The notes beneath the pieces were generated by a model. It was given only the letters and a program-made list of their open reading frames with translations, was not told where the DNA came from and did not search any database. From Fibrobacter succinogenes (GTDB lineage Bacteria; Fibrobacterota; Fibrobacteria; Fibrobacterales; Fibrobacteraceae), in NCBI GenBank assembly GCA_902762795.1, contig CACWPM010000006.1:1-64000 (forward strand): a stretch of 64,000 bases of DNA, read 5' to 3'. Both the position numbers and the translations under genes were made by a program. This document shows, piece after piece, positions 1 through 64,000 of this stretch. Within the stretch, counting starts at the first letter, position 1. Every line of letters begins with the position of its first letter.

Positions 1-192
1 GGTCGAAAGGAGGGTTTTGAAGAGGGAAAAAAAGAAGGTAGAGAAGAAAGCCGAAAAAAAGTCGAACAAGAAGCCAAGCTCGAAATGATCGATGCCATGC
101 TCGCAAACTCCAAATTTACAGATGACGATATTTCCGTCATTTCAGGCATTCCGAAAGAAGAAATTCAAAAGCGTCGAATACAACAGAAATGA
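1..192 (+). CDS. C-terminal fragment of an Rpn/PD-(D/E)XK nuclease-family transposase-like protein
   Basis: The reading frame is open from the left edge and stops at TGA 190-192, so only the last 63 residues are visible. They begin with a highly charged helix (alternating G, K, E and R) and continue into a short helical tail (MLANSKF..DDISVISGIPKEEIQK). That layout, a charged linker followed by a 'laGlsxeeI' tail, is the usual C-terminus of recombination-promoting nuclease/transposase proteins (Rpn, PF12784-like), which are abundant in Fibrobacter. The catalytic domain lies outside the window, so the assignment rests on the tail alone. The tail resembles a small helix-turn-helix, which is inference. 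The next gene is convergent. Confidence 0.55.
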   Translation, partial: GRKEGFEEGKKEGREESRKKVEQEAKLEMIDAMLANSKFTDDDISVISGIPKEEIQKRRIQQK

Positions 193-354
193 CGCTGTAT
201 ATTTTTTCAGCACCACAGAGTTTCCATTCTTATTGTCGGTGAGGAATGGTCGGATTTATACACAAACTTAAAAAGAGCGGTGCCTTGAAATTCTTGGCAA
301 CCGCCCCACTGAGCTTTAATAAACTAATTCACCACAAAGAAACAACTGTATTTA

Positions 355-1311
355 TCAAAGAACACTTACACCCTCATTTTTGTCAATAACAGCTTTGGCA
401 ATATCGGCTGTAATATAATCAAAAATAAGCAATCCTGTAACACATTTGCCTTTACTCTTGAGGAAGTTAACAACACGAGGATTTAATTTTTCTGCATATT
501 CTCCAGGAGTCTTTCTCGTAAATCCTTTAATAACTTCGTCTACACTCGATCCCATTCCTGTCGCACTAACATGATTGACCTTCATCAAGGTAGTAACACT
601 TCTATTTATATTATCTGTTATTTCCTTATATTTTTTATCTACATCAGGCCACTGGTAATCATCCTGCGGATCATTAAATACTTTATAGTTTTTCAATTTT
701 CCATTTTCGTAAAAAGGATATTCGATCCCATAGCCATCATAATATAGCGGAAGACCGTTCAAATTATCGAGAAAAACAACTTTTCCTCTAACATCATTCA
801 GGAGTGGCCAAAAATTATCTCTTTCGGTGTTTGTATTCGGTACACCTCTTCTCCATACGATATCGCCATATTTCCTAACTAAATCTTTTACTTTATTAGC
901 ATCAACATTTCCCCTTTCATTTTTCAGCCTCATTAAAACAGCTTCTCTAGGGTGATCGGTTAAAAATTTTTTCAAATCCTTCATTACATCTTCTAGGTTG
1001 TTTTTGCAATCCGCCCCAAAATAATCGGGACCATGACAACCCTTTAAATTTTCATCTATTCTTATATCAATATATCGACATCCATATTCTAGTTGTTTTA
1101 AAATATTGGCACTTCCATATTGGGCTTGTGCAAATTTCATTATCCTTTCTAAAACAATAGGACCTGCTAGAGGCAATAATACCACCGGACTATAATAAAC
1201 ATTACTCACATTAAAAGTCAATGAATCATGCGTTCCAGGAATGCTGAGCCTGTTAAGAGGTGTTTTGCTAGCAATATGTGCCATCCATTCGCTCATTGGG
1301 AAACTAGACAT
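355..1311 (-). CDS. Phosphatidylinositol-specific phospholipase C-like protein (PI-PLC X domain)
   Basis: The 318-aa product matches the bacterial PI-PLC X-domain fold. The N-terminal motif RLSIPGTHDS places the first catalytic His at residue 28, and YIDIRIDENLKGCHG places the second at about residue 93, with Arg/Asp between them as in the family. These enzymes cleave the phosphodiester of phosphatidylinositol or its glycosylated forms. No signal peptide or lipobox is visible, so secretion is uncertain; an intracellular or non-classically exported protein is possible. The start is supported by an AAGGAG Shine-Dalgarno sequence 8 bases upstream. It is convergent with the Rpn fragment and has a long AT-rich upstream region. 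The actual substrate is not deducible. Confidence 0.85.
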   Translation of the reverse strand: MSSFPMSEWMAHIASKTPLNRLSIPGTHDSLTFNVSNVYYSPVVLLPLAGPIVLERIMKFAQAQYGSANILKQLEYGCRYIDIRIDENLKGCHGPDYFGADCKNNLEDVMKDLKKFLTDHPREAVLMRLKNERGNVDANKVKDLVRKYGDIVWRRGVPNTNTERDNFWPLLNDVRGKVVFLDNLNGLPLYYDGYGIEYPFYENGKLKNYKVFNDPQDDYQWPDVDKKYKEITDNINRSVTTLMKVNHVSATGMGSSVDEVIKGFTRKTPGEYAEKLNPRVVNFLKSKGKCVTGLLIFDYITADIAKAVIDKNEGVSVL

Positions 1312-1807
1312 AATAGTTACTCCTTATGTTTTAGGTTATTGTTTTATATAAAGTCCCCTCCAAGGACTACATTCAAAATAACCTATATATTACTTCATTT
1401 AAAATTTACAAGTTATTTGTAATAAAAATAAAATCTTCAATAAAATACATTTCAAATCACTCACAACATAATTTTTCACTTAATTAATTCGAAAAAGAAT
1501 TCTAACAAATTACATATAAGGAGATTATACAACTTTTCATGCAATTCTAATCTTTACGGAAGCGTTTCGACCGGTTTGTATCAACCATGCGCAATGCAGG
1601 CACCAACAAAATCAGAAGCTTACCGTTCCAAAATCAGATTGCGTATTAACTTTTTTCAATATTATTAGACTACCTAGCTCTACATGCTATTCATCCGTTC
1701 ACTATAGCATTTCTTATCATTATACTACATTCATAGAAAAAGGACAGCCATTCGGTGGCTGGCTTTTAAACTTTAAAAAAAACCTTATTACATTTTGCCG
1801 AAGAAAA
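1312..1807. other. AT-rich intergenic region with one hairpin
   Basis: About 500 bases between two divergently oriented genes. It holds the promoter and RBS of the PI-PLC gene on the minus side. At 1745-1761 there is a 6-bp-stem hairpin (CAGCCA / TGGCTG) flanked by A and T runs, which could end transcription on the minus strand. No convincing small ORF or RNA gene is seen. Confidence 0.5.
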
Positions 1808-2938
1808 ATGCTCCTTACGGTTTTGACATACATCGCCATCGGGATCCTAGCGATCCTCGCCATCTTCTATCTCGGGTTAGAAGTGCGGTTTTACCGTGCG
1901 CTCGGACGGGTACGCGAGGGCTATGCCGACCCGGAACCACTGCCGAAAGTGAGCATCCTGATTGCGGCAAGAAACGAATCCGAAGGCATCCGTGAGACAC
2001 TCGACTCCGTCCTCTCGCAGGATTACGAGGGCGATTGGGAAGTCTGGGTGGCCGATGACCGCTCCACGGATGACACCCCGAAAATTCTCGCGGAATACAA
2101 AGCAAAATTTGAACGACTCCACGTGCTTACGATCGATTCCATTCCCGACGGCGTGAGTCCCAAGAAGCAGGCCATCAGCAAGATGATTGAAGCCTGCAAC
2201 GGAGAAATTCTCTGCCTCACGGACGCAGACTGCATCGTGCAGCCGTCTTGGATCAAATCCATCGTCAAGGAATTCGAACCGGGGATTGAACTTGTCGCCG
2301 GACACTCGTACATCCCGACAGACAAGAGTTCACCGTTCATCATCTGCATGCAGGCAGTCGAAACGCTGATTTACCGCATTGCAGGCACGGCAGGCCTCGC
2401 CATGCACCTCCCGCTCACAAGCACAGGCAACAACCTCGCCTACCGCAAGAGTTTCTTCCAGAGCGTTAACGGTTTTACAGGCGTCATCAAAATCCAGAGC
2501 GGCGACGACGACCTCCTGATGCAAAAACTTGCGACCGACCGCCCATGGGCCATGCGCTACTGCATCACACCTTCCACGTTCGTCACCACAAACGGCAAAG
2601 AAACGCTCAAGGCCCTCTGGGAACAGCGCAAACGCTGGGCATCAAAGACCATCTACTACTCCCCGAAAATAGTCTTTGTGCTCTCGATGGTATTCCTTTT
2701 CCTCACAATGCTCTGCGTCACTGCGGTGCTCTCGATTTTCAGTTTTAAAATTTTCGTCGCCACATTGATAGCTTTATTTTGCAAGTGCATCGGCGACATG
2801 GTTCTCATTATTCGCGGGCTCAAAATATTCAAGCAGGAGCACCTCCTCAAGTGGTGCATCCCGGTTGAGTTCATACACGCCCCCTTTACCGTACTGGCCG
2901 TACTGTTCGGACTGTTCGGACGTTTTAAGTGGAAATAA
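1808..2938 (+). CDS. Family 2 glycosyltransferase, membrane-anchored
   Basis: The 376-aa product has an N-terminal membrane segment (about residues 3-25), a GT-A catalytic domain and C-terminal hydrophobic segments (about 285-330 and 350-372). GT2 landmarks are in order: VSILIAARNE at about 48, ADD at 82-84, the metal-binding DAD at 139-141, GDDDL at 232-236 and QRKRW at 273-277 (QxxRW motif of processive-type GT2 enzymes). It probably transfers a nucleotide-activated sugar at the cytoplasmic face for envelope or lipid glycosylation. Acceptor and donor cannot be read from the sequence. The topB start follows 2 bases after the stop, so the pair is probably co-transcribed. The RBS is weak (GAAGAAAA). 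Confidence 0.88.
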   Translation: MLLTVLTYIAIGILAILAIFYLGLEVRFYRALGRVREGYADPEPLPKVSILIAARNESEGIRETLDSVLSQDYEGDWEVWVADDRSTDDTPKILAEYKAKFERLHVLTIDSIPDGVSPKKQAISKMIEACNGEILCLTDADCIVQPSWIKSIVKEFEPGIELVAGHSYIPTDKSSPFIICMQAVETLIYRIAGTAGLAMHLPLTSTGNNLAYRKSFFQSVNGFTGVIKIQSGDDDLLMQKLATDRPWAMRYCITPSTFVTTNGKETLKALWEQRKRWASKTIYYSPKIVFVLSMVFLFLTMLCVTAVLSIFSFKIFVATLIALFCKCIGDMVLIIRGLKIFKQEHLLKWCIPVEFIHAPFTVLAVLFGLFGRFKWK

Positions 2939-2940
2939 AA

Positions 2941-5451
2941 ATGGCAACTACTAAAACTACAACTAAAACCACTACAAAGAAGACTGCAACCAAGCCTTCA
3001 GCAAAGGTCGAAGGCAAGACGCTCATCATCGCAGAAAAACCTAGCGTAGCAGCCGACCTCGTCAAAGTTCTCGGCGCAAAATCGTTCAAGAAAGAAACCG
3101 CCTATTACGAAAGCGACACGACCATCGTTAGCCATGCGATCGGTCATCTCGTCGGCATCGCCGACCCGAAGGATATTGACGAAAGGTACAAGGCATGGGA
3201 CATGAAGACGCTCCCCATGCTCCCGGAAAAATTCCCGCTCGTTGCCCTTCCCACCACTAGGGCCCACCTCAGTGCACTTGGCAAACTCATCAAGCGCAAG
3301 GACGTGACGACAATTATAAACGCGTGCGATGCGGGCCGCGAAGGTGAATTGATTTTCTATTACATCGTGGACTACATCCTCAAGGGGAACTTCAAAGGCA
3401 AGACGTTCAAGAGACTCTGGATGCAGAGCATGACGCCTGCCGCCATCAAGGACGCCTTTGAACACCTCCGTACCGAAGAAGACATGGTCAACTTGAGGAA
3501 CGCCGCCCTCTGCCGTAGCGAAGCCGACTGGCTCGTGGGCATGAACGGCAGCCGCGGACTCACCGCTTACAACAGCTCTATGGGCGGGTTCCAGATTACG
3601 CCATGCGGACGCGTACAGACACCGACGCTTGCCATCATCGTGAAACGCGAGGAAGAACGCAACCGCTTTGTACCGCAAAAGTTCTGGACCATCGAAGCCT
3701 CGTTCGACAACTCCGGCGCCGGTTACCAGGGCAAGTGGTTCACCGTCGACAAAGAAAACGGCAAGGACCGCGTCAAGCAGATTTTTGACGAAAAACGCGC
3801 ACAGGAAATTCTTGCAAAGTGCAAAGGCAAGAAAGGTTCCATCGAAGAGACGACAGCCCCGAGCCAGCAGAAGTGCGGCCAGCTCTATGACCTCACCACG
3901 CTCCAACGCGAAGCGAACAACCGCTTTGGCTTTAGCGCCAAGACGACGCTTTCTATCGCACAGTCCCTTTACGAACATTACAAGGCGACCACGTACCCGC
4001 GTACCGACAGCCGTTGTCTGCCCGAAGATTATGTGGCCCCGGTGAAGGCTACACTCGCGAAGATTGAAGGCCCACTCGCCAAGTTTGCACAGGAAGCACT
4101 CGACAAAAATTACGTGAAGCGTACGCCGAAGGTCTTCGACAACACGAAAATTTCGGACCACTTCGCCATCATCCCGACAGGTGTAGTGCCGAAAGGCCTC
4201 TCCGAAGCCGAAGAAAAAATCTACACGATGATTTGCCAGCGCTTTATCGCGGTATTCTTCCCGCCGGCGCAGTACTTGAACACGACCCGCATCACGACGG
4301 TCGAAAAAGAGACTTTCATCACCGAAGGCAAGATTCTTGTGGACCCGGGCTTCAAGGCGATTTACGGAAAAGAATCCGACGAAGAATCGAACATTCCGAA
4401 ACTGAACGGCAACACCGCCAAAACACTTGAAATTGAAGCCAAGGAAGACTTCACCAAGCCGCCTGCACACTACACCGAAAGCACGCTTCTCTCGATGATG
4501 GAAAGTGCAGGTAAGCTCGTTGAAGACGATGAACTGCGCGACGCCATGAAAGAACGCGGTCTCGGAACGCCCGCCACACGAGCAGCCATCATTGAAAAGC
4601 TCGTAAGCGACAAATACGTTGTTCGTGACGGCAAAGAAATGATCCCGACAGCAAAGGCTTTTGACCTCATCAAAGTCCTCTCCGCCATGAACTGCGAAGC
4701 CCTCACCAGCCCAGAACTCACCGGCGAATGGGAATATAAGATGGACCTCATTTCGAAGGGCAAGGAATCTCGCGAAGCGTTCATGAACGGCATCGTCGAA
4801 ATGACAAAAACGATGGTGAAAAACATCAAGGGTTTCAAGGAAGAAAGCACTACCGGCGAAGCAAGCTTCAGCCCCGTGAACGGCAAGAAAGTTTTCGAAA
4901 CGGTCAGCCGCTACACCACCGAAGACGGAATCGTCATCCGCAAGATTGTGGGCGGCAAGCACTTGTCCGAAAGCGAAATCGTAGAACTTTTGACCAAACG
5001 CAAAATTGGTCCATTGACCGGTTTCCGCAGCAAAAAGGGCGCAGAATTCTCGGCAGTTCTGATCATCAATGACGAGAATAAAGTTGAATTTGTCTTTGAC
5101 GAAAAGCCCGAAGAAATCGAACTCGGTGAAATTATCGGCAAGTCTCCGGTAGACGGTTCTGACGTTTATGAAACACTCACGGGCTACGTCTCCGAAAGCT
5201 ACGTGAAGAAGGAACCGAGCGGGCTTTCGCTCCCGAAAGTTCTTCTAGGCAAGGAAATTCCGCTCGACGACATCAAAAAACTGCTTACAGGCGAAAAGAC
5301 TTCGCTCATCAAGGGTTTCCGCAGCAACAAGACTCGCCGCCTGTTCGACGCTTACCTCACGCTCGTGAAGGGCAAGCTCAAGTTCGATTTCCCTCCGCGT
5401 GAATTCAAGCCCCGCCGTTTCGCAAAGAAAGCATCCTCAAAGGCCGAATAA
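2941..5451 (+). CDS. topB: DNA topoisomerase III
   Basis: Type IA topoisomerase of about 836 residues from the ATG at 2941. A GTG 12 bases upstream is also in frame but would overlap the previous gene. Order of domains: a Thr/Lys-rich tail (1-20), Toprim with TLIIAEKPSVA, the acidic DAGREGE at about 130-136, the catalytic Tyr at about 352 in TTYPRTDSR, then two C-terminal Toprim_C-type repeats (about 640-715 and 725-795, each with a K..TGFRSKKG or KGFRSNKTRR core) in place of zinc fingers. It relaxes and decatenates single-stranded regions during replication and recombination. The basic N-terminal tail is an unusual addition, probably for nonspecific DNA or RNA contact (inference). Confidence 0.95.
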   Translation: MATTKTTTKTTTKKTATKPSAKVEGKTLIIAEKPSVAADLVKVLGAKSFKKETAYYESDTTIVSHAIGHLVGIADPKDIDERYKAWDMKTLPMLPEKFPLVALPTTRAHLSALGKLIKRKDVTTIINACDAGREGELIFYYIVDYILKGNFKGKTFKRLWMQSMTPAAIKDAFEHLRTEEDMVNLRNAALCRSEADWLVGMNGSRGLTAYNSSMGGFQITPCGRVQTPTLAIIVKREEERNRFVPQKFWTIEASFDNSGAGYQGKWFTVDKENGKDRVKQIFDEKRAQEILAKCKGKKGSIEETTAPSQQKCGQLYDLTTLQREANNRFGFSAKTTLSIAQSLYEHYKATTYPRTDSRCLPEDYVAPVKATLAKIEGPLAKFAQEALDKNYVKRTPKVFDNTKISDHFAIIPTGVVPKGLSEAEEKIYTMICQRFIAVFFPPAQYLNTTRITTVEKETFITEGKILVDPGFKAIYGKESDEESNIPKLNGNTAKTLEIEAKEDFTKPPAHYTESTLLSMMESAGKLVEDDELRDAMKERGLGTPATRAAIIEKLVSDKYVVRDGKEMIPTAKAFDLIKVLSAMNCEALTSPELTGEWEYKMDLISKGKESREAFMNGIVEMTKTMVKNIKGFKEESTTGEASFSPVNGKKVFETVSRYTTEDGIVIRKIVGGKHLSESEIVELLTKRKIGPLTGFRSKKGAEFSAVLIINDENKVEFVFDEKPEEIELGEIIGKSPVDGSDVYETLTGYVSESYVKKEPSGLSLPKVLLGKEIPLDDIKKLLTGEKTSLIKGFRSNKTRRLFDAYLTLVKGKLKFDFPPREFKPRRFAKKASSKAE

Positions 5452-5457
5452 CATTTT

Positions 5458-6867
5458 ATGAGCTTCGGTAGAATTTTTGCCAAAACTCTAGCAATCTCGG
5501 GCATTGCGGCATTGACTTCGTTTGCCTCGGGGACCTCGACAAGCTCCGAAACGATTAAAAATAATTCAGATTCCCATCCTCCGCTCTCGATGGCGTTTCT
5601 GCCTTATTCATCAACAAACGAATCATCATCTTCTATAAGCATTAGCTCTTCAGCGAATATTTCAAGTTCGTCCGAAATTTTCATTATATCAGCAGAGGAT
5701 CTCGCAAGTTCATCCGCAAATGCACCAATTGAATCGAAAGAACCAACAACCTCAAGTTCCTCCGAAAATCATGTAGAGTGCAGTTCATCAGCAACGTTTG
5801 CGAAAGAAAGGCCTAATCCATATAGTCTTCCCGATAAACTCATGCCTTTGTGGAATTCCATGACCATGCGACAAAAAGCAGCCCAAATGATCATGGTGTT
5901 CCTCACCTCACCGCAATTCATTATCGAAAATGAAATCGGCGGCGTGCTCATCACAGGCAAACATCTCCGCGAAGCGGACAGCTATCTGCAGAGAATGGCA
6001 GAAATAGACAGCAGCCTAAATATTCCGCTTTTCGTTGCAACCGACCAAGAAGGCGGTCTCGTCAACCGATTAGCATCGTATTCCGACCATTGGCGTAATA
6101 CCCCAAGCGCCCGCGAAATGCGCCGCATGGATTCCACGCACATACACACGCTAGCAAATCAAATCGGACATACGCTAAAAGACATCAAAATAAACATGAA
6201 CCTAGCCCCCGTCCTAGATCCATCCAAGGATTACCGCGAATCCAATTCCTTTATGGAAGAGAGCCGTCGCTCGTGGGGTCACGACACGTCAAATGCTTAC
6301 AAAGTAAGAGCTTTCGTCAATGGCATGCACGATAACGGCATCATCTGCGTTTCAAAACACTTCCCCGGTTATGATTCCTGGACTAACAGCGATCTTCAAA
6401 TCGCCATCAGCGCCTCGCCCAAAGAAAAAATCGAGCAAAACGTTTCTTTTTTCAAGACACTCGCAAACGATATTCCCGTCACGATGATGTCGAGTGTGCA
6501 TTTTTTGCGAATTTCAAGCCGCCCAGCCGTCTTCGATGCAAGCATCGTAAAAATGGCACGTCGCGGTTTTCCGGACATGGTCATGCTCACGGATGACCTC
6601 TGGGGCACATCACTTCGCGCCTGGGCAAGCGGCAAGACACAAATTCCACCGCGCAAGACCTACTCGGACAAAGACTTCAAGCGCCTCATCACCACAATCA
6701 TCGATGCAGGCAACGACATTCTCATGATTTCTTACACGTCCAAGGCAAAGGACATGCTCGACATCATGATGGACCTTTGTGACAAAAGTTCAAAATACAA
6801 AAAACGCATCGAAGAATCCGCCGCCCGAATCCTTAAGCTGAAGTACAAAGCAGGAATTTTGAAGTAG
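5458..6867 (+). CDS. Exported GH3-family (NagZ-like) glycoside hydrolase with Ser-rich linker
   Basis: The 469-aa protein begins 6 bases after topB. It has an N-terminal hydrophobic segment (likely signal peptide, residues 5-25), a serine-rich linker (about 25-120) typical of Fibrobacter exported proteins, then a single GH3 barrel. Family signatures are TDQEGGLVNRL at about 194, KHFPGYD at about 299 and the nucleophile region LTDDLWG at about 377-383. NagZ-type enzymes use an Asp-His dyad following KHFPGHG as acid/base; here GHG is GYD and no His follows within the loop (SWTNSDLQ). The nucleophile Asp is kept but the acid/base partner is missing or moved, so activity on N-acetylhexosaminides is doubtful. 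No strong RBS is seen; translational coupling to topB is likely. Confidence 0.8.
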   Translation: MSFGRIFAKTLAISGIAALTSFASGTSTSSETIKNNSDSHPPLSMAFLPYSSTNESSSSISISSSANISSSSEIFIISAEDLASSSANAPIESKEPTTSSSSENHVECSSSATFAKERPNPYSLPDKLMPLWNSMTMRQKAAQMIMVFLTSPQFIIENEIGGVLITGKHLREADSYLQRMAEIDSSLNIPLFVATDQEGGLVNRLASYSDHWRNTPSAREMRRMDSTHIHTLANQIGHTLKDIKINMNLAPVLDPSKDYRESNSFMEESRRSWGHDTSNAYKVRAFVNGMHDNGIICVSKHFPGYDSWTNSDLQIAISASPKEKIEQNVSFFKTLANDIPVTMMSSVHFLRISSRPAVFDASIVKMARRGFPDMVMLTDDLWGTSLRAWASGKTQIPPRKTYSDKDFKRLITTIIDAGNDILMISYTSKAKDMLDIMMDLCDKSSKYKKRIEESAARILKLKYKAGILK

Positions 6868-6903
6868 GAAGTTTTTTCACGCACTCTTCCCACTTACCAG
6901 TTT

Positions 6904-7208
6904 TTACGTACTAACGGGTCACAAAAAACAAAGTTAGTACGTAGTCCTCAAGCGCTTACTTTATCCGTTACGTACTAATCAGCCCATTTCACACCAATCA
7001 GTACGTAAAAAAAGCAACAGAACCGACCCTTAAAATGTTTTTTGGAGGCACAAACAACCTTCCAAGCCCCATTTTTTAGAAACCGTCCGCAAAAAAGCCA
7101 AATTTACGTACTAAGAGGCACCAAAAAGGCATCCCAGTACGTAGCAAACAAAATAACTATTTAGAGATTACGTACTAACAGGCGTAAATTGCCCGTTCCA
7201 GTACGTAA
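6904..7208. repeat. Array of eight alternating 9-bp sites with exact 32-bp period (spaced inverted repeats)
   Basis: TTACGTACT occurs at 6904, 6968, 7104 and 7168. Its reverse complement AGTACGTA(A/G) occurs at 6936, 7000, 7136 and 7200. Within each block of four (6904-7008, 7104-7208) neighbouring sites are exactly 32 bp apart with alternating orientation, and the two blocks are offset by exactly 200 bp. Sequence between sites is mostly not conserved. The pair at 6905-6915 and 6933-6943 extends to an 11-bp perfect arm. The array lies between two convergent genes, so it is not an ordinary promoter. A 32-bp period is close to three helical turns, suggesting a protein-binding array (inference). 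Confidence 0.9.
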
Positions 7209-7240
7209 ACCATCTCGCGCGTCCGCAATTTACCGCGCGT

Positions 7241-7341
7241 TCCGCAACAAGCAAGGTAAATTTCAAGCGTATTCTGCAACAAGCCGCGCATTTCAAGCGT
7301 ATTCCGCAACAAGCCGCGCATTTCAAGCGTATTCCGCAAGC
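7241..7341. repeat. 30-bp tandem repeat, about 3.3 copies
   Basis: A unit starting TTTCAAGCGTATTCYGCAAC and ending AAGCCGCGCA repeats with exact 30-bp period at 7261, 7291 and 7321; a degenerate copy precedes it and the last copy is cut short. It begins just beyond the 32-bp site array and ends about 35 bases from the stop codon of the minus-strand exonuclease gene. Because 30 is divisible by three it keeps reading frames open on both strands, but no coding signal is seen. Confidence 0.9.
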
Positions 7342-7373
7342 GCCCTCTTTCCGCAACGGCAATTGACCAACAG

Positions 7374-7940
7374 CTACCTAACAAAAGCCTGTTTCTTGGA
7401 TGCGGACAAATTCACCACATTTTTCAAGACTCCCGCTTCGCCCACTTTTTCTAGAGCGCTCTTCAAAATTTCAACGGCAGCCATTGTATCGTCCAAAGCA
7501 CGGTGGTGATTAAAATCCGGAAGTCCCAGAGATTCTGTAAGTTTGTGCAGACTGTAACTCGGTTGCCCCGGAAACACCCGCCTCGCAAGCTTCACCGTAC
7601 AAAGTCTTGCCGGATTGAACTTGATGCAGCAACGCTTGAGTTCAGCGGTCATGAACCTACAATCAAACTGCACATTATGCGCTACAAAAATACGGTCTTG
7701 CAATAACGCCGACACATGCTCGGCAATCACGCCAAATTGCGGTTGTCCCTCAACCATCTCGTCGGTGATGCCCGTCAATTCACGAACAAACGGTGTAATC
7801 GGTTGTCCAGGATTCACAAGCGCATGGAATGTTTCAACAACATCGGAACCGTCCATCAGGGCGATTCCGATTTCCATTATACGATTATCATCTCCATGTC
7901 CGCCGGTCGTTTCAAGATCGACTACCGCAAATTTGAGCAA
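7374..7940 (-). CDS. DnaQ-like 3'-5' exonuclease (DEDDh)
   Basis: A 188-aa stand-alone proofreading-type exonuclease. The DEDDh residues are visible: D8 and E10 in VVDLETTGG, D93 in AHNVQFD, and His146 with Asp151 in HHRALDD. It probably trims 3' ends of DNA (polymerase III epsilon-type) or short RNA; the substrate is not deducible. The start is TTG at 7940: an in-frame TAA lies just upstream and AGGTAATG provides an RBS. That TAA is also the stop codon of the preceding gene on the same strand, so translation of the two is probably coupled. Confidence 0.85.
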   Translation of the reverse strand: MLKFAVVDLETTGGHGDDNRIMEIGIALMDGSDVVETFHALVNPGQPITPFVRELTGITDEMVEGQPQFGVIAEHVSALLQDRIFVAHNVQFDCRFMTAELKRCCIKFNPARLCTVKLARRVFPGQPSYSLHKLTESLGLPDFNHHRALDDTMAAVEILKSALEKVGEAGVLKNVVNLSASKKQAFVR

Positions 7941-7946
7941 AATACA

Positions 7947-8534
7947 TTACCTAACAGGAATATCGATATCTAGCGTTTCCATTCCATCGCGCGCTTCTAC
8001 TCGTGCAAGCATCACATTAGACTTCGGTTGTCCATAAACAGGAACAACGAGCAAATTAGAGACACCATTCTGCTCACTTGGAACCGCTTCGGTATCATAA
8101 GCCGTTTTCTTAAATATAGGTTTTTTGCTGCCATCATATAAACTATACGTAAGCTTACGAGGCATACCTTTCTTGATTTGCGAGGTCTTCACCTGGAAGT
8201 AAATGTAACCGCCCTTCGGAATATTCCTCAAGCTGTCAAGAATTTCTTCTTCAGTGGCATATTCAGCCTCCATGGCTAAGCGCACGTTCTTGCGCACTCG
8301 TTCTGGAGTTTCGTACTCGACCATCACATTGAACTTTGCATCTTCGGGAATTGCACTTTGGCGAACGTCCCGAATTTTGCTGTTATTCTGATGGTATTCC
8401 CATCGGCCGTCGTCGTGCAAAACAACCATAGCTCCATTCGAAGCGGTTGCAACGACATCAGATGCTAAAGCATCGACAGCAAATGCAAAGACAAGAGCCG
8501 CACAGGCTCTCGAAAGAATTCTCATTCCACCCAT
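7947..8534 (-). CDS. Secreted protein of unknown function with DDGRWEY motif
   Basis: The start at 8534 is chosen because a GGAG Shine-Dalgarno lies 7 bases upstream; an upstream in-frame ATG lacks one. The product begins with a signal peptide (MGGMRILSRACAALVFAFAVDALAS). Right after it comes VVATASNGAMVVLHDDGRWEYHQ, a motif resembling the DUF3157-type 'dG..v.L.dDGtWey' segment. The rest is predicted beta-rich and ends in a fragment reading LARVEARDGMETLDIDI. It lies upstream of the DnaQ-like gene with a 6-base gap, so the two form an operon. No enzymatic motif is recognised; a periplasmic or surface protein is likely. Confidence 0.7.
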   Translation of the reverse strand: MGGMRILSRACAALVFAFAVDALASDVVATASNGAMVVLHDDGRWEYHQNNSKIRDVRQSAIPEDAKFNVMVEYETPERVRKNVRLAMEAEYATEEEILDSLRNIPKGGYIYFQVKTSQIKKGMPRKLTYSLYDGSKKPIFKKTAYDTEAVPSEQNGVSNLLVVPVYGQPKSNVMLARVEARDGMETLDIDIPVR

Positions 8535-8662
8535 ATTTACTCCGTTTTTTAAACGTCCCATAACCACAACAAATATATATATCCAAGGATATTTAAAAGC
8601 GAACGTAAACTAAAAAACATTTTTCTCATCAAATTTGTGATGATAATAACACTTTTACAACT

Positions 8663-8670
8663 TATATTTG
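8663..8670 (+). promoter_or_regulatory. TAnnTTTG -7 motif upstream of gluQ
   Basis: TATATTTG, an exact match to the Bacteroidetes -7 consensus TAnnTTTG, lies 22 bases before the chosen ATG. A TTTG is present further upstream at 8634-8637, somewhat further than the usual 19-21 bp spacing. Confidence 0.5.
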
Positions 8671-8692
8671 TGACGTGACTTACTTTTGCAAT

Positions 8693-9580
8693 ATGCCAGG
8701 AAAAATTCGTTTTGCCCCAAGCCCCACAGGCTATCTCCACGAAGGCCACTTGCTTTCGGCTCTTTACGTGTGGGCAGCAGCCAAAAAATGGGATTTAAAA
8801 ATTCACTTAAGGATAGAGGACCATGACCGAAGCCGTGCGCGTCCCGCATATATCGAAGGAATCCGCGAGGATTTGGCCTGGCTTGGATTTCATTACGATT
8901 CCGAGAGCATACAAAGTGCACGAAACGATATTTACGAAGCGGCTCTCAAAAAACTTGAAGCAAAATCACTCATTTATCCATGCTACTGCAGTCGCAAACA
9001 ACTCCTTGCCGAAAATCCACAAAGCGAGACCGGAGAGATAGTTTATCAAGGCAAGTGTTTTTATAAGACGAGAGATAAGAGACGAGAGACGAGAGAGGAT
9101 TTAAATTCAGCTCCGCATAATTTGCGCTTTATTGTTCCTGATAAATTCATCGACTGGCATGACATGCGTCTCGGAGACTTTCACGAGAACCCGAAACACC
9201 AATGCGGAGACTTCACTATCCGCGATCGCGACAATCAATGGACCTACCAATTCGCCGTATGCGTCGACGACATCGACGAAGGTATCACGCACATCGTTCG
9301 CGGCGAGGACATCCGCAACTCTACGGCCCGCCAAATCGCACTGATGGAAGCACTCGGGCACACCGACCGTCCATTATATTTGCACCACCCGCTAATCGTC
9401 GATTCAAACAACAAAAAACTTTCCAAGCGCGAACTCGCCCATAGCCTGCGTCAAGACAGGGAAGCAGGCGTCACCCCCGAAAAACTTTTCGGACGAGTCT
9501 GCTACAAGGCACATCTGACTGAAAATGACGCTCCGATCACTTTAATGGACGCTATATCCACAATAATAAGGATTCTTTAA
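8693..9580 (+). CDS. gluQ: Glutamyl-queuosine tRNA(Asp) synthetase
   Basis: GluRS-like catalytic core without the anticodon-binding domain (295 aa from the ATG at 8693), the usual size of GluQ-RS. It activates Glu and attaches it to queuosine 34 of tRNA-Asp. Motifs: RFAPSPTGYLHEGH (HIGH-like at 16-19), zinc ligands C97, C99, Y118 and C122 as in E. coli YadB, the VDDIDEGITHIVRGEDI block, and KKLSKRE (KMSKS-like). After the last zinc ligand the loop contains KTRDKRRETRED, encoded by a gacgagaga repeat tract that also occurs between genes; the reading frame is kept. The GTG at 8675 is a less likely start. It precedes the large helicase-nuclease gene by 35 bases. Confidence 0.93.
   Translation: MPGKIRFAPSPTGYLHEGHLLSALYVWAAAKKWDLKIHLRIEDHDRSRARPAYIEGIREDLAWLGFHYDSESIQSARNDIYEAALKKLEAKSLIYPCYCSRKQLLAENPQSETGEIVYQGKCFYKTRDKRRETREDLNSAPHNLRFIVPDKFIDWHDMRLGDFHENPKHQCGDFTIRDRDNQWTYQFAVCVDDIDEGITHIVRGEDIRNSTARQIALMEALGHTDRPLYLHHPLIVDSNNKKLSKRELAHSLRQDREAGVTPEKLFGRVCYKAHLTENDAPITLMDAISTIIRIL
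9067..9099 (+). repeat. gacgagaga-type repeat tract inside gluQ
   Basis: Four imperfect copies of (a)gacgagag occur in a row within the coding sequence, encoding TRDKRRETRE. The same unit occurs in three other genes of the window and in the spacer near 55730. Confidence 0.85.
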
Positions 9581-9603
9581 CATCCAATAGGTTAAAAAAA
9601 ATT

Positions 9604-9611
9604 TATATTCG
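9604..9611 (+). promoter_or_regulatory. TAnnTT-type -7 motif 4 bases before the ATG of the helicase-nuclease gene
   Basis: TATATTCG ends four bases before the ATG at 9616. If it is the -7 element, transcription would begin at or next to the start codon, giving a leaderless mRNA. The same arrangement recurs at several genes in the window. Confidence 0.45.
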
Positions 9612-9615
9612 GGGC

Positions 9616-12600
9616 ATGGCATCAACGTCAATGTCCTCAACCATAGAAAAAATCCGAGAAGAGGCGTCCATCTTTGAAAGCAAGGACCGTCTGCTTAGCT
9701 TTTTGCAAAAAAACAAGTTTCAGTCCCCTTTACTATTTGGTAATGGCGACCATTTTTTCGAAACATGGCAAGCAGAAGCGAAACCACGCGCACTTGCGCA
9801 GTTCTTCCCCATTTCTGCGAAATACGATGCAGAGAAGCAAACCGCCGATCTCGAAAAATTTCGCAAAGTGCTTAAATCCAAAACCGAGGATTTTTGCAAC
9901 CAGGATTTATACATGGCGACAGGCTTCATCAAATGGGATGAAAACTCTCTCGCACCAGCGCTTCTCGTACCGCTGACCTACAATGCCGAAAGCGACACCG
10001 TAACAATTTCCAACCGTTCTCCCATTGAAAACGTAGCATTCGCGATGCTAGAAAGAAGCATCAAGTTTCCTACGGCATCCGATTTTTGCATAAACGGAAC
10101 TTTCGAAATACAGAAATTTTTCGACACACTTGAAAAGAAGATTGCACCCAAAGCCGATTGGAAATTCACGCGCAACGGTTACTGCATCACTTTTTATAGC
10201 ACCAACAGTATTCTCCTCCGAAAAAAATTAACTAGCGACTGTTGGACGACCTCCCGAGCCGCCAACAACGAATTTTTCATAGCGACCATCGGCAATGAGG
10301 GTTTCTTTCCTAAGCCATCACTTTTCGAAGACGCCCAATACGACCACGTTTACAACCCTGCCGACCACTATTTTCCTTACACGACCGACTCACAAACAAA
10401 CAAAGCCATCATCGACGCGCTGAATGGAGACAATGATTACGCCATACAGACTCTCCCCGGATCAGAAAAAGCGAAGGTAGCCGTAAACATCGCCGCAGAC
10501 CTCATCCAACAAAAGAAGACAGTCTGCATTATAAGCCGTAGAGCCATTACCAAACTGAATTTTGAAAACACCTGGAAGCCGCCATTCCGTTCATTCCAAG
10601 GGCCAGACCGCGACTCCATAAAGAACTCGCTAAACGACATCCGCGCAAAACTAGTCGCCTATTACGATGCAGTCAATTTTCCGCTCAAGCCAAGCGGCGT
10701 TAAACTATCACATTTATTTGAAGAGGTCGCAAAGCTAAAACCGATTAAAACAAAGTTTGCAAGCGATCTTTTCAATCACATCGAAGATGTCCACTATAAA
10801 AAGTTCAAGTCCATGCAATCAAGCCTTGAACACATGATAGACTTGTTCTTCAACAAGAACGGGATCGAAATATACAATGCGTTCCAGGGAATCAAGCTAT
10901 CCGCCATTTCTCAAGAGCGCAAAAAGGTAATTGGCGATGAATTAGAACTTGCTAAAAATTTGATTAATACCATCAAGCCCTTTACAGAAAGCCTCACCAA
11001 GTCCAAGCTCTATCCCGATGGTTTCAATCTAGCCGACATTATAGAGATATCTGATTTTTTAAAGAAAAATTTCAACGCAGACATGCCCGGTTATGAAGAA
11101 TGGAACCTCCATTCTAGCGGTTGGATAGCTTATCAAGACGACTTGAACGATTTGCCAAGTGCAGGCGAACACTGGTCTAGCTACCGACGTAAAGGCTCCG
11201 ACATTTTTACCGAAGACGCCATAGACAAGGACATCCGCGACCTTCGAAATGAATTTGTCGAAAGTTTAGGTTCAACGCTCAAGGCGCTTTCCGACCACTA
11301 CCGCAGACCCAAGCGCATTTTGCTCAGCGTTTTCAAGAATCCCAAAAGCATCACCTCAGACAACATGCTTGTCGAACAAATCGACAAGCTTATCGAAATA
11401 CAAGATTACAAGCGCAAATACACGGATTCTTCCGTACTCGCCATGCGCTTATTCGGGAAAGACTGGAAATACGAGAAAACCAACTGGAAAGACCTAGCAG
11501 ACAAAATTCACCATTACTTCGCCTTCCGTTCTAGAACAAAGAACAGCAACCAATACGATTATTTAATACAAGTTCTTTCAAAATGGCATTTATTCAAACC
11601 TCTCGCTGCGAATTTGGATACAATCCAAGCCAGCGCAGAAAAATTGCAAAAAAAACTTCAAAGCATAAGCAAGACACTCAACCTGAATGATCAACTGGAT
11701 TTACAAGACGTTTATTTATGGTTCGACAAAGTTGAAAATTGGGCTAAGCAATGGAACGAGCAAGACATCTACTTGCAGCTTTGTGAGCACATGGAAAACA
11801 TCAGCTGTTCTCCATGTGAAAATCTCGCCAGTTTCGTAAAGGATCCAAAGAACGCCAACAAAGATATCGCTGTTGCTTTTGCACGAGCATGGACCAACAG
11901 TCAAATGCAAGCAGCAAACACAACATGCCCGGATTTATTCAGCCCATCTGTCAAAAGCAAAAAACAGCAAAACAAGCAGTACAAAACTCTATTAGATCAA
12001 CTTTGCAATGCAAACTTCCGGGCGGCACACGAGCTCGTTGAAAAAAATCCCGCTTTTTTGCAAAGCATTACATTGTCACAGTCCTACGAACAAAATCTCG
12101 ATTCATTCGATGTTACTTTATTCCTAGACGCAGACTGTATGACAATAGCCGAAGCCATGCCCGGCATTTACAACACAAAGAAAGCAATCCTATTCGGCAA
12201 TCCGTGCGCCCCGTTACTGGAACAGTTGCCCATGGACGCCTGCAATACCGAATTTTCTTCGCAATTCATTTTCTTTAGAGACAACATGCTCTCTGCAGCA
12301 CTTCGCAAAGGGATACCCACACGCGTCATCGGCTATACAACGCAATACGCCAATTCGACACTTTTCAGTTTTGCAAATAAAAGAATTTACGATAACGAAA
12401 TAGTTCAATTTCCGAATTCCACGCAAAGCACGAAGAATTCGCAAAAGCTCGACATCGTTCAAGACAAAATCACGGCCATAGCCGAAAAAGCGATACAACA
12501 TGCAGAGAAAAATCCAAGTCAAACACTCGGGATAGTGGCCTTTAGCCAAACGACTTGCCATAAAATCGAAGACGCCATTAAACAACTTTTAGAAAAAAAT

Positions 12601-13695
12601 ACGAACGTAGCAAAATTCTTTACGCAAGGGAATCTACAGAACAAGTTCTACATCAAGACTATCGAACGAGCCGTTGATCTATACCGCGATGTCATTTTCG
12701 TCTGCACAGACATCGATAACGCAACCGGTCCCACAGGGAACAGGAAGCTAGCCATTTGTACAACACTGGCAAAACAAAATCTCTGTCTTTTCATGAGTAA
12801 CGAAGATTCTGAAAAACTTGCGAAAGCAAAGCCAAACCAGTTGCAAGAATGGGTCAAATTCATTAAAGACAAAGTCACAAGCGATACCAACAGCACCACT
12901 ATCGGATCTTATTTGGAAGAACAAATCAAATCATACCTTATAAAAGAATCGATTTCATTCAGGGATTTTTGCGCAAAAGACTACATCCCGGTTGGTCCTG
13001 CCATCATAGACGCCAACAACAGCAAACGCTTCCTGGCAGTCATTGAATGCGATTGCAGCTACGGACCTTATAAAGAATCTGTAGAAGACCGAGAATATAT
13101 ACGTCCGAACACGCTTTCTAGGCTCGGTTGGAAAGTGTTGAACATGTGGCTTCCACTTTGGGACATCTCAAACGCAGATGAAAAAGAACACCTCATTACG
13201 ACAATTGCGATTGAACAAAGCGTAGCTCCACAGCCACAGGAAGACGATTCTCTTGATGAAGAAAATCTTGACAGCACCGTCAAGATCGAACCATACAAAG
13301 TGACTCACCTAGCAATTGCAGGGACGCCGGACGCATCCCCAATTCCAGAACTTTCGATGGATAAACTCATCAACCAATTAAAATACTATGTCGACAACGA
13401 GTCCCCTATTCACGGAGAGCTCTTGTTCCAAAGGCTGTTGGAGCTGCACCACGTAGATAACGCAACGCCCAAGATAAACGCAACACTGAATGAAGCTGTT
13501 AAGCAGGCGCTGCACCAAAAGCTATTTGTCAAGACAGGCCCGTTCTTCTATTCACTTACGAACAAAGCGACCATACTCCGCGACCGATCCAAGAGACCGG
13601 ACAACGAACGCAAGATGGCGTATGTCCCCCCCGAAGAGCGCGCACTGCTAAAGCACGATGACCACAGCATCAAGAAAATGCTGGGAGTGATGTAA
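9616..13695 (+). CDS. DUF4011/superfamily 1 helicase-like/Vsr-like nuclease/DUF3320 protein with degenerate ATPase motifs
   Basis: A 1359-aa protein whose segment order matches large single-gene defence candidates (DUF4011-helicase-Vsr-DUF3320; I recall the name Hhe for this layout but cannot verify it). Residues about 60-240 resemble DUF4011. The P-loop region at about 280-287 reads LPGSEKAK where GPPGTGKS is expected, so the second Gly is Glu and the Ser/Thr is Ala. The Walker B site at about 836 is LFLDADC instead of DEAS. Motif VI is TLAK instead of TRAR. By contrast the nuclease segment (about 1096-1195) keeps LEEQIKSYL, AIIDAN and VIECDC, the acidic PD-(D/E)XK-like core. A DUF3320-like domain follows at about 1242-1315. 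It may restrict foreign DNA without ATP-driven unwinding (inference). The start at 9616 is favoured; an ATG at 9631 is the alternative. Confidence 0.8.
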   Translation: MASTSMSSTIEKIREEASIFESKDRLLSFLQKNKFQSPLLFGNGDHFFETWQAEAKPRALAQFFPISAKYDAEKQTADLEKFRKVLKSKTEDFCNQDLYMATGFIKWDENSLAPALLVPLTYNAESDTVTISNRSPIENVAFAMLERSIKFPTASDFCINGTFEIQKFFDTLEKKIAPKADWKFTRNGYCITFYSTNSILLRKKLTSDCWTTSRAANNEFFIATIGNEGFFPKPSLFEDAQYDHVYNPADHYFPYTTDSQTNKAIIDALNGDNDYAIQTLPGSEKAKVAVNIAADLIQQKKTVCIISRRAITKLNFENTWKPPFRSFQGPDRDSIKNSLNDIRAKLVAYYDAVNFPLKPSGVKLSHLFEEVAKLKPIKTKFASDLFNHIEDVHYKKFKSMQSSLEHMIDLFFNKNGIEIYNAFQGIKLSAISQERKKVIGDELELAKNLINTIKPFTESLTKSKLYPDGFNLADIIEISDFLKKNFNADMPGYEEWNLHSSGWIAYQDDLNDLPSAGEHWSSYRRKGSDIFTEDAIDKDIRDLRNEFVESLGSTLKALSDHYRRPKRILLSVFKNPKSITSDNMLVEQIDKLIEIQDYKRKYTDSSVLAMRLFGKDWKYEKTNWKDLADKIHHYFAFRSRTKNSNQYDYLIQVLSKWHLFKPLAANLDTIQASAEKLQKKLQSISKTLNLNDQLDLQDVYLWFDKVENWAKQWNEQDIYLQLCEHMENISCSPCENLASFVKDPKNANKDIAVAFARAWTNSQMQAANTTCPDLFSPSVKSKKQQNKQYKTLLDQLCNANFRAAHELVEKNPAFLQSITLSQSYEQNLDSFDVTLFLDADCMTIAEAMPGIYNTKKAILFGNPCAPLLEQLPMDACNTEFSSQFIFFRDNMLSAALRKGIPTRVIGYTTQYANSTLFSFANKRIYDNEIVQFPNSTQSTKNSQKLDIVQDKITAIAEKAIQHAEKNPSQTLGIVAFSQTTCHKIEDAIKQLLEKNTNVAKFFTQGNLQNKFYIKTIERAVDLYRDVIFVCTDIDNATGPTGNRKLAICTTLAKQNLCLFMSNEDSEKLAKAKPNQLQEWVKFIKDKVTSDTNSTTIGSYLEEQIKSYLIKESISFRDFCAKDYIPVGPAIIDANNSKRFLAVIECDCSYGPYKESVEDREYIRPNTLSRLGWKVLNMWLPLWDISNADEKEHLITTIAIEQSVAPQPQEDDSLDEENLDSTVKIEPYKVTHLAIAGTPDASPIPELSMDKLINQLKYYVDNESPIHGELLFQRLLELHHVDNATPKINATLNEAVKQALHQKLFVKTGPFFYSLTNKATILRDRSKRPDNERKMAYVPPEERALLKHDDHSIKKMLGVM

Positions 13696-13931
13696 GTAGG
13701 AAGTGACAGCGTCCTCCTCGACCAACTCTGGAGCGTAGCGATAGTGGCGGGTGGGGATCCAGTGAAATTAGACGAAAGTATTTTTAGTAGGAAGTAGACA
13801 GTAGACCGTGGACGGTAACGGAATCATCCTGAGCGAAGGGCATAGCCCAAAACAAGGGATCTAGCGAAGTCTAGATTTAGCAAGAGCAGGCGGAAGCCTG
13901 CTCTTTGTGCGTTAAGCGCTCATATACGCGT
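13696..13931. repeat. Intergenic repeat mosaic between convergent genes
   Basis: Contains two copies of gtaggaagt(g/a)gac (13696 and 13787), a C-poor tract (gtaggaagtagacagtagac..) and a REP-like segment (atcctgagcgaaggg...aagggatctagcgaag) of the kind dispersed in many bacterial genomes. The gtaggaagt unit also follows stop codons at 6864 and 55677. Confidence 0.7.
13882..13905. terminator. Perfect 9-bp hairpin between convergent genes
   Basis: AAGAGCAGG / CCTGCTCTT with a 6-base loop lies between the stops of the helicase-nuclease gene and the SPOR gene. The U tract is poor on both strands, so it may be a weak bidirectional terminator. Confidence 0.5.
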
Positions 13932-14333
13932 CTACCGAATCTTGACGACAAAAGCGTTAATGTTGTACGCGGAAAGTTCGCGTGCTTTATCTTCGGCTAC
14001 TTTGCGCTTTGTCCATCCGCCGCCACGAAGCTTGTAGAACGGCGTATCAAAGACGACCTGGATTGTGTATCCTGTGCTTGCGGAAAGCTGCGCCTTGCGC
14101 CTTTGTGCGGCGTCAAAATCACCGACAGCTTCGAACTGGAGCATATAGAAGCCATCAGACTTGTCATTCTTGCCAGAGACTTTTGCAGGAACGGCAGAAT
14201 TACTTGTTGTGTCACGGAGAGAGGCGCTGAGCGTTGGCTTGTACTCGTTTCCACGGAAAAGAGAATCCAAATCTGTTGGCGATCCAGCCCAAGCCATAGC
14301 GCATAAAGAGACTGCAATTATAATCTTTCGCAT
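13932..14333 (-). CDS. Small exported SPOR-domain protein
   Basis: 133 aa from ATG 14333 (three in-frame codons of spacer upstream start at a TTG). A signal peptide (MRKIIIAVSLCAMAWAG) is followed by a short Ser/Thr-rich stretch and a C-terminal SPOR domain (about 60-133: FYMLQFEAVGDFDAAQRRKAQL ... YKLRGGGWTKRKVAEDKARELS..INAFVVKI). SPOR domains bind denuded septal peptidoglycan, so a periplasmic role at the division site is likely. The canonical beta-alpha-beta-beta-alpha-beta pattern is complete. A TATATTGG motif ends 5 bases before the start, suggesting a leaderless or very short-leader transcript separate from the upstream fibro-slime gene. Confidence 0.85.
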   Translation of the reverse strand: MRKIIIAVSLCAMAWAGSPTDLDSLFRGNEYKPTLSASLRDTTSNSAVPAKVSGKNDKSDGFYMLQFEAVGDFDAAQRRKAQLSASTGYTIQVVFDTPFYKLRGGGWTKRKVAEDKARELSAYNINAFVVKIR

Positions 14334-14338
14334 GTTCA

Positions 14339-14346
14339 CCAATATA
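14339..14346 (-). promoter_or_regulatory. TATATTGG -7 type motif at the SPOR gene start
   Basis: Read on the minus strand, TATATTGG lies 5 bases upstream of the ATG at 14333 and directly follows the terminator of the upstream gene, as expected for an independent promoter. Confidence 0.5.
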
Positions 14347-14347
14347 G

Positions 14348-14374
14348 CAAAAAGCCTCGCAAAGCGAGGCTTTT
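14348..14374 (-). terminator. Terminator of the fibro-slime gene
   Basis: GCCTCGC / GCGAGGC stem with AAA loop, flanked by A and T runs, 20 bases downstream of the fibro-slime stop codon. The minus-strand transcript ends in a U run (GCTTTTTGC). Confidence 0.85.
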
Positions 14375-14394
14375 AAATTTCTATCAAAGCGTAA

Positions 14395-17300
14395 TTATTT
14401 GCCCTTTATAATCGGGAGACTTCCAATGACCTTCGTGTTGTGACGAACACCCCACATTTCGGTCTTGTCAATCTTGTTCTTCTTGCCAAACTTGCCAAGC
14501 TGAACGAAAGACTTGACCTTGGACACGTAGGCACCAGAGCCCACGAGACGCTTCTTGTCAGACTTCATGTTCCAGATGACAAAGACGTTCATGCGTTTCT
14601 GGACGCAGTCCGTACCGCCGAAGAATTCTCTCTTAAATTCCGCCTTGTTCTTCTTGTCATCGCAATAAATGCGGAAGTTCTTTGTCAAGACATGAGAACC
14701 GAGGTTCGAGAAGAGGTTGATTTCATAATCGAAGAACGTGTTTTCCTTAATTGTAGAATCCTGGGCATATTGTTCCTTGGATTCAATCAAAGCACCCATA
14801 TCGCTCTTGATAAACCAACCATGCGGAACAAAGTGGTAATCGCCAAATTCACCTGTACCATTAAGCATATCATTTTTGAAGTCATTCATATCCTTATTGG
14901 CATCGTACGTGAACACATCCGAAGGCGGAAGCTTCTCGATATCGCTCGGCGAGAGCGGAACTCCACCGTATCCTTCACCAATAATTCTTTCGGCGTAGGA
15001 GCTCACTTCACCAGAAACCAAGACCCACGGAGACGGAAGACGTACCGTTGCATCATAGCCTGTTGCGGTATTCCACTTGAAGTTGGCTTCATCTGCAGAA
15101 CGAATCGTGTCGCCACCCGGATAATCGGCATAGTCAGACATATCCTTCAAAAGACCGAAGCCAGCAATACCTCTGATGCGGATGTAATCACCAGCCTGCG
15201 GGAACGTCTTGGACTGATCATAAAGCATCGTCTTAGAAGAGTCAATCGAAGCACCGAGAGAATATATAGAAGAGAACGGCAGATAATCGGCATATTCAGG
15301 ATTCTTGCCATTGTTAATGTAGAAGGAAAGAACCTTATCGCCTTCAGCAGCACCTTCATCTGTTCTCTGGAGATCTTCGGAGAACTGCACCTTCAACTGA
15401 GCAGCGTCCACACCGTTCTGGCTTTCGGTAGTCACTCTTGCAGAGATGATAATCGGAGCAATACGGTCATAAACATCAGCAGTGTAGAATTTAGTCACAA
15501 CCTCACCACCACGAGACTTAAAGGTAGCCCAGGACTTAACCTTACCCTTACCATTTGTCTTCACAGCTTTAGAGAACTTCTTGCCACCGAGCGTAATTCT
15601 TGGCTTGCATAATGTATCGTTCAATCCTGCAGCAGAACCGCAGACGGAACCGGCCTTGATTTCATCGCCTTCAAATACAACAGAGTCCTTATCATCATGA
15701 TCCCAGAAGACGGCAATCTTACTCGGGAGAGAGTCTCTGTGGAAATTTCGCATGTAGTAAACAACGATGGAGTCACCGATACCGTCGAGATATTCCTTGT
15801 TCTTATCAAAGTACGGAGCCGGAATGTTCAAATCAGAGGCAGGAAGTTCGCCATGGACGTCAAAGATATCTGCAAATTTCGGCGTCGGGACAGGCGGTTC
15901 CACAAACTGCATATTTTCGTATATAGCCTGTTGGAAGCTGCCACCTTCACCAAGCACCTGGATACTTGCGGTCTTGCAGCCAGCAGCAGCGCCAGCATCA
16001 CACCTTTCATAAACCACGTCTGACTTAATGAAGAACTTTGCCCTACCATTTACGAGTACCGTAGACAATCCTCCAAAATCGGACATGTCAGGTGCTTTAA
16101 ACGTGATACCAGAACTAGTCTTCGATGCGCCCTGGCCAAGTTTAAAGTTGCAGTCCGAGCAGAATACATATTCTAGAGTACCGTCAGCCTTGGTCTGAGG
16201 AATAAACGCAGCAACATAGAATTCATAGGTAAGACCCCTCATACGAGTAAAATCGTTGTCATCTTTCGAGATAATCTTAAGAGACGTTTCGGATTCCACG
16301 AATTCAATTTTGGGCACGATGAACGAAAGAGTATCCCTGAGAGCGTTATCGGTCGTCTTTATAATAATCTTTTCTTCATTGCCGGTCATTTCAGCATAAG
16401 GAACGGAGACGTAAAGGGTATCTACACCACCCGCACCCAAAGCACGGCCACTGATACCGGTTACAGAAAGCTTTCCATTATCCAGCTTATAGAAGTTGAC
16501 CTTATTACTTACATCCTTACCGTTAACATCCTGGACAAGCAAACTATATTGAGAATTCTGGGACGGAGTAAATTTGAGCGGATCAGTGCAACCTTGAACG
16601 TTGCCACAAGGATCCGTCACAGCTCCGATATAAACCGGAATGAGTTGATCGACACTCACGGAATCCGATGTAGCCATAGCCCAGCTCTTGTGCGGAAGCT
16701 GAGTGATCGAGCCATTGTCGTCAATAATGGCATTACGGTTGGCAACACCGATTGAACCCTTCACAGTCAACTTATGAATAACACCTTTATCAAGGAATTT
16801 GCCATCCTTGTCATAAATCTTTACAACAAGATAATAATCACCAGGACCACGGCCAACTCTCAAGCTATCATCGTTGACAACAGGATCACCCGGTTTAGTA
16901 ACATCGACACCACCATTATAATATCTTGGGGTCTTGGCAAAGCATGCTTCATCACATTCCGCAGGTTCCGTGAGGGATGAATCCTGTGTAAATACATAGC
17001 CCAACTTGTAGCCAGCAGTGAGAATGGTATCACGGCAAGATTCTTTTTCACCAGCACCACCGCATTTACCAGAGCTGCTCTCCTTAAAGCAAACCCTAAT
17101 ATGGTTGTCGCCATTCACAACAAAGTCTTGTATAAATTCCTTTAGTTTTTCTTCACTCTTGATACCCGTGGTCTGTTCCAAGAACATATTCGTCTTGATA
17201 CGGACGTTACTCATCGTCGTACGGCGGTCGCAGAAGAAAATATCGATATCATAATGTTTACCCGTAGCAGAATCGAGATTAACACCATTTTTCTTCAAGA

Positions 17301-19194
17301 AATAGTCCACATCCACATAGGCCGGAGCGGCAAGGTGAGTACCACCAAGGTCCACGGCAAGTTTGTTATCGATAAAGACCCAAATATCATCGTCACCACG
17401 GAAGTTGAACTTCAAACCAGGTTGGTAAACGAAGTCTGCATGGGATTCGAAGCAGAAGTGCTGGTTACGACCACCATTTTTAGAGGACACATCAGATCCC
17501 CAACGAGAGTCTTCTGTACCTTTATCTTCAGTATCTGTTTTATAAAGCGGCCAACCAGCAGGAGCATCATTGGGGCAGCTCCAACCAAAAACACATACAT
17601 CATTCATCCAATTCATTGCAGTTCGTATAGCTTCTTCTGTTTCAGTACCGTCATTAAACAGATGATTTCTTTCACCACAATCATGGCCTTTATTCCAACC
17701 AGGGCCATTACAGAAGACGTCAATTCTCGGAATCTGTTCTGTAGGATCATTTTCACGGAGTCTTGATCCATAATACACAGGACCTTGAGCATAACGTTTT
17801 TTACGAGCAGCAGGGAGCGGAGTCTGAACACTACCATCCGGCAACAAAGTCGCCAAGATCTTAGCATTGTCAGTATCTTCTACAGGATAGAAGCCACCAG
17901 GAATCTTAACGGTAAGGCCGTCACTCAAATAGGTATCGGAGTCAAATTCCCACTTGCCATCGGATGCCAGGTCAAACGGCAGGTCATAGCAAGAAAACTC
18001 ATTGACAGACGGAGTATAGTTAAACAACTGATTGAAGTACTTGTCATCGATAAAGCACTTTTTACCGGCAGCAGAAAGTTTCGGCTTCTTGGTAGCCTTG
18101 TCCAAAGTCGATTCTACGAGGCCCGTATGAACACCGAGACAGCTATAGATGGCAGTAAGAGCTTCAGTCTTGGCAACTCCTTGAGCAGCAGTGGTGGCAC
18201 CACCTTCCGCAGCCTGGCACCCATCACCCGAGACGTCTGCACCTTGGCGCCAGCAAGAGAAGAGCGGATGCAAGCTAGCATCGGTATCATAAATTTTTGC
18301 AGCAAGGAAATAGCGGCAATCCCCCACAACACCTTCAGGACGTTCCACAAACCAACCTGGTAGGCTAGATTGATGTTCAGCAGCTTTCTTTTCATCAGCG
18401 ATAAAGAATGCAGCATGGCTATATTTTGCATCAGCTTCAAAAGCATTAAAAATGCCAGCCAATTCAATCGGAGTCGCAGAAATACCGGCATTAAGATCTT
18501 TTTCGCCATTCATGCCTATGGCTTCTGCGAGCGAAGCATCGGACTTTTTGTGAATGAGAACCTTTTCCGGAAGAGGTTCATCGATATAGCGCCTGAAACG
18601 CCATCCGCAACGAGACGGGTCCACATGCAATTCACGGTCTTTGCCATCTTCTCGGATTACCGGAATAGCACTCTTCCAAGCCTGGTTGTCCGGTAAGAAA
18701 ACATAGAAGTCCTTGACATTTGGCTCTGTCTTGGTCACATAAACCTGGCCCGCTTTATTCGGATCCGGATGTTCCTGAATCCAAATTTCAGAAGTGGATG
18801 CATTCACGTGGCTGCACTGGAAGCCTTCAACACGCGCGTTATTCGTCTTCGATCCAAAAGCATTAACGGTAACACACAGTCCATCATTACAGTCGTTCTT
18901 GTTCACGCCGTTAATGAAGAAGAAGTTGTCATCGTTAGTCTTTTTGGAACTAAAATCAAACGTAGTCCAACCATTGGCATCGGCCTTGGGAAATAAATTT
19001 CCGGAACCGCTAATCATCAAGAAAGCGTTAGTCCAGCCCTCTGGTAATTTAAAGTGAACTTTCGGCGTACATGCAGTACTACTAGTAGCAGATGTTTTTA
19101 AGTCAGCCCAAGCTCCTGATGCTCCAACAAGGAGGAAACTCAGCACCATAGCAACACTGTGCAAAGCGTTATAACGTGTTTTCATATTTTTCAT
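14395..19194 (-). CDS. Giant fibro-slime domain surface protein
   Basis: About 1599 aa from the ATG at 19194 (ATG 19185 is equally possible). A signal peptide (NALHSVAMVLSFLLVGASGAWA) shows export. A fibro-slime domain (TIGR02148-type) spans about residues 500-680: paired Cys motifs (CNGPGWNKGHDCGERNH), FRGDDDIWVFIDNKLAVDLGG, and the closing IFFCDRRTTMSNVRIKTN. The remainder is long, beta-rich and Cys-containing, with repeated bacterial Ig-like character but no recognisable catalytic site. In F. succinogenes fibro-slime proteins are associated with adhesion to cellulose (family knowledge), so a cell-surface adhesion or envelope role is inferred. The gene is monocistronic, with its own terminator and a 450-base upstream region. 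Confidence 0.9.
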   Translation of the reverse strand: MKNMKTRYNALHSVAMVLSFLLVGASGAWADLKTSATSSTACTPKVHFKLPEGWTNAFLMISGSGNLFPKADANGWTTFDFSSKKTNDDNFFFINGVNKNDCNDGLCVTVNAFGSKTNNARVEGFQCSHVNASTSEIWIQEHPDPNKAGQVYVTKTEPNVKDFYVFLPDNQAWKSAIPVIREDGKDRELHVDPSRCGWRFRRYIDEPLPEKVLIHKKSDASLAEAIGMNGEKDLNAGISATPIELAGIFNAFEADAKYSHAAFFIADEKKAAEHQSSLPGWFVERPEGVVGDCRYFLAAKIYDTDASLHPLFSCWRQGADVSGDGCQAAEGGATTAAQGVAKTEALTAIYSCLGVHTGLVESTLDKATKKPKLSAAGKKCFIDDKYFNQLFNYTPSVNEFSCYDLPFDLASDGKWEFDSDTYLSDGLTVKIPGGFYPVEDTDNAKILATLLPDGSVQTPLPAARKKRYAQGPVYYGSRLRENDPTEQIPRIDVFCNGPGWNKGHDCGERNHLFNDGTETEEAIRTAMNWMNDVCVFGWSCPNDAPAGWPLYKTDTEDKGTEDSRWGSDVSSKNGGRNQHFCFESHADFVYQPGLKFNFRGDDDIWVFIDNKLAVDLGGTHLAAPAYVDVDYFLKKNGVNLDSATGKHYDIDIFFCDRRTTMSNVRIKTNMFLEQTTGIKSEEKLKEFIQDFVVNGDNHIRVCFKESSSGKCGGAGEKESCRDTILTAGYKLGYVFTQDSSLTEPAECDEACFAKTPRYYNGGVDVTKPGDPVVNDDSLRVGRGPGDYYLVVKIYDKDGKFLDKGVIHKLTVKGSIGVANRNAIIDDNGSITQLPHKSWAMATSDSVSVDQLIPVYIGAVTDPCGNVQGCTDPLKFTPSQNSQYSLLVQDVNGKDVSNKVNFYKLDNGKLSVTGISGRALGAGGVDTLYVSVPYAEMTGNEEKIIIKTTDNALRDTLSFIVPKIEFVESETSLKIISKDDNDFTRMRGLTYEFYVAAFIPQTKADGTLEYVFCSDCNFKLGQGASKTSSGITFKAPDMSDFGGLSTVLVNGRAKFFIKSDVVYERCDAGAAAGCKTASIQVLGEGGSFQQAIYENMQFVEPPVPTPKFADIFDVHGELPASDLNIPAPYFDKNKEYLDGIGDSIVVYYMRNFHRDSLPSKIAVFWDHDDKDSVVFEGDEIKAGSVCGSAAGLNDTLCKPRITLGGKKFSKAVKTNGKGKVKSWATFKSRGGEVVTKFYTADVYDRIAPIIISARVTTESQNGVDAAQLKVQFSEDLQRTDEGAAEGDKVLSFYINNGKNPEYADYLPFSSIYSLGASIDSSKTMLYDQSKTFPQAGDYIRIRGIAGFGLLKDMSDYADYPGGDTIRSADEANFKWNTATGYDATVRLPSPWVLVSGEVSSYAERIIGEGYGGVPLSPSDIEKLPPSDVFTYDANKDMNDFKNDMLNGTGEFGDYHFVPHGWFIKSDMGALIESKEQYAQDSTIKENTFFDYEINLFSNLGSHVLTKNFRIYCDDKKNKAEFKREFFGGTDCVQKRMNVFVIWNMKSDKKRLVGSGAYVSKVKSFVQLGKFGKKNKIDKTEMWGVRHNTKVIGSLPIIKGK

Positions 19195-19645
19195 CCATTT
19201 GGTTTTTAAAGCCAATGAGGCAAACAAAAAGACCGGCCTTCTTGAAAGCCACACACTACCGAAATCTACTTTTTTAATTCAAAAAAGGAAATTTTTTCTT
19301 TTAAAGAAATGTGAAAAAAAATTTATACAAACAAATCCATACATTTATTCACCGCTTTTCAACAGAAAATTTACAATAACAAATTCCCATTTTTAAAAGT
19401 AAAAATTTGTTTACAAAACAAGATGTATCACAGGTGTATTATACAGATTAACGGCGAAAAATTTTGATCAATAGTTCATTAAATTTTTTCATAGACAAGA
19501 AGGCAACCCCGGAACGGAGTCCGGCGCGACAAGAGCAAGAACTAGAAACGCCAGATGACAATCGGTGGAAAAAGGTCCTATATTTGAGACGGGTATGTGC
19601 ATACCGGACCAAGCTCTAAGGCCGGAATGACAATGCGGAGTTTTT
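19195..19645. other. Divergent upstream region of fibro-slime and FHA-GGDEF genes
   Basis: AT-rich on the left half. An inverted repeat AACAAATT (19378-19385) / AATTTGTT (19404-19411) lies about 190 bases upstream of the fibro-slime start and could be an operator (low certainty). The right third (19497-19640) is REP-like repeat sequence. Confidence 0.5.
19497..19640. repeat. REP-like repeat cluster supplying the RBS of the next gene
   Basis: Contains gaaggcaaccccggaacgg...ccggcgcgac and aaggccggaatgacaatgcgg units of the dispersed 'ggaatgac' family. The last bases (gcggag, 19635-19640) act as the Shine-Dalgarno of the FHA-GGDEF gene. Confidence 0.65.
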
Positions 19646-20524
19646 ATGGAAGATGATACCATCATGATCAACGACAACACCATCAGTTACACCCCAATGG
19701 TCATTCATCCATATTTAATTGTTTTATACCCACACAGCGAATTTGCGCAAATTTTGCTCGAAAAAGGGACCGTGGTGCTCGGTCGCGGACAGGACGCCGA
19801 CATCCGCTTCGAAGACGAACTTGTCAGCCGCAGGCATTGTTCGCTTTCCTTCGACGGGAAAAATGTCACGGTAGAAGACCTCGGCAGCACGAACGGAACG
19901 TTCGTTGACGGGAATTTTGTCCACAAGCAAATTCTCGATTCCGACAACAGGCTCCAGATTGGCCGGATGGTCCTGAAAGTCGCCTTCAAGGATCCAAGCG
20001 AAGAAGCGTTCAGCCGCGAGCTTTACGAAGCGGCCACCAAGGATTCGCTGACAGGCATATTGAACCGCCAGGCATTCATGGACCGCTCCGCAGGAGAACT
20101 CGTTTACGCACGCCGAAGCAACGCCTTTGTCCATGTCGCAATGATCGACATCGATGACTTCAAGCACGTGAATGACACTTGGGGACACCAATGTGGCGAC
20201 TTGATTTTAAGAGAAGTGGCTCGACTCCTGAACGACGAAAAACGCGATTCGGACCTGCTAGCCCGCTACGGAGGCGAAGAATTTCTGCTGCTCATGAGCG
20301 GGATTTCCCCGGAAGACGCAAAAAAACGCGCCGAAAAGTTGCGCATGGCAATTGAGCGGCATATTTTCTCGTGGATGGACGCGAGAATTCCTCTGACAAT
20401 TTCCCTTGGGCTTACATCGCGGGAAGGCGCGAATCTCACGCAGATAAACGACCTCATTACCGAAAGCGATAAACTGCTTTATACATCGAAAGGCAGGGGC
20501 AAAAATCAAGTGACCGCAGGATAA
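19646..20524 (+). CDS. FHA-GGDEF diguanylate cyclase
   Basis: 292 aa. An N-terminal FHA phosphothreonine-binding domain (about 35-105; LGRGQDADIRF, SRRHCSL, DLGSTNGTFVDG) is joined to a GGDEF domain (about 120-290) with DSLTGILNRQAF and the signature GGEEF at 209-213, so c-di-GMP synthesis is expected. A product-inhibition I-site RxxD (RDSD, 200-203) lies exactly five residues before the signature. No membrane segment is seen, so activity is probably set by binding a phosphorylated partner. The start has a GCGGAG RBS 5 bases upstream. C-di-GMP could control adhesion or envelope functions; the neighbouring fibro-slime gene is only suggestive. Confidence 0.93.
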   Translation: MEDDTIMINDNTISYTPMVIHPYLIVLYPHSEFAQILLEKGTVVLGRGQDADIRFEDELVSRRHCSLSFDGKNVTVEDLGSTNGTFVDGNFVHKQILDSDNRLQIGRMVLKVAFKDPSEEAFSRELYEAATKDSLTGILNRQAFMDRSAGELVYARRSNAFVHVAMIDIDDFKHVNDTWGHQCGDLILREVARLLNDEKRDSDLLARYGGEEFLLLMSGISPEDAKKRAEKLRMAIERHIFSWMDARIPLTISLGLTSREGANLTQINDLITESDKLLYTSKGRGKNQVTAG

Positions 20525-20580
20525 CGGAAGCGAGGTCCCGGAACTTGTCCGGGGCAAAGCATGAGCGACTGGTTTAGGAG
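20525..20580. repeat. REP-like spacer
   Basis: A short ggtcccggaacttgtccggggcaa hairpin unit (core GGTCCCGGAAC / GTCCGGGG) lies between the convergent FHA-GGDEF and MATE genes and may serve as a weak terminator. Confidence 0.5.
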
Positions 20581-21978
20581 CTAGACGCGCGGGATTTTCT
20601 TGAGTTCAGAACGAATCATGAAGACCGCAATAATAGCCGTGCCAAAGTCGGCAATGGGCTGCGCCATGAACACGCCACGAAGCCCGAAGAAATGCGGCAA
20701 TATCAAGAGGAACGGGATGAGCAAAATAATTTGACGGCAAGCGTTCAAGAACATCGAACGCCCGGCCTTGCCAGTCCCCTGGAAAAAGTTTCCCGACACC
20801 ATACCTAGCGGAACGAACGGAAGTAGCGCGATAAATGTACACAGAGCCTTGCATGTGAGCTGTTGCATGTTCTCGTCATTCGGCACAAAAGGTTTCACAA
20901 AGGTCAAAGTCTGCGTCTGCACAAGCACCCACGAGATGATGATAAAACCCGTCGCATAGAGCATGGTGAATTTGAGCGCATCACGCACGCGATTATTGTT
21001 TTTCGCCCCATAATTATAGCCAATAATAGGCTGCGATCCGTTCACAAATCCCATGAGCGGCAAGATAATGATGGAGACGATACTCATCAAAATGCCAAAT
21101 GCCGAAATCGCCTGGTCGCCACCCCCCATTCCGTTGACAACAGGCAAGTCTTGCGAACCGTAAGTCGTGAGGCTGCGCGCCATGATGGCGTTCAAGAGGC
21201 TGTTGCTGATTTGCATGATGCTGGGCGGGAGCCCGAGAATGAGAATCTTGCGCACATACGGGAGGCGGAGCTTCATGAAACGGCGGTTGACCTTAATCGG
21301 GGTTGACTTTTTCACGAAGAACTGCATCACGGCAAGTCCGCCGATGAACTGGCTCAAGACGGTCGCCCAGGCGGCCCCTTCGATGCCCCAATTGAACTTC
21401 ATGATGAACAGCCAGTCGAGAATCACGTTGCTGCCGGCGCCAATCATCACGCGGGTCATCGCCGTTTTCGGGTGGCCCATGCTGCGGATAAAATGGTTCA
21501 TGCCGGGGACAATCGTCTGGAAAACGGCGCCGCACAAGATAATGCGCATGTAGCTTGAAGCCACGGGCAAAAGCTGGTCACTTGCACCAAAGAGCTTGAG
21601 GAGCGGAACCATGAAAATTTGGCCAAGCGTAAACGAGCTCACCGCCATGATGACGAGCATGACAAAAGAATTGTTGAGGATAATGGCTGCCTGCTGGTAC
21701 TTGCGCTCCCCGAGGCGGATGGCAAAAAGCGTGTTGCCGCCCACGCCGACCATCATGGACATAGCCATGATGAAAAGAGAAATCGGGAAGCAAATGGTGA
21801 TGCCGCCGATGCCGAGGCTGCCGACGCCCTGCCCCACGAAATAACGATCCACGATGTTGTAGAGCGCCTCGACGAGCATGCTGATGATAGCGGGCACCGA
21901 AAACTGCATGACAATTTTCGGGATGCTAGCCGTCCCCATCGCATTGAGTTTCTTGTTCTTTAAAACTTCTTCTTCCAT
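20581..21978 (-). CDS. MATE-family multidrug/Na+ antiporter
   Basis: 465 aa from the ATG at 21978, chosen because AGGTG lies upstream; the longer frame adds 18 non-conserved residues. Twelve hydrophobic segments are visible in two halves. The first half carries PAIISMLVEALYNIVDRYFVGQGVG; the second carries the loop GNFFQGTGKAGRSMFLN, both typical of the MATE/NorM family. It exports cationic compounds in exchange for Na+ or H+ at the inner membrane; the substrate is unknown. The gene is single, with a TATCTTTG promoter motif about 105 bases upstream. Confidence 0.93.
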   Translation of the reverse strand: MEEEVLKNKKLNAMGTASIPKIVMQFSVPAIISMLVEALYNIVDRYFVGQGVGSLGIGGITICFPISLFIMAMSMMVGVGGNTLFAIRLGERKYQQAAIILNNSFVMLVIMAVSSFTLGQIFMVPLLKLFGASDQLLPVASSYMRIILCGAVFQTIVPGMNHFIRSMGHPKTAMTRVMIGAGSNVILDWLFIMKFNWGIEGAAWATVLSQFIGGLAVMQFFVKKSTPIKVNRRFMKLRLPYVRKILILGLPPSIMQISNSLLNAIMARSLTTYGSQDLPVVNGMGGGDQAISAFGILMSIVSIIILPLMGFVNGSQPIIGYNYGAKNNNRVRDALKFTMLYATGFIIISWVLVQTQTLTFVKPFVPNDENMQQLTCKALCTFIALLPFVPLGMVSGNFFQGTGKAGRSMFLNACRQIILLIPFLLILPHFFGLRGVFMAQPIADFGTAIIAVFMIRSELKKIPRV

Positions 21979-22082
21979 TAAACACCTGTTTGAGGCCCGC
22001 AAGGCGCAATCAGCGTAACGCAGAAAGCGCAAAATATGCGAAAATATGCGTAAAGCACCGCAAAAGCCTCGTTTTTCGGGCG

Positions 22083-22090
22083 CAAAGATA
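22083..22090 (-). promoter_or_regulatory. TATCTTTG -7 motif upstream of the MATE gene
   Basis: Exact match to TAnnTTTG on the minus strand, about 105 bases before the MATE start, giving a leader of about 100 nt. Confidence 0.5.
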
Positions 22091-22208
22091 GAAAATTAGT
22101 ATTTACGTTCCAATATGTTTATCAAGAAATGTGATTATGCAAACAAAAACCGTTTTCGAAACGCTAAAATCGCCCCTTCGAAAGCAAATTTCGGATTTTC
22201 GGGATTTT

Positions 22209-22449
22209 TTACGTCAAAAAAAGAGCTAAAAACGGCTTTTTGACGTAATTTTTAGTACAAATTAACGATTTTTTGTTACAAAACGTTTTTTTGCGCACAC
22301 GTTTTGACATTTTTCGGCAACAAGCACGACCATTTCGAGCTTAGCAAAGCAAAATCTGACACAAAAAGCAGTTTTCCGCCCCGAAATTTACAGACAACGT
22401 TGAAATTTTACGTCAAAAGAGTCTCTTTTTGAAGACTTTTGACGTAAAA
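22209..22449. repeat. Two spaced inverted repeats with TTACGTCAAAA arms
   Basis: First: TTACGTCAAAAA (22209-22220) and TTTTTGACGTAA (22237-22248), a perfect 12-bp arm and outer length 40. Second: TTTTACGTCAAAAG (22406-22419) and CTTTTGACGTAAAA (22436-22449), a perfect 14-bp arm whose TTACGTC...GACGTAA core (22408-22447) also spans 40. They occupy the spacer between the NAT-like gene and the MATE gene. Geometry matches the elements near 6904, 49473 and 59059. A rho-independent terminator is an alternative for the second element, but arm conservation between the two copies goes beyond terminator needs. Confidence 0.85.
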
Positions 22450-22478
22450 ATCGTCATTTTTTGGAAATTTGGTTTTTA

Positions 22479-23366
22479 TCAGTGCTTTTTCTCCAAAATC
22501 TGGAGGGCCTGCTCAATGATAGACGGCGAGAGCTTGAATATGTCGCTGAGGGTCTGCACGCGGTCGGCGGGCTCAATCTTGGTCATTTTGGATCCCGTGC
22601 TGCTGCGGACGACGAGGTTCCCCTTCTGATAATAATACTGGACGCCTTTTTCGCGGTCGAGGCGATTCAAGACCGGGTAAGTCATCATTTCGCGGTAGAA
22701 ACTTTCGTTCCAGTGATGCTTGAATTCTTCGACGGAGACGCCTTCGACGGGGTACTCGAAGCGAAGCTTCATTGGGGCGCCCGCGCCGCCGGTCCAAAGT
22801 TCCATGGATTCAAGCGTCGGGCGCACAAGACGGACGCAGTTCGGGGAAAGCGGGAAAAACGCTTCGCCGGTGCCGAACGGCTGCGGCAAGGGCATCGGGA
22901 GCGGGTCGAAAATCAAGTAACCGGGATCGAGGAGGTATGAAGGGGTGTGAGGTGTGAGGTGTGAGGTATGGGCTATGAGGTCGCTCCCTTCGGTCGCTTT
23001 GAGGTATGGGGTGTTAGACGAGAGATGGTTAAACGCATCGCTCATAACTGAAGGCTCACGGCTGTTATCCGGGTCCGGCAGGATGAGCGCGCAGTGGATG
23101 TTCCTTTCTTTGCGCTTGTGGCCCATGACAAGACGCGGCTTCAAGCCCATGTCCGTTAGCGCCTGGTAGAGGTGCCACGTCATGCTGAAGCATGTGCCGC
23201 CGCCCATCCAGGAATCGATATCGTTCTGGTCGCTGTCGTCGAGTTTGCGCGCGCCGGTGGCGCTACCCGTCTGTTCGAGGCGGATGATTTTCGTCAAGTT
23301 CTCATAGGTGATGTTCGAAATCTGGTTGCAGAGATCGACGACCTTTTTCATGTTCTCGGGAGACAT
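22479..23366 (-). CDS. Arylamine N-acetyltransferase-like protein with repeat insertion
   Basis: 295 aa. A Cys-His-Asp triad arranged as in arylamine N-acetyltransferases is visible: C59 in WMGGGTCFSM, H91 in RNIHCALIL and D147 in YLLDPGYLIF. It probably moves an acyl group from CoA or another thioester to an amine; natural substrates are unknown, and a transglutaminase-like role cannot be excluded. Between His and Asp, residues about 105-142 are encoded by intergenic-type repeats (22930-23035); removing them would restore normal family spacing. The frame stays open. The start at 23366 has no clear RBS; ATG 23351 is an alternative. Confidence 0.7.
   Translation of the reverse strand: MSPENMKKVVDLCNQISNITYENLTKIIRLEQTGSATGARKLDDSDQNDIDSWMGGGTCFSMTWHLYQALTDMGLKPRLVMGHKRKERNIHCALILPDPDNSREPSVMSDAFNHLSSNTPYLKATEGSDLIAHTSHLTPHTPSYLLDPGYLIFDPLPMPLPQPFGTGEAFFPLSPNCVRLVRPTLESMELWTGGAGAPMKLRFEYPVEGVSVEEFKHHWNESFYREMMTYPVLNRLDREKGVQYYYQKGNLVVRSSTGSKMTKIEPADRVQTLSDIFKLSPSIIEQALQILEKKH
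22930..23035 (-). repeat. In-frame repeat mosaic inside the NAT-like gene
   Basis: Contains gaggtgt repeated three times, then gctatgaggtcgc + hairpin (tcccttcggtcgc) + tttgaggtatggggt, then tagacgagagatgg. The middle part is a copy of the tatggggtcgc-hairpin element found between genes at 44828 and 46313; the last is the gacgagaga unit. All are in frame on the minus strand. Confidence 0.8.
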
Positions 23367-23412
23367 TTATAGGCTTTTAGGTATTAGGTTTTAGGGGTTA
23401 GGAAGATGAAAG
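23367..23412. repeat. C-poor degenerate ttagg-type tract
   Basis: The stretch ttataggcttttaggtattagg...ttaggggttagg sits between two minus-strand genes. It resembles the tract at 61632-61665 that follows another stop codon. Confidence 0.7.
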
Positions 23413-23427
23413 ATAATCCCGACAAAA

Positions 23428-24720
23428 TCAATCAAAGTCTGTGGGAATGCCGCTGAGCATGCCACAGATTTCAGGGCCAATGACGCCATTCTGGATGGCG
23501 ATGGTGAGCAAGCGCTGTTCAAGTTCTTGTGGCGGGAAGCGAAGACCGACCGAAGTAGCCACAGGCTCTTCGACATTTTCGCCATCGTCAAAAGTCGCAC
23601 GCCCCCCTTCGAGATTCGCGCGTTCCGCCAACGATTTTTCCAGCACAAGGAGTTCGGCAAGCGCGGCATGCAGCGCAAGCGAAGTGTCGATATACTTGAG
23701 GTGCGTAGGCTCTTCGAGGATAAAGTTCAGCGGTCCCTTGGCATTGAGTACTTTTTCGACGGGAATCGCAGCACCATACTCATCCTCGACGCCCATGTTT
23801 GCAAGAACAGCCTTGGTCGAGAGGAGCGATTTTTGCAACTCGGAAGCAGCCAAGGCGTCTTTTACGCCCGTTGCCGTCACCACAAAATCGGCATTTTCAA
23901 TCAACGCAGAAACCGTCGGATAATCATGGCAATCGACGACATTGACACCATTTTGCTCTAAAACCGCAGAAAAATTCCCCGTTGGCATGGAATTTGCAGT
24001 ATTTCCCTGTTGCACGAGAACTCCGAACTGCGCGGCTTGTTCGGAATTTTCGGAATTTTCGGACTGCGCGGACAGCTCGGACATCGCGCGTTTCAAGTCC
24101 GTCACGACAGTCACATTGCAACCGTGACGCACCCCCTGGAGAGCAATTCCAGAACCGACCTTGCCACTACCAAAAACCAATAACTTCTTGCCTTCGAAAT
24201 CGCCACCAAAACCCAACTTTTCAAGAGCACGGAAATAGCCATCACCTGTTCCCAGGGAAGTTTCAATTCGCTTTACAATTCCGCTATCGGCAACATAGAC
24301 CGGCTTTTCCGCATTCTCATAGTACTGGACCCCAGAACGAGTGAGTTCCACAAAGCCAATTTTCGGATGGAGCCCAGCAAAAGGCCCCGCACAGTCAAGC
24401 ACCAAATCCACAAATTCGCCACGAGCTTCCGCCTCAAGCATTTCTGCAGGAGTCACGACCGGAATTCCCAAATCCTTCAAGAAATCGACAATTTTACCAT
24501 CGTTCATCCCGGAAAGACCGACCAAAAGCTTCGCCCCGCCCGCCAAAAGCGCACGATACTCGGTCATCGTGTTGCGGTAAATCGGAGTTGCCACAAGTAC
24601 ACGAAGTCCATCAAACGGCCGCGTTTCGCTCCATTCGCCTTGGAGCGCCGCAAGCGCCGGGTATTCGTTTTTTTCGTAAACTTCATCCAGGATAGAAGAG
24701 AGAAACGGTTGTAAATCCAT
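23428..24720 (-). CDS. Adenosylhomocysteinase-like NAD-binding protein
   Basis: 430 aa, the size of S-adenosylhomocysteine hydrolase. The C-terminal half has the AdoHcyase NAD fold: KKLLVFGSGKVGSGIALQGVRHGCNVTVVTD, DFVVTATG and AVLANMGVEDEYGAAIPV, which aligns with the family's ANxGHFDxEI block but lacks the His. The N-terminal substrate region is strongly diverged (GLRVLVATPIYRNTMTEYRALLAGGAKLLVG). It is therefore likely an NAD-dependent relative rather than a standard AHCY. A short Ser/Glu/Asn repeat (SAQSENSENSEQAA) is inserted after the NAD-binding beta strand. A TATATTTC motif lies 5 bases before the ATG. Confidence 0.6.
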   Translation of the reverse strand: MDLQPFLSSILDEVYEKNEYPALAALQGEWSETRPFDGLRVLVATPIYRNTMTEYRALLAGGAKLLVGLSGMNDGKIVDFLKDLGIPVVTPAEMLEAEARGEFVDLVLDCAGPFAGLHPKIGFVELTRSGVQYYENAEKPVYVADSGIVKRIETSLGTGDGYFRALEKLGFGGDFEGKKLLVFGSGKVGSGIALQGVRHGCNVTVVTDLKRAMSELSAQSENSENSEQAAQFGVLVQQGNTANSMPTGNFSAVLEQNGVNVVDCHDYPTVSALIENADFVVTATGVKDALAASELQKSLLSTKAVLANMGVEDEYGAAIPVEKVLNAKGPLNFILEEPTHLKYIDTSLALHAALAELLVLEKSLAERANLEGGRATFDDGENVEEPVATSVGLRFPPQELEQRLLTIAIQNGVIGPEICGMLSGIPTDFD

Positions 24721-24725
24721 GGGGG

Positions 24726-24733
24726 GAAATATA
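24726..24733 (-). promoter_or_regulatory. TATATTTC -7 motif 5 bases before the ATG
   Basis: On the minus strand TATATTTC is followed by CCCCC and the ATG at 24720; transcription would start at the start codon. Confidence 0.5.
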
Positions 24734-24901
24734 GGATTTTAAACGAGAGACCAATGAAAGCCTATGTCGTCATGCCAGCCGCCATTTAGCCAGTTACAAC
24801 ATTCTACAACAAAAATAAAAGTTACATAGTCTATTCCTATAATATGGATATAAATTAGAGTTGCATTATATGCACAATAATTTTTTATACAAGGTGTGGA
24901 T

Positions 24902-26230
24902 ATGAACTATAAAAAAATTTCTATTGCCTCCGTTGCAGTTGGAATGATGGCCGCGGGGTCGGCCATTGCACAAACAGCCGAAATCGGTACATGGGCAGGC
25001 TTCCGCAAGGCGGCTACGTCATTCACGTTCGATGACAACGCTCCAAACCACGTGACTCACGCTGCTCCGGCATTCGACGAGTACGGCTACAAGGCAACCT
25101 TCAACCTAGTTTACAACTGGAACCCCGACTGGAGCGGTTTCCAGAAAATGGCAGACAATGGCCATGAAATTGCAAGCCACAGCAATACCCACGGGCAAAA
25201 CATGAGTGGCGAAGAAGCGTCTTCAAAGAAGAACATCGAAGGCAAAATCAAGCAGAAGTACGGAACCATCACGGTCGCCTACCCGAACTGCAACGTTCCA
25301 GGCATGGACGCCCTGAAAGCAAACTACATCGCAGGTCGTATTTGCGGTAACGGTCAGGAAGTCATGGGCAAGGACGGTCCGAGCGATTGGTTCAGAGTTC
25401 CGGCCCACATGACAGGTAGCACAGGTTCTTTCAACAACACGAACGCATTTACCGGCGCCATGCAGCAAGCCATTCAAAAAGGTGGCTGGGTCATGTTCCT
25501 CACGCATGGTTTCTCCAATGCAGGTAACAACGGCAACGCCAACTATTCTCCGACGGACCTCAATGCAATCAAGGGCGCACTCAAGTGGGCTAGCGAAAGA
25601 GATGGAGACCTTTGGGTAACCACGTTCCGCAGCGCAACCATGTATATCAAGGAACGCAAGGCTTCTAAGATCGAAGCATCCACCAGCGGCAACACCATTA
25701 CGGTAAAACTCACTCACAACATCGCTGACAAAATTTCCAAGTTCGACTATCCGCTTTCCATCCGCGTAAAGAGCGACTGGAAGAAGGTCGAAGTGAAACA
25801 GGGTGACGCCAAGCTCGAATCCAAGGTCGACGGCGGCTACATTTACTTCGACGCAGTCCCGAACGGCGGCGACATTCTTGTAAAGAACGCCGATGCAGCG
25901 ACTCAGGAATCCAGTTCCAGCGCAAAACCGCCCAAGTCCAGTTCTAGTGCACAGGAAAGCTCTTCCAGCGTAGCGGAAAGTTCTTCTAGCGGAGGCGACG
26001 CAATCCCGGTACAAGTATTTGAAGACCGTCACGTTTCTGCATTCGTTGACCACAGCGGCTACATTACGGTTCAGAATGCACAAGGCCTGAGTATTACCGT
26101 GTTCAACAGCCTCGGTAACGTTGTCCGTACCACAAAAGGCATCGGCTGCGAACAGAAGGTTTACACGGGCGCAAAGGGCATGTATATCGTGAAGATCGGT
26201 AACAAGGCTTTGTCCGTGAAGATTAAATAA
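24902..26230 (+). CDS. Exported CE4-type polysaccharide deacetylase with Ser-rich linker and C-terminal sorting-like domain
   Basis: 442 aa from the ATG at 24902 (a GTG two codons earlier is possible). Signal peptide MNYKKISIASVAVGMMAAGSAIA. The NodB-type deacetylase domain shows SFTFDDN (D44/D45) and EIASHSNTH (H93, H97), the metal triad, then FRVPAH and FLTHGFSN motifs. It removes acetyl groups from a polysaccharide, perhaps plant xylan or peptidoglycan. A middle beta domain is followed by four short serine linkers (ESSSSAKPPKSSSS..), then a C-terminal module ending ITVFNSLGNVVRTTKG...GMYIVKIGNKALSVKIK, which resembles Fibrobacter/Bacteroidetes type IX-like sorting tails (inference). An AAGG RBS precedes it. 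Confidence 0.88.
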   Translation: MNYKKISIASVAVGMMAAGSAIAQTAEIGTWAGFRKAATSFTFDDNAPNHVTHAAPAFDEYGYKATFNLVYNWNPDWSGFQKMADNGHEIASHSNTHGQNMSGEEASSKKNIEGKIKQKYGTITVAYPNCNVPGMDALKANYIAGRICGNGQEVMGKDGPSDWFRVPAHMTGSTGSFNNTNAFTGAMQQAIQKGGWVMFLTHGFSNAGNNGNANYSPTDLNAIKGALKWASERDGDLWVTTFRSATMYIKERKASKIEASTSGNTITVKLTHNIADKISKFDYPLSIRVKSDWKKVEVKQGDAKLESKVDGGYIYFDAVPNGGDILVKNADAATQESSSSAKPPKSSSSAQESSSSVAESSSSGGDAIPVQVFEDRHVSAFVDHSGYITVQNAQGLSITVFNSLGNVVRTTKGIGCEQKVYTGAKGMYIVKIGNKALSVKIK

Positions 26231-26256
26231 TCCTAAAAAATTCCTTATTGAGTTAG

Positions 26257-26290
26257 AAAACTCCCGCTCATCGAGCGGGAGTTTTTTTTT
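26257..26290. terminator. Strong terminator after the CE4 gene
   Basis: CTCCCGCTC / GAGCGGGAG, 9-bp stem with a 3-base loop and nine Ts following. Flanking As on the other side let it serve the convergent lipoprotein gene as well. Confidence 0.95.
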
Positions 26291-26305
26291 CTTTATATAA
26301 AAATT

Positions 26306-27199
26306 TTAAAAGAACTCAATAAAATCATCGATGCTTCGAGCTAAAACGCAACTTTCAATCATATACGTAGCATACTTTTTCCAATAAGGATCTGTGTAAG
26401 TTTGAACGCCGTCCTTCAATTCGGCCTTGGCATGACATGTCATTTGGAGACCGTCATCCTCAACAAGTTCACCATTTTCGAGAGCACAATCCATTCTGAA
26501 TTCTTCTCTGACAGTAGAATCAACCGATAGCAAATATTTTATAGCAGTAAGGTCTTTATAGAATTTATGATCTTTTCCGTTAAAGTGAACTTCATAACGA
26601 GGCATAAAACTAAAATGATTATCGAGATAATAGCTGTCGAAATATTCTTCGCTACTCATTTGCACGTAGTTTCCATCTATATAAACATAATTAATTCCAC
26701 AGCTAACATCTATTCCAATTTCAGGAAAAGACTCATAGCCACGTCTAAACAAAATATCGCCATGGACCAAACCATCCTCATCCTTCATTGCCATGTAGGT
26801 TTGCCGATTCTTTTTATATGTACTATAATCACTGGGAATTTTTTCATCTATAAGACGTACGGTAGGATCGATATTAAGGATTGATTGAACAGCCCTGTCA
26901 AAGGATTCATGAGCAGTAACCGAATCTGTTTGATAACCGGTTTCTCCTGCTATATGACTATAAGTCACCGCAGTTCCTTTACGAACACCTACAAGAGCTG
27001 CTTTAGCGCCTTCTTCTTTTAGGTACGAAAGTACAATTAGAGAATTCGATGACCCTGGCTCTACAGACGAACTAGAAAGTTCAGCCATCGTGTTTGTTTG
27101 TTCATCAGCCCCCACCACCTTATTATCGGAGCAAGCGGTAAAGGCGCCAATCACGCTCAAGGATACGAGCGAAAGCGGAATGATTTTTTTGATATTCAT
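26306..27199 (-). CDS. Lipoprotein of unknown function, partner of the TIGR02147 regulator
   Basis: 297 aa. A type II signal peptide with lipobox GAFTAC (Cys about 23) gives outer-membrane anchoring. A short serine-rich spacer is followed by a soluble domain with several Cys residues near its C-terminus but no known fold. The start has GGAGG 6 bases upstream. The TIGR02147 gene ends 11 bases upstream on the same strand, so the two are one transcription unit; this pairing of regulator-like protein and lipoprotein is recurrent in Fibrobacter as far as I recall. The function is unknown. Confidence 0.8.
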   Translation of the reverse strand: MNIKKIIPLSLVSLSVIGAFTACSDNKVVGADEQTNTMAELSSSSVEPGSSNSLIVLSYLKEEGAKAALVGVRKGTAVTYSHIAGETGYQTDSVTAHESFDRAVQSILNIDPTVRLIDEKIPSDYSTYKKNRQTYMAMKDEDGLVHGDILFRRGYESFPEIGIDVSCGINYVYIDGNYVQMSSEEYFDSYYLDNHFSFMPRYEVHFNGKDHKFYKDLTAIKYLLSVDSTVREEFRMDCALENGELVEDDGLQMTCHAKAELKDGVQTYTDPYWKKYATYMIESCVLARSIDDFIEFF

Positions 27200-27210
27200 A
27201 GGTTGCCTCC

Positions 27211-28026
27211 TTACACTTTTTCCGTCAGCGGGAAAAACTGTAGATTTAAACGATAAACTTGGTTGATTTTCTTGGATTCGCCGGCAATGGCGATAACTTG
27301 TTTGCGGAAACGGTTCACCTCTTCAAAGACGCGTTTCACGGCGGTTTCGTCGACGCCAATCGTCACGCCCGAGATGTTGCGTTCACCCGGAGCGATTTTT
27401 TCGACGGCCTCACGAGCAAGGTCTATCATCTGGCCGTTCATGGATCGAAGCGCAAGCGCAAGCGCCTCTCCAGAACCCGTAATGACCTTGTCTGTTTGTT
27501 CATAGACGTTTTCACCAAGAGCCTTGATGATGTCTAGTTTTACCAAGAGTTTTAACGAATCACGGACTTGTTGTGCCGTGAAGGTGTGCTTGATTTTCTT
27601 GGCAAGTTCACCCGGAAGCGCACCAGGCATGAGCGGAGCGAGTTCTCGGACTATGGAATTTACCGCCGACTCGTAATAGTCAAACGCATCAGCATCCAAC
27701 ACTCGAGCTCGCTGTTCGTTTGCAACTTCTGTCATCTTGCGGAAAACCTCCTTTTTCCTTTCATCGTCCGTGGCATTGGTAAAATCGACCATGAGCTTGA
27801 AGTATTCAAACTCGTGATCTTTGAGCCCCATCGCAGCTGCCACTTGCGGCACGCCCACACGGCTCAATGAGCTTTTGCCGTCACAAACAAGTTTTAGATA
27901 CGAGGGAGACGCAAATCCGGCCAGCTTTGAAAATTCGCGCCACGAGAACGCGGAGCTCCGTTTTCGCCAGTCGAAATAATCAAGCATATACTTTCGATAG
28001 TCTTGATATTCTGTAATCGGTTTCAT
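27211..28026 (-). CDS. TIGR02147-family (DUF4423) putative regulator
   Basis: 271 aa from the ATG at 28026, where AAAGGAGG lies at ideal distance; the longer frame upstream is not conserved. The sequence has the family pattern: MKPITEYQDYRKYMLDYFDWRK, FSWREFSKLAGFASPSYLKLVCDGKSSLS (helix-turn-helix-like), a middle helical part, and C-terminal beta-rich LNLQFFPLT. TIGR02147 is a large paralogous family of Fibrobacter, probably DNA-binding regulators; no target is known. It is the first gene of an operon with a lipoprotein, which suggests surface-signal-linked control (inference). Confidence 0.85.
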   Translation of the reverse strand: MKPITEYQDYRKYMLDYFDWRKRSSAFSWREFSKLAGFASPSYLKLVCDGKSSLSRVGVPQVAAAMGLKDHEFEYFKLMVDFTNATDDERKKEVFRKMTEVANEQRARVLDADAFDYYESAVNSIVRELAPLMPGALPGELAKKIKHTFTAQQVRDSLKLLVKLDIIKALGENVYEQTDKVITGSGEALALALRSMNGQMIDLAREAVEKIAPGERNISGVTIGVDETAVKRVFEEVNRFRKQVIAIAGESKKINQVYRLNLQFFPLTEKV

Positions 28027-28382
28027 TTTTAACCTCCTTTCGAAAACAAATATACCACATTTGGCACAGCCATGCAATAGGTAAAATGATACAAAATTCT
28101 TTATTTTTATTAAAATTACGCAAATTTTTAAAATTTCAAAAATTTTAATTTTTAAATGCATCACCAAGCGGTATAAATGATTCAAGGCATTTTCACAACA
28201 GTTATTAAAACGAGATTACAAACCGAAGGTTATTAGATAGACATTGACGTAAATGCGAGTATGTAGCCCCGCACAAGAGAATTTCTCAAATGAGATGTAT
28301 GGATAGACCATCCAGTCAGCCGGCAAGCAGACCGGAGAACGAAAGGCCTGGGGGAAGAAAGGGTTTTTCTACATTTACCATC

Positions 28383-29156
28383 ATGAAACTGTGGAAACTG
28401 TTGAGTTCGGAATTTTTGGTGGATACGCCGTGGTTGAAAGTCGCGAAGGAAAAATGCGAACTTCCGAACGGCAAAGTCATCAATGATTTTTATACATTGT
28501 GGCAACCCGACTGGGTTTTGATTCTTGCGCGCACAAAAAAGGGCACATGGGTCATGACGGAACAGTACCGCCACGGAACGGGAAAGATCGCTCTCGAATT
28601 CCCGGCGGGGATTATCAACAAAGGCGAAACGCCAGAAGAAGCGGCGATAAGGGAATTGCAAGAGGAATGCGGGTACGGGGTGAAAGGAGACCTCGGAATA
28701 AATGCGAAAACAAGAAATAATGGATCCCCTCCGCGTTGCTCCGAGGATGACAAATGCGGGTACGTTTTAGACGAAAGACGAGAGAACGCCGCAATGCGGC
28801 TACAGACGAGAGACGAGAGTGGCAAGTATCGCGGGCATGACAACGCAAACGGAAAAACGAATATGGCGACCCCGGAACAAGCCCGGGGTGGCAAGCAAAC
28901 TCCTAACGCCTACGACCTAAAACCTATAACCTACTTGGGTTCTTTTCCTGTAAATCCAGATAGACATCGCGGGAGGTTCCACGTGGTGTTTATCGATGGC
29001 GTGGAACGCTTGGGCAAAACGCATTTTGACGATACCGAAGACATCGAAACATCGACGATTACAGACAAAGATCTTCAGGCGAAAATCGAAGAAGGCTCAT
29101 TCAATCACCCGCTACAAATCGCAGGCTACTTCAAGTGGAAACTGACTCAGAAGTAA
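28383..29156 (+). CDS. Nudix hydrolase (ADP-ribose pyrophosphatase-like) with large repeat-derived insertion
   Basis: 257 aa from the ATG at 28383. The Nudix box is complete: G-I-I-N-K-G-E-T-P-E-E-A-A-I-R-E-L-Q-E-E-C-G-Y-G fits GX5EX7REUXEEXGU. Flanking sequence (LLSSEFLVDTPWLKVAKEKCEL; YLGSFPVNPDRHRGRFHVVF) matches ADP-ribose/nucleoside-diphosphate-linked pyrophosphatases. Between the box and YLGSF about 75 residues are encoded by a mosaic of intergenic repeats (28700-28930). No stop or frameshift occurs. The inserted peptide is charged and probably a disordered loop beside the active site; whether the enzyme is active is unclear. The RBS is weak. The next gene starts 14 bases downstream. 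Confidence 0.85.
   Translation: MKLWKLLSSEFLVDTPWLKVAKEKCELPNGKVINDFYTLWQPDWVLILARTKKGTWVMTEQYRHGTGKIALEFPAGIINKGETPEEAAIRELQEECGYGVKGDLGINAKTRNNGSPPRCSEDDKCGYVLDERRENAAMRLQTRDESGKYRGHDNANGKTNMATPEQARGGKQTPNAYDLKPITYLGSFPVNPDRHRGRFHVVFIDGVERLGKTHFDDTEDIETSTITDKDLQAKIEEGSFNHPLQIAGYFKWKLTQK
28700..28930 (+). repeat. Mosaic of at least four intergenic repeat types inside the Nudix gene
   Basis: In order: a REP-like unit (ggatcccctcc...gaggatgaca), gacgaaagacgagagaac, a small atgcggcta spacer, cagacgagagacgagagtgg, a cgggcatgacaa piece, gaccccggaac..ccggggtggc, and a cctaacgcctacgacctaaaacc tract (the complement of the ttagg-type). All remain in frame. Confidence 0.8.
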
Positions 29157-29170
29157 AATACCCCCTAAAA

Positions 29171-30238
29171 ATGCGCTCATTACGGCTCCCGATCCTTATT
29201 CTTGGGCTGAACGGAGTTCCCGGTTACGCGTTATTTAGGCATTTCAACAAACTGTATGGTAGTGCGACCGCTTGCGAAAACGCACAACCTAACGCGCAAA
29301 ACCAGTTGGGCGTTGTCGGGATTCGCCCCATCAAGCACCCGTGCGTTTTTGGAGACAACGTTTTCGGCGTGGACGCCGAAGAAACAGAACGTCTGGGTGA
29401 ACTTTTTGAACGGTTCCACTTCGGTACCGTCATCGATGCGAGCGGGAACTGCGCGCTCAAGGCCTGTGAATGCGACCCGGCCCGCAGCCGCCTCTTGAAC
29501 TACAGCCAAGGCGTTGACGCCGCCACGTTTGCGGCCCGCTACAACGCGACACTTATCCGCATTTCCGCCGACATGGTCTTTAGCGGCAACGAAAAGACAA
29601 AGCCGAACCGTGCTTATGTCGAGACCGACCCCAAAGACCCCATCCACAATTACGGCAAGCATCAAGCCGAAGCCGAAGATGCGATTACCGCCATCAAACC
29701 AGATACGGTGATTCTTCGCGTGCCGCTCCCGATGGATTACGCACCTGGCGGATGCGCCGGTGCGATTGACTGGATTACGTACCGGTTCCGCCCCGGACGC
29801 CCTGCGACCTTGTTTACTGACGAATACCGCAACCCGCTCTCGGGCCCGGATCTTTGCCGCACCGTGCAATACATTCTTGAACATGAATTCCCACCAGGCA
29901 TCTACAACTGCGGCGGACCACGAAGCGTTTCGCTCTACAACGTCGGGCAAATCGTAAACGCCGTCGGCGGCTACCCTGCCGAACTTCTCCACGGCGTGCC
30001 GCGAATCGAAGGCGGTCCAATGCCCCCGCGAGTCGGCGACTTGAGCATCAATTCGGAAAAACTCTACAAGCTACTGCCACCGGGATTCATCAAGCCTTGG
30101 CCTGTTTTCGATTGGCTCGTGCCCGACAGTTTCGACTGGCACAAGACATTTGGACGCAATATCACAGACAAACACAAAATGGGTAGCGACGAAGCAATCA
30201 CCAACTTGCTTGTGAACGGGATTGATGTAGGGTTATAA
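29171..30238 (+). CDS. RmlD/SDR-type nucleotide-sugar reductase-like protein
   Basis: 355 aa from the ATG at 29171. An N-terminal Rossmann motif GLNGVPGY (12-19), an NxxSAD-like strand (LIRISADMVFSG) and a C-terminal substrate-binding region (NPLSGPDLCRTVQYIL, GIYNCGGPRSVSLYNVGQIV) place it with dTDP-4-dehydrorhamnose reductases and MAT2B-like proteins. The catalytic YxxxK is Y161-G-K-H-Q165, so the lysine is replaced by Gln; catalysis may be lost or use K163. It probably acts in sugar-nucleotide metabolism or as a binding subunit. Close behind the Nudix gene in the same orientation. An upstream in-frame codon overlapping the Nudix gene was rejected. Confidence 0.75.
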   Translation: MRSLRLPILILGLNGVPGYALFRHFNKLYGSATACENAQPNAQNQLGVVGIRPIKHPCVFGDNVFGVDAEETERLGELFERFHFGTVIDASGNCALKACECDPARSRLLNYSQGVDAATFAARYNATLIRISADMVFSGNEKTKPNRAYVETDPKDPIHNYGKHQAEAEDAITAIKPDTVILRVPLPMDYAPGGCAGAIDWITYRFRPGRPATLFTDEYRNPLSGPDLCRTVQYILEHEFPPGIYNCGGPRSVSLYNVGQIVNAVGGYPAELLHGVPRIEGGPMPPRVGDLSINSEKLYKLLPPGFIKPWPVFDWLVPDSFDWHKTFGRNITDKHKMGSDEAITNLLVNGIDVGL

Positions 30239-30240
30239 CG

Positions 30241-31023
30241 TTACTCGCGAGTTATACGGAAGAAAAGACCGAATTGATGGTCTTTACCATCAGAGTCATA
30301 GTCATCCGTCCCAAAAGCATTCGTATATGAAAAACCGATTCCCATCAGACAGTCCTCGCTCACCCACCAATCCTTAGCAACTTCGAAGCGCCAAAAGAAT
30401 CCCATAAAACCATTTGTATTATCCGATGCACCCTTTATTTTCGCAACAGTGGCACCCCCGCCCAACGCCAGGTCCACATGCATATCTTTCAGCTCCGTTG
30501 TCCATTTGTAAAAAGGATAAACAGAGATTCCCAAACCAAGCGAGCCGAATACGCCCACAGCATCATCTTTATAATTGTCAGTACCCGAAGCATACCTCAA
30601 ATTCTTTTTAACACCATCCGGCTCATGAGAATAATCTACGCCCCTATTTTCTCTAAAATAGGAACCCTCCCCCCAATACAACGCTCCAGTAAAACCAAAA
30701 TACAAAGCAACAGCCTTTCCAACAAAAGAACCATACCTAAAATCAATCTGTGGCGCACTAAAACCGCTGAAATCATCCCGTCTTTCGCATTCTACAACGT
30801 ATTCCGCCGTCACAGTCGAAGAACCATCAGGTTGTACACTGCATGCGACATCTTTAGTTTCTCGTTTTACCCCCTCTAAAGAGGATTTCATATAAGAAAC
30901 GCCAAAAGCCCAACTGGAAAAGGAACCGTGGTGAGTATAGGGAACACGCAAATCATTTACATTCTGCGCCCAAGCCACAGCAACTACAAACAAGATAAGG
31001 ATTAGTTTTTTTAATGTTTTCAT
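30241..31023 (-). CDS. Outer-membrane beta-barrel-like protein
   Basis: 260 aa from ATG 31023. Signal peptide MKTLKKLILILFVVAVAWAQ, then alternating aromatic/polar strands (SSWAFGVSYMKSS, AVALYFGFTGALYWGEGSY, GSLGLGISVYPFYKW, LMGIGFSYTNAF) ending in HQFGLFFRITRE, typical of small outer-membrane barrels. A paralogue, apparently frameshifted, follows upstream at 31072-31753. Function unknown. Convergent with the RmlD-like gene, stops 2 bases apart. Confidence 0.7.
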   Translation of the reverse strand: MKTLKKLILILFVVAVAWAQNVNDLRVPYTHHGSFSSWAFGVSYMKSSLEGVKRETKDVACSVQPDGSSTVTAEYVVECERRDDFSGFSAPQIDFRYGSFVGKAVALYFGFTGALYWGEGSYFRENRGVDYSHEPDGVKKNLRYASGTDNYKDDAVGVFGSLGLGISVYPFYKWTTELKDMHVDLALGGGATVAKIKGASDNTNGFMGFFWRFEVAKDWWVSEDCLMGIGFSYTNAFGTDDYDSDGKDHQFGLFFRITRE

Positions 31024-31071
31024 TATCAACTAACCTCGCGTCATACGGAAAGAAAGAAATATTACATTATC

Positions 31072-31753
31072 TTAATTATGTGCTTTTACAGTTTCCCAAA
31101 CAAGTCCACTATGCGCAAAACCAAGTCCAAAGCCAATAGAATAATGGTCATTAATCCACCATTCCTTGCCTATCTCAAACTGGAAACCTAGACCGCCATT
31201 TTCATTATCTGGTTTAAAATCATCACTAATTGCCAAAGTTGCCAAAAACGTATATCCAACAGCGCCTCCCATAAAGAAACCGTTAAACGAAGGCTTCTTT
31301 TGGAAAGGATAAAAAGTCACCCCAAATCCCAAAAAACTTCTAATGGTATAAGCCGTTAACGATGAAGGAATATATTCATTTCCATCAATAACGGTTTCCT
31401 GACAAGAGCCATCGCTCAAACAAGTCGTTTTAATCTGTACAGAATCATATTTCACCACACCGGCAAAGAATCCGAAGTTAAAAACAGAATGGATAGCGAC
31501 AAAATCACTGAAAGCGGCACCAAACTTAAATTCCGCTAAAGAGAACGAACCTGTATAAGAATCAAAATAATCCAGCCTTCTCCGTTCTATTGTATTGCGT
31601 TCCCGATTAATATATTCTCGACTAGAATTAGCCCAGTTAAACGCAAATGAAAACGAGGTGCTGTTATAAGCGCCACGGTGTTCACGCGGAGTTGATTTGC
31701 CAACAACCGGAGACAACACACAAGATAAGGATTGCAATAAGTTTATTCTTCAT
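31072..31753 (-). pseudogene. Frameshifted paralogue of the neighbouring outer-membrane protein
   Basis: The mature barrel (about 215 residues; EHRGAYNSTSFSFAFNW ... GFQFEIGKEWWINDHYSIGFGLGFAHSG) parallels the downstream protein. Its frame lacks a signal peptide. A perfect start with a signal-peptide-like sequence (ATG 31753: MKNKLIAILILCVVSG) lies in another frame and stops at TGA 31682-31684. A single-base indel near 31690-31720 would join them. So either the gene is a recent pseudogene, uses phase variation, or carries a sequencing error. The barrel itself has no internal stop, which favours a recent event. Confidence 0.65.
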
Positions 31754-31793
31754 GTTTTTCTTATAAATATAACATCATTTAACAAAAAAGGAG

Positions 31794-31815
31794 ATTCCCG
31801 CTCGGGGGCGGGAAT
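31794..31815 (-). terminator. Hairpin after trmO (ggaatgac repeat family)
   Basis: ATTCCCGC / GCGGGAAT-type stem followed on the minus strand by CTCCTTTTTTG, 11 bases past the trmO stop. A REP-like unit doubles as terminator. Confidence 0.7.
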
Positions 31816-31825
31816 GACAAAAAAA

Positions 31826-32617
31826 TTAAAATTTTGCAATAAATTCGCGGTGCAGTTGTTTATCGCCGTACTTGTCCTCGGCACCGGGCGTTAAATCATC
31901 AGACGAGTAACCGCTAGAAATGCGTTGCAGCACCACCTTGCAACACGCTTCGTCATAGCTAAAGTGAATGCGGAATGTGCGATACGCAAGCACGCCCGTT
32001 TTTGTTTTTTCGTCAACCGTCAGGCGGCGGCGCGAACTGTCAAAAACGTCCTTCGAAAAATTCCCGCGAGATAGCTGCACGCGAGCAAAACTTTCCAAGT
32101 CGAAAATGCTGCGTTCTGCGATCCAGCGATTTTGTTCGAAAAATTCGGTAGACATTTCAACGGACCACAAATTGCCCACCTGCTCTTCGACCCAGCCTGC
32201 TTTTGCATCCGGAAACGCATCAGCCATCGGAATGTAAGGCTTTATGTCGAGTACAGGCGTTTCATTCAGCAAGTCCGCTTCATCCACATACAAAGTCAAT
32301 CCATCAATTTTCAACAAGCGAACACAGCTAAGTCCAATCGGATTCGGGCGGTAAGGGCTACGGCTAGCAAATGTCCCCACGCGGTCTTTACCTTCGGGCG
32401 GAACCGGCGGACGTGTCGTCGGACGCCACCCCTCGTTCTTGTGAAACAGGAAAATCACCCAGATACGTTCGAAACCTTCCAAGTCGCGAAGCGCCATCTC
32501 GAAATTTTGCCCCGGATTTAGCACAATCCGACCCGGATGCCCCGCAAAAAGGCGCCCCTGTCGGGGAGCGTCGTACTTGTAAACGGCATCGCCGTAAAAT
32601 GTGCCGATAGGATTCAT
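31826..32617 (-). CDS. trmO: tRNA (N6-threonylcarbamoyladenosine(37)-N6)-methyltransferase TrmO
   Basis: 263 aa, full-length TrmO/TsaA (YaeB) protein. Signatures: MNPIGTFYGDAVYK..PRQGRL, FERIWVIFLFH, RSPYRPNPIGLSCVRLL, DLLNETPVLDIKPYIPMAD and the C-terminal extension (AYRTFRIHFSYDE.. GEDKYGDK-like ending). It methylates t6A37 of tRNA-Thr(GGU) using SAM to strengthen codon pairing. A LamG-like lipoprotein gene ends 3 bases upstream on the same strand, so they are probably co-transcribed. Confidence 0.93.
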   Translation of the reverse strand: MNPIGTFYGDAVYKYDAPRQGRLFAGHPGRIVLNPGQNFEMALRDLEGFERIWVIFLFHKNEGWRPTTRPPVPPEGKDRVGTFASRSPYRPNPIGLSCVRLLKIDGLTLYVDEADLLNETPVLDIKPYIPMADAFPDAKAGWVEEQVGNLWSVEMSTEFFEQNRWIAERSIFDLESFARVQLSRGNFSKDVFDSSRRRLTVDEKTKTGVLAYRTFRIHFSYDEACCKVVLQRISSGYSSDDLTPGAEDKYGDKQLHREFIAKF

Positions 32618-32620
32618 TTA

Positions 32621-33778
32621 TTATAAATCATCTTCCGTAATTTTTCCATACCGGATATAATCTATCTTACCGATAAAGAATCTTTCGGCATGTCGTGACT
32701 GATACATCGAATCATATCCTATGCCAAGGCCATACTCTTTAAGATCAACGAAACCTCTATATTCCGTAGCTATACGATTTTTTCCATCCAAATAAGCATT
32801 CAGCACATAGGAGATATTTCCAGTAAAAGATTTTGTCGGGAATATTTTGACACGAACAACATGCCACTCATTCAAGGAGACCTGCCCTATCGTCAAAGTT
32901 TCCCATTTATTTTCTTTGCGAATATCATTATCGCGGATGTGGAAAGTAACAAAATTCAGAGAATCCAAACGCAACTGCCAACCATCCGGACTTTGTCCAG
33001 GAGGTTCAGCAACAAAGATATTTCCCATTTTTGATTCTTCTGTCGCCATGAAGCGGACTTCGATCACAAAGCTTTTACTTTTAAAGACATCCGCTAAGGG
33101 GATAAGCAATCCGCCAGAACCATCGAATACGATACTTCCACATTCCGCAAATATCATGTTCGATGTTTCGTTGTCTTTATACGCATTATTATTGCCAAGA
33201 TAATCACGGCCTAAGTCTCGTGGTCTATTGAATTCATAAGCGACATCATAGCCTTTCAAACTATCCATATTTACGGTTTCATCGCAATTAAGCTCATCAG
33301 CATTTGAGGCTACGACTTTTGTTTTACTGTATGAGGTCGTCGAACCATACCATGCAATAGTCTCGCCGCTGTACAAGATGGAATCAGGCAATATTTCTGT
33401 AATACCGGAGTTCGTATCCGCATTTCGTTGTTCGGAAGATTCCGAAGACAAGCCTGTACCGCCCCAAGACGTTTCTACGGTACTCGAAGACTGATCATCA
33501 GCCTTCTGCGAGGATGAACTCGTAGAACTTGAGGAATTTCCGTTGGCCGCTAATGACATTTTTTCGGAACTTGACGATTCTTTTACGAAACCAGGATTTT
33601 CTATTTGGGCAGATGTTTCATTCTCATCGCTTAAAGAATAAGTTTCGGAAGAAGACAACAGAACATTATTGTAATCGCGATTATCAGGGTCAACATCAGA
33701 AACGCCATCGTCACAGGCAATGAAACCCAAGCATAAATAAAGAGCGATTCCTGCAAAAAGTCCCGTTTTCACTTTCAC
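32621..33778 (-). CDS. Lipoprotein with Ser-rich linker and LamG/concanavalin-like C-terminal domain
   Basis: 385 aa from a GTG at 33778, chosen because AAGGA lies 5 bases upstream; the longer frame is unlikely. The signal sequence ends at lipobox LGFIAC. Residues about 25-125 are Ser/Glu-rich (SSSSTSSSSQK..), a flexible linker. The C-terminal half has a jelly-roll pattern: GSIVFDGSGGLLIPLADVF, FVIEVRFMATEE, WHVVRVKIF, NAYLDGKNRI, FFIGKIDYIRYGK, as in LamG/carbohydrate-binding laminin-type folds. It may bind plant or envelope polysaccharide (inference). Confidence 0.75.
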   Translation of the reverse strand: MKVKTGLFAGIALYLCLGFIACDDGVSDVDPDNRDYNNVLLSSSETYSLSDENETSAQIENPGFVKESSSSEKMSLAANGNSSSSTSSSSQKADDQSSSTVETSWGGTGLSSESSEQRNADTNSGITEILPDSILYSGETIAWYGSTTSYSKTKVVASNADELNCDETVNMDSLKGYDVAYEFNRPRDLGRDYLGNNNAYKDNETSNMIFAECGSIVFDGSGGLLIPLADVFKSKSFVIEVRFMATEESKMGNIFVAEPPGQSPDGWQLRLDSLNFVTFHIRDNDIRKENKWETLTIGQVSLNEWHVVRVKIFPTKSFTGNISYVLNAYLDGKNRIATEYRGFVDLKEYGLGIGYDSMYQSRHAERFFIGKIDYIRYGKITEDDL

Positions 33779-33832
33779 AATTCCTTTTTGATGAACGCAA
33801 TTGCGCGAACGTTGCATTTAGATTTGTAAAAA

Positions 33833-33862
33833 TATAAAAAAAACGTTCCCACTAAAGGAACG
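33833..33862 (-). terminator. Terminator of the DUF805 gene
   Basis: CGTTCC / GGAACG stem; the minus-strand transcript then has a run of U (AAAAAAA on the plus strand). Confidence 0.8.
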
Positions 33863-33868
33863 CCTCAC

Positions 33869-34240
33869 TTAAGCACTTTTGGGATTTGGACCATATCTGT
33901 TCGATCCGGGTTCGCTGTCCAGGAACATGAAAACGAGAAGAGCAACTTCCCCAACAACCGGAACTAGCCCAAAGAAAATCCACCAGCCGCTTTTCCCTAT
34001 ATCATGCAAACGACGGAAGAATACGGCTACACCAGGCAAGATTAAACCTAGACAGACCAAAGTTACAAGAATAGGCGTTACAATGATATAGGAACCAATG
34101 GCAAAGTCTATCGCAAGTCCAAGAAAAGCGGCAAAAGCCATTGCAATAAACTGGAACAAGGTGAAACTCCAGTACTCCATTCTTCTTGCCCGCCCACTAA
34201 AATCGATATAATGTTTTAAGCAATATTTGAAGTATTCCAT
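33869..34240 (-). CDS. DUF805 inner-membrane protein
   Basis: 123 aa. Starts with the DUF805 hallmark YCLKHYIDFSGRARRMEYWSF, then three hydrophobic segments, then RRLHDIGKSGWW and a short tail with GSNRYGPNP. The family (YhaH-like) is of unknown function in the inner membrane. A strong AAGGAG RBS is 7 bases upstream. It is a single gene with its own terminator. Confidence 0.93.
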   Translation of the reverse strand: MEYFKYCLKHYIDFSGRARRMEYWSFTLFQFIAMAFAAFLGLAIDFAIGSYIIVTPILVTLVCLGLILPGVAVFFRRLHDIGKSGWWIFFGLVPVVGEVALLVFMFLDSEPGSNRYGPNPKSA

Positions 34241-34268
34241 TTTTTCTCCTTGCGTTTATAATTGATAA

Positions 34269-34289
34269 TTAAGCGTAAACAACGCTTAA
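34269..34289 (-). promoter_or_regulatory. 8-bp inverted repeat upstream of the DUF805 gene
   Basis: TTAAGCGT / ACGCTTAA with 5-base loop, 29 bases before the DUF805 start. It could be a regulator site or 5'UTR hairpin. Confidence 0.4.
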
Positions 34290-34477
34290 ATAACGATCCC
34301 CTTCACAACATTACATTCTTACTATAAAAAAATAAGTTTTCAGACATTGATATATATAAAATTTTCAAAAAAGTCAATAGAAAATGGGAAAACAAGTTTT
34401 TGCGCACTCTAGCTTTGCGCACTTTTGACATCTACGACATCCGTGGCTTCACTCGGTCATGTGCGCCTGCAAGCAGT

Positions 34478-34674
34478 CCGTTTCACTCGCCTTACGCAAA
34501 AGTTGCTAAATGGCGCCCCTTCAGAGCGCTTTTAGTTCGGCTCAGCAATGTCAAAACAACAAGTTGCTTTGCCGCTGCATTCGCCTTTGGCACTCTTCGA
34601 GTGCCTTTTGCTAGGCTTGGAAGTGGGCCTGTAAACAGCCCCGTTTCACTCGCCTTACGCAAAAGTTGCTAAAT
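34478..34674 (+). repeat. 34-bp exact direct repeat upstream of prfA
   Basis: A sequence beginning CCGTTTCACTCGCC and ending GTTGCTAAAT occurs at 34478-34511 and 34641-34674, 163 bp apart. The right copy runs directly into the prfA promoter-like motif; the left copy lacks the TTTG half (GCTAAATGGCG). The stretch 34400-34640 between them shows other partial direct repeats but no gene. Confidence 0.9.
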
Positions 34675-34677
34675 TTG
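34670..34677 (+). promoter_or_regulatory. TAAATTTG -7 motif of prfA
   Basis: Exact TAnnTTTG match, 6 bases before the ATG at 34684, predicting a leaderless or near-leaderless prfA transcript. No Shine-Dalgarno is present. Confidence 0.55.
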
Positions 34678-34683
34678 GGCACG

Positions 34684-35751
34684 ATGAAAGAAAAAGCTAA
34701 AAAACTCATTGAAAAGTACGAGGAACTGGAATCGGAACTCGGAAACCCGGATGTTCTCGGAGACCAGGCCCGTTACAACAAGATTCACAAGCAGTACAAG
34801 GGTATCGAAAAGGCTGTTTTGAAAGCCAAGGAATACCTGCAGATGATGGACGATCTTGAAGAATACAAGATTGCCCTCGGCGATTCCGACCCGGAAATGG
34901 TCGCAATGGCCAAGGCCGAAATTTCAGAAATTGAAAAGAAGCTCCCCGAAGTGACGGACGAACTCCAGATTTTGATGGTGCCGAAGGATCCGTGGGATTT
35001 CCGCAACGCGACACTCGAAATCCGCGGCGGCACGGGCGGCGACGAATCGGCGCTCTTTGCGGGCGACTTGTTCCGCATGTATCGCGGCTACTGCGACAAG
35101 ATGGGCTGGAAGATGACGATCCAGGACTTGAGCGAAGGCACGGTGGGCGGCTACAAGGAAATCCGCGTGTTCATCGAAGGCGACAGCGTCTATGGAACGC
35201 TCAAGTTCGAAAGTGGCGTTCACCGCGTGCAGCGCGTGCCGGAAACGGAAACGCAGGGACGCGTGCATACGTCTGCTGCGACGGTGGCAATTCTCCCGGA
35301 AGCTGAAGAAGTGGACGTGGAAATCCGTGAAGCCGACATCCACATGGACACGTACCGATCTTCGGGCGCTGGCGGTCAGTACATTAACAAGACGGACTCC
35401 GCCGTGCGTTTGACGCATATCCCGACGGGTGTGGTGGTGAGCTGCCAGACTGAACGTAGCCAGTTGCAGAACAGACTCCACGCTATGGAAATGTTGCGCT
35501 CCAAGATTCTTGACGCCGTCATCGCCAAGAAGGAAAAGGAAGAAGCGGCAAACCGCAAGGCCCTCGTGGGTACTGGCGACCGTTCTGCCAAGATCCGCAC
35601 TTACAACTATCCGCAGAACCGCGTGACGGACCACCGCATCGGTCTCACCGTTTACAATCTGGACAAGGTTGTCACAGGCGATCTCGATGAAATCATCAAT
35701 GGTCTCCAGATGGCGAACGCCCAGGAAAAGCTCGGAAAGTTCAACGCTTAA
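34684..35751 (+). CDS. prfA: Peptide chain release factor 1
   Basis: 355 aa from ATG 34684. RF1 features: GGTGGDESALFAGDL, HRVQRVPETETQGRVHTSA with codon-reading tripeptide PET (186-188), and the peptidyl-hydrolysis motif GGQ at 230-232 (RSSGAGGQYINKTDSAVR). The GGQ Gln is the target of PrmC, whose gene is next. It recognises UAA and UAG. The start is at M7 of the longer frame; the extra N-terminal codons contain the promoter motif and are not translated. Confidence 0.97.
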   Translation: MKEKAKKLIEKYEELESELGNPDVLGDQARYNKIHKQYKGIEKAVLKAKEYLQMMDDLEEYKIALGDSDPEMVAMAKAEISEIEKKLPEVTDELQILMVPKDPWDFRNATLEIRGGTGGDESALFAGDLFRMYRGYCDKMGWKMTIQDLSEGTVGGYKEIRVFIEGDSVYGTLKFESGVHRVQRVPETETQGRVHTSAATVAILPEAEEVDVEIREADIHMDTYRSSGAGGQYINKTDSAVRLTHIPTGVVVSCQTERSQLQNRLHAMEMLRSKILDAVIAKKEKEEAANRKALVGTGDRSAKIRTYNYPQNRVTDHRIGLTVYNLDKVVTGDLDEIINGLQMANAQEKLGKFNA

Positions 35752-35752
35752 T

Positions 35753-35891
35753 GGACTGCCGCGGCCCCATACGGGGCCTCGCAGTGACGTATAGGCAAGA
35801 ACAACGTCATTGCGAGGGGCAAAGTCCCTATATACAAGACTTGGAGCTTTAGCGCCTCAGTCGCGTTAGGTTCGAAGGAGCAGCAATCCAC
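35753..35891. repeat. Pair of REP-like elements between prfA and prmC
   Basis: The first (35753-35789) holds GGCCCCATACGGGGCC within a ..cgcagtgacg frame; the second (35804-35891) begins cgtcattgcgagg and ends gcaatcc. The two have opposite orientation. The cgtcattgcgag/gcaatcc pair is a common palindromic repeat type in diverse bacteria. The prmC RBS follows immediately. Confidence 0.75.
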
Positions 35892-35912
35892 GCATTTTAG
35901 AAGGAAAGTCCA

Positions 35913-36926
35913 ATGCCACAGCAGCAGATGACAGTTCTTGAAATCTTGAACCGCACCAAGGTCTTCTTCGAAAAGAAGGGTATTCCTGATGCACGGCTCG
36001 ATGCCGAGTATATCATCAGCTACGGTCTCAAGATGAAGAACCGCATGGACTTGTACCTGAACTTCGAGAAGCCGCTCACGCCAGCGGAGCTGGACGTGCT
36101 TCGCACGATGGTTGCACGCCGTGCAACGCGTGAGCCGCTGCAGCATATCATCGGCGACACAAGCTTCCGCGGTTTCATCATCAAGTGCGACCGCCGCGCT
36201 CTGATCCCGCGCCCGGAAACGGAATCGCTCGTGGACATGGCCGCCGACTGCTTAAAGGGTATTGAGAACCCGTTCATCGTCGAAATCGGAACGGGCACGG
36301 GCGCAATCTCAATTGCTTGCGCCAAGGAAATTGCAGGTGCGAGAGTGCTCGCGACAGACGTTTCCGAAGACACACTCGCACTTGCACGTACAAATGCTGA
36401 AGCGAACGGTCTCGGCGAAGATTCCGATGCTGTGAAATGCGCGGTGTCCCCAACAGACGCTCTGCCAAGTTCAACAAAGTTCGCAGCCCATACAGATTCT
36501 CAAACCGCTACAAATTCAACAAACGCTGCAGGAACATTGACCTTCGCACAGGGCGACTTGCTAGACGCCGTTACCGCAGACATTATTACAAAAGCCACGG
36601 GCAACGCCTCCACCAAGATTGATTGTCTGATTGCAAACCTCCCCTACATTCCTGACGGCGAAAAAGACAAGCTCCAACCCGAAGTCGCGAAATACGACCC
36701 CGCGCTCGCCTTGTTCGGCGGAGCCGATGGGCTTGACCTTGTCCGCAAACTTTTACAGCAAACCGAAGGCAAGCTCAAGCCAGGCACTTCGATTTTACTC
36801 GAAATCGGATCGGAACAGGGAGAAATGCTCAAGTCCGAAGCTGCAAATTATCCATGGCTTGAATTTACGGGCATTCATAAAGACTTCTGCAACAACGTCC
36901 GCTTCGTGAGTTACAAAGCGAAGTAA
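35913..36926 (+). CDS. prmC: Peptide chain release factor N5-glutamine methyltransferase PrmC (HemK)
   Basis: 337 aa with strong RBS AAGGAAAG. N-terminal helical domain (MPQQQMTVLEILNRTKVFFEKKG), SAM-binding VEIGTGTGAISIACAKE, and the Gln-binding motif as NLPY at 242-245 (the family consensus is NPPY, so Pro to Leu). It methylates the GGQ Gln of RF1/RF2. Between the SAM motif and NLPY about 35 residues (about 170-205) of Ala/Ser/Thr-rich low complexity (PSSTKFAAHTDSQTATNSTN) are inserted relative to typical PrmC. It sits directly after prfA, as in many bacteria. Confidence 0.93.
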   Translation: MPQQQMTVLEILNRTKVFFEKKGIPDARLDAEYIISYGLKMKNRMDLYLNFEKPLTPAELDVLRTMVARRATREPLQHIIGDTSFRGFIIKCDRRALIPRPETESLVDMAADCLKGIENPFIVEIGTGTGAISIACAKEIAGARVLATDVSEDTLALARTNAEANGLGEDSDAVKCAVSPTDALPSSTKFAAHTDSQTATNSTNAAGTLTFAQGDLLDAVTADIITKATGNASTKIDCLIANLPYIPDGEKDKLQPEVAKYDPALALFGGADGLDLVRKLLQQTEGKLKPGTSILLEIGSEQGEMLKSEAANYPWLEFTGIHKDFCNNVRFVSYKAK

Positions 36927-36964
36927 GAGTTCATGGATTAAAGCACTTCAAGTGCAAAATAAAT

Positions 36965-37035
36965 CCGTATGGATCCTCCTGGCAGAGGATGACCGTAAAT
37001 AAGTCATTCTCCAAAGGAGAAACCATAATGTTCAT
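36965..37035. repeat. REP-like ggatcctcc...ggaggatgac units
   Basis: gtatggatcctcctggcagaggatgaccg and attctccaaaggagaa occur between prmC and the GIY-YIG gene. They are single-copy relatives of the 43-bp unit amplified on the other side of that gene. Confidence 0.75.
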
Positions 37036-37041
37036 AAAGTG

Positions 37042-37335
37042 CTAGAACAGATTATAAAACAAATCATTCCAATTAGGATTGCTAGACTCTATCATCTTCA
37101 GCTTTTCTGAACGGTAAAGATGTTTTAATTTCTTTTCTCGTTCTATAGCATCCCTTATCGAAGAATATTCTTCGTAATAACCTAATTTATCAACACCGTA
37201 TTTTTCGGTAAAACCTGGTTTTACTTTTCCTTTGTGTTCAGACACTCTTTTTTTCAAATCAGAGGTCACACCTACATACAAAGTTCCTTTGCGATGACTG
37301 AATAAAATATATGCATACCCCTTTTTCATATACAC
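37042..37335 (-). CDS. Solitary GIY-YIG nuclease-domain protein
   Basis: 97 aa. Motif GYAYILFSHRKGTLYVGVTSDLKKRVSEHK gives the GIY-YIG fold (Y..YVG, Arg in KKRVSEHK), and the C-terminal REKKLKHLYRSEKLKMIESSNPNW matches the COG2827/YhbQ-like group; the catalytic Glu falls in IEREKKLK. Such stand-alone domains are frequent, function unclear, possibly nicking DNA. It is flanked on both sides by the ggatcctcc...ggaggatgac repeats, a striking position. The upstream sequence is poor in RBS features. Confidence 0.88.
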   Translation of the reverse strand: MYMKKGYAYILFSHRKGTLYVGVTSDLKKRVSEHKGKVKPGFTEKYGVDKLGYYEEYSSIRDAIEREKKLKHLYRSEKLKMIESSNPNWNDLFYNLF

Positions 37336-37357
37336 TCTTTTAAAAATTTAATAAGGA

Positions 37358-37950
37358 CTGTATGGATCCTCCTAGCGGAGGATGACTCTGTGGCTGTAAT
37401 CTGTATGGATCCTCCTAGCGGAGGATGACTCTGTGGCTGTAATCTGTACGGTTTCTCCCGGCGGAGGATGACTCTGTGGCTGTAATCTGTACGGTCCTCC
37501 TGGCGGATGATGACTCTGTGGCTGTAATCTGTACGGTTTCTCCTGGCGGAGGATGACTCTGTGGCTGTAATCTGTACGGTTTCTCCTAGCGGAGGATGAC
37601 TCTGTGGCTGTAATCTGTACGGTTTCTCCTAGCGGAGGATGACTCTGTGGCTGCAATCTGTACGGTTTCTCCCGGCGGAGGATGACTCTGTGGCTGTAAT
37701 CTGTACGGTTTCTCCCGGCGGAGGATGACTCTGTGGCTGTAATCTGTACGGTTTCTCCTGGCGGAGGATGACTCTGTGGCTGTAATCTGTACGGTTTCTC
37801 CCGGCGGAGGATGACTCTGTGGCTGTAATCTGTACGGTTTCTCCTGGCGGAGGATGCCCCTGCGACTGAAATCTGTACGGTTTCTCCCGGCGGAGGATGA
37901 CTCTGTGGCTGTAATCTGTACGGTTTCTCCTAGCGGATGATGACCGTGGA
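37358..37950. repeat. 43-bp tandem repeat, 14 copies
   Basis: Unit starts at 37358, 37401, 37444, 37487, 37529, 37572, 37615, 37658, 37701, 37744, 37787, 37830, 37873 and 37916. The period is 43 bp, with one 42-bp copy (37487). The first two copies have ctgtatggatcctcc; the others ctgtacggtttctcc. Each contains a short stem such as TCCTCC / GGAGGA followed by atgactctgtggctgtaat. The last copy degrades after 37950. The period is not a multiple of three; all frames on the minus strand stay open by chance of composition. Confidence 0.95.
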
Positions 37951-37969
37951 TGCGGCTCTCGCCGCGTTT

Positions 37970-38191
37970 TTAGCACACGGTGCAGCCGAGGGCCGAAAGC
38001 ACAAATGTTTCACTTTCTCCCATTCGGTAAAACGGGATGAGGTCATCATCGTCTAATGCGGTATCATCGCCCCCATTCAATTGCACCAGCTCCCCAATGC
38101 GGCGTTTGAAAATAGAAAAGCCGGAATCCCACGGATTTTGTTCCGGAATTTCGACTACATGCTTATCTAGCTTAACGGCTTTGTGATTCAT
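37970..38191 (-). CDS. Small 73-aa protein with C-terminal CTVC
   Basis: A real gene is supported by an AAAGGTG RBS 6 bases before the ATG and a sensible codon pattern. The protein starts MNHKAVKLDKHVVEIPEQNPW, has an acidic middle (GGDDTALDDDDLIPFYRMG) and ends FVLSALGCTVC. No family is recognised. The only cysteines are the final CxxC. No modifying enzyme or transporter is adjacent, so a ribosomal-peptide precursor is only a speculation. The 43-bp tandem array begins 20 bases after its stop codon. Confidence 0.6.
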   Translation of the reverse strand: MNHKAVKLDKHVVEIPEQNPWDSGFSIFKRRIGELVQLNGGDDTALDDDDLIPFYRMGESETFVLSALGCTVC

Positions 38192-38319
38192 TTTTTCACC
38201 TTTTGACTTTTAGTGTCCTTACGAGCACTAATATAAAATTCAAGGATGTCAAAAGGTGACATTTCAAATTTTACACAATTATTTTTCAAAAAAAATCTTT
38301 CGATGATACTTTTATACAG

Positions 38320-38341
38320 ATTCCGGCTCGGAGGCCGGAAT
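38320..38341 (-). terminator. Hairpin after rlpA (ggaatgac repeat family)
   Basis: ATTCCGGC / GCCGGAAT with 6-base loop 18 bases past the rlpA stop. The U tract is weak (CTGTATAAAAG), so it may be a REP-type 3' end. Confidence 0.5.
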
Positions 38342-38359
38342 GACGATGCGCAGGAAGCC

Positions 38360-38785
38360 CTATTCTATAACGGTAGCGGTGACCTGCCCGTGACCAGCCT
38401 TGTCAAATCCGAGCACCTTCCCCGCCGCTTCGCTCAAATCGAGTACGCGTTTTTTCACATATGGACCACGGTCATTCACGCGCACAATAACGGAAGCCCC
38501 CGTCTTGACACGGACCACTTTCAATCTCGTTCCAAACGGGAGTGTCCGATGCGCACAAGTAAAATCATCGCGGTCAAATATTTCACCGCTCGCGGTTTTC
38601 TTGCCATCATACCCATTTCCGTAAAAACTAGCATCTCCCGAAAAAGTATAACCGATTTCCGCCTTCTTTTCACTTTGCGGCTGGCCTGCCATGCGATTGT
38701 AGCCCCTACGGTGCGTCGCCCCGCTACACCCCAAAAACACAACCGAGGCACAAATTAGAATAGCCAAGAAAAGGCGGGATAACAT
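38360..38785 (-). CDS. rlpA: RlpA-like septal lytic transglycosylase lipoprotein
   Basis: 141 aa from ATG 38785, chosen since AGGAAA lies 5 bases upstream. Lipobox FLGC shows lipidation. The double-psi beta-barrel is complete: GDASFYGNGYDGKKTASGEIFD, CAHRTLPFGTRLKV, VRVNDRGPYVKKRVLDLSEAAGKVLG. RlpA cleaves denuded glycan in septal peptidoglycan; the catalytic Asp (VNDRGP) and acidic residues are present. It has no SPOR domain. It overlaps the upstream TPR lipoprotein by few bases, so co-translation is likely. Confidence 0.9.
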   Translation of the reverse strand: MLSRLFLAILICASVVFLGCSGATHRRGYNRMAGQPQSEKKAEIGYTFSGDASFYGNGYDGKKTASGEIFDRDDFTCAHRTLPFGTRLKVVRVKTGASVIVRVNDRGPYVKKRVLDLSEAAGKVLGFDKAGHGQVTATVIE

Positions 38786-38792
38786 AATTTTC

Positions 38793-40709
38793 CTACTCAA
38801 AATCATACATACTGTTGTATGTATTTTCAAGGATTTCGTCTTCCTTGCTTATAATCTCGGCTTTCTTTTCTTCGGGTTTTGCATTCAACTCTTCGTAATA
38901 TCTAGCAGATTTTTTTTCAAGTTTTTCGATATTCTTTGCAGTACGTTCGCGCAACTTTTCAATATCATTATCCGTCGTCGTAAGGCGAGTATTCAGCACA
39001 TAAGCAGCGCGCTTGCCCCATGGAGTCTGTCCATATTCGTCACGGAGTTTATGATAAATCAAGACCGCACTATCCAAGCGTTCCGGGTTCATCTGGAAGT
39101 ACATCGCCTTCATGTAAAGGGCTTGCACACCCGCCTGTGTCCGCGGAAAATCCTTATATAAATTGTCGAATGCGGTGAATGCGGCTGCATAGGCGGAATC
39201 CACCATATCCATTTTGTTCACAGGCATTTCAGACGCCACCGTCCAAAGACTTTCCGCTTCCAAATAGCGATCATGAGCCACATCTTCTTGCGTTTTCATT
39301 GTAACCAACATGCCAAGGTTTGCCTGAGACTGCTTGGCGTATTCAGTATTCGGATACTTTTCGATGATTTCCCTATACAAATCCTCCGCAGTATCCGGAT
39401 CATGCAGGAATTCGTCATAGACAAAAGCCCTTGCATATGCGGCACGCATGACATTAGCCGTATCATTGGAATGCTCAATCACATTCGTGAGCCTTGCAAT
39501 AGCACTATCCGCCTCGGAAAGCTTTAGCAAGAATAGTTCCGCAATCACGAATTCGTTCTTGAAAAATGATTTCATGTCAGGAATAGAATCTTTTTTCTCA
39601 AGAATTTCCTGATTTCTGTCCCGCATAGTCACAAGATGTCTCAAAGCGTTGCGACGCTCTCGCGATTTTTGCGCATACTCACAAATAGATCTTGCAATAT
39701 AGCTACTGTCATAATAAGACATGGCAAGTTCGTAATCCAATACCTTGGTCTGCTCGTAATCGCCCATATTGAAATAAGAACGCGATGAGTAGTCCGTTCT
39801 CGGATATTCCGTATTGACCTTATTAAAAATCACGAAAGCATCGGCATTACGCCCCGCCAAAAGAGTCGTTTCACCAATACGGACCAAGTAGTACGGACGC
39901 TGCTTTTCAAACGCCTCGACCTTGTATAGCTCCTTGAATTCGTCCGCCGCCTTGAGATAATCCTTCTTGTTCACAAGGCATTCCGCCGACTGCTCTCCGG
40001 CCGTCTGGCGTTCACGATCGTTCAGGTTTGCAATTTCCTTGGCATTGTAATGGTGGTGCGCCTTATCCCAGTTTTCCATTTTGAAATAGAGTCCGGCCAA
40101 ACGGAAATGCGCCTTGCCCTTCATGTACGGGGTTCCGCTCGTATCGGCAAGAACGGCCTCCAAAGCAGCAATCGCCTGTTCCGGCGCCTCGGACTTTTCG
40201 TCCAAAAGCGAGAGAAGGTTCAGGCCTTGGAAATAATAAGGATGATTTTTATCGGCAACTACAGGTTCAAGCGCAAATCGACTAATATTGAATTCCTGGT
40301 TGCGGTAGAGGCAGTACGCCCGCTGGTATTCCACAGTCCGCATGGAATCGTTATCGGCAAAGTAACGTTCATATTCATCGTACTTGGTAATTGCTTTTGG
40401 CCAGTCCGCCTTGTGCCTATAAGATTCCGCAATGAGGAAAACGGCCTCGGCCGTGCGCTTCTTGTTCTTGGGGAAACGCTCCAATACGTGGGAACTCTTT
40501 TCGATAACCTTTTCGTATTTTTGGGATTCTTCGCTTCCCGGGTAAGACTGGATTTCATCAGGAACACTGTCCAGACGTGCGGTACGGAGTTCGGTCGCTT
40601 CGTCATAAAGCCGTTCTGCGTTGAACATATGATTTAAGTAAGCACAGCATGTACAGCCATCCAACAAAGCGGCAAACAAAAACAAAGCTATAAAACGACC
40701 GAAAAACAT
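38793..40709 (-). CDS. TPR-repeat lipoprotein
   Basis: 638 aa. The signal sequence has a lipobox LDGC (Cys about 19). The rest is almost all helical with TPR-type repeats (e.g. AEAVFLIAESYRHKADWPKAITKYDEYERYF, AHFRLAGLYFKMENWDKAHHHYNAK, YFNMGDYEQTKVLDYELAMSYYDSS, AEDLYREIIEKYPNTEYAKQSQANLG), resembling BamD/YbgF-like outer-membrane scaffolds. A Lys/Glu coiled coil closes the chain. It probably organises envelope complexes. It lies just downstream (28 bases) of another TPR gene, transcribed together. Confidence 0.85.
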   Translation of the reverse strand: MFFGRFIALFLFAALLDGCTCCAYLNHMFNAERLYDEATELRTARLDSVPDEIQSYPGSEESQKYEKVIEKSSHVLERFPKNKKRTAEAVFLIAESYRHKADWPKAITKYDEYERYFADNDSMRTVEYQRAYCLYRNQEFNISRFALEPVVADKNHPYYFQGLNLLSLLDEKSEAPEQAIAALEAVLADTSGTPYMKGKAHFRLAGLYFKMENWDKAHHHYNAKEIANLNDRERQTAGEQSAECLVNKKDYLKAADEFKELYKVEAFEKQRPYYLVRIGETTLLAGRNADAFVIFNKVNTEYPRTDYSSRSYFNMGDYEQTKVLDYELAMSYYDSSYIARSICEYAQKSRERRNALRHLVTMRDRNQEILEKKDSIPDMKSFFKNEFVIAELFLLKLSEADSAIARLTNVIEHSNDTANVMRAAYARAFVYDEFLHDPDTAEDLYREIIEKYPNTEYAKQSQANLGMLVTMKTQEDVAHDRYLEAESLWTVASEMPVNKMDMVDSAYAAAFTAFDNLYKDFPRTQAGVQALYMKAMYFQMNPERLDSAVLIYHKLRDEYGQTPWGKRAAYVLNTRLTTTDNDIEKLRERTAKNIEKLEKKSARYYEELNAKPEEKKAEIISKEDEILENTYNSMYDFE

Positions 40710-40736
40710 ATAGACATAAAATACAAATTTACAGTT

Positions 40737-42458
40737 TTAAAATTCCATCAAAAGCGGCAGATAATCGCAAAGTTTCATACCTGATGGAGGTAAAGTATTA
40801 CGATCAAGGCGAACCATGCGCACTTCGGCAGGTTTTCCGACGATGCGAGCAAGAATTTCAAAGTTGTCTCGTGTTTCCCACACGGCAGCATCCAATACGA
40901 CACCGTTGCCGCAATCCGTTTCCCCTGTATTGTTGCCGATACCGGAAATTCTTGTATTTTGTTTCAAAAGACGCGAGAAAACTTCAGGGGCGACTCCAAG
41001 ATGGTTCGAAGTCGAAGAGGAATCATAGACAACCACATGGACTTCCTTGAAGCGATTCTGAGAATCAAAGACAACCGTATACGTGTGATGGTAAGGAGAT
41101 TCAAAGAAGGATTCTTGCCAGACAAAGCGTTTCACTTGTTTAAAATTCGCCGGGGAATACTTTCTAAAAAATTCCTGCGAAGATGCGCCGTAGCGAACAA
41201 GATAATGGCCTAGCTTTGTCGAAAAATCGTGTTTCTTTTCGGGCCTCATGGATTCACGAAGGCTATCTACGGCACGAGTCAGGTTTGCCGTAAGCCCACT
41301 ATTGTATTCCTCGATAGCCATCTTGCGAACTTGATCAAGTTCTCCAATACGGGACTTGATATCCGGGTATTCCGGATCATTCTTGAGGATGTAGTTGAAC
41401 TCACGACGGGCCATGTCGAACATATGCGCTTTCGTATAAGCGATACCCAAAGCTTCACGAAGAGGCAGGTTTTCGGGATAACGTTCCACCAGCGGAGCCA
41501 GAATGTCACAAGCCACCTGGGCGCGATCCCTCGAAGATCCTGCGTACTGGCCATTCTTGCCGGGAGCCGTCTTTTCGCCGATCGTCGCCATGGCTCGGCG
41601 AGCTTTCTCGAAATCCGGTCGGAAAGCGATAATGCGCTGGTAAGTCTTTTCGGCCGCATCGAACTTGCCGTTATATTCCGCTAGGTAGCCGCGCAAAAGG
41701 AGCAACTCCGAAGAAAGAGGGAACTGAGTCAAGGCATAATCAATAACAAGTCCGGCGCTGTCCAGTACGCCTTCGTCATGGTAGACCTTCGCCAAAAGTT
41801 CAAACGCGCGCTGTGAGTCTCCCGACGAAAGGCTGATGGCAGCGCGGCATTCGTTAGCCGCCTCCCTCATGTTTGCATTCTTGTGCAACAATTCCGCGTA
41901 CCAAAGTCTAATTTCGTAAATAGACGGAGAACGCGAGCTCGCCATTTTGGCCAGTTCAAGAGCGACACTCAAGTTGCCTGCCAACAACGACTTGCGGCTG
42001 TCCAAGTAAAAGCTCACCCCCGTATTCGGGAAACGAGACATCAAGCGACCAATCAGGAGGTCCGCCCGGTCTTTCATCGTCTCCGTAACGGAGTCCATGT
42101 GGAACAACGTATTGACTTCACCCCAGACCGCCGCATCCACGTTCGGATACAAAAGCACGAGGGCATCATAAATTTCGTAAGCAGCCTTGGTCGCCCCGCT
42201 CCGCGAAAGTTCCCCCGCACGGCGGAACTCAGCTTGAGCCTGCACAGGAAGCCTTTCGACATCGGCTCTGAAGTTCGGCGCATCACCGTTCAACACGGAA
42301 GTGCCCGCTTCAAGTCCAAACGGGATTTCGCCCACTACGACTTTCGAGGGGCCATATTTATTGTAAAGCTTGAATCCGCCATATGCAATCAGCGCCCCGA
42401 AGAAAAAGAACAGAAACAGGTACGCTGCAGTGCGGGACGCCGATGAGGAATTTGACAT
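40737..42458 (-). CDS. Membrane-anchored TPR protein
   Basis: 573 aa. One N-terminal membrane segment (about 10-30, LFLFFFFGALIAYGGF) anchors a long TPR region (about 80-370: AKAAYEIYDALVLLYPN, ALELAKMASSRSP, FDAAEKTYQRIIAFRPDFEKARRAM, MFDMARREFNYILKNDPEYPDI) and a C-terminal beta-rich domain of unknown type. It probably acts on the periplasmic side as a scaffold. The gap to the sigma-factor gene is 11 bases, so sigma factor and the TPR genes form one operon with RlpA. Confidence 0.8.
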   Translation of the reverse strand: MSNSSSASRTAAYLFLFFFFGALIAYGGFKLYNKYGPSKVVVGEIPFGLEAGTSVLNGDAPNFRADVERLPVQAQAEFRRAGELSRSGATKAAYEIYDALVLLYPNVDAAVWGEVNTLFHMDSVTETMKDRADLLIGRLMSRFPNTGVSFYLDSRKSLLAGNLSVALELAKMASSRSPSIYEIRLWYAELLHKNANMREAANECRAAISLSSGDSQRAFELLAKVYHDEGVLDSAGLVIDYALTQFPLSSELLLLRGYLAEYNGKFDAAEKTYQRIIAFRPDFEKARRAMATIGEKTAPGKNGQYAGSSRDRAQVACDILAPLVERYPENLPLREALGIAYTKAHMFDMARREFNYILKNDPEYPDIKSRIGELDQVRKMAIEEYNSGLTANLTRAVDSLRESMRPEKKHDFSTKLGHYLVRYGASSQEFFRKYSPANFKQVKRFVWQESFFESPYHHTYTVVFDSQNRFKEVHVVVYDSSSTSNHLGVAPEVFSRLLKQNTRISGIGNNTGETDCGNGVVLDAAVWETRDNFEILARIVGKPAEVRMVRLDRNTLPPSGMKLCDYLPLLMEF

Positions 42459-42469
42459 TAGAGTTCCAG

Positions 42470-43318
42470 TTAAATTTCCAAAAAGTCAGCCAATTTTTCT
42501 TTGTGTTCCTTGCTTTTCTGCAAGCGACGCAAAGTCTTGTTCTTGATTTGGCGAACACGTTCACGGCTTAGTTTCAAGTCTTCGCCAATGTCCTTAAGTG
42601 TCGTATCTTCAACCGTATCGAGACCGTAGAACATGCGAAGGATTTCTTCTTCGCGCTGCGGAAGGGACGAAAGCGTTTCCTGGATGAGTTTGCGGCGTTC
42701 TTCGCGTTCCATGTCCTCGTCCTGATTACCGTCGCTTCCGAGCACATCCATAAGCGTACTCACGGAATCCGCACTTGAAACACCGGCATCATCACCAATC
42801 GGGGCATCGAGCGAGATATCGACAATTTTTTCCATGACTTCGACAATGTCTCGTTCATAGGGAGCAAATTCTTCCATTGAAATAGTCTTGTCATAGTCAC
42901 CGCCATTCTGCATCAAGGCTCGCTTGAAGCGGTTCACCAATGCAAGTTTATTCGGAGGAATGCGGACGGCGCCCACCTGTTCGAACAAAGCCTTCTGGAT
43001 AGACTGGCGGATCCACCACACAGCGTAACTGATGAACTTCACGTCCTTGTCCATGTCAAAGCGCTTCGCCGCCTTGAAAAGGCCTAAATTACCCTCATTG
43101 ATAAGATCCAAAAGCGATAGACCACGACCCTGATACTTACGGGCGACACTCACTACAAATCGCAAGTTACCGCGGATAAGGCGCTGCAAGGCAGACTTTC
43201 GAATTTCTTCGGTTTCACCGTTCTTGATGATTTTCAACAGCGCGGATTCCTCCTGCGGAGTCAGCGTAGGATACCTATTCAAGTCACGAAAATAAAGAGC
43301 TTCGTTAAAATCACTCAT
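42470..43318 (-). CDS. RpoD/SigA-type sigma-70 factor
   Basis: 282 aa. Regions are ordered: 1.2 (YFRDLNRYPTLTPQEE), 2.1-2.4 (NLRFVVSVARKYQGRGLSLLDLINEGNLGLFKAAKRFD, FISYAVWWIRQSIQKAL), 3.0-3.1, and 4.1-4.2 (SLPQREEEILRMFYGLDTVEDTTLKDIGEDLKLSRERVRQIKNKTLRRLQ). Region 1.1 is absent, consistent with the short primary sigma of FCB-group bacteria. It directs core polymerase to promoters and probably recognises the TAnnTTTG motifs seen here (inference). An AGGTG RBS precedes the start. It heads an operon of envelope TPR proteins. Confidence 0.93.
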   Translation of the reverse strand: MSDFNEALYFRDLNRYPTLTPQEESALLKIIKNGETEEIRKSALQRLIRGNLRFVVSVARKYQGRGLSLLDLINEGNLGLFKAAKRFDMDKDVKFISYAVWWIRQSIQKALFEQVGAVRIPPNKLALVNRFKRALMQNGGDYDKTISMEEFAPYERDIVEVMEKIVDISLDAPIGDDAGVSSADSVSTLMDVLGSDGNQDEDMEREERRKLIQETLSSLPQREEEILRMFYGLDTVEDTTLKDIGEDLKLSRERVRQIKNKTLRRLQKSKEHKEKLADFLEI

Positions 43319-43374
43319 AAAACAACACCTTTTGTCTTGGACAAACCGCCATAGACTCTTTAAAATATGGTTTA

Positions 43375-43671
43375 TTATGCGGATTTCGTCAATTCCTTAA
43401 GTTTATCATACGGGTAAATTCCCGAACGATGACCATCGCTAAAAGAAAGCCCGACTGCATAACGACCAATCGACTGGATATGTTCAAGCTTTACATCCAA
43501 GGGAACAGTCGAATCATCCAAAAGTTTTTCACCGGTGTGTTCGTCCACGCAAAGTGCGCACGGACAAGCTAAGCGGAGCTTACGCACATCGTAAGCAGCA
43601 CGTGAGCCGTCATTCCATTCAAAACCAAGTTTTCCCTCTTTTGTCCTGAAAACTTTCTTTGGTTGGATCAT
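43375..43671 (-). CDS. DUF971 domain protein
   Basis: 98 aa with the DUF971 (gamma-butyrobetaine hydroxylase N-terminal-like) pattern: FEWNDGSRAAYDVRKLRLACPCALCVDEHTGE, the zinc-binding type Cys pair (CPCALC) and GRYAVGLSFSDGHRSGIYPYD. Its start ATGA overlaps the stop of the Mrp gene by 4 bases, indicating coupling. In many genomes DUF971 is fused or adjacent to Mrp/ApbC, consistent with an iron-sulfur-related role (inference). Confidence 0.9.
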   Translation of the reverse strand: MIQPKKVFRTKEGKLGFEWNDGSRAAYDVRKLRLACPCALCVDEHTGEKLLDDSTVPLDVKLEHIQSIGRYAVGLSFSDGHRSGIYPYDKLKELTKSA

Positions 43672-44795
43672 ACTTCCTCCACAGGCAACTGTTCGAAATC
43701 GTAATTGAAGTTTTTGAGGATTCCATCGCCCTCGGTTTCAAACACAGAAAGCGTACGGACCATCCGTTCTGCCGCGTCCATAAAGACTTTCGCCGATTCA
43801 GAATTCGGATAGCGGAGCACTGCAGGCGTTCCCTCGTCACCGCAACCGGCAACAGCGGGTTCCAACGGCACCTTCCCGATAAGAGGCACACCCCACTTTT
43901 CCGCGATCTTCTGACCGCCACCGGCAGGGAAAATATTATGGTGCTTACCGCACTGATCACAAATGAAGTAGCTCATGTTCTCGATGACGCCAATTACCGG
44001 AACGCCCACGTTATCGAACATGGCTATTCCCTTGCGGCAGTCTGCGAGAGCCACCTCTTGCGGAGTCGTCACGACAACTGCACCTGCCATCGGGCAGTTC
44101 TGCGTGAGCGTGAGCTGGATGTCGCCCGTTCCTGGAGGGAAGTCTACGAGAAGATAGTCAAGCTTGCCCCAGCGCACGTGATGGATGAAGTGTTGGATCA
44201 TCTGCGAAACCATCGGTCCACGCCAGATGGTCGCCTTGTCGGAATCCGCGAACATGCACATCGAGACGATGCTGATGCCACCTTTTGCATCAACAGGCGC
44301 AATCGTATTGTCTTCAAAGACTTCAGGAGCTTTATCAATGCCGAACATGAGCCCCATGGAAGGGCCATAGATATCGGCATCGAGAATACCCACACGAGCG
44401 CCCGAGAGGCTGAGCGCCATAGCGAGGTTCGCCGTCACGGTCGATTTACCGACACCGCCCTTGCCACTTGCCACTGCAACCACATGCATGACTTCGCCGA
44501 TGTGGGAATTCTGCGGAGCCTTGGCAGCGGAATTGTCTTCGCCCACGCGGCCCTGCGAAGAAGTGAGCGCCACTTCGACTTCGGTTGCACCAAGGCTTTT
44601 CACGATGGTAATGCACTGGTCCTTGAAGCGGTCGCGAATCGGGCATGCCGGAGTCGTGAGTTTCAAATCAAAGGAAACCTTCGTGCCTTCAATTTTCAGG
44701 TTTTGAACAAAGTTTAGTTCTACAATATTCTTGTGCAAGTCCGGATCCTGGACTGCTCTTAGGGCTCTTAAAATAGTTTGTTCATTCAGTTGCAT
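43668..44795 (-). CDS. apbC: Mrp/ApbC (NBP35-type) iron-sulfur carrier ATPase
   Basis: 375 aa. An N-terminal MIP18/DUF59 domain (about 1-85) joins the P-loop domain with deviant Walker A ASGKGGVGKSTV (111-119), ILDADIYGPSM (switch I), PPGTGDIQLTL (Walker B/switch II), and the cluster-binding C-D-Q-C pair in YFICDQCGKHHNIF. It binds and transfers a [4Fe-4S] cluster. The start is at 44795; a TAAATTTC motif lies about 105 bases upstream. Confidence 0.93.
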   Translation of the reverse strand: MQLNEQTILRALRAVQDPDLHKNIVELNFVQNLKIEGTKVSFDLKLTTPACPIRDRFKDQCITIVKSLGATEVEVALTSSQGRVGEDNSAAKAPQNSHIGEVMHVVAVASGKGGVGKSTVTANLAMALSLSGARVGILDADIYGPSMGLMFGIDKAPEVFEDNTIAPVDAKGGISIVSMCMFADSDKATIWRGPMVSQMIQHFIHHVRWGKLDYLLVDFPPGTGDIQLTLTQNCPMAGAVVVTTPQEVALADCRKGIAMFDNVGVPVIGVIENMSYFICDQCGKHHNIFPAGGGQKIAEKWGVPLIGKVPLEPAVAGCGDEGTPAVLRYPNSESAKVFMDAAERMVRTLSVFETEGDGILKNFNYDFEQLPVEEV

Positions 44796-44799
44796 GTTT

Positions 44800-44925
44800 A
44801 CAGCTCGGCTCTACGAGCCTTTGGGCTATGGGGTCGCTCGCAAGCTCGCTTTGAGATATGGGGTCGGCGCAAAGCGCCTCTAGGGTTATTATTCTTGGCG
44901 GAAATTTAGACTTTTTCACTAAACA
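44800..44925. repeat. tatggggtcgc-hairpin elements and neighbouring repeats
   Basis: gctatggggtcgctcgcaag (44827-) with hairpin then ctcgctttgagatatggggtcggcgcaaagcgcc. A relative lies at 46313-46380 and another inside the NAT-like gene. The region 44926-45000 holds a phrase repeated twice (gccttaaaag) but no gene. Confidence 0.75.
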
Positions 44926-45041
44926 AAAAAAGACAGATACCGTAGTATATGTCTTTTTGAAGTGTGCAATTTTTAAAGCGCCTTAAAAGTTCAAAAGTTT
45001 AAAGCACCTTAAAAGCGGCAAAGTGCAAAAGTGCGCAAAAA

Positions 45042-45629
45042 TTAAATCTTGATTTTTGCACCCATGAGCTTCACGAATTCGCGGACAATCGCCGTATCGC
45101 CAGGCCATGCCGGAGCCGTTACCAAGTTGCGATCCACGACAGCTTCGTCAACGTTCACGGGCACATACGTGCCGCCAGCAAGAGTGACATCCGGGCCAAC
45201 AGCAGGGTAAGCCGTTGCCTTGTAGCCTTTCAGCACGCCTGCAGCAGCAAGCACCTGCGGACCATGGCAAATAGCAGCCACAGGCTTTTTAGCCTTGAAA
45301 AATTCCTTCACGATTTTGAGCACGCGCTCATTCAAGCGGATGTATTCCGGAGCACGGCCGCCCGTAATGAACAAGCCTTCATAATCCTTCACCTCTACCG
45401 CATCAAAGTCTGCCGTAAGGGCAAAGTTATGACCACGGAATTCAGAATAAGTCTGTTCGCCCAAAAAGTCGTGAATTGCGGTAGCGACCGTTTCACCCGC
45501 CTTCTTGTCGGGACACACAGCATCCACTTGATAGCCCAACATGGACATAGACTGGAACGGAACCATGGTTTCATAGTCTTCGGTGAAATCCCCACAAAGA
45601 AGCAAAACCTTTTTTGCTTTTTTCGCCAT
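45042..45629 (-). CDS. DJ-1/PfpI family protein
   Basis: 195 aa of the DJ-1/PfpI glutamine-amidotransferase-like fold. The nucleophile is Cys in [15 protein letters not shown], with the elbow Glu in [10 protein letters not shown] and a GGRAPEYIR segment. Members act as deglycases, chaperones or peptidases; here specificity is unclear. An AGGAG RBS is 8 bases upstream of the ATG. Preceded and followed by intergenic repeats, single-gene unit. Confidence 0.9.
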
Positions 45630-45864
45630 TATACACTCCTGATAGATTAATAGCTTGTTTTACTTTTTACAACTAACCTAAGTTAGCATCACAGATGAAA
45701 ATACATCAAAAGTTATCAGAGTGTATGAACATTTACTTTTTTTAACAAAATGATCGACTATTGGTTATTAGTTATCGGTCAATAGTCATTAACTATTAAA
45801 AAGCTACAATGAAGTATGGGGTTTAAAAATGATTTTGTTTTAATTCAAGATGAGCCAAGACATC

Positions 45865-46233
45865 TCACCGATTACACCCCATGAGGTAAATTCCACCGGC
45901 GCAAGCAGCAACTCCAAGCACAAAACTCGCAAGCGCGTAGGCCGCGAACATTCCGATTTTCCCACTTTGCAGGAGTGCGAGGTTTTCATTTGCAAAAGTG
46001 CTGAATGTCGTAAAGCCTCCGCAAAAGCCTGTCACCAAAAAGAGCTTGAGGTTCGGCGACAGGCTACCGCATTTAAGGAAGAGTCCCGAGAAAATACCGA
46101 TGCAAAGGCAACCGAGTATATTTGCGACAAAGGTCGGCCACGGGAAGCCCGCAGTTTTTGGAATCACAAGTGAAAGGAAGTAGCGCAGCACGCTACCGAG
46201 AGCACCACCAAGAGCAACGAATAGATAGGACAT
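45865..46233 (-). CDS. crcB: CrcB/Fluc fluoride channel
   Basis: 122 aa with four membrane segments. CrcB marks: GGALGSVLRYFLS, TFVANILGCLCIG and GFCGGFTTFSTFANE. It is a dual-topology dimeric fluoride exporter. No Shine-Dalgarno and no fluoride riboswitch-like sequence are found upstream; the region there is repetitive (ggttagt tract). A single gene, not paired with a second crcB. Confidence 0.93.
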   Translation of the reverse strand: MSYLFVALGGALGSVLRYFLSLVIPKTAGFPWPTFVANILGCLCIGIFSGLFLKCGSLSPNLKLFLVTGFCGGFTTFSTFANENLALLQSGKIGMFAAYALASFVLGVAACAGGIYLMGCNR

Positions 46234-46239
46234 GAGGAG

Positions 46240-46480
46240 AGGGAAGTGGTTAGTAAACAGTGGTTAGTGATTAGCGGTTGGTGGTTAGTGGTTAGTGGTT
46301 AGTGACGGTAGCTATGGGGTCGCACTGAAGTGCTCTGAGGTCGCTTCGCTTTGGGGACGCTCGCAAGCTCGCTTTGAGCACTTTTAATTAAAAAAAGCTC
46401 ATAGCCCAAAGGCACGAAGTGCCGAGCCCATACCCCAAAGCACCCGATAGGGTGCGTGCCCATAGCCAAACATTCTCGTA
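46240..46480. repeat. ggttagt tract and tatggggtcgc-type elements
   Basis: 46255-46305 is a C-poor tract (gtggttagt, gtgattagc, ggttggtggttagtggttag). 46313-46380 has ctatggggtcgc + hairpins, and 46411-46480 is a complementary-strand relative (cccaaaggcacgaagtgccg). It separates crcB from the ABC gene. Confidence 0.8.
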
Positions 46481-46485
46481 TTTCA

Positions 46486-47940
46486 TCATGACAGCGAGAA
46501 CTTCGGCATTCTAAGGAGATGCGTCATGCAGGGTGGCCATTCTTCTTCGTAGTGGCTTACCAAGATGAGTGTCGTCTCCGTCGAAAGCAGTTGCAACAGG
46601 TGGAACAACTTTTCGCGGTACTCGCCTTTGAGGCCTTGCGTCGGTTCGTCGAGCAAAAGAACCTCCGGCGGGCGGATTGCGGCTCGCGCCATCAGCACAA
46701 GGCGCTTGTCAATCGGCGAAATTTTGCGGATCGAAATCGACGTATCTTCAAAGCCCAAGTACGTAAGCCATTCGCGGGCCTTCGCCTTCTCTTCCCACGT
46801 GATGTTTTCGGCACGGCAGAGGTTCGGCGTAAATCCCGTACAAAGTACTTCTAACAAGTTCAAGTCCTCGCGGTACTGGAGAGCCATTTCCGGCGAGAAG
46901 AATCCGAGTTTCGCCTTGTGATCCCAGATGTTGAGGCCATGCCCCGGACGTTCTCCGAGGAGCGTAATGTCATTGTTGTAAATCTGCGGATGGTCAGCGG
47001 TAAGCATGCCGAGGAGCGTACTCTTGCCGGCACCGTTCTCGCCCATCACCGCCCAGTGTTCGCCCTTGCGCACCGTCCAGTTCAAGTCCTTGATGACATC
47101 CGTATCGCCAAAACGGACGTTCACGTGCTTAAGGTCAAAGAGGATTTCTGAATCAGACGAGAGACGAGAGACGAGAGACGAGAGATGAGCGGAGTCACAA
47201 CTCTCTCGTCTTTCGTCTGTAGGCTCGCCAGAGCCGTTCTCTCGTCTCAAATCAACAATCTCGTAATCCTTGAGTTCGGCTTTCTTGAACTTCGGCATAG
47301 CAGCGACCTTCGGGAGTTCACCTGCGTACTGCGTGAACGTCTTGTTTGCATAAACGAATGCCGGGATTTCCGGGAGCAGTTCATCTTCGCGAGCGAGGCG
47401 CACCACGACTTTCAAGCCCGGGCGTTTCGCAAGGTCCGCAACACAACCCGCCAAATGCGCACGGTACTCCGGATCGAGCCCGCCGAACAAGTCGTTGAAA
47501 TAAACCCATTCCGGCTTTTCCATCCACATGCGAGCGAGCAAAACTCGACGCAGCTCGCCGTTCGAGAGGCTCAGCAATTTACGGTCAAGAATCCCTTCGG
47601 CAAGGTCAGCAATATTCAATGCTTCGCCAAGCTTTTCCGGGTCGGTCAGCGGCCACGCCATATCATCAATATAGCGGTCCGTCTGCAAAAAGAACTTCTT
47701 GTCCAACAGCAGATTGCGCACCAGCGGGGCTTCCGCATCGTGCAAGCTGATAAAACGCTGCTGGAAGAACGGGGCCAACGCCTGCTGGATTTTACGTTGC
47801 ATCGCCTCCGACATCGTAGAGACGTTTTCACGTTGATTCAAAAAATGAGTAATGACTCGATCAAGATCTTCGCCCTCGGTGCTAAAAATCTGCACCTGCG
47901 GAAACATCTCGATCAGAGCTTCAAAGCGCTTGAATTCCAT
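46486..47940 (-). CDS. ModF/PhrA-like duplicated ABC ATPase, in-frame repeat in linker
   Basis: 484 aa with two ABC half-domains and no membrane segments. The first half lacks Walker A but has the signature LSNGELRRVLLARM and Walker B-like VYFNDLFGGLD. The second has Walker A GENGAGKSTLLG and LLLDEPTQGL. ModF/YbhF-like proteins of this size are thought to be cytosolic. The linker between halves contains DERRESCDSAHLSSLVSRLSSD, encoded by gacgagaga repeats and their inverted copy (47150-47252). TATCTTTG lies 5 bases before the ATG. Confidence 0.85.
   Translation of the reverse strand: MEFKRFEALIEMFPQVQIFSTEGEDLDRVITHFLNQRENVSTMSEAMQRKIQQALAPFFQQRFISLHDAEAPLVRNLLLDKKFFLQTDRYIDDMAWPLTDPEKLGEALNIADLAEGILDRKLLSLSNGELRRVLLARMWMEKPEWVYFNDLFGGLDPEYRAHLAGCVADLAKRPGLKVVVRLAREDELLPEIPAFVYANKTFTQYAGELPKVAAMPKFKKAELKDYEIVDLRRENGSGEPTDERRESCDSAHLSSLVSRLSSDSEILFDLKHVNVRFGDTDVIKDLNWTVRKGEHWAVMGENGAGKSTLLGMLTADHPQIYNNDITLLGERPGHGLNIWDHKAKLGFFSPEMALQYREDLNLLEVLCTGFTPNLCRAENITWEEKAKAREWLTYLGFEDTSISIRKISPIDKRLVLMARAAIRPPEVLLLDEPTQGLKGEYREKLFHLLQLLSTETTLILVSHYEEEWPPCMTHLLRMPKFSLS
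47150..47252 (-). repeat. gacgagaga repeats in inverted arrangement inside the ABC gene
   Basis: Read on the plus strand, (gacgaga)x4 at 47157-47187 is followed by tctctcgtctttcgtctg and ttctctcgtctc. The inverted copies make a potential long hairpin in frame. Confidence 0.85.
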
Positions 47941-47945
47941 GCGCC

Positions 47946-47953
47946 CAAAGATA
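47946..47953 (-). promoter_or_regulatory. TATCTTTG -7 motif at the ABC gene start
   Basis: Exact TAnnTTTG match, minus strand, 5 bases before ATG 47940. No Shine-Dalgarno is present. Confidence 0.55.
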
Positions 47954-47980
47954 GAAAAAAGGATTGCAGTTCGGCGAATT

Positions 47981-49399
47981 TTATTTCGGCATCCACGGTT
48001 TCATTTGAATCGAATTTTCCATTCCTTTTTCGCACTTTTTCATTCTCCAATACCGAAAAATATCATCAGAACACATCGGAAGAGTATCTTGTTTTTCTTT
48101 TGAAAAGAGAACTTTATTCCCATGCAAAATATCGACCATGGATATCAATGTACCCATTTGATCATACTCAAATTTCAAATTTTTGACTTCTTTTATTTTC
48201 TCTGATTTCATAGGAGAAAACATAAAAGACAAAGGCCTCTTAAATGTTTCCTCGTAATGTTCGTCCTTTTTTATTTTTCCATTTTCATATTGGCGTTTGG
48301 TCACATCCGAGCGAGCACTCAATCTTGTTCCCGGCAAAAAAGTTTTTTCGTAAAAAGAGGAATCCAATATTTCTTTTTCCGTAGAATCAAACAGCCTCAT
48401 CCGAGAACGCAAGCTATAATAAAAACGATCTTCTTTCGATGTTTCTTTGATTAACTTGCCATTTTCATAATAGTACTTTTCATTCACTTCATAAAAATTT
48501 GTTCCATACCGTACAGTCTGCAGGTTTCCATTGTAATCAAAGGATCTCTTGTAAAAACCGATGTTTTTCCCAGACTCACTATAAATTTTCACATTAAGAT
48601 TTGCGGTATCATTCGTCAAATGCTCATAACGAAAATCTTTTCCATCCATATTCGATTCAACAAGGCGACCCAAGCTATCAAAAAACATCTTCGTAGTATC
48701 TAGGTACAAGAACGGATCGTAAGAGAACGACTCGTATAGTTTCCTTATTTTATAAGAAACATGTTCTTTTTCTGAAATAAATTTGACTATTTTTCCAGAA
48801 ACAGAATCTAGTTCCATCCGTTGCGCACTTTCCGGTTTCACCGGCTCCCTAAAATCGTTCAAATATCGATAATATTTTTCACATTCAGTCACAATTCCAT
48901 TACGACGTTTTCCTACATAAAATTCCTGTCGCACATCTTCTCTCGGTAAAAAAGTAATTAAATTACAAGTCGAACCATACAAGGAATCTGCATTTTCTTT
49001 TAGTATAACAGAATTCACTTTATCAAAGCACCCAGTATCACGCTTTTTCTTATACTCAGCAATTGACGTTCTTCCCAAATCATCACGTTCCATTTCGACA
49101 TGGCTATCCAAAATAGTGTCCGACCTATATATATCTGCAGCCATCCCTGCTTCCATATAATCGTTCAAATTCTCTCCAATTAATTTTTTCAGCGAAGGTT
49201 CGCATTTTATGCCCTTATCCAAACCCATTGAATAGATAAGTATACTTACGGCACGTTCCGCATCGACTGCAGAGACATCCGCATCCGAATATCTCATTTT
49301 TTCTAACGATTTTGCACGATAAAAATGATACCCGTAAAATGCAGCGACAAGCAAAAGCAGTGCCACAACAACCAGCAGAATTTTCAAAAACTTTTTCAT
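47981..49399 (-). CDS. Membrane-anchored protein with YD/MORN-like repeats
   Basis: 472 aa. One N-terminal membrane segment (about 4-25), then a soluble region. From residue about 230 it has periodic short strands (FDSLGRLVESNMDG, YSESGKNIGFYKRS, FDYNGNLQTVRYG, YYENGKLIKETSKE), like the YwqK/MORN-type antitoxin or YD-repeat style. No enzyme motif is visible. Possibly a surface or periplasmic beta-solenoid; function unknown. Confidence 0.55.
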   Translation of the reverse strand: MKKFLKILLVVVALLLLVAAFYGYHFYRAKSLEKMRYSDADVSAVDAERAVSILIYSMGLDKGIKCEPSLKKLIGENLNDYMEAGMAADIYRSDTILDSHVEMERDDLGRTSIAEYKKKRDTGCFDKVNSVILKENADSLYGSTCNLITFLPREDVRQEFYVGKRRNGIVTECEKYYRYLNDFREPVKPESAQRMELDSVSGKIVKFISEKEHVSYKIRKLYESFSYDPFLYLDTTKMFFDSLGRLVESNMDGKDFRYEHLTNDTANLNVKIYSESGKNIGFYKRSFDYNGNLQTVRYGTNFYEVNEKYYYENGKLIKETSKEDRFYYSLRSRMRLFDSTEKEILDSSFYEKTFLPGTRLSARSDVTKRQYENGKIKKDEHYEETFKRPLSFMFSPMKSEKIKEVKNLKFEYDQMGTLISMVDILHGNKVLFSKEKQDTLPMCSDDIFRYWRMKKCEKGMENSIQMKPWMPK

Positions 49400-49472
49400 A
49401 TTTCAAAAACTACAATTCAAACAAAAGAAAAACAGCCTTACATTTTCGAAAAAATGATTTTTTGCTCTTTTT

Positions 49473-49690
49473 TTACGTAAGAAACGTTAATTTCAGCCCA
49501 AATCTTACGTAATACTTCGTACAAAGTAAGTAAATTCTTGAATTTCAATGACCATTTTTCGTTTTTTCACCCCCAATATCCCCTCAAAAAACATTTTAAC
49601 GTCACATTTCGGGCGTTATACAGCGCAAAAATTGTGAAACCAGCCAAATAAATACAGACAACGTTAAAATTTTACGTAAAAAACGCCATT
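49473..49690. repeat. Spaced inverted repeat (TTACGTAAGA arms) and a solitary arm
   Basis: TTACGTAAGA (49473-49482) / TCTTACGTAA (49503-49512): outer length 40, perfect 10-bp arms. A single TTACGTAAAA at 49672 has no partner, but its left flank (acagacaacgttaaaatt) matches the flank at 22390-22408 (acagacaacgttgaaatt). Between genes 47981 and 49790; the rest of the 390-base gap has no gene. Confidence 0.8.
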
Positions 49691-49740
49691 TTTTCAATTT
49701 TTTGTTTTTCCCGCAGCTTTTTTTGAGGGACAGTCCAACA

Positions 49741-49771
49741 AAAAAACTCCCGGCCGTTACACCGAGAGTTT
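49741..49771 (-). terminator. Terminator of the CE1 esterase gene
   Basis: Stem AACTCCCGG / CCGAGAGTT (one mismatch), followed on the minus strand by a U run, 20 bases past the stop. Confidence 0.85.
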
Positions 49772-49789
49772 AGTGAGGAGGAAATTTTT

Positions 49790-51241
49790 TTAGAACTTGC
49801 TGAAGAAATCCCAAGTGGTTTCAGGCACCCAAGATTTTTGCTGGCCCGGGTCCTTGTGGTCCCAGATATGGCCACCGGACTGAGTGCACCAACGAACCGG
49901 GAAACGTTCTTCGACAGTCGTGTAATCGTAGCACTTGTGAGCGGCATTGCGCTGAGCTTCTTCGGCGCGTTCATTCTTTGCCTTACCGCCTTCGGAGTTG
50001 AGCGTCAAGATAATGTCGCGGGCATTGCGTCCCATTTCCGGAGTGCAGAGGTTATCATCGAGGCCAAGCACGCCCATCCAGCCGACGCCCATGTTCTTGC
50101 GCTGCGGGAGCCAGATGTTGCGTTCGGCAGTTTCGTACACGGCAACAGCGCGGAGCACATCCTGATGGTTCCAGGAAAGTCCGTTACTGAACATGGAGCC
50201 ATAGCTAAAGCCCGTCGAGAACACGCGGGAAGAGTCAATGCAGAAGCTGTCTTCGAGCATGGCCAAAAGTTCGTCGAAGAGAATGTAGTCGTTCTGGTCC
50301 CACGGAGCCTGGTTTCCGTTACCTTCCGGAGCAACGAAGATTGCGGTTTCGTTCTTGTCAAGCGGTTTCAAGCCATAGTAGCCTTCATCTTGCACGCCGC
50401 CAGCCCAGCCGCCCATGCACTGCATACCGAAAATGAGTTTGTACGGTTTATTCTTGTCGTAACTCTTCGGGATGTCAATACGCACTGTACGAGTTCCCTT
50501 GCTCCACTTGAATTCAATGTAAGGCTTATCGCCACGGTATTTGTAATCAAGCTTGGTATCCTTGCCGCAACCACGCGTAGGAACAGGATCGTTCTTGAGG
50601 CCCCAACCGTATTCGTACTGCGGCTGCGGAGGAGCAGTTTTCTTGAGCTTGAGAGAAACGTTCGTGTCCAAGTTGCTAAGGGTAACCGTCAACGTGTCAT
50701 AATCCGCTGCAATCACGCGAAGTTCATCGCCCGCTTCTTCTTTTTTGAGGCCGCGAGCCACAGCTTCGCCAAACGAAATTCCGTAATTGCCATTGGAAGT
50801 AAAGCGGAAATTGCTCATTGCACTCCCGACACTCACTCGGGCAAAATAAGAGCCCTGCGACTTCACGACAGACTGCATGTCAAGCGAGCCCGAGCCATAA
50901 ACAGTCTCGTTCAAAACGCGGGAACCCACAGCATCAAAAACCTGGATGCGCACCGGTTCATTTGTGCTCTGGGAATAAGACAAAACGCCGTCCATCACGC
51001 TCACGTAGCCAAGCCTTTGGCGTGCAACCGCATGTAATCCAATCGTCGAATCTTCCTTGAAAAGTTTGAATTCGCCCTTGGAATCGGTCTTTGTCTTGAG
51101 AGCGTTTTTAATGAGTTCAACGGAGGCTTTTTCGATAGCCTTGCCGCTTTCGTCGCTGACTTTACCCGTAACGGTAAAAGCCTGTGCAGATGCCGCAAAA
51201 GCAAGCGCCATTGCAGCACACTTTAAACTGAGGTGGTTCAT
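49790..51241 (-). CDS. Exported CE1-type esterase (feruloyl/PHB-depolymerase-like)
   Basis: 483 aa. Signal peptide MNHLSLKCAAMALAFAASAQA, then a carboxypeptidase-regulatory-like beta domain (about 22-75; VTGKVSDESGKAIEKASVELI), a short beta tail-like module, and an alpha/beta hydrolase from about 235. The catalytic Ser is in TGFSYGSM (GxSxG), the Asp likely in GLDDNLC and the His in SGGHIWDH. Similar enzymes cleave feruloyl or acetyl esters on plant cell-wall arabinoxylan, suiting a fibre-degrading bacterium. An AAGGAGA RBS is close to the ATG. Single gene with terminator. Confidence 0.85.
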   Translation of the reverse strand: MNHLSLKCAAMALAFAASAQAFTVTGKVSDESGKAIEKASVELIKNALKTKTDSKGEFKLFKEDSTIGLHAVARQRLGYVSVMDGVLSYSQSTNEPVRIQVFDAVGSRVLNETVYGSGSLDMQSVVKSQGSYFARVSVGSAMSNFRFTSNGNYGISFGEAVARGLKKEEAGDELRVIAADYDTLTVTLSNLDTNVSLKLKKTAPPQPQYEYGWGLKNDPVPTRGCGKDTKLDYKYRGDKPYIEFKWSKGTRTVRIDIPKSYDKNKPYKLIFGMQCMGGWAGGVQDEGYYGLKPLDKNETAIFVAPEGNGNQAPWDQNDYILFDELLAMLEDSFCIDSSRVFSTGFSYGSMFSNGLSWNHQDVLRAVAVYETAERNIWLPQRKNMGVGWMGVLGLDDNLCTPEMGRNARDIILTLNSEGGKAKNERAEEAQRNAAHKCYDYTTVEERFPVRWCTQSGGHIWDHKDPGQQKSWVPETTWDFFSKF

Positions 51242-51493
51242 ACCTGTTCTCCTTGAATATCATTCCTAACTCTTTATCCCAACGGGACAAGTCCTCCAAA
51301 CTGATTTGAAGCACGCAAGGAGATGCACCGCGCAAACGCGTGGCTCCACAAAACCAAGCATGAACACACCAGTGTTCTACCTAACTAAACCCACTTGTAA
51401 TATATCTTCGTCCGAGCGCCAAGTCACAAGGCAAAAACACAGTATCATGGATAATTAGTCAACGCGTAAAATGCGAACAAAGAAAGCGCGTAT
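51242..51493 (-). promoter_or_regulatory. Structured leader of the CE1 gene
   Basis: In this 250-base spacer, palindromes GAACAC/GTGTTC (51362-51377) and CCGCGC/CGCGTGG (51329-51344) lie on the presumed transcript, and a TATATT-like box is near 51400. It may be a 5'UTR with hairpins; no riboswitch class is recognised. Confidence 0.4.
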
Positions 51494-52273
51494 CTAAAAA
51501 TCGAGTAAAAAAGCCAAATTAACGATTAGACGGTTATCGGGATAATCAATCATGTTGATGCATTTACCGAATTGCAGCGAAGCATCAACAGAAAGCATGT
51601 CCAGCTGTTCAAAGTTATAGGTCACACCGGCATAGGGTCCTAGATAGACACCCCCTCCATCATGGGAATATTGATAACCATGATCTGTAAAAGCCCCCAA
51701 AGACAGATTAAAATTCAACCCCACGTATGCAGTAAATTCCTCTGGAATAATTTTAAAATCAAGTTCTACAGCAGATTTCATAAATATCGGAGCTTCTTCA
51801 TTTTCTCCCTTCGTCGCAAAATTGAACCCAAGCTGAGAACCGAAGTTAAGCATCGCGTTAAATTGCGTGGAATATTGCAAGCCAACATCGAAGTTCCAAT
51901 CATCATCCTCGTTATAGGACTTGTCACCAACAGGGAGAGACACGTCAAAAAAAGCGTTCATAAAAGGGATAAACTGGTAACGTGTCGAAAAACCGATATT
52001 TCCAACACCATCCATTTCCGCATCGTAGCCCTTTTCGTGCGTAAACACGCGATAAGGAACATTGAACGCGATTTCCCAACCGGGGTATATAGTGCTTCGC
52101 AAACCGGCATAAACATCGAAAGCACCGAAATCACGACCTTCGAATTCATACGTGGAGAAAGATGCTCCGATTTTAGCCTGGCCCTTATGATTTTCACGAA
52201 CTGGGAACAAGTCCCAAGTGGCAAAAGATGAAACAGTTGCGAGAGCACCCGCAAGAACGATTTTTTTGAACAT
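51494..52273 (-). CDS. Outer-membrane beta-barrel protein
   Basis: 259 aa. Signal peptide MFKKIVLAGALATVSSFA, then repeated amphipathic strands (AKIGASFSTYEF, FDVYAGLRSTIYPGWEIAFNVPYRVF, GNIGFSTRYQFI, FDVSLPVGD, TQFNAMLNFGSQLGF) ending in VNLAFLLDF with a terminal Phe typical of Bam-inserted barrels. A phenol/meta-pathway-like transporter or simple porin is possible. AAGGAGG RBS upstream. It is divergent from mqnC. Confidence 0.75.
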   Translation of the reverse strand: MFKKIVLAGALATVSSFATWDLFPVRENHKGQAKIGASFSTYEFEGRDFGAFDVYAGLRSTIYPGWEIAFNVPYRVFTHEKGYDAEMDGVGNIGFSTRYQFIPFMNAFFDVSLPVGDKSYNEDDDWNFDVGLQYSTQFNAMLNFGSQLGFNFATKGENEEAPIFMKSAVELDFKIIPEEFTAYVGLNFNLSLGAFTDHGYQYSHDGGGVYLGPYAGVTYNFEQLDMLSVDASLQFGKCINMIDYPDNRLIVNLAFLLDF

Positions 52274-52329
52274 GTTAATGAAACCTCCTTACAACTTAAA
52301 AATAAAAAACTTTGCTATTATTCAATGTA

Positions 52330-53385
52330 ATGAATTCTTTGCTAAAAAAAGCTATTGACCAAGAACGATTGACGCCAACGGAAGGTCTCGAAATTTTACG
52401 AAACACCCCGTGGACAGAAGTCGTCGAGGCAGCCGACACCGTGCGTCACGCAAAACTTCCCGGGAACCGCGTTGGCTACACGGCATTCCGCATCGTGAAC
52501 TACACGAATGTTTGCGAAGTGACTTGCAGCTTTTGCAGTTTTTGCCGAAGCGCCCACAGCCCCGAAGCGTACGTCTTGAGCTTGGACGAGATTCGTCAAA
52601 AGACGCTTGAGGCCAAAGCCAAAGGCGCCGATCAGATTTTTTTGCAAGGCGGCGTAAATAGGGAAATTCCGCTTTCGTACTACACCGATGTACTAAAAAT
52701 GCTCACGCAGGAATTGGGCGTGAAAGTGCGCGGTTTTTCGCCAGTTGAACTTGTCCGCATTGCGGAATTCAACAACATGGCGCTCGATGACCTGCTCGAC
52801 GTTTTGAAGGAAGCTGGCCTCAGTTCCGTCCCAGGAGCCGGTGCCGAAATTCTCTCCGACCGCATGCGTAAAATTTTGAGCCCTAAAAAGCTCCCTGCGC
52901 AGCAATGGTGCAACACTCTTGCCACCTGTCACAAGAAAGGTCTACCTGGCAGTGCGAACATCGTCATTGGCAGCGCCGAAACCGCCGAAGAAGTTATCGA
53001 GCATCTGGAATTCGTGCGGGCAACCCAAGATGTCGCAGGCGGCTTCAAGAGCTTTGTCGTATGGACATTCCAGCCGCAGACCGACAAGTTTCCCATCCGC
53101 CATGTGCGCGGCGACGAATACCTCAAATTGCTCGCGCTCAGTCGCCTGTACCTCGACAACATCCCGCACATCGAAGTGTCACTCCTTGGCATGGGACTTT
53201 CGCTTGGCGAGCTTGGGCTGCACGCCGGCGCCGACGATATCAACAGCATCGTCATCGAAGAGAACGTGCTTAAGAATCACGGACTCACGACCATCGAGCA
53301 AGCAGAAGCGTTCATCAAGAACGCAGGATTTACCCCCTACCGCCGCTCATTAAATTTCGACTATGGCGAGAGTCGCGGCAAATGA
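52330..53385 (+). CDS. mqnC: Cyclic dehypoxanthinyl futalosine synthase (radical SAM)
   Basis: 351 aa from ATG 52330. A radical SAM cluster motif C62-x3-C66-x2-C69 (CEVTCSFCSF), then GADQIFLQGGVN, RGFSPVELVRIAEF, GLSSVPGAGAEIL and FKSFVVWTFQPQTDKFP, matching MqnC. It closes the ring of dehypoxanthinyl futalosine in the futalosine menaquinone route; other mqn genes are not in the window. The last residues (LNFDYGESRGK) are encoded by a 24-bp segment duplicated 88 bp downstream. The RBS is weak. Confidence 0.9.
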   Translation: MNSLLKKAIDQERLTPTEGLEILRNTPWTEVVEAADTVRHAKLPGNRVGYTAFRIVNYTNVCEVTCSFCSFCRSAHSPEAYVLSLDEIRQKTLEAKAKGADQIFLQGGVNREIPLSYYTDVLKMLTQELGVKVRGFSPVELVRIAEFNNMALDDLLDVLKEAGLSSVPGAGAEILSDRMRKILSPKKLPAQQWCNTLATCHKKGLPGSANIVIGSAETAEEVIEHLEFVRATQDVAGGFKSFVVWTFQPQTDKFPIRHVRGDEYLKLLALSRLYLDNIPHIEVSLLGMGLSLGELGLHAGADDINSIVIEENVLKNHGLTTIEQAEAFIKNAGFTPYRRSLNFDYGESRGK

Positions 53386-53464
53386 GCTTGCTCAATTCGC
53401 CATGACCGAGCCGCCACAAAATGCGCTACGCAGGAGCGCCAATTTCGACTATGGCGAGAGTCGC
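53353..53464 (+). repeat. 24-bp direct repeat of the mqnC 3' end
   Basis: AATTTCGACTATGGCGAGAG + TCGC occurs at 53353-53376 (inside mqnC) and again at 53441-53464 (beyond the stop). Confidence 0.9.
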
Positions 53465-53625
53465 CATTCCCCCCGCAAAAATTTTTCGACAATCCAACCG
53501 CAAGAATCACGGCACCATTTTAAATAGACTTTTTTCAGCCTAAAATTTTAGTTTTATTCGCCCACTTTTTGTTTAGATTAATAAAGTGCCACGGGCACAA
53601 CCACCTCTTTCAAGAAGGAGCGCTT

Positions 53626-53772
53626 ATGAGCTGGGAATGTAAATACCTCAACGAGACGTTTTGCAACAAACGTCAACAAGAATGCGATCCCGGCGCCAAA
53701 GGTTGCGTCCTCCAAGGCAAATTCAGCTTTCCTCTAAAGGAAAAGGCGAAGGCCGATAAGAAACGCAAATAA
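53626..53772 (+). CDS. Small four-cysteine protein
   Basis: 48 aa from ATG 53626, GAAGGAG RBS 5-8 bases upstream. The sequence MSWECKYLNETFCNKRQQECDPGAKGCVLQGKF has four Cys at residues 5, 13, 20 and 27 with near-regular spacing, then a Lys-rich tail. A zinc-binding mini-protein is plausible (inference). I recall similar small hypothetical proteins in other Gram-negative groups but no function. Monocistronic. Confidence 0.75.
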   Translation: MSWECKYLNETFCNKRQQECDPGAKGCVLQGKFSFPLKEKAKADKKRK

Positions 53773-54113
53773 AGAGTCTCAAGATTCTTCGACAAGTGAC
53801 TTTCGAGAAATAAAGGAAGAGGCAAGCCCCAATCTCTGAAGCCCGGTTCCAAAAATATACAAGCGTATTCAGAACAGTATGGATGGGGCAAAGCCCCTCC
53901 CCATTGGCTCAGTCATGTTCATATAAGAGCGATTAGAACTGTATGGATCCTCCTAACGGAGGATGACCGTGGCTGCGACGTTCGCCTTAAAGGGAGTCTT
54001 CTAGCGGAGGATGACCATGGACGCGACTCTCGCCTTGAGGCATACTCGCCTATTAAAGTTGTCCCTACGCTTCGCTTCGAGGATGACAAGGTCGAGGTTG
54101 ACTGCTCAGGATG
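53773..54113. repeat. REP-like cluster downstream of the small Cys protein
   Basis: tgtatggatcctcctaacggaggatgaccgtggctgcg (53939-53976) and tagcggaggatgaccatggacgcg (54002-54025), plus cttcgaggatgacaagg and gctcaggatgacaa. This is the dispersed family that forms the 43-bp tandem array. No gene is seen. Confidence 0.8.
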
Positions 54114-54144
54114 ACAAAAAAAAGACCCTCCTTCGAGAGTCTTT
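54114..54144 (-). terminator. Terminator of the AlkD-like gene
   Basis: Stem AAAGACcCTC / GAGaGTCTTT with 4-base loop; the minus-strand transcript ends in a U run (plus strand aaaaaaa). Confidence 0.85.
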
Positions 54145-54206
54145 AAAAGCCGTGGCTTCGAGCAATTCACATTGCAAATTTTTGCCGGCATCCTGCCATA
54201 ACTCAC

Positions 54207-54869
54207 TTAAATGAGACGCAGGATTTCTTGAGCAGTCTGCTCTGCAAAAGCGTTGTCCTGGACAAAGCGGCGGACTTCAGTCGGATTGATGCGAGCGTAT
54301 TCCGAGAGCGCTCGTCCAATGCCGTTGCGAATGTAATAGTCATCATCCTTCGCGCAAGTGAGGCAGAACTGACGCAAAAGCGGCCAGTCCGTACGGTCCT
54401 TGTACTGCACCTGGAAGATGATTGCACTGCGGCGCACCCAGATATTCGGATCGCGAATCCACGACGCAATCTTTGTACGCAACGCCGGCAGGCGAAGCGC
54501 CAAATCTCCCAAGACGCATGAAGCGAGGGTATCGACCGTGTCGCGCCAAGCCCTAGTCTTGATGAGCTTTTTCAAAAAATTCAAATGTTGGCCACCGAGG
54601 AGCACGCGATGACGGAACAAGTAGTCACAGGCCGCATACTGGAATTCCCTATACGGCTGAGCCCACATGTCCTCGACCCTCGACACAAGCTCGTCCCCGT
54701 CCTTTGGCGGGTACTTGTCGAAAATCGGATACGTGACTTCACGGCGGGGAACCAATCTGATTCCGAGAAATTCAAATTGCTCCCTAGCCTTCTTGGACAT
54801 TTCATGCGACTCTTCTTCATTAGCGATAGAGCGCAGAGCGAGAGATATTTCTTGTGTAAACCGAAGCAT
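54207..54869 (-). CDS. AlkD-like DNA alkylation repair (HEAT-repeat) protein
   Basis: 220 aa from ATG 54869 (longer frames add low-complexity sequence). All-helical HEAT-like repeats: PYREFQYAACDYLFRHR, WRDTVDTLASCVLGDLALRLPAL, DPNIWVRRSAIIFQVQYKDRTDWPLL, DDDYYIRNGIGRALSEYARINPTEVRRFV. The NWVRR/D..I.NWVRR-like segment and RNGIGRALSEYA match the AlkD family that removes alkylated purines without base flipping. A DNA glycosylase role is inferred. Divergent from an AT-hook gene. Confidence 0.85.
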   Translation of the reverse strand: MLRFTQEISLALRSIANEEESHEMSKKAREQFEFLGIRLVPRREVTYPIFDKYPPKDGDELVSRVEDMWAQPYREFQYAACDYLFRHRVLLGGQHLNFLKKLIKTRAWRDTVDTLASCVLGDLALRLPALRTKIASWIRDPNIWVRRSAIIFQVQYKDRTDWPLLRQFCLTCAKDDDYYIRNGIGRALSEYARINPTEVRRFVQDNAFAEQTAQEILRLI

Positions 54870-55018
54870 GTACACCAAAAATAGTCCATATAGAAATTTT
54901 TTTCTAGACCTTGACAAACATTTTTTTCAATTTTTTTTAATTTTTTCTCAGATTTTTTGTAAAAAAAGTGCAAAAAAAAACTTGACAAGGCTAAAAACCG
55001 CATAAAGACCCAAAAATC

Positions 55019-55672
55019 ATGACTGTTTCCACAAAAAAAGAGGCTCTTCAAATCACTGAAGTTCCGCCCGAACTGCGTGGTCTTTCCGACGAAGAAATCA
55101 TCCGCAATTCGGAAAGCAAAGAGAAAAAATTTATCGGAAAAAAACACAATGGCGCAAAGCGTCCGTCCAAACGAGAGCGCATAGCACTCAAGGAAAAGAA
55201 CGAAAAAGCTAAATTCAATTCGCTCGTGGCGAAGTACAATAAACCTGACAACGCCAAATCGCACGATGACGAAAGCGATGACGAAATCAAGAACATCATA
55301 AAGAAAATAGCCTCGCACGCCGCCCAGAAAACCGAAGAAACCGAAGTCAAAAAGATTATCGAAAAGGCTACTCCAATCGAAACTCCCAAGCGCGTGCTCA
55401 CAAGCGTCATCTCGGAACCGCCCAAGCCACCTTCAGGCCGCGTCCTCAAGGGCTCGTTCGGATCAAAGCCAGGCGACAAGCCGAAGACCGTCATCGTGTC
55501 AGCTGCAGATCTCGCCCGCCAGCGCATCGAAGAACGCGCAAAGAAAATCCGCGAAGCGCTCATGGCAAAGAACAAGGCTTTGCACCCGGAAACCGCAGCA
55601 GAGATGCCGGTCAAACGTCCCCGTGGACGCCCCCGCAAGAATCCGTTGCCGCAGCCGCCTACGGCGGAGTAA
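55019..55672 (+). CDS. Lysine-rich protein with C-terminal AT-hook
   Basis: 217 aa, highly charged (Lys, Glu, Ser), with no globular motif and probable disorder. The C-terminus carries VKRPRGRPRKNP, a classic AT-hook (PRGRP core) that binds the minor groove of AT-rich DNA. It may be a nucleoid-associated protein. No clear RBS; a TTGACA lies at 54982-54987 but spacing to a -10 is poor. The gene is followed by a C-poor repeat tract and a terminator. Confidence 0.75.
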   Translation: MTVSTKKEALQITEVPPELRGLSDEEIIRNSESKEKKFIGKKHNGAKRPSKRERIALKEKNEKAKFNSLVAKYNKPDNAKSHDDESDDEIKNIIKKIASHAAQKTEETEVKKIIEKATPIETPKRVLTSVISEPPKPPSGRVLKGSFGSKPGDKPKTVIVSAADLARQRIEERAKKIREALMAKNKALHPETAAEMPVKRPRGRPRKNPLPQPPTAE

Positions 55673-55740
55673 ACAGTAGGAAGTTAGAAGTTGCGGCTTC
55701 GCCGCAGTTCTGAGGGATTAGATTTACAGACGAGAGATTA
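55673..55740. repeat. gtaggaagt and gacgagaga repeats
   Basis: After the stop: acagtaggaagttagaagttgcgg, then acagacgagagatta. These are the same two units seen in coding insertions and other spacers. Confidence 0.8.
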
Positions 55741-55773
55741 GCCCGCCACAACAAGTGCGCGGGCTTTTTTTTT
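55741..55773 (+). terminator. Terminator of the AT-hook gene
   Basis: GCCCGC / GCGGGC stem with 12-base loop and nine Ts. Confidence 0.9.
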
Positions 55774-55803
55774 GACCGAAAACGCAGCCCAGTGAAAACA
55801 AAC

Positions 55804-55836
55804 AAAAAGACCTTCCGCTTGCGCGAAAGGTCTTTT
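55804..55836 (-). terminator. Terminator of tRNA-Cys
   Basis: AAAAGACCTT..CGC / GCG..AAGGTCTTTT stem immediately 3' of the tRNA on the minus strand, with a U run. Confidence 0.9.
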
Positions 55837-55839
55837 CAG

Positions 55840-55912
55840 AGGCAACGGGCGGACTCGAACCGCCGAATAAGAGTTTTGCAGACTCGCCCCTTACCAACTT
55901 GGGTACGTCGCC
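55840..55912 (-). tRNA. tRNA-Cys(GCA)
   Basis: The minus-strand 73-mer folds as a cloverleaf: acceptor GGCGACG / CGTTGCC (one G-U), discriminator U, anticodon loop CTGCAAA with anticodon GCA, TPsiC arm GGCGGTTCGAGTCCGCC. One mismatch at the base of the anticodon stem. CCA is not encoded. A TATATTGC promoter-like box lies 13 bases upstream. Confidence 0.93.
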
Positions 55913-55924
55913 TTATCGATGAGC

Positions 55925-55932
55925 GCAATATA
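55925..55932 (-). promoter_or_regulatory. TATATTGC -7 type motif of tRNA-Cys
   Basis: TATATTGC on the minus strand, 12 bases before the mature tRNA 5' end. Confidence 0.5.
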
Positions 55933-55996
55933 AGTATTTTTAGACGTTCTTACAAGGGGTACAAGCTAAAAAAGTCAATTTTTTTAATTTTTATAC

Positions 55997-56518
55997 GTGA
56001 AATCAGTCTCAATTAAAACCAAACTTCTCGCCTCGCTCGGCGCCCTCTGGATGAGGAGCCTCCGCATCCGCCTACACCTGCCAGACGATTTCCGACCGGG
56101 CATCCTGGGACTATGGCACAAGGACCTCCTCGCAAGTTGCGCCGCCTTCAAGGACAAGAACGTTCACATTCTCGTCTCGGAATCGAGCGACGGGGAATTT
56201 TTCGCACAAGCAGCAAAGCGGCTCCACTACGAAGTGACCCGCGGTTCCGACACGCACGGAGCGACAAACGTCCGTCACCTGTTAAAATCACTCAAGAACG
56301 GCCGCTTTGTCGGCATGGCGCTCGACGGCCCGCACGGCCCCGCCCTTCAGATAAAGCCTGGTTCGCTATGGCTTTCTAAGGCAAGCGGTCGCCCCCTTTG
56401 GCTTTTTTGCATCAAGTACGGCAGGCATTTTCGCCTGAACGGGTGGGATAATTTCATAATTCCTCTCCCTTTGACAGCTATTGACATCGAAATTAAGTAT
56501 CTTTTGCCCGAAAAATAA
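55997..56518 (+). CDS. DUF374 lysophospholipid acyltransferase-like protein
   Basis: 173 aa. The DUF374 motifs are visible: FRPGILGLWHKDLLA (H-x4-type), VSESSDGEFFAQAAKRLHYEVTRGSDTHG, and GMALDGPHGPALQIKPGSLWLSKASGRPLWLF. The family acylates lipid intermediates in the inner membrane (glycerolipid or lipid A type), with HxxxxD and DGP blocks as catalytic surroundings. The start is GTG at 55997; the ATG at 56051 would remove conserved residues. An exonuclease gene follows 22 bases later. Confidence 0.85.
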   Translation: MKSVSIKTKLLASLGALWMRSLRIRLHLPDDFRPGILGLWHKDLLASCAAFKDKNVHILVSESSDGEFFAQAAKRLHYEVTRGSDTHGATNVRHLLKSLKNGRFVGMALDGPHGPALQIKPGSLWLSKASGRPLWLFCIKYGRHFRLNGWDNFIIPLPLTAIDIEIKYLLPEK

Positions 56519-56540
56519 TTCAAAATAAGGAAACACAGCC

Positions 56541-57188
56541 GTGATTGCATTACCTCCTAAATTTGTCGCATTCGACTTGGAAACGACTGGTCTTGTTAAC
56601 CGCAAAGACGAAATCATTGAAATTGGCGCCGTAAAGTTCACTGTAGAGGTGAAAAACGGGCGCGTGGTCCCGAAACTTATCTCGGAATTTGACACGCTGG
56701 TAAAGCCCAACATGCTCATTCCCGCCGAAGCTACGAACGTGAACCACATTACCGACAAGATGGTCGAAAACGCACCGCCCGTCGGTGAAGCCCTTAAACA
56801 GTTCACCGCATTCTGCGGCCCAGGCTCCATCTTGCTCGCCCACAACGCCAACTTCGACGCTAGCTTTTTGCGCACCGCCTACGAACAGAATCCGCAGTTC
56901 ACGCCAGGGAACCCCGTTGTCGATAGCCTCGCTATTTCAAAAACCATCATGCCGGAACTCGCAAACCACAAGCTCGGTTTCATGGCTAATATGTTCATGA
57001 AGCGCGGCGAAATCTCGATGACTATCGACGAAGAAAAGATGCACCGCTCCGTGTACGACTGCGAAATGCTCATGGAAGTGTTCGTAGCCCTCCTCCGCCG
57101 CCGCCTCAAGGAAAAGGAATGGGAAATGGGGAGCATCATGCAGGCCATGGCCAAGTACAAAGGCATCCCGCAGTTCATCAGGAAGTAG
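56541..57188 (+). CDS. DnaQ-like 3'-5' exonuclease (second copy)
   Basis: 215 aa, start GTG with an AAGGAAA RBS. DEDDh residues: D and E in FVAFDLETTGL, D in AHNANFDASF, and H..D in HRSVYDCEM. The HI/DKM (VNHITDKMVENAPP) is typical of the PolC/DnaQ family. It differs from the 7374-7940 copy in having a longer C-terminal helix. Likely a DNA repair or small-RNA trimming exonuclease. Downstream of the DUF374 gene in the same orientation. Confidence 0.9.
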   Translation: MIALPPKFVAFDLETTGLVNRKDEIIEIGAVKFTVEVKNGRVVPKLISEFDTLVKPNMLIPAEATNVNHITDKMVENAPPVGEALKQFTAFCGPGSILLAHNANFDASFLRTAYEQNPQFTPGNPVVDSLAISKTIMPELANHKLGFMANMFMKRGEISMTIDEEKMHRSVYDCEMLMEVFVALLRRRLKEKEWEMGSIMQAMAKYKGIPQFIRK

Positions 57189-57235
57189 AGCTCCCTTAGC
57201 GCTGTTACAAGTTCATGTCCTATAGAACTTAAAGG

Positions 57236-57259
57236 AAACGCCCGCCAGCGGGCGTTTTT
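57236..57259 (+). terminator. Terminator of the exonuclease gene
   Basis: ACGCCCGC / GCGGGCGT stem with T run, 47 bases after the stop. Confidence 0.85.
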
Positions 57260-57506
57260 GCGCGATTCGCCGTAATCGAGAAAGAGCGAACATAAACAAT
57301 CTTCAAACAGCTTTTATAGGCATCACCGAACATTTTTACCGGCGTCAAAAAGAATAGTTTGTAAAAAAATATCAAACTACATATAAAAACAGCCCTATTC
57401 GAAATTTATACGCACTCATGCGAAAAAAGGCTCCTCAAATAACGATTTTTTCGGTCGCGGCCCCAGCGATATTGGAGCAATAAATAAATCCCGGCATTGA
57501 CCTCTA
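57260..57506. other. Intergenic with solitary repeat arm
   Basis: CAGCTTTTATAGGCAT at 57308-57323 matches an arm at 59178-59193 (CAGCTTTTATAGGTAT) with one mismatch. No partner arm is in place. No gene is seen in the rest. Confidence 0.55.
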
Positions 57507-57538
57507 CAAAAAGCGCCCCGCCTTTTCGGGCGGGGCGC
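57507..57538 (-). terminator. Terminator of the infC-rpmI-rplT operon
   Basis: GCGCCCCGCC / GGCGGGGCGC stem, minus strand followed by CTTTTTG, about 30 bases past the rplT stop. Confidence 0.95.
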
Positions 57539-57567
57539 AATTTCTCGCGTTTTCGCTAAGTCAGGAC

Positions 57568-57918
57568 TTAAGCAGCCTTCACGATTTCAACGACCTTGGC
57601 AAAAGCTGCCGGATCGGCGACGGCCAAGTCAGCGAGAACCTTGCGGTTCATGTTGATGTTAGCCTTGGAAAGCTTGTAAATGAACTGGCTATAGCTGATG
57701 CCGAATTCACGAACAGCAGCGTTCAAGCGAGTGATCCACAGAGAGCGGAAATCACCCTTCTTGTCGCGGCGGTGTGCATAGGCATACTGACCGGCGTGGG
57801 CAACGGCTTCGATAGCAAGGCGAAGGTTCGACTTGCGGCGGCCATAGTAACCCTTGGCGGCCTTGAGGATTTTTTTGCGGCGTTCGCGGGAAGGAACTCT
57901 AGTTTTTGCGCGTGGCAT
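57568..57918 (-). CDS. rplT: Large ribosomal subunit protein bL20
   Basis: 116 aa, typical size. [30 protein letters not shown] and [26 protein letters not shown] are the standard bL20 blocks. It binds 23S rRNA early in assembly. AAGGAGA RBS upstream; 11 bases after rpmI. Confidence 0.98.
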
Positions 57919-57929
57919 TCTTACTCTCC

Positions 57930-58127
57930 TTATGCTACGACAAGCAGACGCTTGACATGATAGGTATCGACTTTCTTAACGAGAGCGCCCTTACGAAGGT
58001 TACGCTTACGCTTAGTGTTCATCTTAGCTTGAATGTGGCGCATACCAGCGCGCTTGAACTTGACATGGCCGGAACCAGTCACGCGGAAGCGCTTCTTAGC
58101 ACCGCTGTGAGTTTTCATCTTAGGCAT
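57930..58127 (-). CDS. rpmI: Large ribosomal subunit protein bL35
   Basis: 65 aa: [20 protein letters not shown] ... [10 protein letters not shown]. Lies between infC and rplT as in most bacteria, with GAGGTA RBS. Confidence 0.98.
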
Positions 58128-58148
58128 TTTTACCTCGTAGGTTTAAAG

Positions 58149-58760
58149 TTAAGCCTCACCTGCTGCCTTTGGCTCGGTTACGGGCTTCGGTGCCTGGTCT
58201 TGTTTCTTACCGGCACCACGTTTCGGACCGTAGATAGAAAGCATCGTGTTGCCTTCCACCCGCGAATCCATTTCCAAATCGCCAAACGGGGCCAAGTCTT
58301 CCTTGGCGCGTTCCATCAGGCGCTTGCCGTAGTCCATGTGCGCCATTTCGCGTCCACGGAACTGCATGATAAGCTTCACCTTCATACCGTCCTGCAAGAA
58401 CTCGCCCGCCTGCTTGATGCGGTACTGGTAGTCGTTCTCGGCCGTCTTCGGGTGCATCTTGATTTCCTTGAGTTTCACCACGTGCTGCTTGGCCTTTGCG
58501 GCCTTAGCCTTCTTCAGTTGTTCGAACTTGTACTTGCCGTAGTTGATGATACGGCATACAGGCGGCTTAGCATTCGGGGAGACTTCCACAAGGTCCAGTC
58601 CGGCGTCTTTCGCCATCTGCAATGCCTTGCTCGTCTCGATGATGATAGCTTCGCCATCTTCTTTCACGAGACGAATCGGAGAGATATGGATATCTTCGTT
58701 GATACGAGTCCCATCACTGGGACGGTTGGGCATGCGACGATCGCGCGGATTAGGGAACAA
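58149..58760 (-). CDS. infC: Translation initiation factor IF-3
   Basis: 203 aa. N-domain (RINEDIHISPIRLVKEDGE, DLVEVSPNAKPPVCRIINYGKYKFEQ) and C-domain (KEIKMHPKTAENDYQYRIKQAGEFL, DSRVEGNTMLSIYGPK) are complete, with a lysine-rich C-terminal tail longer than in E. coli. The start codon is TTG at 58760 with GAGGT 8 bases upstream. Rare start codons permit IF-3 to repress its own translation in E. coli; the same logic is likely here. First gene of the infC-rpmI-rplT operon. Confidence 0.97.
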   Translation of the reverse strand: MFPNPRDRRMPNRPSDGTRINEDIHISPIRLVKEDGEAIIIETSKALQMAKDAGLDLVEVSPNAKPPVCRIINYGKYKFEQLKKAKAAKAKQHVVKLKEIKMHPKTAENDYQYRIKQAGEFLQDGMKVKLIMQFRGREMAHMDYGKRLMERAKEDLAPFGDLEMDSRVEGNTMLSIYGPKRGAGKKQDQAPKPVTEPKAAGEA

Positions 58761-58871
58761 GTATGCTACCTCGGTATGATTGATTTGTTAATGCGAGCGT
58801 AAATTTATAAATTTTTTCATATTTTTCCAACAACTTTTTTAATAACCCCTTTAAAAATCGCCATATTTTTG

Positions 58872-58877
58872 TATAAT
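58872..58877 (+). promoter_or_regulatory. TATAAT box of tRNA-Gly
   Basis: TATAAT, 11 bases before the mature tRNA 5' end; no strong -35 is visible. Confidence 0.55.
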
Positions 58878-58888
58878 TGTTCACGCTC

Positions 58889-58960
58889 GCGGCGGTAGCT
58901 CAATGGTAGAGCCTTAGCCTTCCAAGCTAATGGTTGCCGGTTCGATCCCGGTCCGCCGCT
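58889..58960 (+). tRNA. tRNA-Gly(TCC)
   Basis: A 72-nt cloverleaf: acceptor GCGGCGG / CCGCCGC, D arm GCTCAATGGTAGAGC, anticodon stem TTAGC / GCTAA with loop CTTCCAA (anticodon TCC), TPsiC arm GCCGGTTCGATCCCGGT. No encoded CCA. A terminator follows directly. Confidence 0.97.
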
Positions 58961-58963
58961 CTT

Positions 58964-58990
58964 GGACCCCTCTCAGAGGGGTCCTTTTTT
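58964..58990 (+). terminator. Terminator of tRNA-Gly
   Basis: GGACCCCT / AGGGGTCC stem with TTTTTT. Confidence 0.95.
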
Positions 58991-59058
58991 GTTCCAACCT
59001 TCCATTCGGGAGGTCTTTCTTTTAGACGTTTTCAAAATTCAAAACAATTCTGAAGTTT

Positions 59059-59268
59059 GTACCTATAAAATTATCGTTTTATCCATTTTATAGGTACGAA
59101 ACCGTACAAAACAGCTTTTTTTCAATCCAGCAAAACGGAATTTTATTGAGCTCGTACCTATAAACAGCGCATAAATTCAGCTTTTATAGGTATTTTCTGT
59201 GCTTAACTTATACAAAAACCAGCAAAACGTACCTATAAAAGAGTCTGTTCTCAAGGATTTATAGGTAC
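59059..59268. repeat. Three spaced inverted repeats with GTACCTATAAA arms
   Basis: Left and right arms: 59059-59070/59086-59097 (12-bp perfect, outer 39), 59154-59164/59183-59193 (outer 40, last base mismatched), 59229-59239/59258-59268 (outer 40). Loops 15-18 bases are unrelated. Together they fill the gap between tRNA-Gly and the TonB-C lipoprotein gene. Terminators are not implied: arms are AT-rich and repeated with identical sequence. Confidence 0.9.
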
Positions 59269-59334
59269 GAAACAAAAAAAACTTCGGAACTGTCCCCCGC
59301 CATAGAGACAGGGGCGTAAAAAGTTTCACCCTTC

Positions 59335-60192
59335 TTAAAACCATCCCTGGCTAGCTCCATACCATGCATCTTCGGCGGGGCCTTGATGGACAGGGCCTTT
59401 TTTAGCGGGTTTACCATCATCGGTGAACGTAAACGGAACCGTAACGGTGCAATTTGTATAATCCCCGGCATCAAATTTCCACTGCAAAATATCATTCAGC
59501 ACAGCCTTTTCAAATTCAGGGAAGTTCGTAGTCGCACTGACGATTTCACCCGTTTCCACGTTGCCATCCGCGAGTATTTTAAATTTCACCGAAATCTTGC
59601 CTTCAAAGCCCGGATTCGTCCGCAAGAAATTATTGTACAAAGGTTTCAAACGGTTCGGGGTATTTATCATTATAGTTTGCTTGATCTTTTCCCCGGAACG
59701 ACCTTTCAGTATCGTTAAACCGTCTTCATTTTTCACCTGAGCATTGTCGTTTTCATCCCGGAATTTCAAAGGAATCTTAAATGTACATTTGTTGTAATCG
59801 CCACTACCATATTTCCATTGCAACAAATCATCCGATATTGCTTTTTCGAACTCCGGATAATTCGTTGTTGCACTGACGATTTCAACCTTTTCTACATCGC
59901 CATTAGGGAGCACCATTATCCTTGCCAAAATTTCACCTTCAAAACCACGACGTTTTTTCAAGTAATTATTATAGACAACATTCAAACGCTTTGGCGAATT
60001 TTCATAAAATACAGCCTCAATATCATTCTTGGAACGATCTTTCAATGTGGAGGTTGAATCACGATCGACTTTATCTTGTGCACTGTTTTCTTTTGCAGGA
60101 ACAACTGAATTCTGCACGGTAGTCGCAGCCTTGGGTGCACAAGCAACAAGCATTGCAGCAACGATAAAAAGCTCAACGACTTTAAGTTTCAT
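59335..60192 (-). CDS. Lipoprotein with two TonB C-terminal-like (AgmX-type) domains
   Basis: 285 aa from ATG 60192 with GGAGG upstream. Lipobox LVACA (Cys about 18). Two tandem homologous domains (about 60-150 and 165-265), each with NYLKKRRGFEGEILARIMVLPNGDVEKVEIVSATTNYPEFEKAI..LLQWKY and matched NNFLRTNPGFEGKISVKFKILADGNVETGEIVSATTNFPEFEKAVLNDILQWKF. This is the TonB-C/AgmX-PglI type fold. Without the N-terminal membrane helix it is not a classical energy transducer, so it may bind TonB-box-like peptides or polymers in the periplasm. Confidence 0.8.
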   Translation of the reverse strand: MKLKVVELFIVAAMLVACAPKAATTVQNSVVPAKENSAQDKVDRDSTSTLKDRSKNDIEAVFYENSPKRLNVVYNNYLKKRRGFEGEILARIMVLPNGDVEKVEIVSATTNYPEFEKAISDDLLQWKYGSGDYNKCTFKIPLKFRDENDNAQVKNEDGLTILKGRSGEKIKQTIMINTPNRLKPLYNNFLRTNPGFEGKISVKFKILADGNVETGEIVSATTNFPEFEKAVLNDILQWKFDAGDYTNCTVTVPFTFTDDGKPAKKGPVHQGPAEDAWYGASQGWF

Positions 60193-60204
60193 AAAGACCT
60201 CCAA

Positions 60205-60445
60205 AAATTACAGTCCCAAATTAGGTGGGTAAAAATAATTTCATACCCTTATTCGGAATATAGTAAATGTTTTTTATGGCATCGGATCCGCTTGCGTTGT
60301 CATATTAAAGCAATTAGTTATTCTCCGAAGGAGACTCACTTTCGCGAAGATGACAGCTCCAGAATGAAGAATCCAAACAACAAACCACCACACACTGCCA
60401 TATAGCATAAAAATAGACTTTAAACATTCCGGGAACTTTTTAAAT
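60205..60445. other. Intergenic with REP-like units
   Basis: gcttgcgttgtcatatt and attctccgaaggagactcact...gcgaagatgacagct are variants of the ggaggatgac family. No gene is apparent. Confidence 0.5.
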
Positions 60446-60469
60446 TTGAGAAGTAAAAAAGAGGATTTC

Positions 60470-61630
60470 ATGTTTTTTGAACAAGCAATAGCCCACAACC
60501 TCCCAAATTATACGAAGGAATCCGATTCCGCCTACGGCGAGACGCTCGCTCCGCTCGAATACAAGGACGAGCTCAAGGTCAAGAACGCCGCCATCCGCGA
60601 ATTTTGGGAAGTCAACCGCCTTGCGCGCGGCCCGCAACCGATTGTCGCAAGCCCGATGCCGCGCAATTACCGCACCACGTCCAAGCGCCAAGTCGAAATG
60701 AAACCGGGCGATCTCCGCTTCAACGAATACGACAGCATCTTGGAGCCCGAAGAGCACAATGCGATTTATCGCCTGCTGTTCGACAAGCTCATCACGCCGG
60801 CGTACAAGCCGCTCGCTTATGCGCTCAACTGGATTATCGTCCGAGGCACGTACAAGTACCGCGTCGTGATTTTCAACGTGAAAAAGCTCGATGCAAGTAT
60901 CGTACGCAAGCTCAAGCAGATTTCCGAAGTATTGCAGCAGAGTCCGTACCACGTCACGGCGGCCCACACTTACGTGGATACGACGGAATCGAACTACTAC
61001 CTCGAAGCGAAGCGCCCGACGGACACGCTCAATTTCAAGCAGCTTTACGGCCCGCGTGAACTCTCGCTCGATCTCGGCCACTTTAGGCTCAAGTACCCGG
61101 TAACGGGCTTCAGCCAGATCAACGAAAGCCAAATCCACAACCTCATCAAGTCCGCAAGCCGTTTGCTGGGCCTCGAAAAGGGCGACCATTTCCTGGATCT
61201 TTACTGCGGTTACGGTCTCTTCAGTTTCGCGCTCGGCGAAGCCGCCAAGTCCGTACTTGGCGTAGAATGGGAAGGCCCGTCCATCGACTGCGCAAAAGCC
61301 TCCGCGAGATTCCTCAAAAAGAACTACAAGTTCATCGCAGGGAAAATTGACGAGACGTTCGTGCAGATGCGACTCCCGCGCCCGATTCCTGGCGAACCGG
61401 AACGCATTTTGCTGGACCCGCCGCGCAAGGGAACTGAACCGGGCGTAATCCGAGCGCTTGCATTGCGAAAGCCTGTACGCGTGCTGCACATTTTCTGCGG
61501 CACAGACGAAATCCCAGCAGCCCTCGCCGAATGGGAACGTTTTGGCTACCGCGTCAAGGAAGTGTTGCCGCTCGACCTTTTCCCGGGCACGCCACATTTG
61601 GAAACGCTCGTCGCGCTTGAGAAAAAGTAA
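60470..61630 (+). CDS. TrmA/RumA-type RNA (uracil-5-)-methyltransferase
   Basis: 386 aa from ATG 60470 with GAGG 6 bases upstream. Motifs: FRLKYPVTGFSQINESQ, HFLDLYCGYGLFSFALG (SAM), GVEWEGPSIDCAKASARF, RILLDPPRKGTEPGVI, VLHIFCGTDEIPAAL (catalytic Cys), LPLDLFPGTPHLETLVALEKK. The DPPRKG and PHLETL blocks are diagnostic of m5U RNA methyltransferases. The N-terminal TRAM and iron-sulfur Cys cluster of RumA are absent, which points to a TrmA/small RumA-like form. Substrate (tRNA or rRNA) unresolved. Confidence 0.9.
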   Translation: MFFEQAIAHNLPNYTKESDSAYGETLAPLEYKDELKVKNAAIREFWEVNRLARGPQPIVASPMPRNYRTTSKRQVEMKPGDLRFNEYDSILEPEEHNAIYRLLFDKLITPAYKPLAYALNWIIVRGTYKYRVVIFNVKKLDASIVRKLKQISEVLQQSPYHVTAAHTYVDTTESNYYLEAKRPTDTLNFKQLYGPRELSLDLGHFRLKYPVTGFSQINESQIHNLIKSASRLLGLEKGDHFLDLYCGYGLFSFALGEAAKSVLGVEWEGPSIDCAKASARFLKKNYKFIAGKIDETFVQMRLPRPIPGEPERILLDPPRKGTEPGVIRALALRKPVRVLHIFCGTDEIPAALAEWERFGYRVKEVLPLDLFPGTPHLETLVALEKK

Positions 61631-61773
61631 TTAGGAGTTAGGTTTTAGGGGATAGGGATTAGGAAAAAAACAGCAATTGGAACCGTATGGATCCTTCCCC
61701 TTACAGGGGCAGGAAGACACTTACTTCCAACTTCCTACAGCCTAATAATGACTAGAGACAAACAACTAGCAAC
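61631..61773. repeat. C-poor ttagg tract and REP-like sequence
   Basis: taattaggagttaggttttagggg follows the stop codon, then ccgtatggatccttccccttacaggggcagg. Near 61715-61755 the complement of gtaggaagt appears. No gene. Confidence 0.7.
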
Positions 61774-64000
61774 TTATTTCAACGATTTCAAGAACGCATC
61801 TAGCCTTTCCGAGAACTGCGCCGCCCCGAGATAACTCACATGGTTGGGATTAAAAGCCATCGCGTCTGTATAGTCGTGATGGCCATCTTTATTTTCATCG
61901 AAAATCTCGATGCCCATATCCTTAACCGCATCTATAATCTGGTGAGCCACATTCCAACTCGGGCCAAACAGGTCAAACGCATCCGTATCTTTGTACTTCG
62001 GATTTCGGGGCGGGATTGCTGCAACCAGCCGAATTCCGTTCAGATCGGCCAACTCTTTTAAATTTTTGATCATTTTCAGGCCTTGCTGCAAAACAGGCGA
62101 ATCAAAATTCAACTCAGAAAGGTCCACGTTCACAACCGGAACGCCCCACTCGCCAGACGGCAAAAGGAATGTCCCTTCAACGTACTGTTGCCCAAGCAAA
62201 ACCTGCGGGAATTGTTGATCCTGACTAAGCAAGGCAATTTCATCTTTCGTCTCTTCAGACAAATGTTTTTCATCGTAGCGAATTCCTGGAGACCAGTCAA
62301 GAACTAGGCCAGACATATCTTCATATTTTCTAAAAAGTAATCCTGGAGGAAGTTCCACCACAATGATTTTCACCTTGGGGGCATAAGGGACAACATAATG
62401 ATTAATTATATAATCGAAAAAATGGACATCCATCAAAGTCACAGCCATATTTATTGTCTTATACGACTTTATCGAATCTTCGATAACGGCATTCAACATC
62501 GTGGAACTGCCCAATACCGCAACTTCAACCTCGTCGCACCTTTGCCAGAAAGACTGTAATCTCATCCCCATTTCAATAGTGGACATCGGGTTCGGGCATA
62601 TTACAGCATTTTTATCGTAATAGGCGCCAGCGCTGTCGATATCCACGACAGGCTTCGGATGACTTGGACTGTCTTGCCACACCCATAAACAGGGATGCCA
62701 AACTTCATCGCCTTCGACAAGCGGGACAACGTTACCATTGTTCATATCCACAAGCGCAACTTGACGATGAACCCCGTTATAGTCCGTCAATGTAGCCACA
62801 ACCAAATTGCTCTCTGCACTCTTTAAAAGGCCCTCCGCCCATTCCGTATGGTCAAACGTATAGCCCTGCGGAGATGCAATTGTTTTGACAAGACGCCCCG
62901 TGCTATCGGCAACAAGCAACATCTCGTGAACACCATACTTTTTCCCGGCGAAGGCCTTGCCCTCAGTCCCACCAAAATCAAGGAACAGCGTACGATTGCT
63001 ACCATCCTTCGCCAAAGAAGCGTTACAGGCCTGTTCTTCATTGTACCAAATCACATCGTTACTTTCAAGCCCATCAGACAAACGAGCCCGTAACACCGGC
63101 GATGAGGAAATTGCCAAGCGATTGTCCGCAGCCACGCCACCGTGATAAGCCCCATCAAAAAGTTTTTCGGGCGTACCAAACTGGCCATTCGCAAACTTGA
63201 CTTGCCACGTGCTTTCCGTCATAAAATGTTCACCCTTGTTATTCCCCGCCGAAGACACATAAACAATAACAGTGTCGCCATTGGAGTTCACTCGCCAACG
63301 CGGAATCGCCGCATTTTCCACCGGCAACTTTACCAAGTTGCTTCCTGTTTCATTCAAGTCGCGAACATATACGGAAGATTCCACCGAAGAGCCTTCCATC
63401 GTCGTGCAGAATGCCACGCGCTTTCCGTCCGGCGAAATGTCGGGATGATAGACATCTATTTTATCTTCAATTTCAACCAGTTTCACATTCCTGGAAAAAT
63501 TTACATAGACCAAGTTTCCGCTAACATCGTTTCTGAAAGCGAGCTTCACACCATAGGCATCCGTAAGCGACCGCATCTCCGCGGCATCGACTAAAGGTTT
63601 CACAGGCGCAGAGATCGCCCCCCCATTATCCGCGAACCACACCGCATCCGGGATAGAACCTTTCGCAAGGCGGAAACCAATGTAATCGCCTCTTGTCGAG
63701 CTCAAAATCGGGTAAGTATCGCCCCTATTGTACAAATGCATAGATGCAGGTGAATTGTAGAAGCTTCCGCCCTTCACGACACAAGAACCTAGAGCATCGC
63801 CATCCACGGAGCCTACAAAATTCGATACAACCGTATCCTTGAAAGAGGAATACCGGTCATTCACCAGTTCGAGCATATTCCCCGCCATGTCGCAGACTGG
63901 CCCCGATTCCCGCGATGTGCAAACCTCATGAGGAACCGAATTTGAATTTATTCCATTCCAGCCATCCTCAGGTTTCCAGTTTTCAGAAGCGACCAACATC
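61774..64000 (-). CDS. TIGR02171-type Fibrobacter protein, N-terminus beyond the window
   Basis: The 741 visible residues end at the stop; the reading frame continues past the right edge. The first about 110 residues have an FGE-sulfatase/SUMF1-like ending (CDMAGNMLELVNDRY, VVKGGSFYN, IGFRLAKG). Next comes a TolB/WD40-like beta propeller region (ISPDGKRVAFCTTMEGSSVESSVYVRDL), then a C-terminal module with GSST (VAVLGSSTMLNAVIE) and conserved blocks typical of this F. succinogenes paralogous family. Function unknown; a cell-surface role fits. Located after a repeat-rich spacer. Confidence 0.75.
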   Translation of the reverse strand, partial: MLVASENWKPEDGWNGINSNSVPHEVCTSRESGPVCDMAGNMLELVNDRYSSFKDTVVSNFVGSVDGDALGSCVVKGGSFYNSPASMHLYNRGDTYPILSSTRGDYIGFRLAKGSIPDAVWFADNGGAISAPVKPLVDAAEMRSLTDAYGVKLAFRNDVSGNLVYVNFSRNVKLVEIEDKIDVYHPDISPDGKRVAFCTTMEGSSVESSVYVRDLNETGSNLVKLPVENAAIPRWRVNSNGDTVIVYVSSAGNNKGEHFMTESTWQVKFANGQFGTPEKLFDGAYHGGVAADNRLAISSSPVLRARLSDGLESNDVIWYNEEQACNASLAKDGSNRTLFLDFGGTEGKAFAGKKYGVHEMLLVADSTGRLVKTIASPQGYTFDHTEWAEGLLKSAESNLVVATLTDYNGVHRQVALVDMNNGNVVPLVEGDEVWHPCLWVWQDSPSHPKPVVDIDSAGAYYDKNAVICPNPMSTIEMGMRLQSFWQRCDEVEVAVLGSSTMLNAVIEDSIKSYKTINMAVTLMDVHFFDYIINHYVVPYAPKVKIIVVELPPGLLFRKYEDMSGLVLDWSPGIRYDEKHLSEETKDEIALLSQDQQFPQVLLGQQYVEGTFLLPSGEWGVPVVNVDLSELNFDSPVLQQGLKMIKNLKELADLNGIRLVAAIPPRNPKYKDTDAFDLFGPSWNVAHQIIDAVKDMGIEIFDENKDGHHDYTDAMAFNPNHVSYLGAAQFSERLDAFLKSLK

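What the first reader, a model, noticed from the sequence alone, without database searches (positions are those of the whole stretch)
6904..7208. Eight-site array with exact 32-bp alternation and 200-bp block duplication
Eight 9-bp sites (TTACGTACT or its complement AGTACGTA(A/G)) sit at 6904, 6936, 6968, 7000 and 7104, 7136, 7168, 7200. Orientation alternates and spacing within each block is always 32 bp. The two blocks are offset by exactly 200 bp, yet the sequence between sites is mostly different. That pattern implies selection on site and phase rather than on intervening DNA. 32 bp is close to three helical turns, so all sites face one side of the helix. Candidates are binding sites of a multimeric DNA-binding protein or a recombination/partition-type locus. 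It is not a CRISPR array: repeats are short and inverted.
Basis: partly seen in the sequence, partly recalled or inferred. Interest (0 to 1): 0.82.

Follow-up and report, generated by a model that had tools for sequence, protein, structure and literature searches.

The report
Nuclease-linked phased DNA site arrays
The eight short DNA sites are one of about fifteen such arrays scattered through this gut bacterium's genome; they match arrays that flank the gene of an undescribed nuclease family, each subfamily of which has its own site sequence, so they are probably that nuclease's binding sites, in an undescribed system that resembles bacterial REPIN/RAYT repeats.

Summary
It is not a local curiosity. 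The same unit (TTACGTACT-N23-AGTACGTAA) occurs 58 times in 14 regions of this genome. Gaps between units are multiples of a helical turn (R = 0.89 at 10.5 bp). At orthologous arrays the sites are 97-100% identical while the spacers have drifted to 43-70%.

The arrays belong to a multi-copy protein family with no Pfam or credible NCBIfam match. It has a C-terminal PD-(D/E)XK-type nuclease domain with invariant catalytic-type residues. 45 of 71 family genes examined have such an array beside them (shuffled controls 0-1 units), and each subfamily has its own half-site: a variable 6-8 nt plus an inner AAA. Solo arrays with that half-site are scattered through the genome that carries the gene. The cognate gene here is at G000:C23:35782-36609, outside the window. 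A second array, of another subfamily, lies in the window at 59058-59269. The system also occurs in rumen Firmicutes.

Best reading: binding arrays of a self-encoded, homing-endonuclease-like nuclease dimer, analogous in logic to REPIN/RAYT but with unrelated parts. Binding, autoregulation and the purpose of the solo arrays are inferred, not shown.

The parts
6904..6944 (.). Unit 1: TTACGTACT (6904-6912) ... AGTACGTAG (6936-6944)
   Evidence: sequence
6968..7008 (.). Unit 2: TTACGTACT (6968-6976) ... AGTACGTAA (7000-7008)
   Evidence: sequence
7104..7144 (.). Unit 3: TTACGTACT (7104-7112) ... AGTACGTAG (7136-7144)
   Evidence: sequence
7168..7208 (.). Unit 4: TTACGTACT (7168-7176) ... AGTACGTAA (7200-7208)
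   Evidence: sequence
6904..7208 (.). Solo array of four phased palindromic units between two convergent genes (GH3-like, ends at 6867, and exonuclease-like gene, 3' end at 7374); half-site type TTACGTACT, cognate nuclease gene elsewhere in the genome (G000:C23:35782-36609)
59058..59269 (.). Second solo array, different subfamily (CGTACCTATAAA/TTTATAGGTACG), three units at 59058-59098, 59153-59194, 59228-59269; cognate nuclease gene at G000:C37:7037-7741

Best explanation
The array is a 'solo' binding array for a self-encoded, sequence-specific nuclease of an undescribed family: about 275 aa, a variable N-terminal region and a C-terminal PD-(D/E)XK / EDxHD-like domain. Each 41-bp unit would be gripped by a dimer: the two inverted half-sites lie three helical turns apart and the nuclease domains would meet over the middle of the unit. 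Several dimers sit on one face of the helix because gaps between units are whole helical turns. An array beside the nuclease's own gene probably serves as its operator (autorepression, as known for I-TevI), and the dispersed solo arrays are related copies bound in trans. SHOWN: cognate pairing of half-site and protein subfamily, helical phasing, purifying selection on the sites, conserved catalytic-type residues, common ancestry of many dispersed arrays, gain or loss of arrays between species. INFERRED: physical binding, dimer geometry, autorepression. MOST LIKELY BUT UNPROVEN: the solo arrays arose and persist in a REPIN/RAYT-like way (short palindromic elements spread or maintained by a single-copy cognate nuclease), with a present-day use at each locus that keeps the sites intact.
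For: Genome-wide family of identical half-sites with diverged spacers (58 units). Gap phasing R = 0.89 at 10.5 bp in the own genome (n = 43), 0.86 for gaps over 70 bp across three genomes, 0.96-0.98 in other subfamilies. Orthologous arrays: site columns 71/72, 70/72, 70/72, 53/54, 54/54 identical against spacer identity 0.70, 0.51, 0.56, 0.48, 0.43. 45 of 71 family genes have an array of 3 or more units upstream and/or downstream, shuffles 0-1. Half-site differs by subfamily and tracks the protein: same-half-site pairs are 69% identical, permuted mean 48%, maximum 59%. Solo arrays occur with the cognate gene: 18 of 42 genus genomes with a family gene have 6 or more TTACNNAC units, 0 of 19 without; GTACCTAT arrays in 4 of 4 genomes with that gene and 0 of 4 with only other subfamilies. 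Catalytic-type residues E170, P203-D204-F205, E219-H220, G222 essentially invariant. Best structural match of the nuclease domain is homing endonuclease I-Bth0305I, Z 8.6. Repeated in Firmicutes, with other half-sites. 42 of 105 pairs of own arrays share spacer homology above the shuffled maximum.
Against: No binding or cleavage data. The N-terminal region is poorly predicted (pLDDT about 30-60) and the structural match is borderline. About 26 of 71 family genes showed no array of 3 or more units by this method. G019, G060 and G071 have 8-10 TTACNNAC units without a matching gene seen (MAGs 71-95% complete). Strict per-locus conservation of the sites is more than a purely selfish REPIN-like model predicts. 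The one close occupied/empty pair (G073/G053) is a 402-bp difference flanked by an 8-bp direct repeat, which fits deletion as well as insertion.
Confidence: 0.78

Rival explanations
1. The nuclease-like protein is a domesticated genome-wide regulator or chromosome organiser; the arrays are transcription roadblocks, domain boundaries or BIME-like sites used by the host, and dispersal is ancient history.
For: Strong per-locus purifying selection on sites; arrays sit between genes, with convergent against divergent 11:2 (p = 0.022), so mostly not at promoters.
Against: Catalytic-type residues are invariant, which a pure binder would not need; distribution is patchy and arrays are gained or lost between species with flanks intact; neighbouring genes share no evident theme.
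Confidence: 0.3
2. Sequestration or addiction: the arrays are a DNA antitoxin or sponge that holds a dangerous nuclease, perhaps released on infection.
For: Nuclease with conserved active-site residues and many high-quality sites in the same genome; the nuclease domain is shared with the candidate defence protein PDC-S68.
Against: Loss of one half-site in one of about 15 arrays should hardly matter, yet sites are 97-100% conserved; no linked antitoxin or defence gene seen.
Confidence: 0.12
3. Ends or remnants of an insertion sequence whose transposase is the nuclease (TnsA-like), the arrays being its ends and solo arrays like solo LTRs or MITEs.
For: Some genes are flanked on both sides (L103, L105, L106, L126, L142, L167); in G045 the flanking arrays are a 208-nt, 91% direct repeat; TnsA is among the structural matches, Z 8.0.
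Against: Most genes have an array on one side only; gene copies in one genome are divergent and distinct, not recent copies; no clean element ends found.
Confidence: 0.15
4. RNA or single-strand hairpin element, or RNA-guide array (REP hairpin, TIGR or CRISPR type).
For: Inverted repeats with variable spacers next to a nuclease gene.
Against: No complementarity inside the 9-mers (0.19-0.28 at most positions, about at or below expectation) and none of 22 units with a deviating arm has the matching change in the other arm; quantised 10.5-bp spacing fits duplex DNA; no Rfam match; orthologous spacers drift freely.
Confidence: 0.03

Closest known systems
REPIN/RAYT (REP doublets and REP-associated tyrosine transposase; PMC3116915, PMC8049555, PMC8266576)
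   Same: Short inverted-pair repeats spread between genes; each cognate protein is distinctive, lies next to its own repeats, and repeat and protein differ together between lineages.
   Different: RAYTs are tyrosine transposases related to IS200/IS605 enzymes and their repeats form hairpins in single strands; here a PD-(D/E)XK-type nuclease, no hairpin, and arrays of 3-8 units on helical phase.
EDxHD homing endonuclease I-Bth0305I; I-TevI as autorepressor (PMC3943268)
   Same: Vsr/PD-(D/E)XK-like catalytic domain, best structural match; I-Bth0305I dimerises on a nearly 60-bp target; I-TevI binds upstream of its own gene without efficient cutting.
   Different: No intron and no homing site shown; target arrays with several units; many solo arrays in the own genome.
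BIMEs (REP mosaics of enterobacteria; from general knowledge)
   Same: Alternating orientation, between genes, several per locus.
   Different: Only 9-12 bp conserved, strict helical phase, cognate nuclease.
TIGR-Tas (PMC12045711)
   Same: Nuclease gene next to an array of short repeats with variable spacers; repeat differs by locus.
   Different: No Nop, RuvC or HNH domain found by family search; spacing set in helical turns, not in a fixed RNA length; solo arrays throughout the genome.

Membership tests
REPIN/RAYT | Cognate protein is a RAYT (HUH Y1 transposase) | tested here: not met
   No Pfam match; PD-(D/E)XK-type residues and predicted nuclease domain.
REPIN/RAYT | Repeat pair forms a hairpin in single strand | tested here: not met
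   No pairing inside the half-sites, no compensatory changes.
REPIN/RAYT | Repeats dispersed between genes and found next to the cognate gene | tested here: met
EDxHD homing endonuclease | Catalytic domain fold | tested here: inconclusive
   I-Bth0305I is top by VIA-align, Z 8.6, 90 residues, 2.5 A; Bax1, TnsA and Vsr close behind; Foldseek has no E below 0.05.
EDxHD homing endonuclease | Drives insertion of its own gene at an allelic target | not testable with these tools
   Needs cleavage and homing assays; two-sided arrays seen in only a minority.
TIGR-Tas | Nop-domain Tas protein | tested here: not met
   No Nop match in Pfam.
CRISPR | Direct repeats of one orientation with regular spacers | tested here: not met
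   Inverted 9-mers; unit centres 63-168 bp apart.
Known Rfam RNA family | Covariance model match | tested here: not met
   No match at gathering threshold in ten array loci, including the 3-kb stretch with this window's array.
Chromosomal partition site (parS) | ParB-family partner | not tested
   ParB was not searched; the arrays' partner is a nuclease-type family.

The most novel reading that the evidence does not exclude
A new class of genome-resident element: a diversifying nuclease family in which each subfamily carries a private DNA code (variable 6-8 nt plus inner AAA) and maintains a population of helically phased binding arrays across its host's genome, across at least two bacterial phyla; a double-stranded counterpart of REPIN/RAYT and a natural set of orthogonal long-site nucleases.
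Probability: 0.55. Interest if true: 0.93.

Novelty: categorically new. Interest (0 to 1): 0.87.

Why it matters
It would be a previously undescribed nuclease-plus-repeat system in gut bacteria, with at least 17 distinct half-sites paired with their proteins, so the protein-DNA code could be read from sequence alone. It makes the open question of why bacteria keep single-copy nucleases with dispersed cognate repeats (the REPIN/RAYT puzzle) testable in an unrelated protein family, and it could supply compact nucleases with long, orthogonal palindromic targets.

Tried and rejected
RNA or hairpin reading. CRISPR or TIGR reading. Promoter-operator reading for the solo arrays: 11 convergent against 2 divergent. 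Literature for the motif, PDC-S68, and related concepts: nothing relevant; only open-access papers are held. Viral contigs: no array; only the nuclease domain turns up, in matches covering part of the protein. Phage records: one 4.2-kb record from human faeces holds a nearly full-length relative, without annotation. Mantel test over all half-site distances was uninformative (rho 0.05), probably because most pairs are saturated; the same/different test is clear. Insertion junctions: one close pair only, ambiguous; a second attempt hit a repeated sequence. One search used genomes chosen because they have the gene, so it shows dispersal, not association.

Full report
OBSERVATION. Two carry G instead of A at the end. 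The two blocks are not a duplication: spacers match at 27 of 69 positions, and the 200-bp offset is 232 bp in the orthologous array of G054.

A GENOME-WIDE FAMILY. The window is contig C6 of a 3.93-Mb genome of the Fibrobacter genus. The bipartite pattern TTACGTACT-N-AGTACGTA occurs 44 times forward and 38 reverse, control 0. Allowing one mismatch per arm, the 14 regions (the window and L031-L043) hold 58 units; one region holds two arrays, 1.1 kb apart, on either side of a gene. Distance between half-sites of a unit is 32 bp in 75 of 83 units (31-33 in all). Distances between unit centres are 63/64, 73/74, 84/85, 94/95, 135/136, 146/147, 157, 168, i.e. whole helical turns: R(10.5 bp) = 0.89, n = 43 (own genome), 0.97 (G001), 0.82 (G054); for gaps over 70 bp alone 0.86, n = 58. 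These gaps are not all independent, because some arrays share ancestry. The middle of each unit is A/T-rich, flanked by G/C-richer DNA; in G045 the middle is often a G or C run.

SELECTION. At five orthologous array pairs the site columns are 97-100% identical while spacers are 43-70% identical, mostly with little length change; probability of so few site changes at the spacer rate 1e-10 to 1e-20. At the window locus the array is present in G054 and absent, with both flanking genes in place, in G001, G067, G004, G014 and G063.

THE PARTNER. In the genus, different genomes use different versions: TTACATACT, TTACGGACT, TTACGTACT. The arrays repeatedly lie beside copies of one protein family, first seen between the two arrays of L038. 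The family is multi-copy (up to seven matches per genome), has no Pfam match and no credible NCBIfam match, and its C-terminal domain resembles that of the PADLOC candidate PDC-S68. Residues R166-S167-K168-S169-E170, P203-D204-F205, E219-H220, G222 and Y229 are invariant or nearly so, as expected for an active PD-(D/E)XK-type nuclease. A model from a shallow alignment gives a confident nuclease domain only; its best structural match is the catalytic domain of homing endonuclease I-Bth0305I (Z 8.6), with Bax1, TnsA and Vsr near. Foldseek alone gave nothing significant, so the fold assignment rests mainly on the residue pattern.

A CODE FOR EACH SUBFAMILY. A search without a preset motif found an array of at least three phased units next to 45 of 71 family genes, shuffled controls 0-1. 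Half-sites differ (TTACGTACT, TTACATACT, GGGCGTATA, GTACCTATA, TGGGTACCA, GGTTACTAA, GTACCTGCT and others) but nearly all share an inner AAA. Proteins with the same half-site are 69% identical on average, permuted mean 48%, maximum 59%; nearest neighbours share the half-site in 14 of 18 cases. The own genome has a second system, CGTACCTATAAA, with 35 exact units in about 14 loci, one of them in this window at 59058-59269.

CO-OCCURRENCE. Of 42 genus genomes with a family gene 18 have six or more TTACNNAC units; of 19 without, none has more than one (p = 0.00027). GTACCTAT arrays are in 4 of 4 genomes with that gene and 0 of 4 with other subfamilies only. Exceptions: G019, G060 and G071 have 8-10 TTACNNAC units without a matching gene seen.

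OTHER PHYLA. The exact pattern also occurs in Lachnospiraceae, Eubacterium and Oscillospiraceae MAGs, in loci with Firmicutes-like genes. Three of the four MAGs tested carry family genes, and several of those have their own arrays, e.g. TTACTTACT x5 and TTGGACTA on both sides. In a spread sample of 149 genomes of the first MAG's phylum two have full-length members.

WHAT IT IS NOT. There is no pairing inside the half-sites and no compensating change in 22 deviating units, so it is not a hairpin or RNA element; no Rfam match; orientation between genes is biased to convergent over divergent, 11:2, so most arrays are not promoter operators.

MECHANISM. Shown: pairing of site and protein subfamily, phasing, constraint, conserved catalytic-type residues, shared ancestry of dispersed arrays (42 of 105 pairs above the shuffled maximum), gain or loss. 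Inferred: a dimer per unit with the nuclease domains over the centre, cooperative assembly on one face, autorepression from the array beside the gene. I-Bth0305I dimerises on a target of nearly 60 bp and I-TevI represses its own gene (PMC3943268), so both steps have precedents. How the solo arrays spread and what they do is open; the REPIN/RAYT analogy (PMC3116915) is the best lead, but the strength of per-locus constraint suggests a use to the cell as well. One close pair of genomes (G073/G053) differs by a 402-bp segment holding an array, flanked by the 8-bp repeat GCGATTCG, which could be insertion or deletion.

NOVELTY. No description was found in the open-access library; subscription papers and preprints were not searchable, so priority cannot be claimed with certainty. 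It fails the membership tests of REPIN/RAYT and TIGR-Tas, though it works like the former in outline.

Noticed in passing
window 59058-59269: Second array, of the CGTACCTATAAA subfamily, downstream of a tRNA-Gly (58889-58961).
   Followed up: yes
window 7228-7349: 30-bp tandem repeats (ATTTCAAGCGTATTCCGCAACAAGCCGCGC) directly after the array; a 30-bp tandem repeat also lies beside the array and gene in L142 (G045).
   Followed up: no
L142:1-208 and 1718-1925: In G045 the family gene lies between two copies of its array that form a 208-nt direct repeat, 91% identical.
   Followed up: partly
L033, L047, L034, L035, L045, L049 (between units, e.g. L033:9924-9945): A conserved stretch, CACACAAA(T/G)TAAC-like, follows the half-site in one inter-unit gap of many arrays and gives the array a polarity.
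   Followed up: no
L031:10111-10959, L032:10160-10993: Two of the arrays lie upstream of similar genes that look like TIGR02147 regulators (from memory, not searched).
   Followed up: no
P0001 residues 148-273: Nuclease domain shared with the C-terminus of the PADLOC candidate defence protein PDC-S68 (about 1200 aa) and with plasmid proteins annotated as AAA-family ATPase or RecQ helicase.
   Followed up: partly

Follow-up and report, generated by a model that had tools for sequence, protein, structure and literature searches.

Can a protein built like an anti-phage helicase-nuclease remain in use after its catalytic motifs have been lost? This question is raised by a gene in the window considered here, that is, the whole 64,000-nucleotide stretch of Fibrobacter succinogenes DNA that was analysed. 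An ATG-started frame from the list of open reading frames (9616–13695, forward strand) encodes a protein of 1359 amino acids, referred to below as the pseudo-helicase, and an orthologue was found in 93 of 111 family genomes. A preliminary description of the sequence had seen in this roughly 4-kb intact frame a DUF4011–helicase–Vsr–DUF3320 protein of defence-like character, with three broken ATPase motifs and an intact nuclease core, and had proposed a functional shift instead of decay. The frame proved to be real.

Domain layout and live relatives

The proposed layout is upheld by homology. Pfam matches, all below the gathering score, place DUF4011 at residues 66–129 (E = 0.003), the MTES_1575 Vsr-type REase (PF18741) at residues 1129–1197 (E = 2.3e-6) and DUF3320 (PF11784) at residues 1250–1287 (E = 0.0059), and a profile–profile comparison with live relatives (hhalign) aligns 1295 columns with a probability of 100 and E = 5e-72. 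The whole DUF3320 region (residues 1230–1312; 13303–13551, forward strand) has the top domain conservation, 0.72; DUF3320 is a winged helix, or wHTH (PMC3710099). A sequence search of the PDB found no solved structure of the pseudo-helicase, and AlphaFold models from a three-sequence input, covering residues 806–1359 and 1078–1212, had pLDDT values of 37.5 and 38.6, too low for use.

The relatives that retain their motifs are defence proteins of the ProA/Hhe (PDC-S37) kind and resemble UPF1/Sen1/SMUBP2-like helicases. The PADLOC profile PDC-S37 matches the pseudo-helicase at 1.6e-110 and also matches 23 of 23 family representatives. The NCBIfam model for antiphage ProA (NF058533) gives 3.9e-64 and 216.9 bits, below its curated cut-off of 1500, against a score of 2043 for a live Fibrobacter protein (L050); the Hhe model (NF042953) gives 64.9 bits, below its cut-off of 2000. 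As in ProA/PDC-S37, the domain order is DUF4011, split RecA-like helicase, MTES_1575 nuclease and DUF3320. Unlike those proteins, the pseudo-helicase has no helicase motif intact and has lost the nuclease Asp, is encoded by a core chromosomal, non-mobile gene, and is shorter (about 1360 versus 1540–1960 amino acids). The C-terminal helicase and nuclease region is likewise homologous to that of Hhe (8.2e-18; 2.6e-18), whereas Hhe has its catalytic motifs and is found on plasmids, conjugative ones among them. The live relatives occur in 382 plasmid records and in three Fibrobacter genomes only; no phage-borne relative was confirmed in IMG/VR, and the open literature gave no useful account of the mechanism of DUF4011 or PDC-S37. 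That the pseudo-helicase acts as a dominant-negative partner to a live paralogue in the same genome is unlikely, as a full-length live copy is present in only three family genomes.

Loss of the helicase motifs

The pseudo-helicase was aligned to seven live relatives, and residues were counted over 89 orthologues, namely this copy and 88 further full-length sequences from seven genera of Fibrobacteraceae. The three motifs that had been called broken (LPGSEKAK, LFLDADC and TLAK) are all non-canonical by this comparison. The Walker A remnant, TLPGSEKAKV (residues 279–288; 10450–10479, forward strand), stands where live relatives have GPPGTGKSQT. The Walker B remnant, LFLDADC (residues 835–841; 12118–12138, forward strand), corresponds to FDEASQ; in the ungapped register the first Asp is Leu in 88 of 89 sequences and the catalytic Glu is Asp in all 89. 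In the motif VI remnant, RKLAICTTLAKQ (residues 1043–1054; 12742–12777, forward strand), the arginine finger of TRAK/SRAK/SRSR is lost: the live RRLNVAxTRAK has become RKLAICTTLAK, with Leu in place of the Arg in 80 orthologues and His in 9. Three further losses had been missed, namely those of motif III (live GDxxQ, here GNPCA), motif V (live VQGDERD, here AVDLYRD) and the Gln of the Q-motif.

Walker A, Walker B and motifs III, V and VI are non-working in the 88 other orthologues as well, so the loss is common to 89 of 89 sequences and not special to this copy. A hidden normal P-loop elsewhere in the protein, which would have spoken against the original reading, does not exist, because a full-length scan found GxxxxGK[ST] nowhere in the pseudo-helicase or the 88 orthologues. 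Preferential loss of catalytic residues is unsupported: loss is no more frequent at catalytic positions than at the non-catalytic positions that do not vary among live relatives (Fisher p = 0.84), which means that catalytic constraint is absent but does not indicate targeted inactivation.

The P-loop remnant might still bind ATP in most lineages, making the protein a nucleotide-binding, non-hydrolysing switch. The conserved PGT/S of the P-loop and a Lys kept in 72 of 89 orthologues agree with this idea, which we nevertheless regard as very unlikely: the other 17 have W, A, G, L, R or N in place of the Lys, the Ser/Thr is missing in 86, and both the Gly before the Lys and the Walker B DE pair are gone in all 89. 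Basic character is confined to the P-loop region of the pseudo-helicase, with a median pI of 9.5 across the family, as against an acidic pI of 4.8 for the nuclease region. This restriction of basic pI counts against the scanner or scaffold role favoured below.

The nuclease region

The Vsr/MTES_1575-type PD-(D/E)xK nuclease fold spans residues 1095–1200 (12898–13215, forward strand; Pfam PF18741 and alignment to live relatives), and its active site is partly degraded relative to the expected D ... ExDG..Y/H. The Asp of the live family (IDLAI), present in seven of seven live relatives, aligns without gaps to Gly1127 (codon 12994–12996, forward strand). Asp never occurs at this position in the 89 orthologues, which have G (76), Q (5), S (3), C (2), E (1), L (1) or A (1). 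The Asp of 'AIID', which had been taken as a retained acidic residue of the core, is Asp1132 (13009–13011, forward strand), a residue of the hairpin turn DANN at a non-canonical position, five residues downstream of that of the catalytic Asp. The second element, E1144-x-D1146 of 'IECD' (13045–13053, forward strand), is retained, and the Gly after ExD and the conserved Y/H are lost. The 'intact nuclease core' is therefore not confirmed: E1144 and D1146 are invariant, but the catalytic Asp, the Gly and the Y/H are gone.

A scaffold 'with nuclease', as originally suggested, would need a rearranged site, for example D1132 together with E1144/D1146, in a protein whose ATPase alone is dead. The acidic residues are indeed well kept (D1132 in 88, D1158 in 87, and E1144 and D1146 in all 89 of the 89 sequences), and the region has a dN/dS of 0.064. 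But the Asp found in every live relative is absent from all 89 orthologues, D1132 lies in a turn, and position 1132 is occupied by H, D or K in the live relatives, all of which still have the Asp at 1127, so that some of them have an Asp at both positions. Given also the loss of the Gly and Y/H, we consider a surviving nuclease improbable, and judge from the alignment that the activity has most likely been lost. It is important to note that the invariance of E1144 and D1146, which a wholly dead nuclease would not need, counts against our preferred explanation.

Selection and a conserved −10-like element

The whole protein is under strong purifying selection. The median dN/dS over 106 orthologue pairs is 0.069, with values of 0.05–0.08 in every domain, the dead motifs included. 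Among the domains, conservation peaks in the DUF3320 wHTH and the C-terminal tail, and the most conserved 10-residue stretch is a family-specific motif, TIAIEQSVAP (13201–13230, forward strand; mean identity 0.96). Upstream, a TATATT −10-like element lies 12 nt before the ATG (9604–9609, forward strand). It occurs within 60 nt upstream in 87 of 87 orthologues, at 12 nt (77), 13 nt (2) or 15 nt (8) from the ATG, against a background of about 0.0003 per nt, and from this placement we predict an own promoter and a leaderless mRNA.

These data bear on whether the gene is a decaying pseudogene with a frame intact by chance. Two metagenome-assembled copies are interrupted (one by a stop in G031, one split in G032), yet the frame is open in nearly all 93 genomes, the promoter element is conserved, and dN/dS is well under 1 in every domain, which rules out decay or relaxed selection and leaves a pseudogene with next to no probability. 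Neither relaxed selection nor close orthologues with normal P-loops were seen. The functional shift first proposed is borne out by the low dN/dS, the family-wide motif loss and the lack of a hidden P-loop.

Distribution and genomic setting

The gene is single-copy and present in 49 of 56 good Fibrobacteraceae genomes, or 49 of 50 within the carrying genera. Six of the seven good genomes without it belong to genera g3, g4 and g8, and the seventh (G108), from an otherwise carrying genus, has kept gluQRS, with no pseudo-helicase copy found. In the rpoB tree the placeable carrying genera form one 100/100 clade with g4 and g8 outside, and the pseudo-helicase tree recovers the same genus grouping; no full-length orthologue was found elsewhere in the phylum. 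The absence from G108, together with the two interrupted copies, shows that the gene is not indispensable and counts against the explanation that we prefer.

The upstream neighbour is a gluQRS-like glutamyl-Q tRNA(Asp) synthetase gene (8675–9580, forward strand; tRNA-synt_1c, 4.1e-52), adjoining in 34 of 38 comparable loci. Downstream, on the reverse strand, lie genes for a SPOR-domain protein (13932–14342; PF05036, 2.6e-7; same position in about half of the 38 loci) and a PA14/fibro-slime-type protein (14395–19254; PF07691, 1.3e-4; 27 of 38 loci). No defence genes were found among the neighbours examined. The term 'defence-like' thus holds for homology to anti-phage ProA/Hhe, but not for the setting, which is a fixed core chromosomal locus with housekeeping neighbours and no defence island. 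A core DUF4011 gene has also been reported from Pseudomonas aeruginosa, where it flanks cDHS1 in every isolate (PMC10250203); the likeness is one of gene presence alone, and that gene, unlike the one studied here, borders a defence hotspot.

The protein could still be immune, as a vertically inherited, non-catalytic sensor of phage or DNA damage that acts through another protein, an effector which it recruits or triggers. Every close live relative is anti-phage, the gene is missing from G108, and orthologues share only 27–45% identity between genera and distant species, which is fast for a core gene. Set against this, the gene is single-copy, has a fixed locus between the gluQRS and SPOR/PA14 genes, and occurs in 49 of the 50 good genomes from carrying genera, in place of a mobile, patchy spread in variable regions; the neighbours examined include no defence genes, and purifying selection is uniform. 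We consider an immune sensor possible but unlikely.

A proposed non-catalytic scanner or scaffold

The explanation that we prefer, with a probability of roughly 55%, is that an anti-phage helicase-nuclease was exapted as a core single-copy gene whose product would work as a non-catalytic scaffold or scanner, its activities having been lost before the genera split. Homology, family-wide motif loss, the fixed locus, single copy number, purifying selection and the conserved −10 element are shown by the sequence data. A protein of the ProA/Hhe (PDC-S37, DUF4011) kind would have been captured beside gluQRS in the ancestor of part of the Fibrobacteraceae; the ATPase and, most likely, the nuclease activity would have been lost before the carrying genera split. 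Since then the gene, expressed from a promoter of its own, would have stayed in the core genome in one copy. A surface for nucleic acid or a partner may be formed by the dead RecA-like pair together with the equally dead Vsr domain, the winged-helix C-terminus would bind DNA, and a separate live enzyme would carry out catalysis, in the way that RecC and AddB contribute dead SF1 domains to RecBCD and AddAB. We infer that the pseudo-helicase probably binds nucleic acid. The DNA-binding scaffold of the preliminary description is plausible, because the C-terminal DUF3320 winged helix is the best conserved domain.

Inactivated SF1 domains in AddB and RecC serve as sequence scanners, a case of a helicase co-opted to a non-catalytic role (PMC4824097). 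Like RecC/AddB, the pseudo-helicase, which is known by sequence only, lacks most SF1 catalytic motifs and is kept by selection. Unlike these UvrD-like proteins, it has UPF1/Sen1/SMUBP2-like live relatives, and no match to RecC/AddB was found at the sequence level in NCBIfam, Pfam or the PDB. We give about even odds to the more specific proposal that a phage-defence helicase-nuclease became a core, non-catalytic housekeeping scanner or scaffold without ATPase motifs and nuclease Asp, as an independent, UPF1-like parallel to RecC/AddB. A role as stand-in for a missing RecC or AddB was rejected: the RecC model finds a separate gene in this genome, and RecC occurs in genomes both with and without the pseudo-helicase gene. 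The PDDEXK_1 model (AddB/RecB-type nuclease) matched in only 6 of 16 genomes and was uninformative.

Significance

Defence genes are usually viewed as mobile and rapidly lost. Here, one appears to have been fixed as a core gene in part of a bacterial family after the loss of its catalytic residues, with selection still maintaining the protein over its full length of 1359 residues. Since the locus is fixed, the same motifs are broken everywhere and the whole protein is under selection, the findings suggest that an immune enzyme became a non-catalytic housekeeping part in this group of gut bacteria, which makes this a tractable case of immune-gene exaptation. They also carry a warning, as a housekeeping pseudoenzyme found throughout a genus can be picked up in each of its genomes by defence-finding profiles (PDC-S37, 1e-110). 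In the Fibrobacteraceae, a scanner made from a dead helicase may have arisen a second time, independently, and the pseudo-helicase is a testable candidate for such an origin.

Homology to anti-phage helicase-nucleases

Window positions 9616-13695 (+) form one uninterrupted ORF with an ATG start, which encodes 1359 aa in the ORF listing. The protein matches the anti-phage families PDC-S37 (1.6e-110) and Hhe (8e-18) in PADLOC, and anti-phage ProA in NCBIfam (3.9e-64; 217 bits vs a cut-off of 1500). In Pfam, its DUF4011 and DUF3320 matches are weak and below gathering scores, as is an MTES_1575 Vsr-type nuclease match at residues 1129-1197 (2.3e-6). Profile-profile alignment of the family with six live relatives, that is, proteins of this type with intact helicase motifs resembling the UPF1, Sen1 and SMUBP-2 helicases, spans 1295 columns (E=5e-72). 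Based on this alignment and the 217 of 1500 bits, homology to anti-phage DUF4011 helicase-nucleases is secure, but not full membership.

Loss of the helicase motifs

The live relatives used for comparison came from Haloferax, Indioceanicola, Raoultella and Acinetobacter plasmids, with three Fibrobacter genomes as the other source; residues were counted in the window copy and 88 non-redundant orthologues (89 in total). All helicase motifs are broken in the alignment with live relatives. The Gln of the Q-motif and that of motif III are affected, and GPPGTGKSQ has become TLPGSEKAK (Walker A), FDEASQ LDADC (Walker B), VQGDERD AVDLYRD (motif V) and TRAK TLAK (motif VI). In the P-loop, Gly6 is Gly in 0/89, Ser/Thr8 is retained in only three, and Lys7 is Lys in 72, with W, A, G, L, R or N in the other 17. 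The motif VI Arg is replaced by Leu in 80 sequences and by His in 9. Aligned without gaps, Walker B has Leu in place of its Asp in 88/89 and Asp in place of the catalytic Glu in 89/89; the pair would read D-A if the register moved one residue, and by alignment the DE pair is lost in either register. No GxxxxGK[ST] occurs anywhere along the 89 sequences. The most divergent genus, g11, has PGTDGGKT or PGTDNGKT, with the GK aligned out of line with the P-loop.

The nuclease region

The preliminary description took AIID and IECD as a surviving acidic core. E1144 and D1146 of IECD are indeed unchanged across the 89 sequences, but the rest of that proposal does not hold. The first catalytic Asp of the live family sits in IDLAI/IDMGI; its column is Gly1127 here and Asp in 0/89. 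D1132, the AIID Asp, lies five residues further on in a hairpin turn (DANN), off the live catalytic column, at a position occupied by H, D or K in live relatives. The Gly and conserved Y/H after IECD are both missing. Because the near-universal PD-(D/E)xK Asp is lost, we infer that the nuclease is dead; the retained ExD and D1158 leave room for a rearranged active site, which we consider the minority case.

In three live long-form relatives (L049, L050, L171), the nuclease ExD has no Glu (GILCDG, GIIVDG), while the first Asp and DG are present. Nuclease active sites thus differ even between proteins whose helicases are intact.

Distribution and selection

The gene occurs in 93/111 Fibrobacteraceae genomes, many of the genomes compared being metagenome-assembled. 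Nearly all carriers have exactly one copy, of full length; in a few low-completeness or draft genomes it is fragmented. Single-sequence and profile searches of 167 genomes elsewhere in the phylum found no full-length orthologue. Among good genomes (>=90% complete, <=5% contaminated), 49/56 have a match, and of the seven without, six belong to genera g3, g4 and g8 and one is genome G108 of g11. In the rpoB tree, which omits g9 and g3 (rpoB not found there), the carriers g1, g5, g6, g7, g10 and g11 group in a single 100/100 clade that excludes g4 and g8; the same genus groups come out of the focal-gene tree. Parsimony gives a history of a single capture and inactivation on the stem of the carrying clade, then vertical inheritance with one loss or more, including that in G108. 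There gluQRS is present with the focal gene missing downstream (L140), an apparent lineage-specific loss inside g11. Two metagenome-assembled copies are interrupted, L096 (G032) by a break into two frames around residue 207-228 and L082 (G031) by an in-frame TAG ahead of residue 97; either assembly error or real loss may be responsible.

Median dN/dS is 0.069 over 106 pairs (Nei-Gojobori), and the domains range from 0.050 to 0.077 with no relaxed region. Of the positions that live relatives never vary, the catalytic ones are kept no less often than the others (11/32 vs 42/109, p=0.84): there is simply no catalytic constraint. Conservation is highest in TIAIEQSVAP, in the DUF3320 region, for which a winged-helix fold has been proposed in the literature (PMC3710099), and in the C-terminal tail. 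Judging from sequence conservation, the protein has probably kept its fold.

Locus and predicted promoter

Across 38 loci >9 kb, 34 have gluQRS as the immediate upstream neighbour in the same orientation. PA14 and SPOR genes are common downstream on the opposite strand, and farther-upstream genes vary. The PA14-domain protein of the window (14395-19254, (-), 1619 aa) is a conserved neighbour of the focal gene in much of the family. Other neighbours are housekeeping genes: a topoisomerase, glycosidase and exonuclease upstream, and, at a greater distance, a peptide-chain release factor and PrmC. The neighbour genes examined showed no defence island. In contrast, 382 plasmid records carry live relatives, and many of these have the annotation anti-phage Hhe. 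The dead copy co-occurs with a full-length live ProA/PDC-S37-type anti-phage protein with intact helicase motifs in three Fibrobacter genomes (L048 in G061, L049 in G035, L050 in G063).

TATATT (window 9604-9609) precedes the ATG by 12-15 nt in 87/87 orthologues with a usable start, 77 of them having it at 12 nt; the background frequency is ~0.0003 per nt. This fits a predicted promoter of its own, with transcription from the AUG or a neighbouring base yielding a leaderless mRNA. TATATT also stands before gluQRS (8663-8668) and upstream of the (-) gene 23428-24720; 3/36 window genes checked have it 12-13 nt before the start codon, the spacing expected for leaderless mRNAs.

Possible mode of action

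The protein descends from an anti-phage helicase-nuclease, its ATPase motifs are gone in all orthologues, and it occupies one fixed locus under strong constraint. The main rival reading is that it is still retained as an immune sensor. We favour a non-catalytic scaffold or scanner, which would probably bind nucleic acid through the dead RecA-like pair and the winged helix, with a separate enzyme as partner. AddB and RecC provide the published model, their inactivated helicase domains serving to scan for Chi (PMC4824097); because RecC is encoded in these genomes by a separate gene, distinct from the focal one, the likeness is one of working principle, not of membership.
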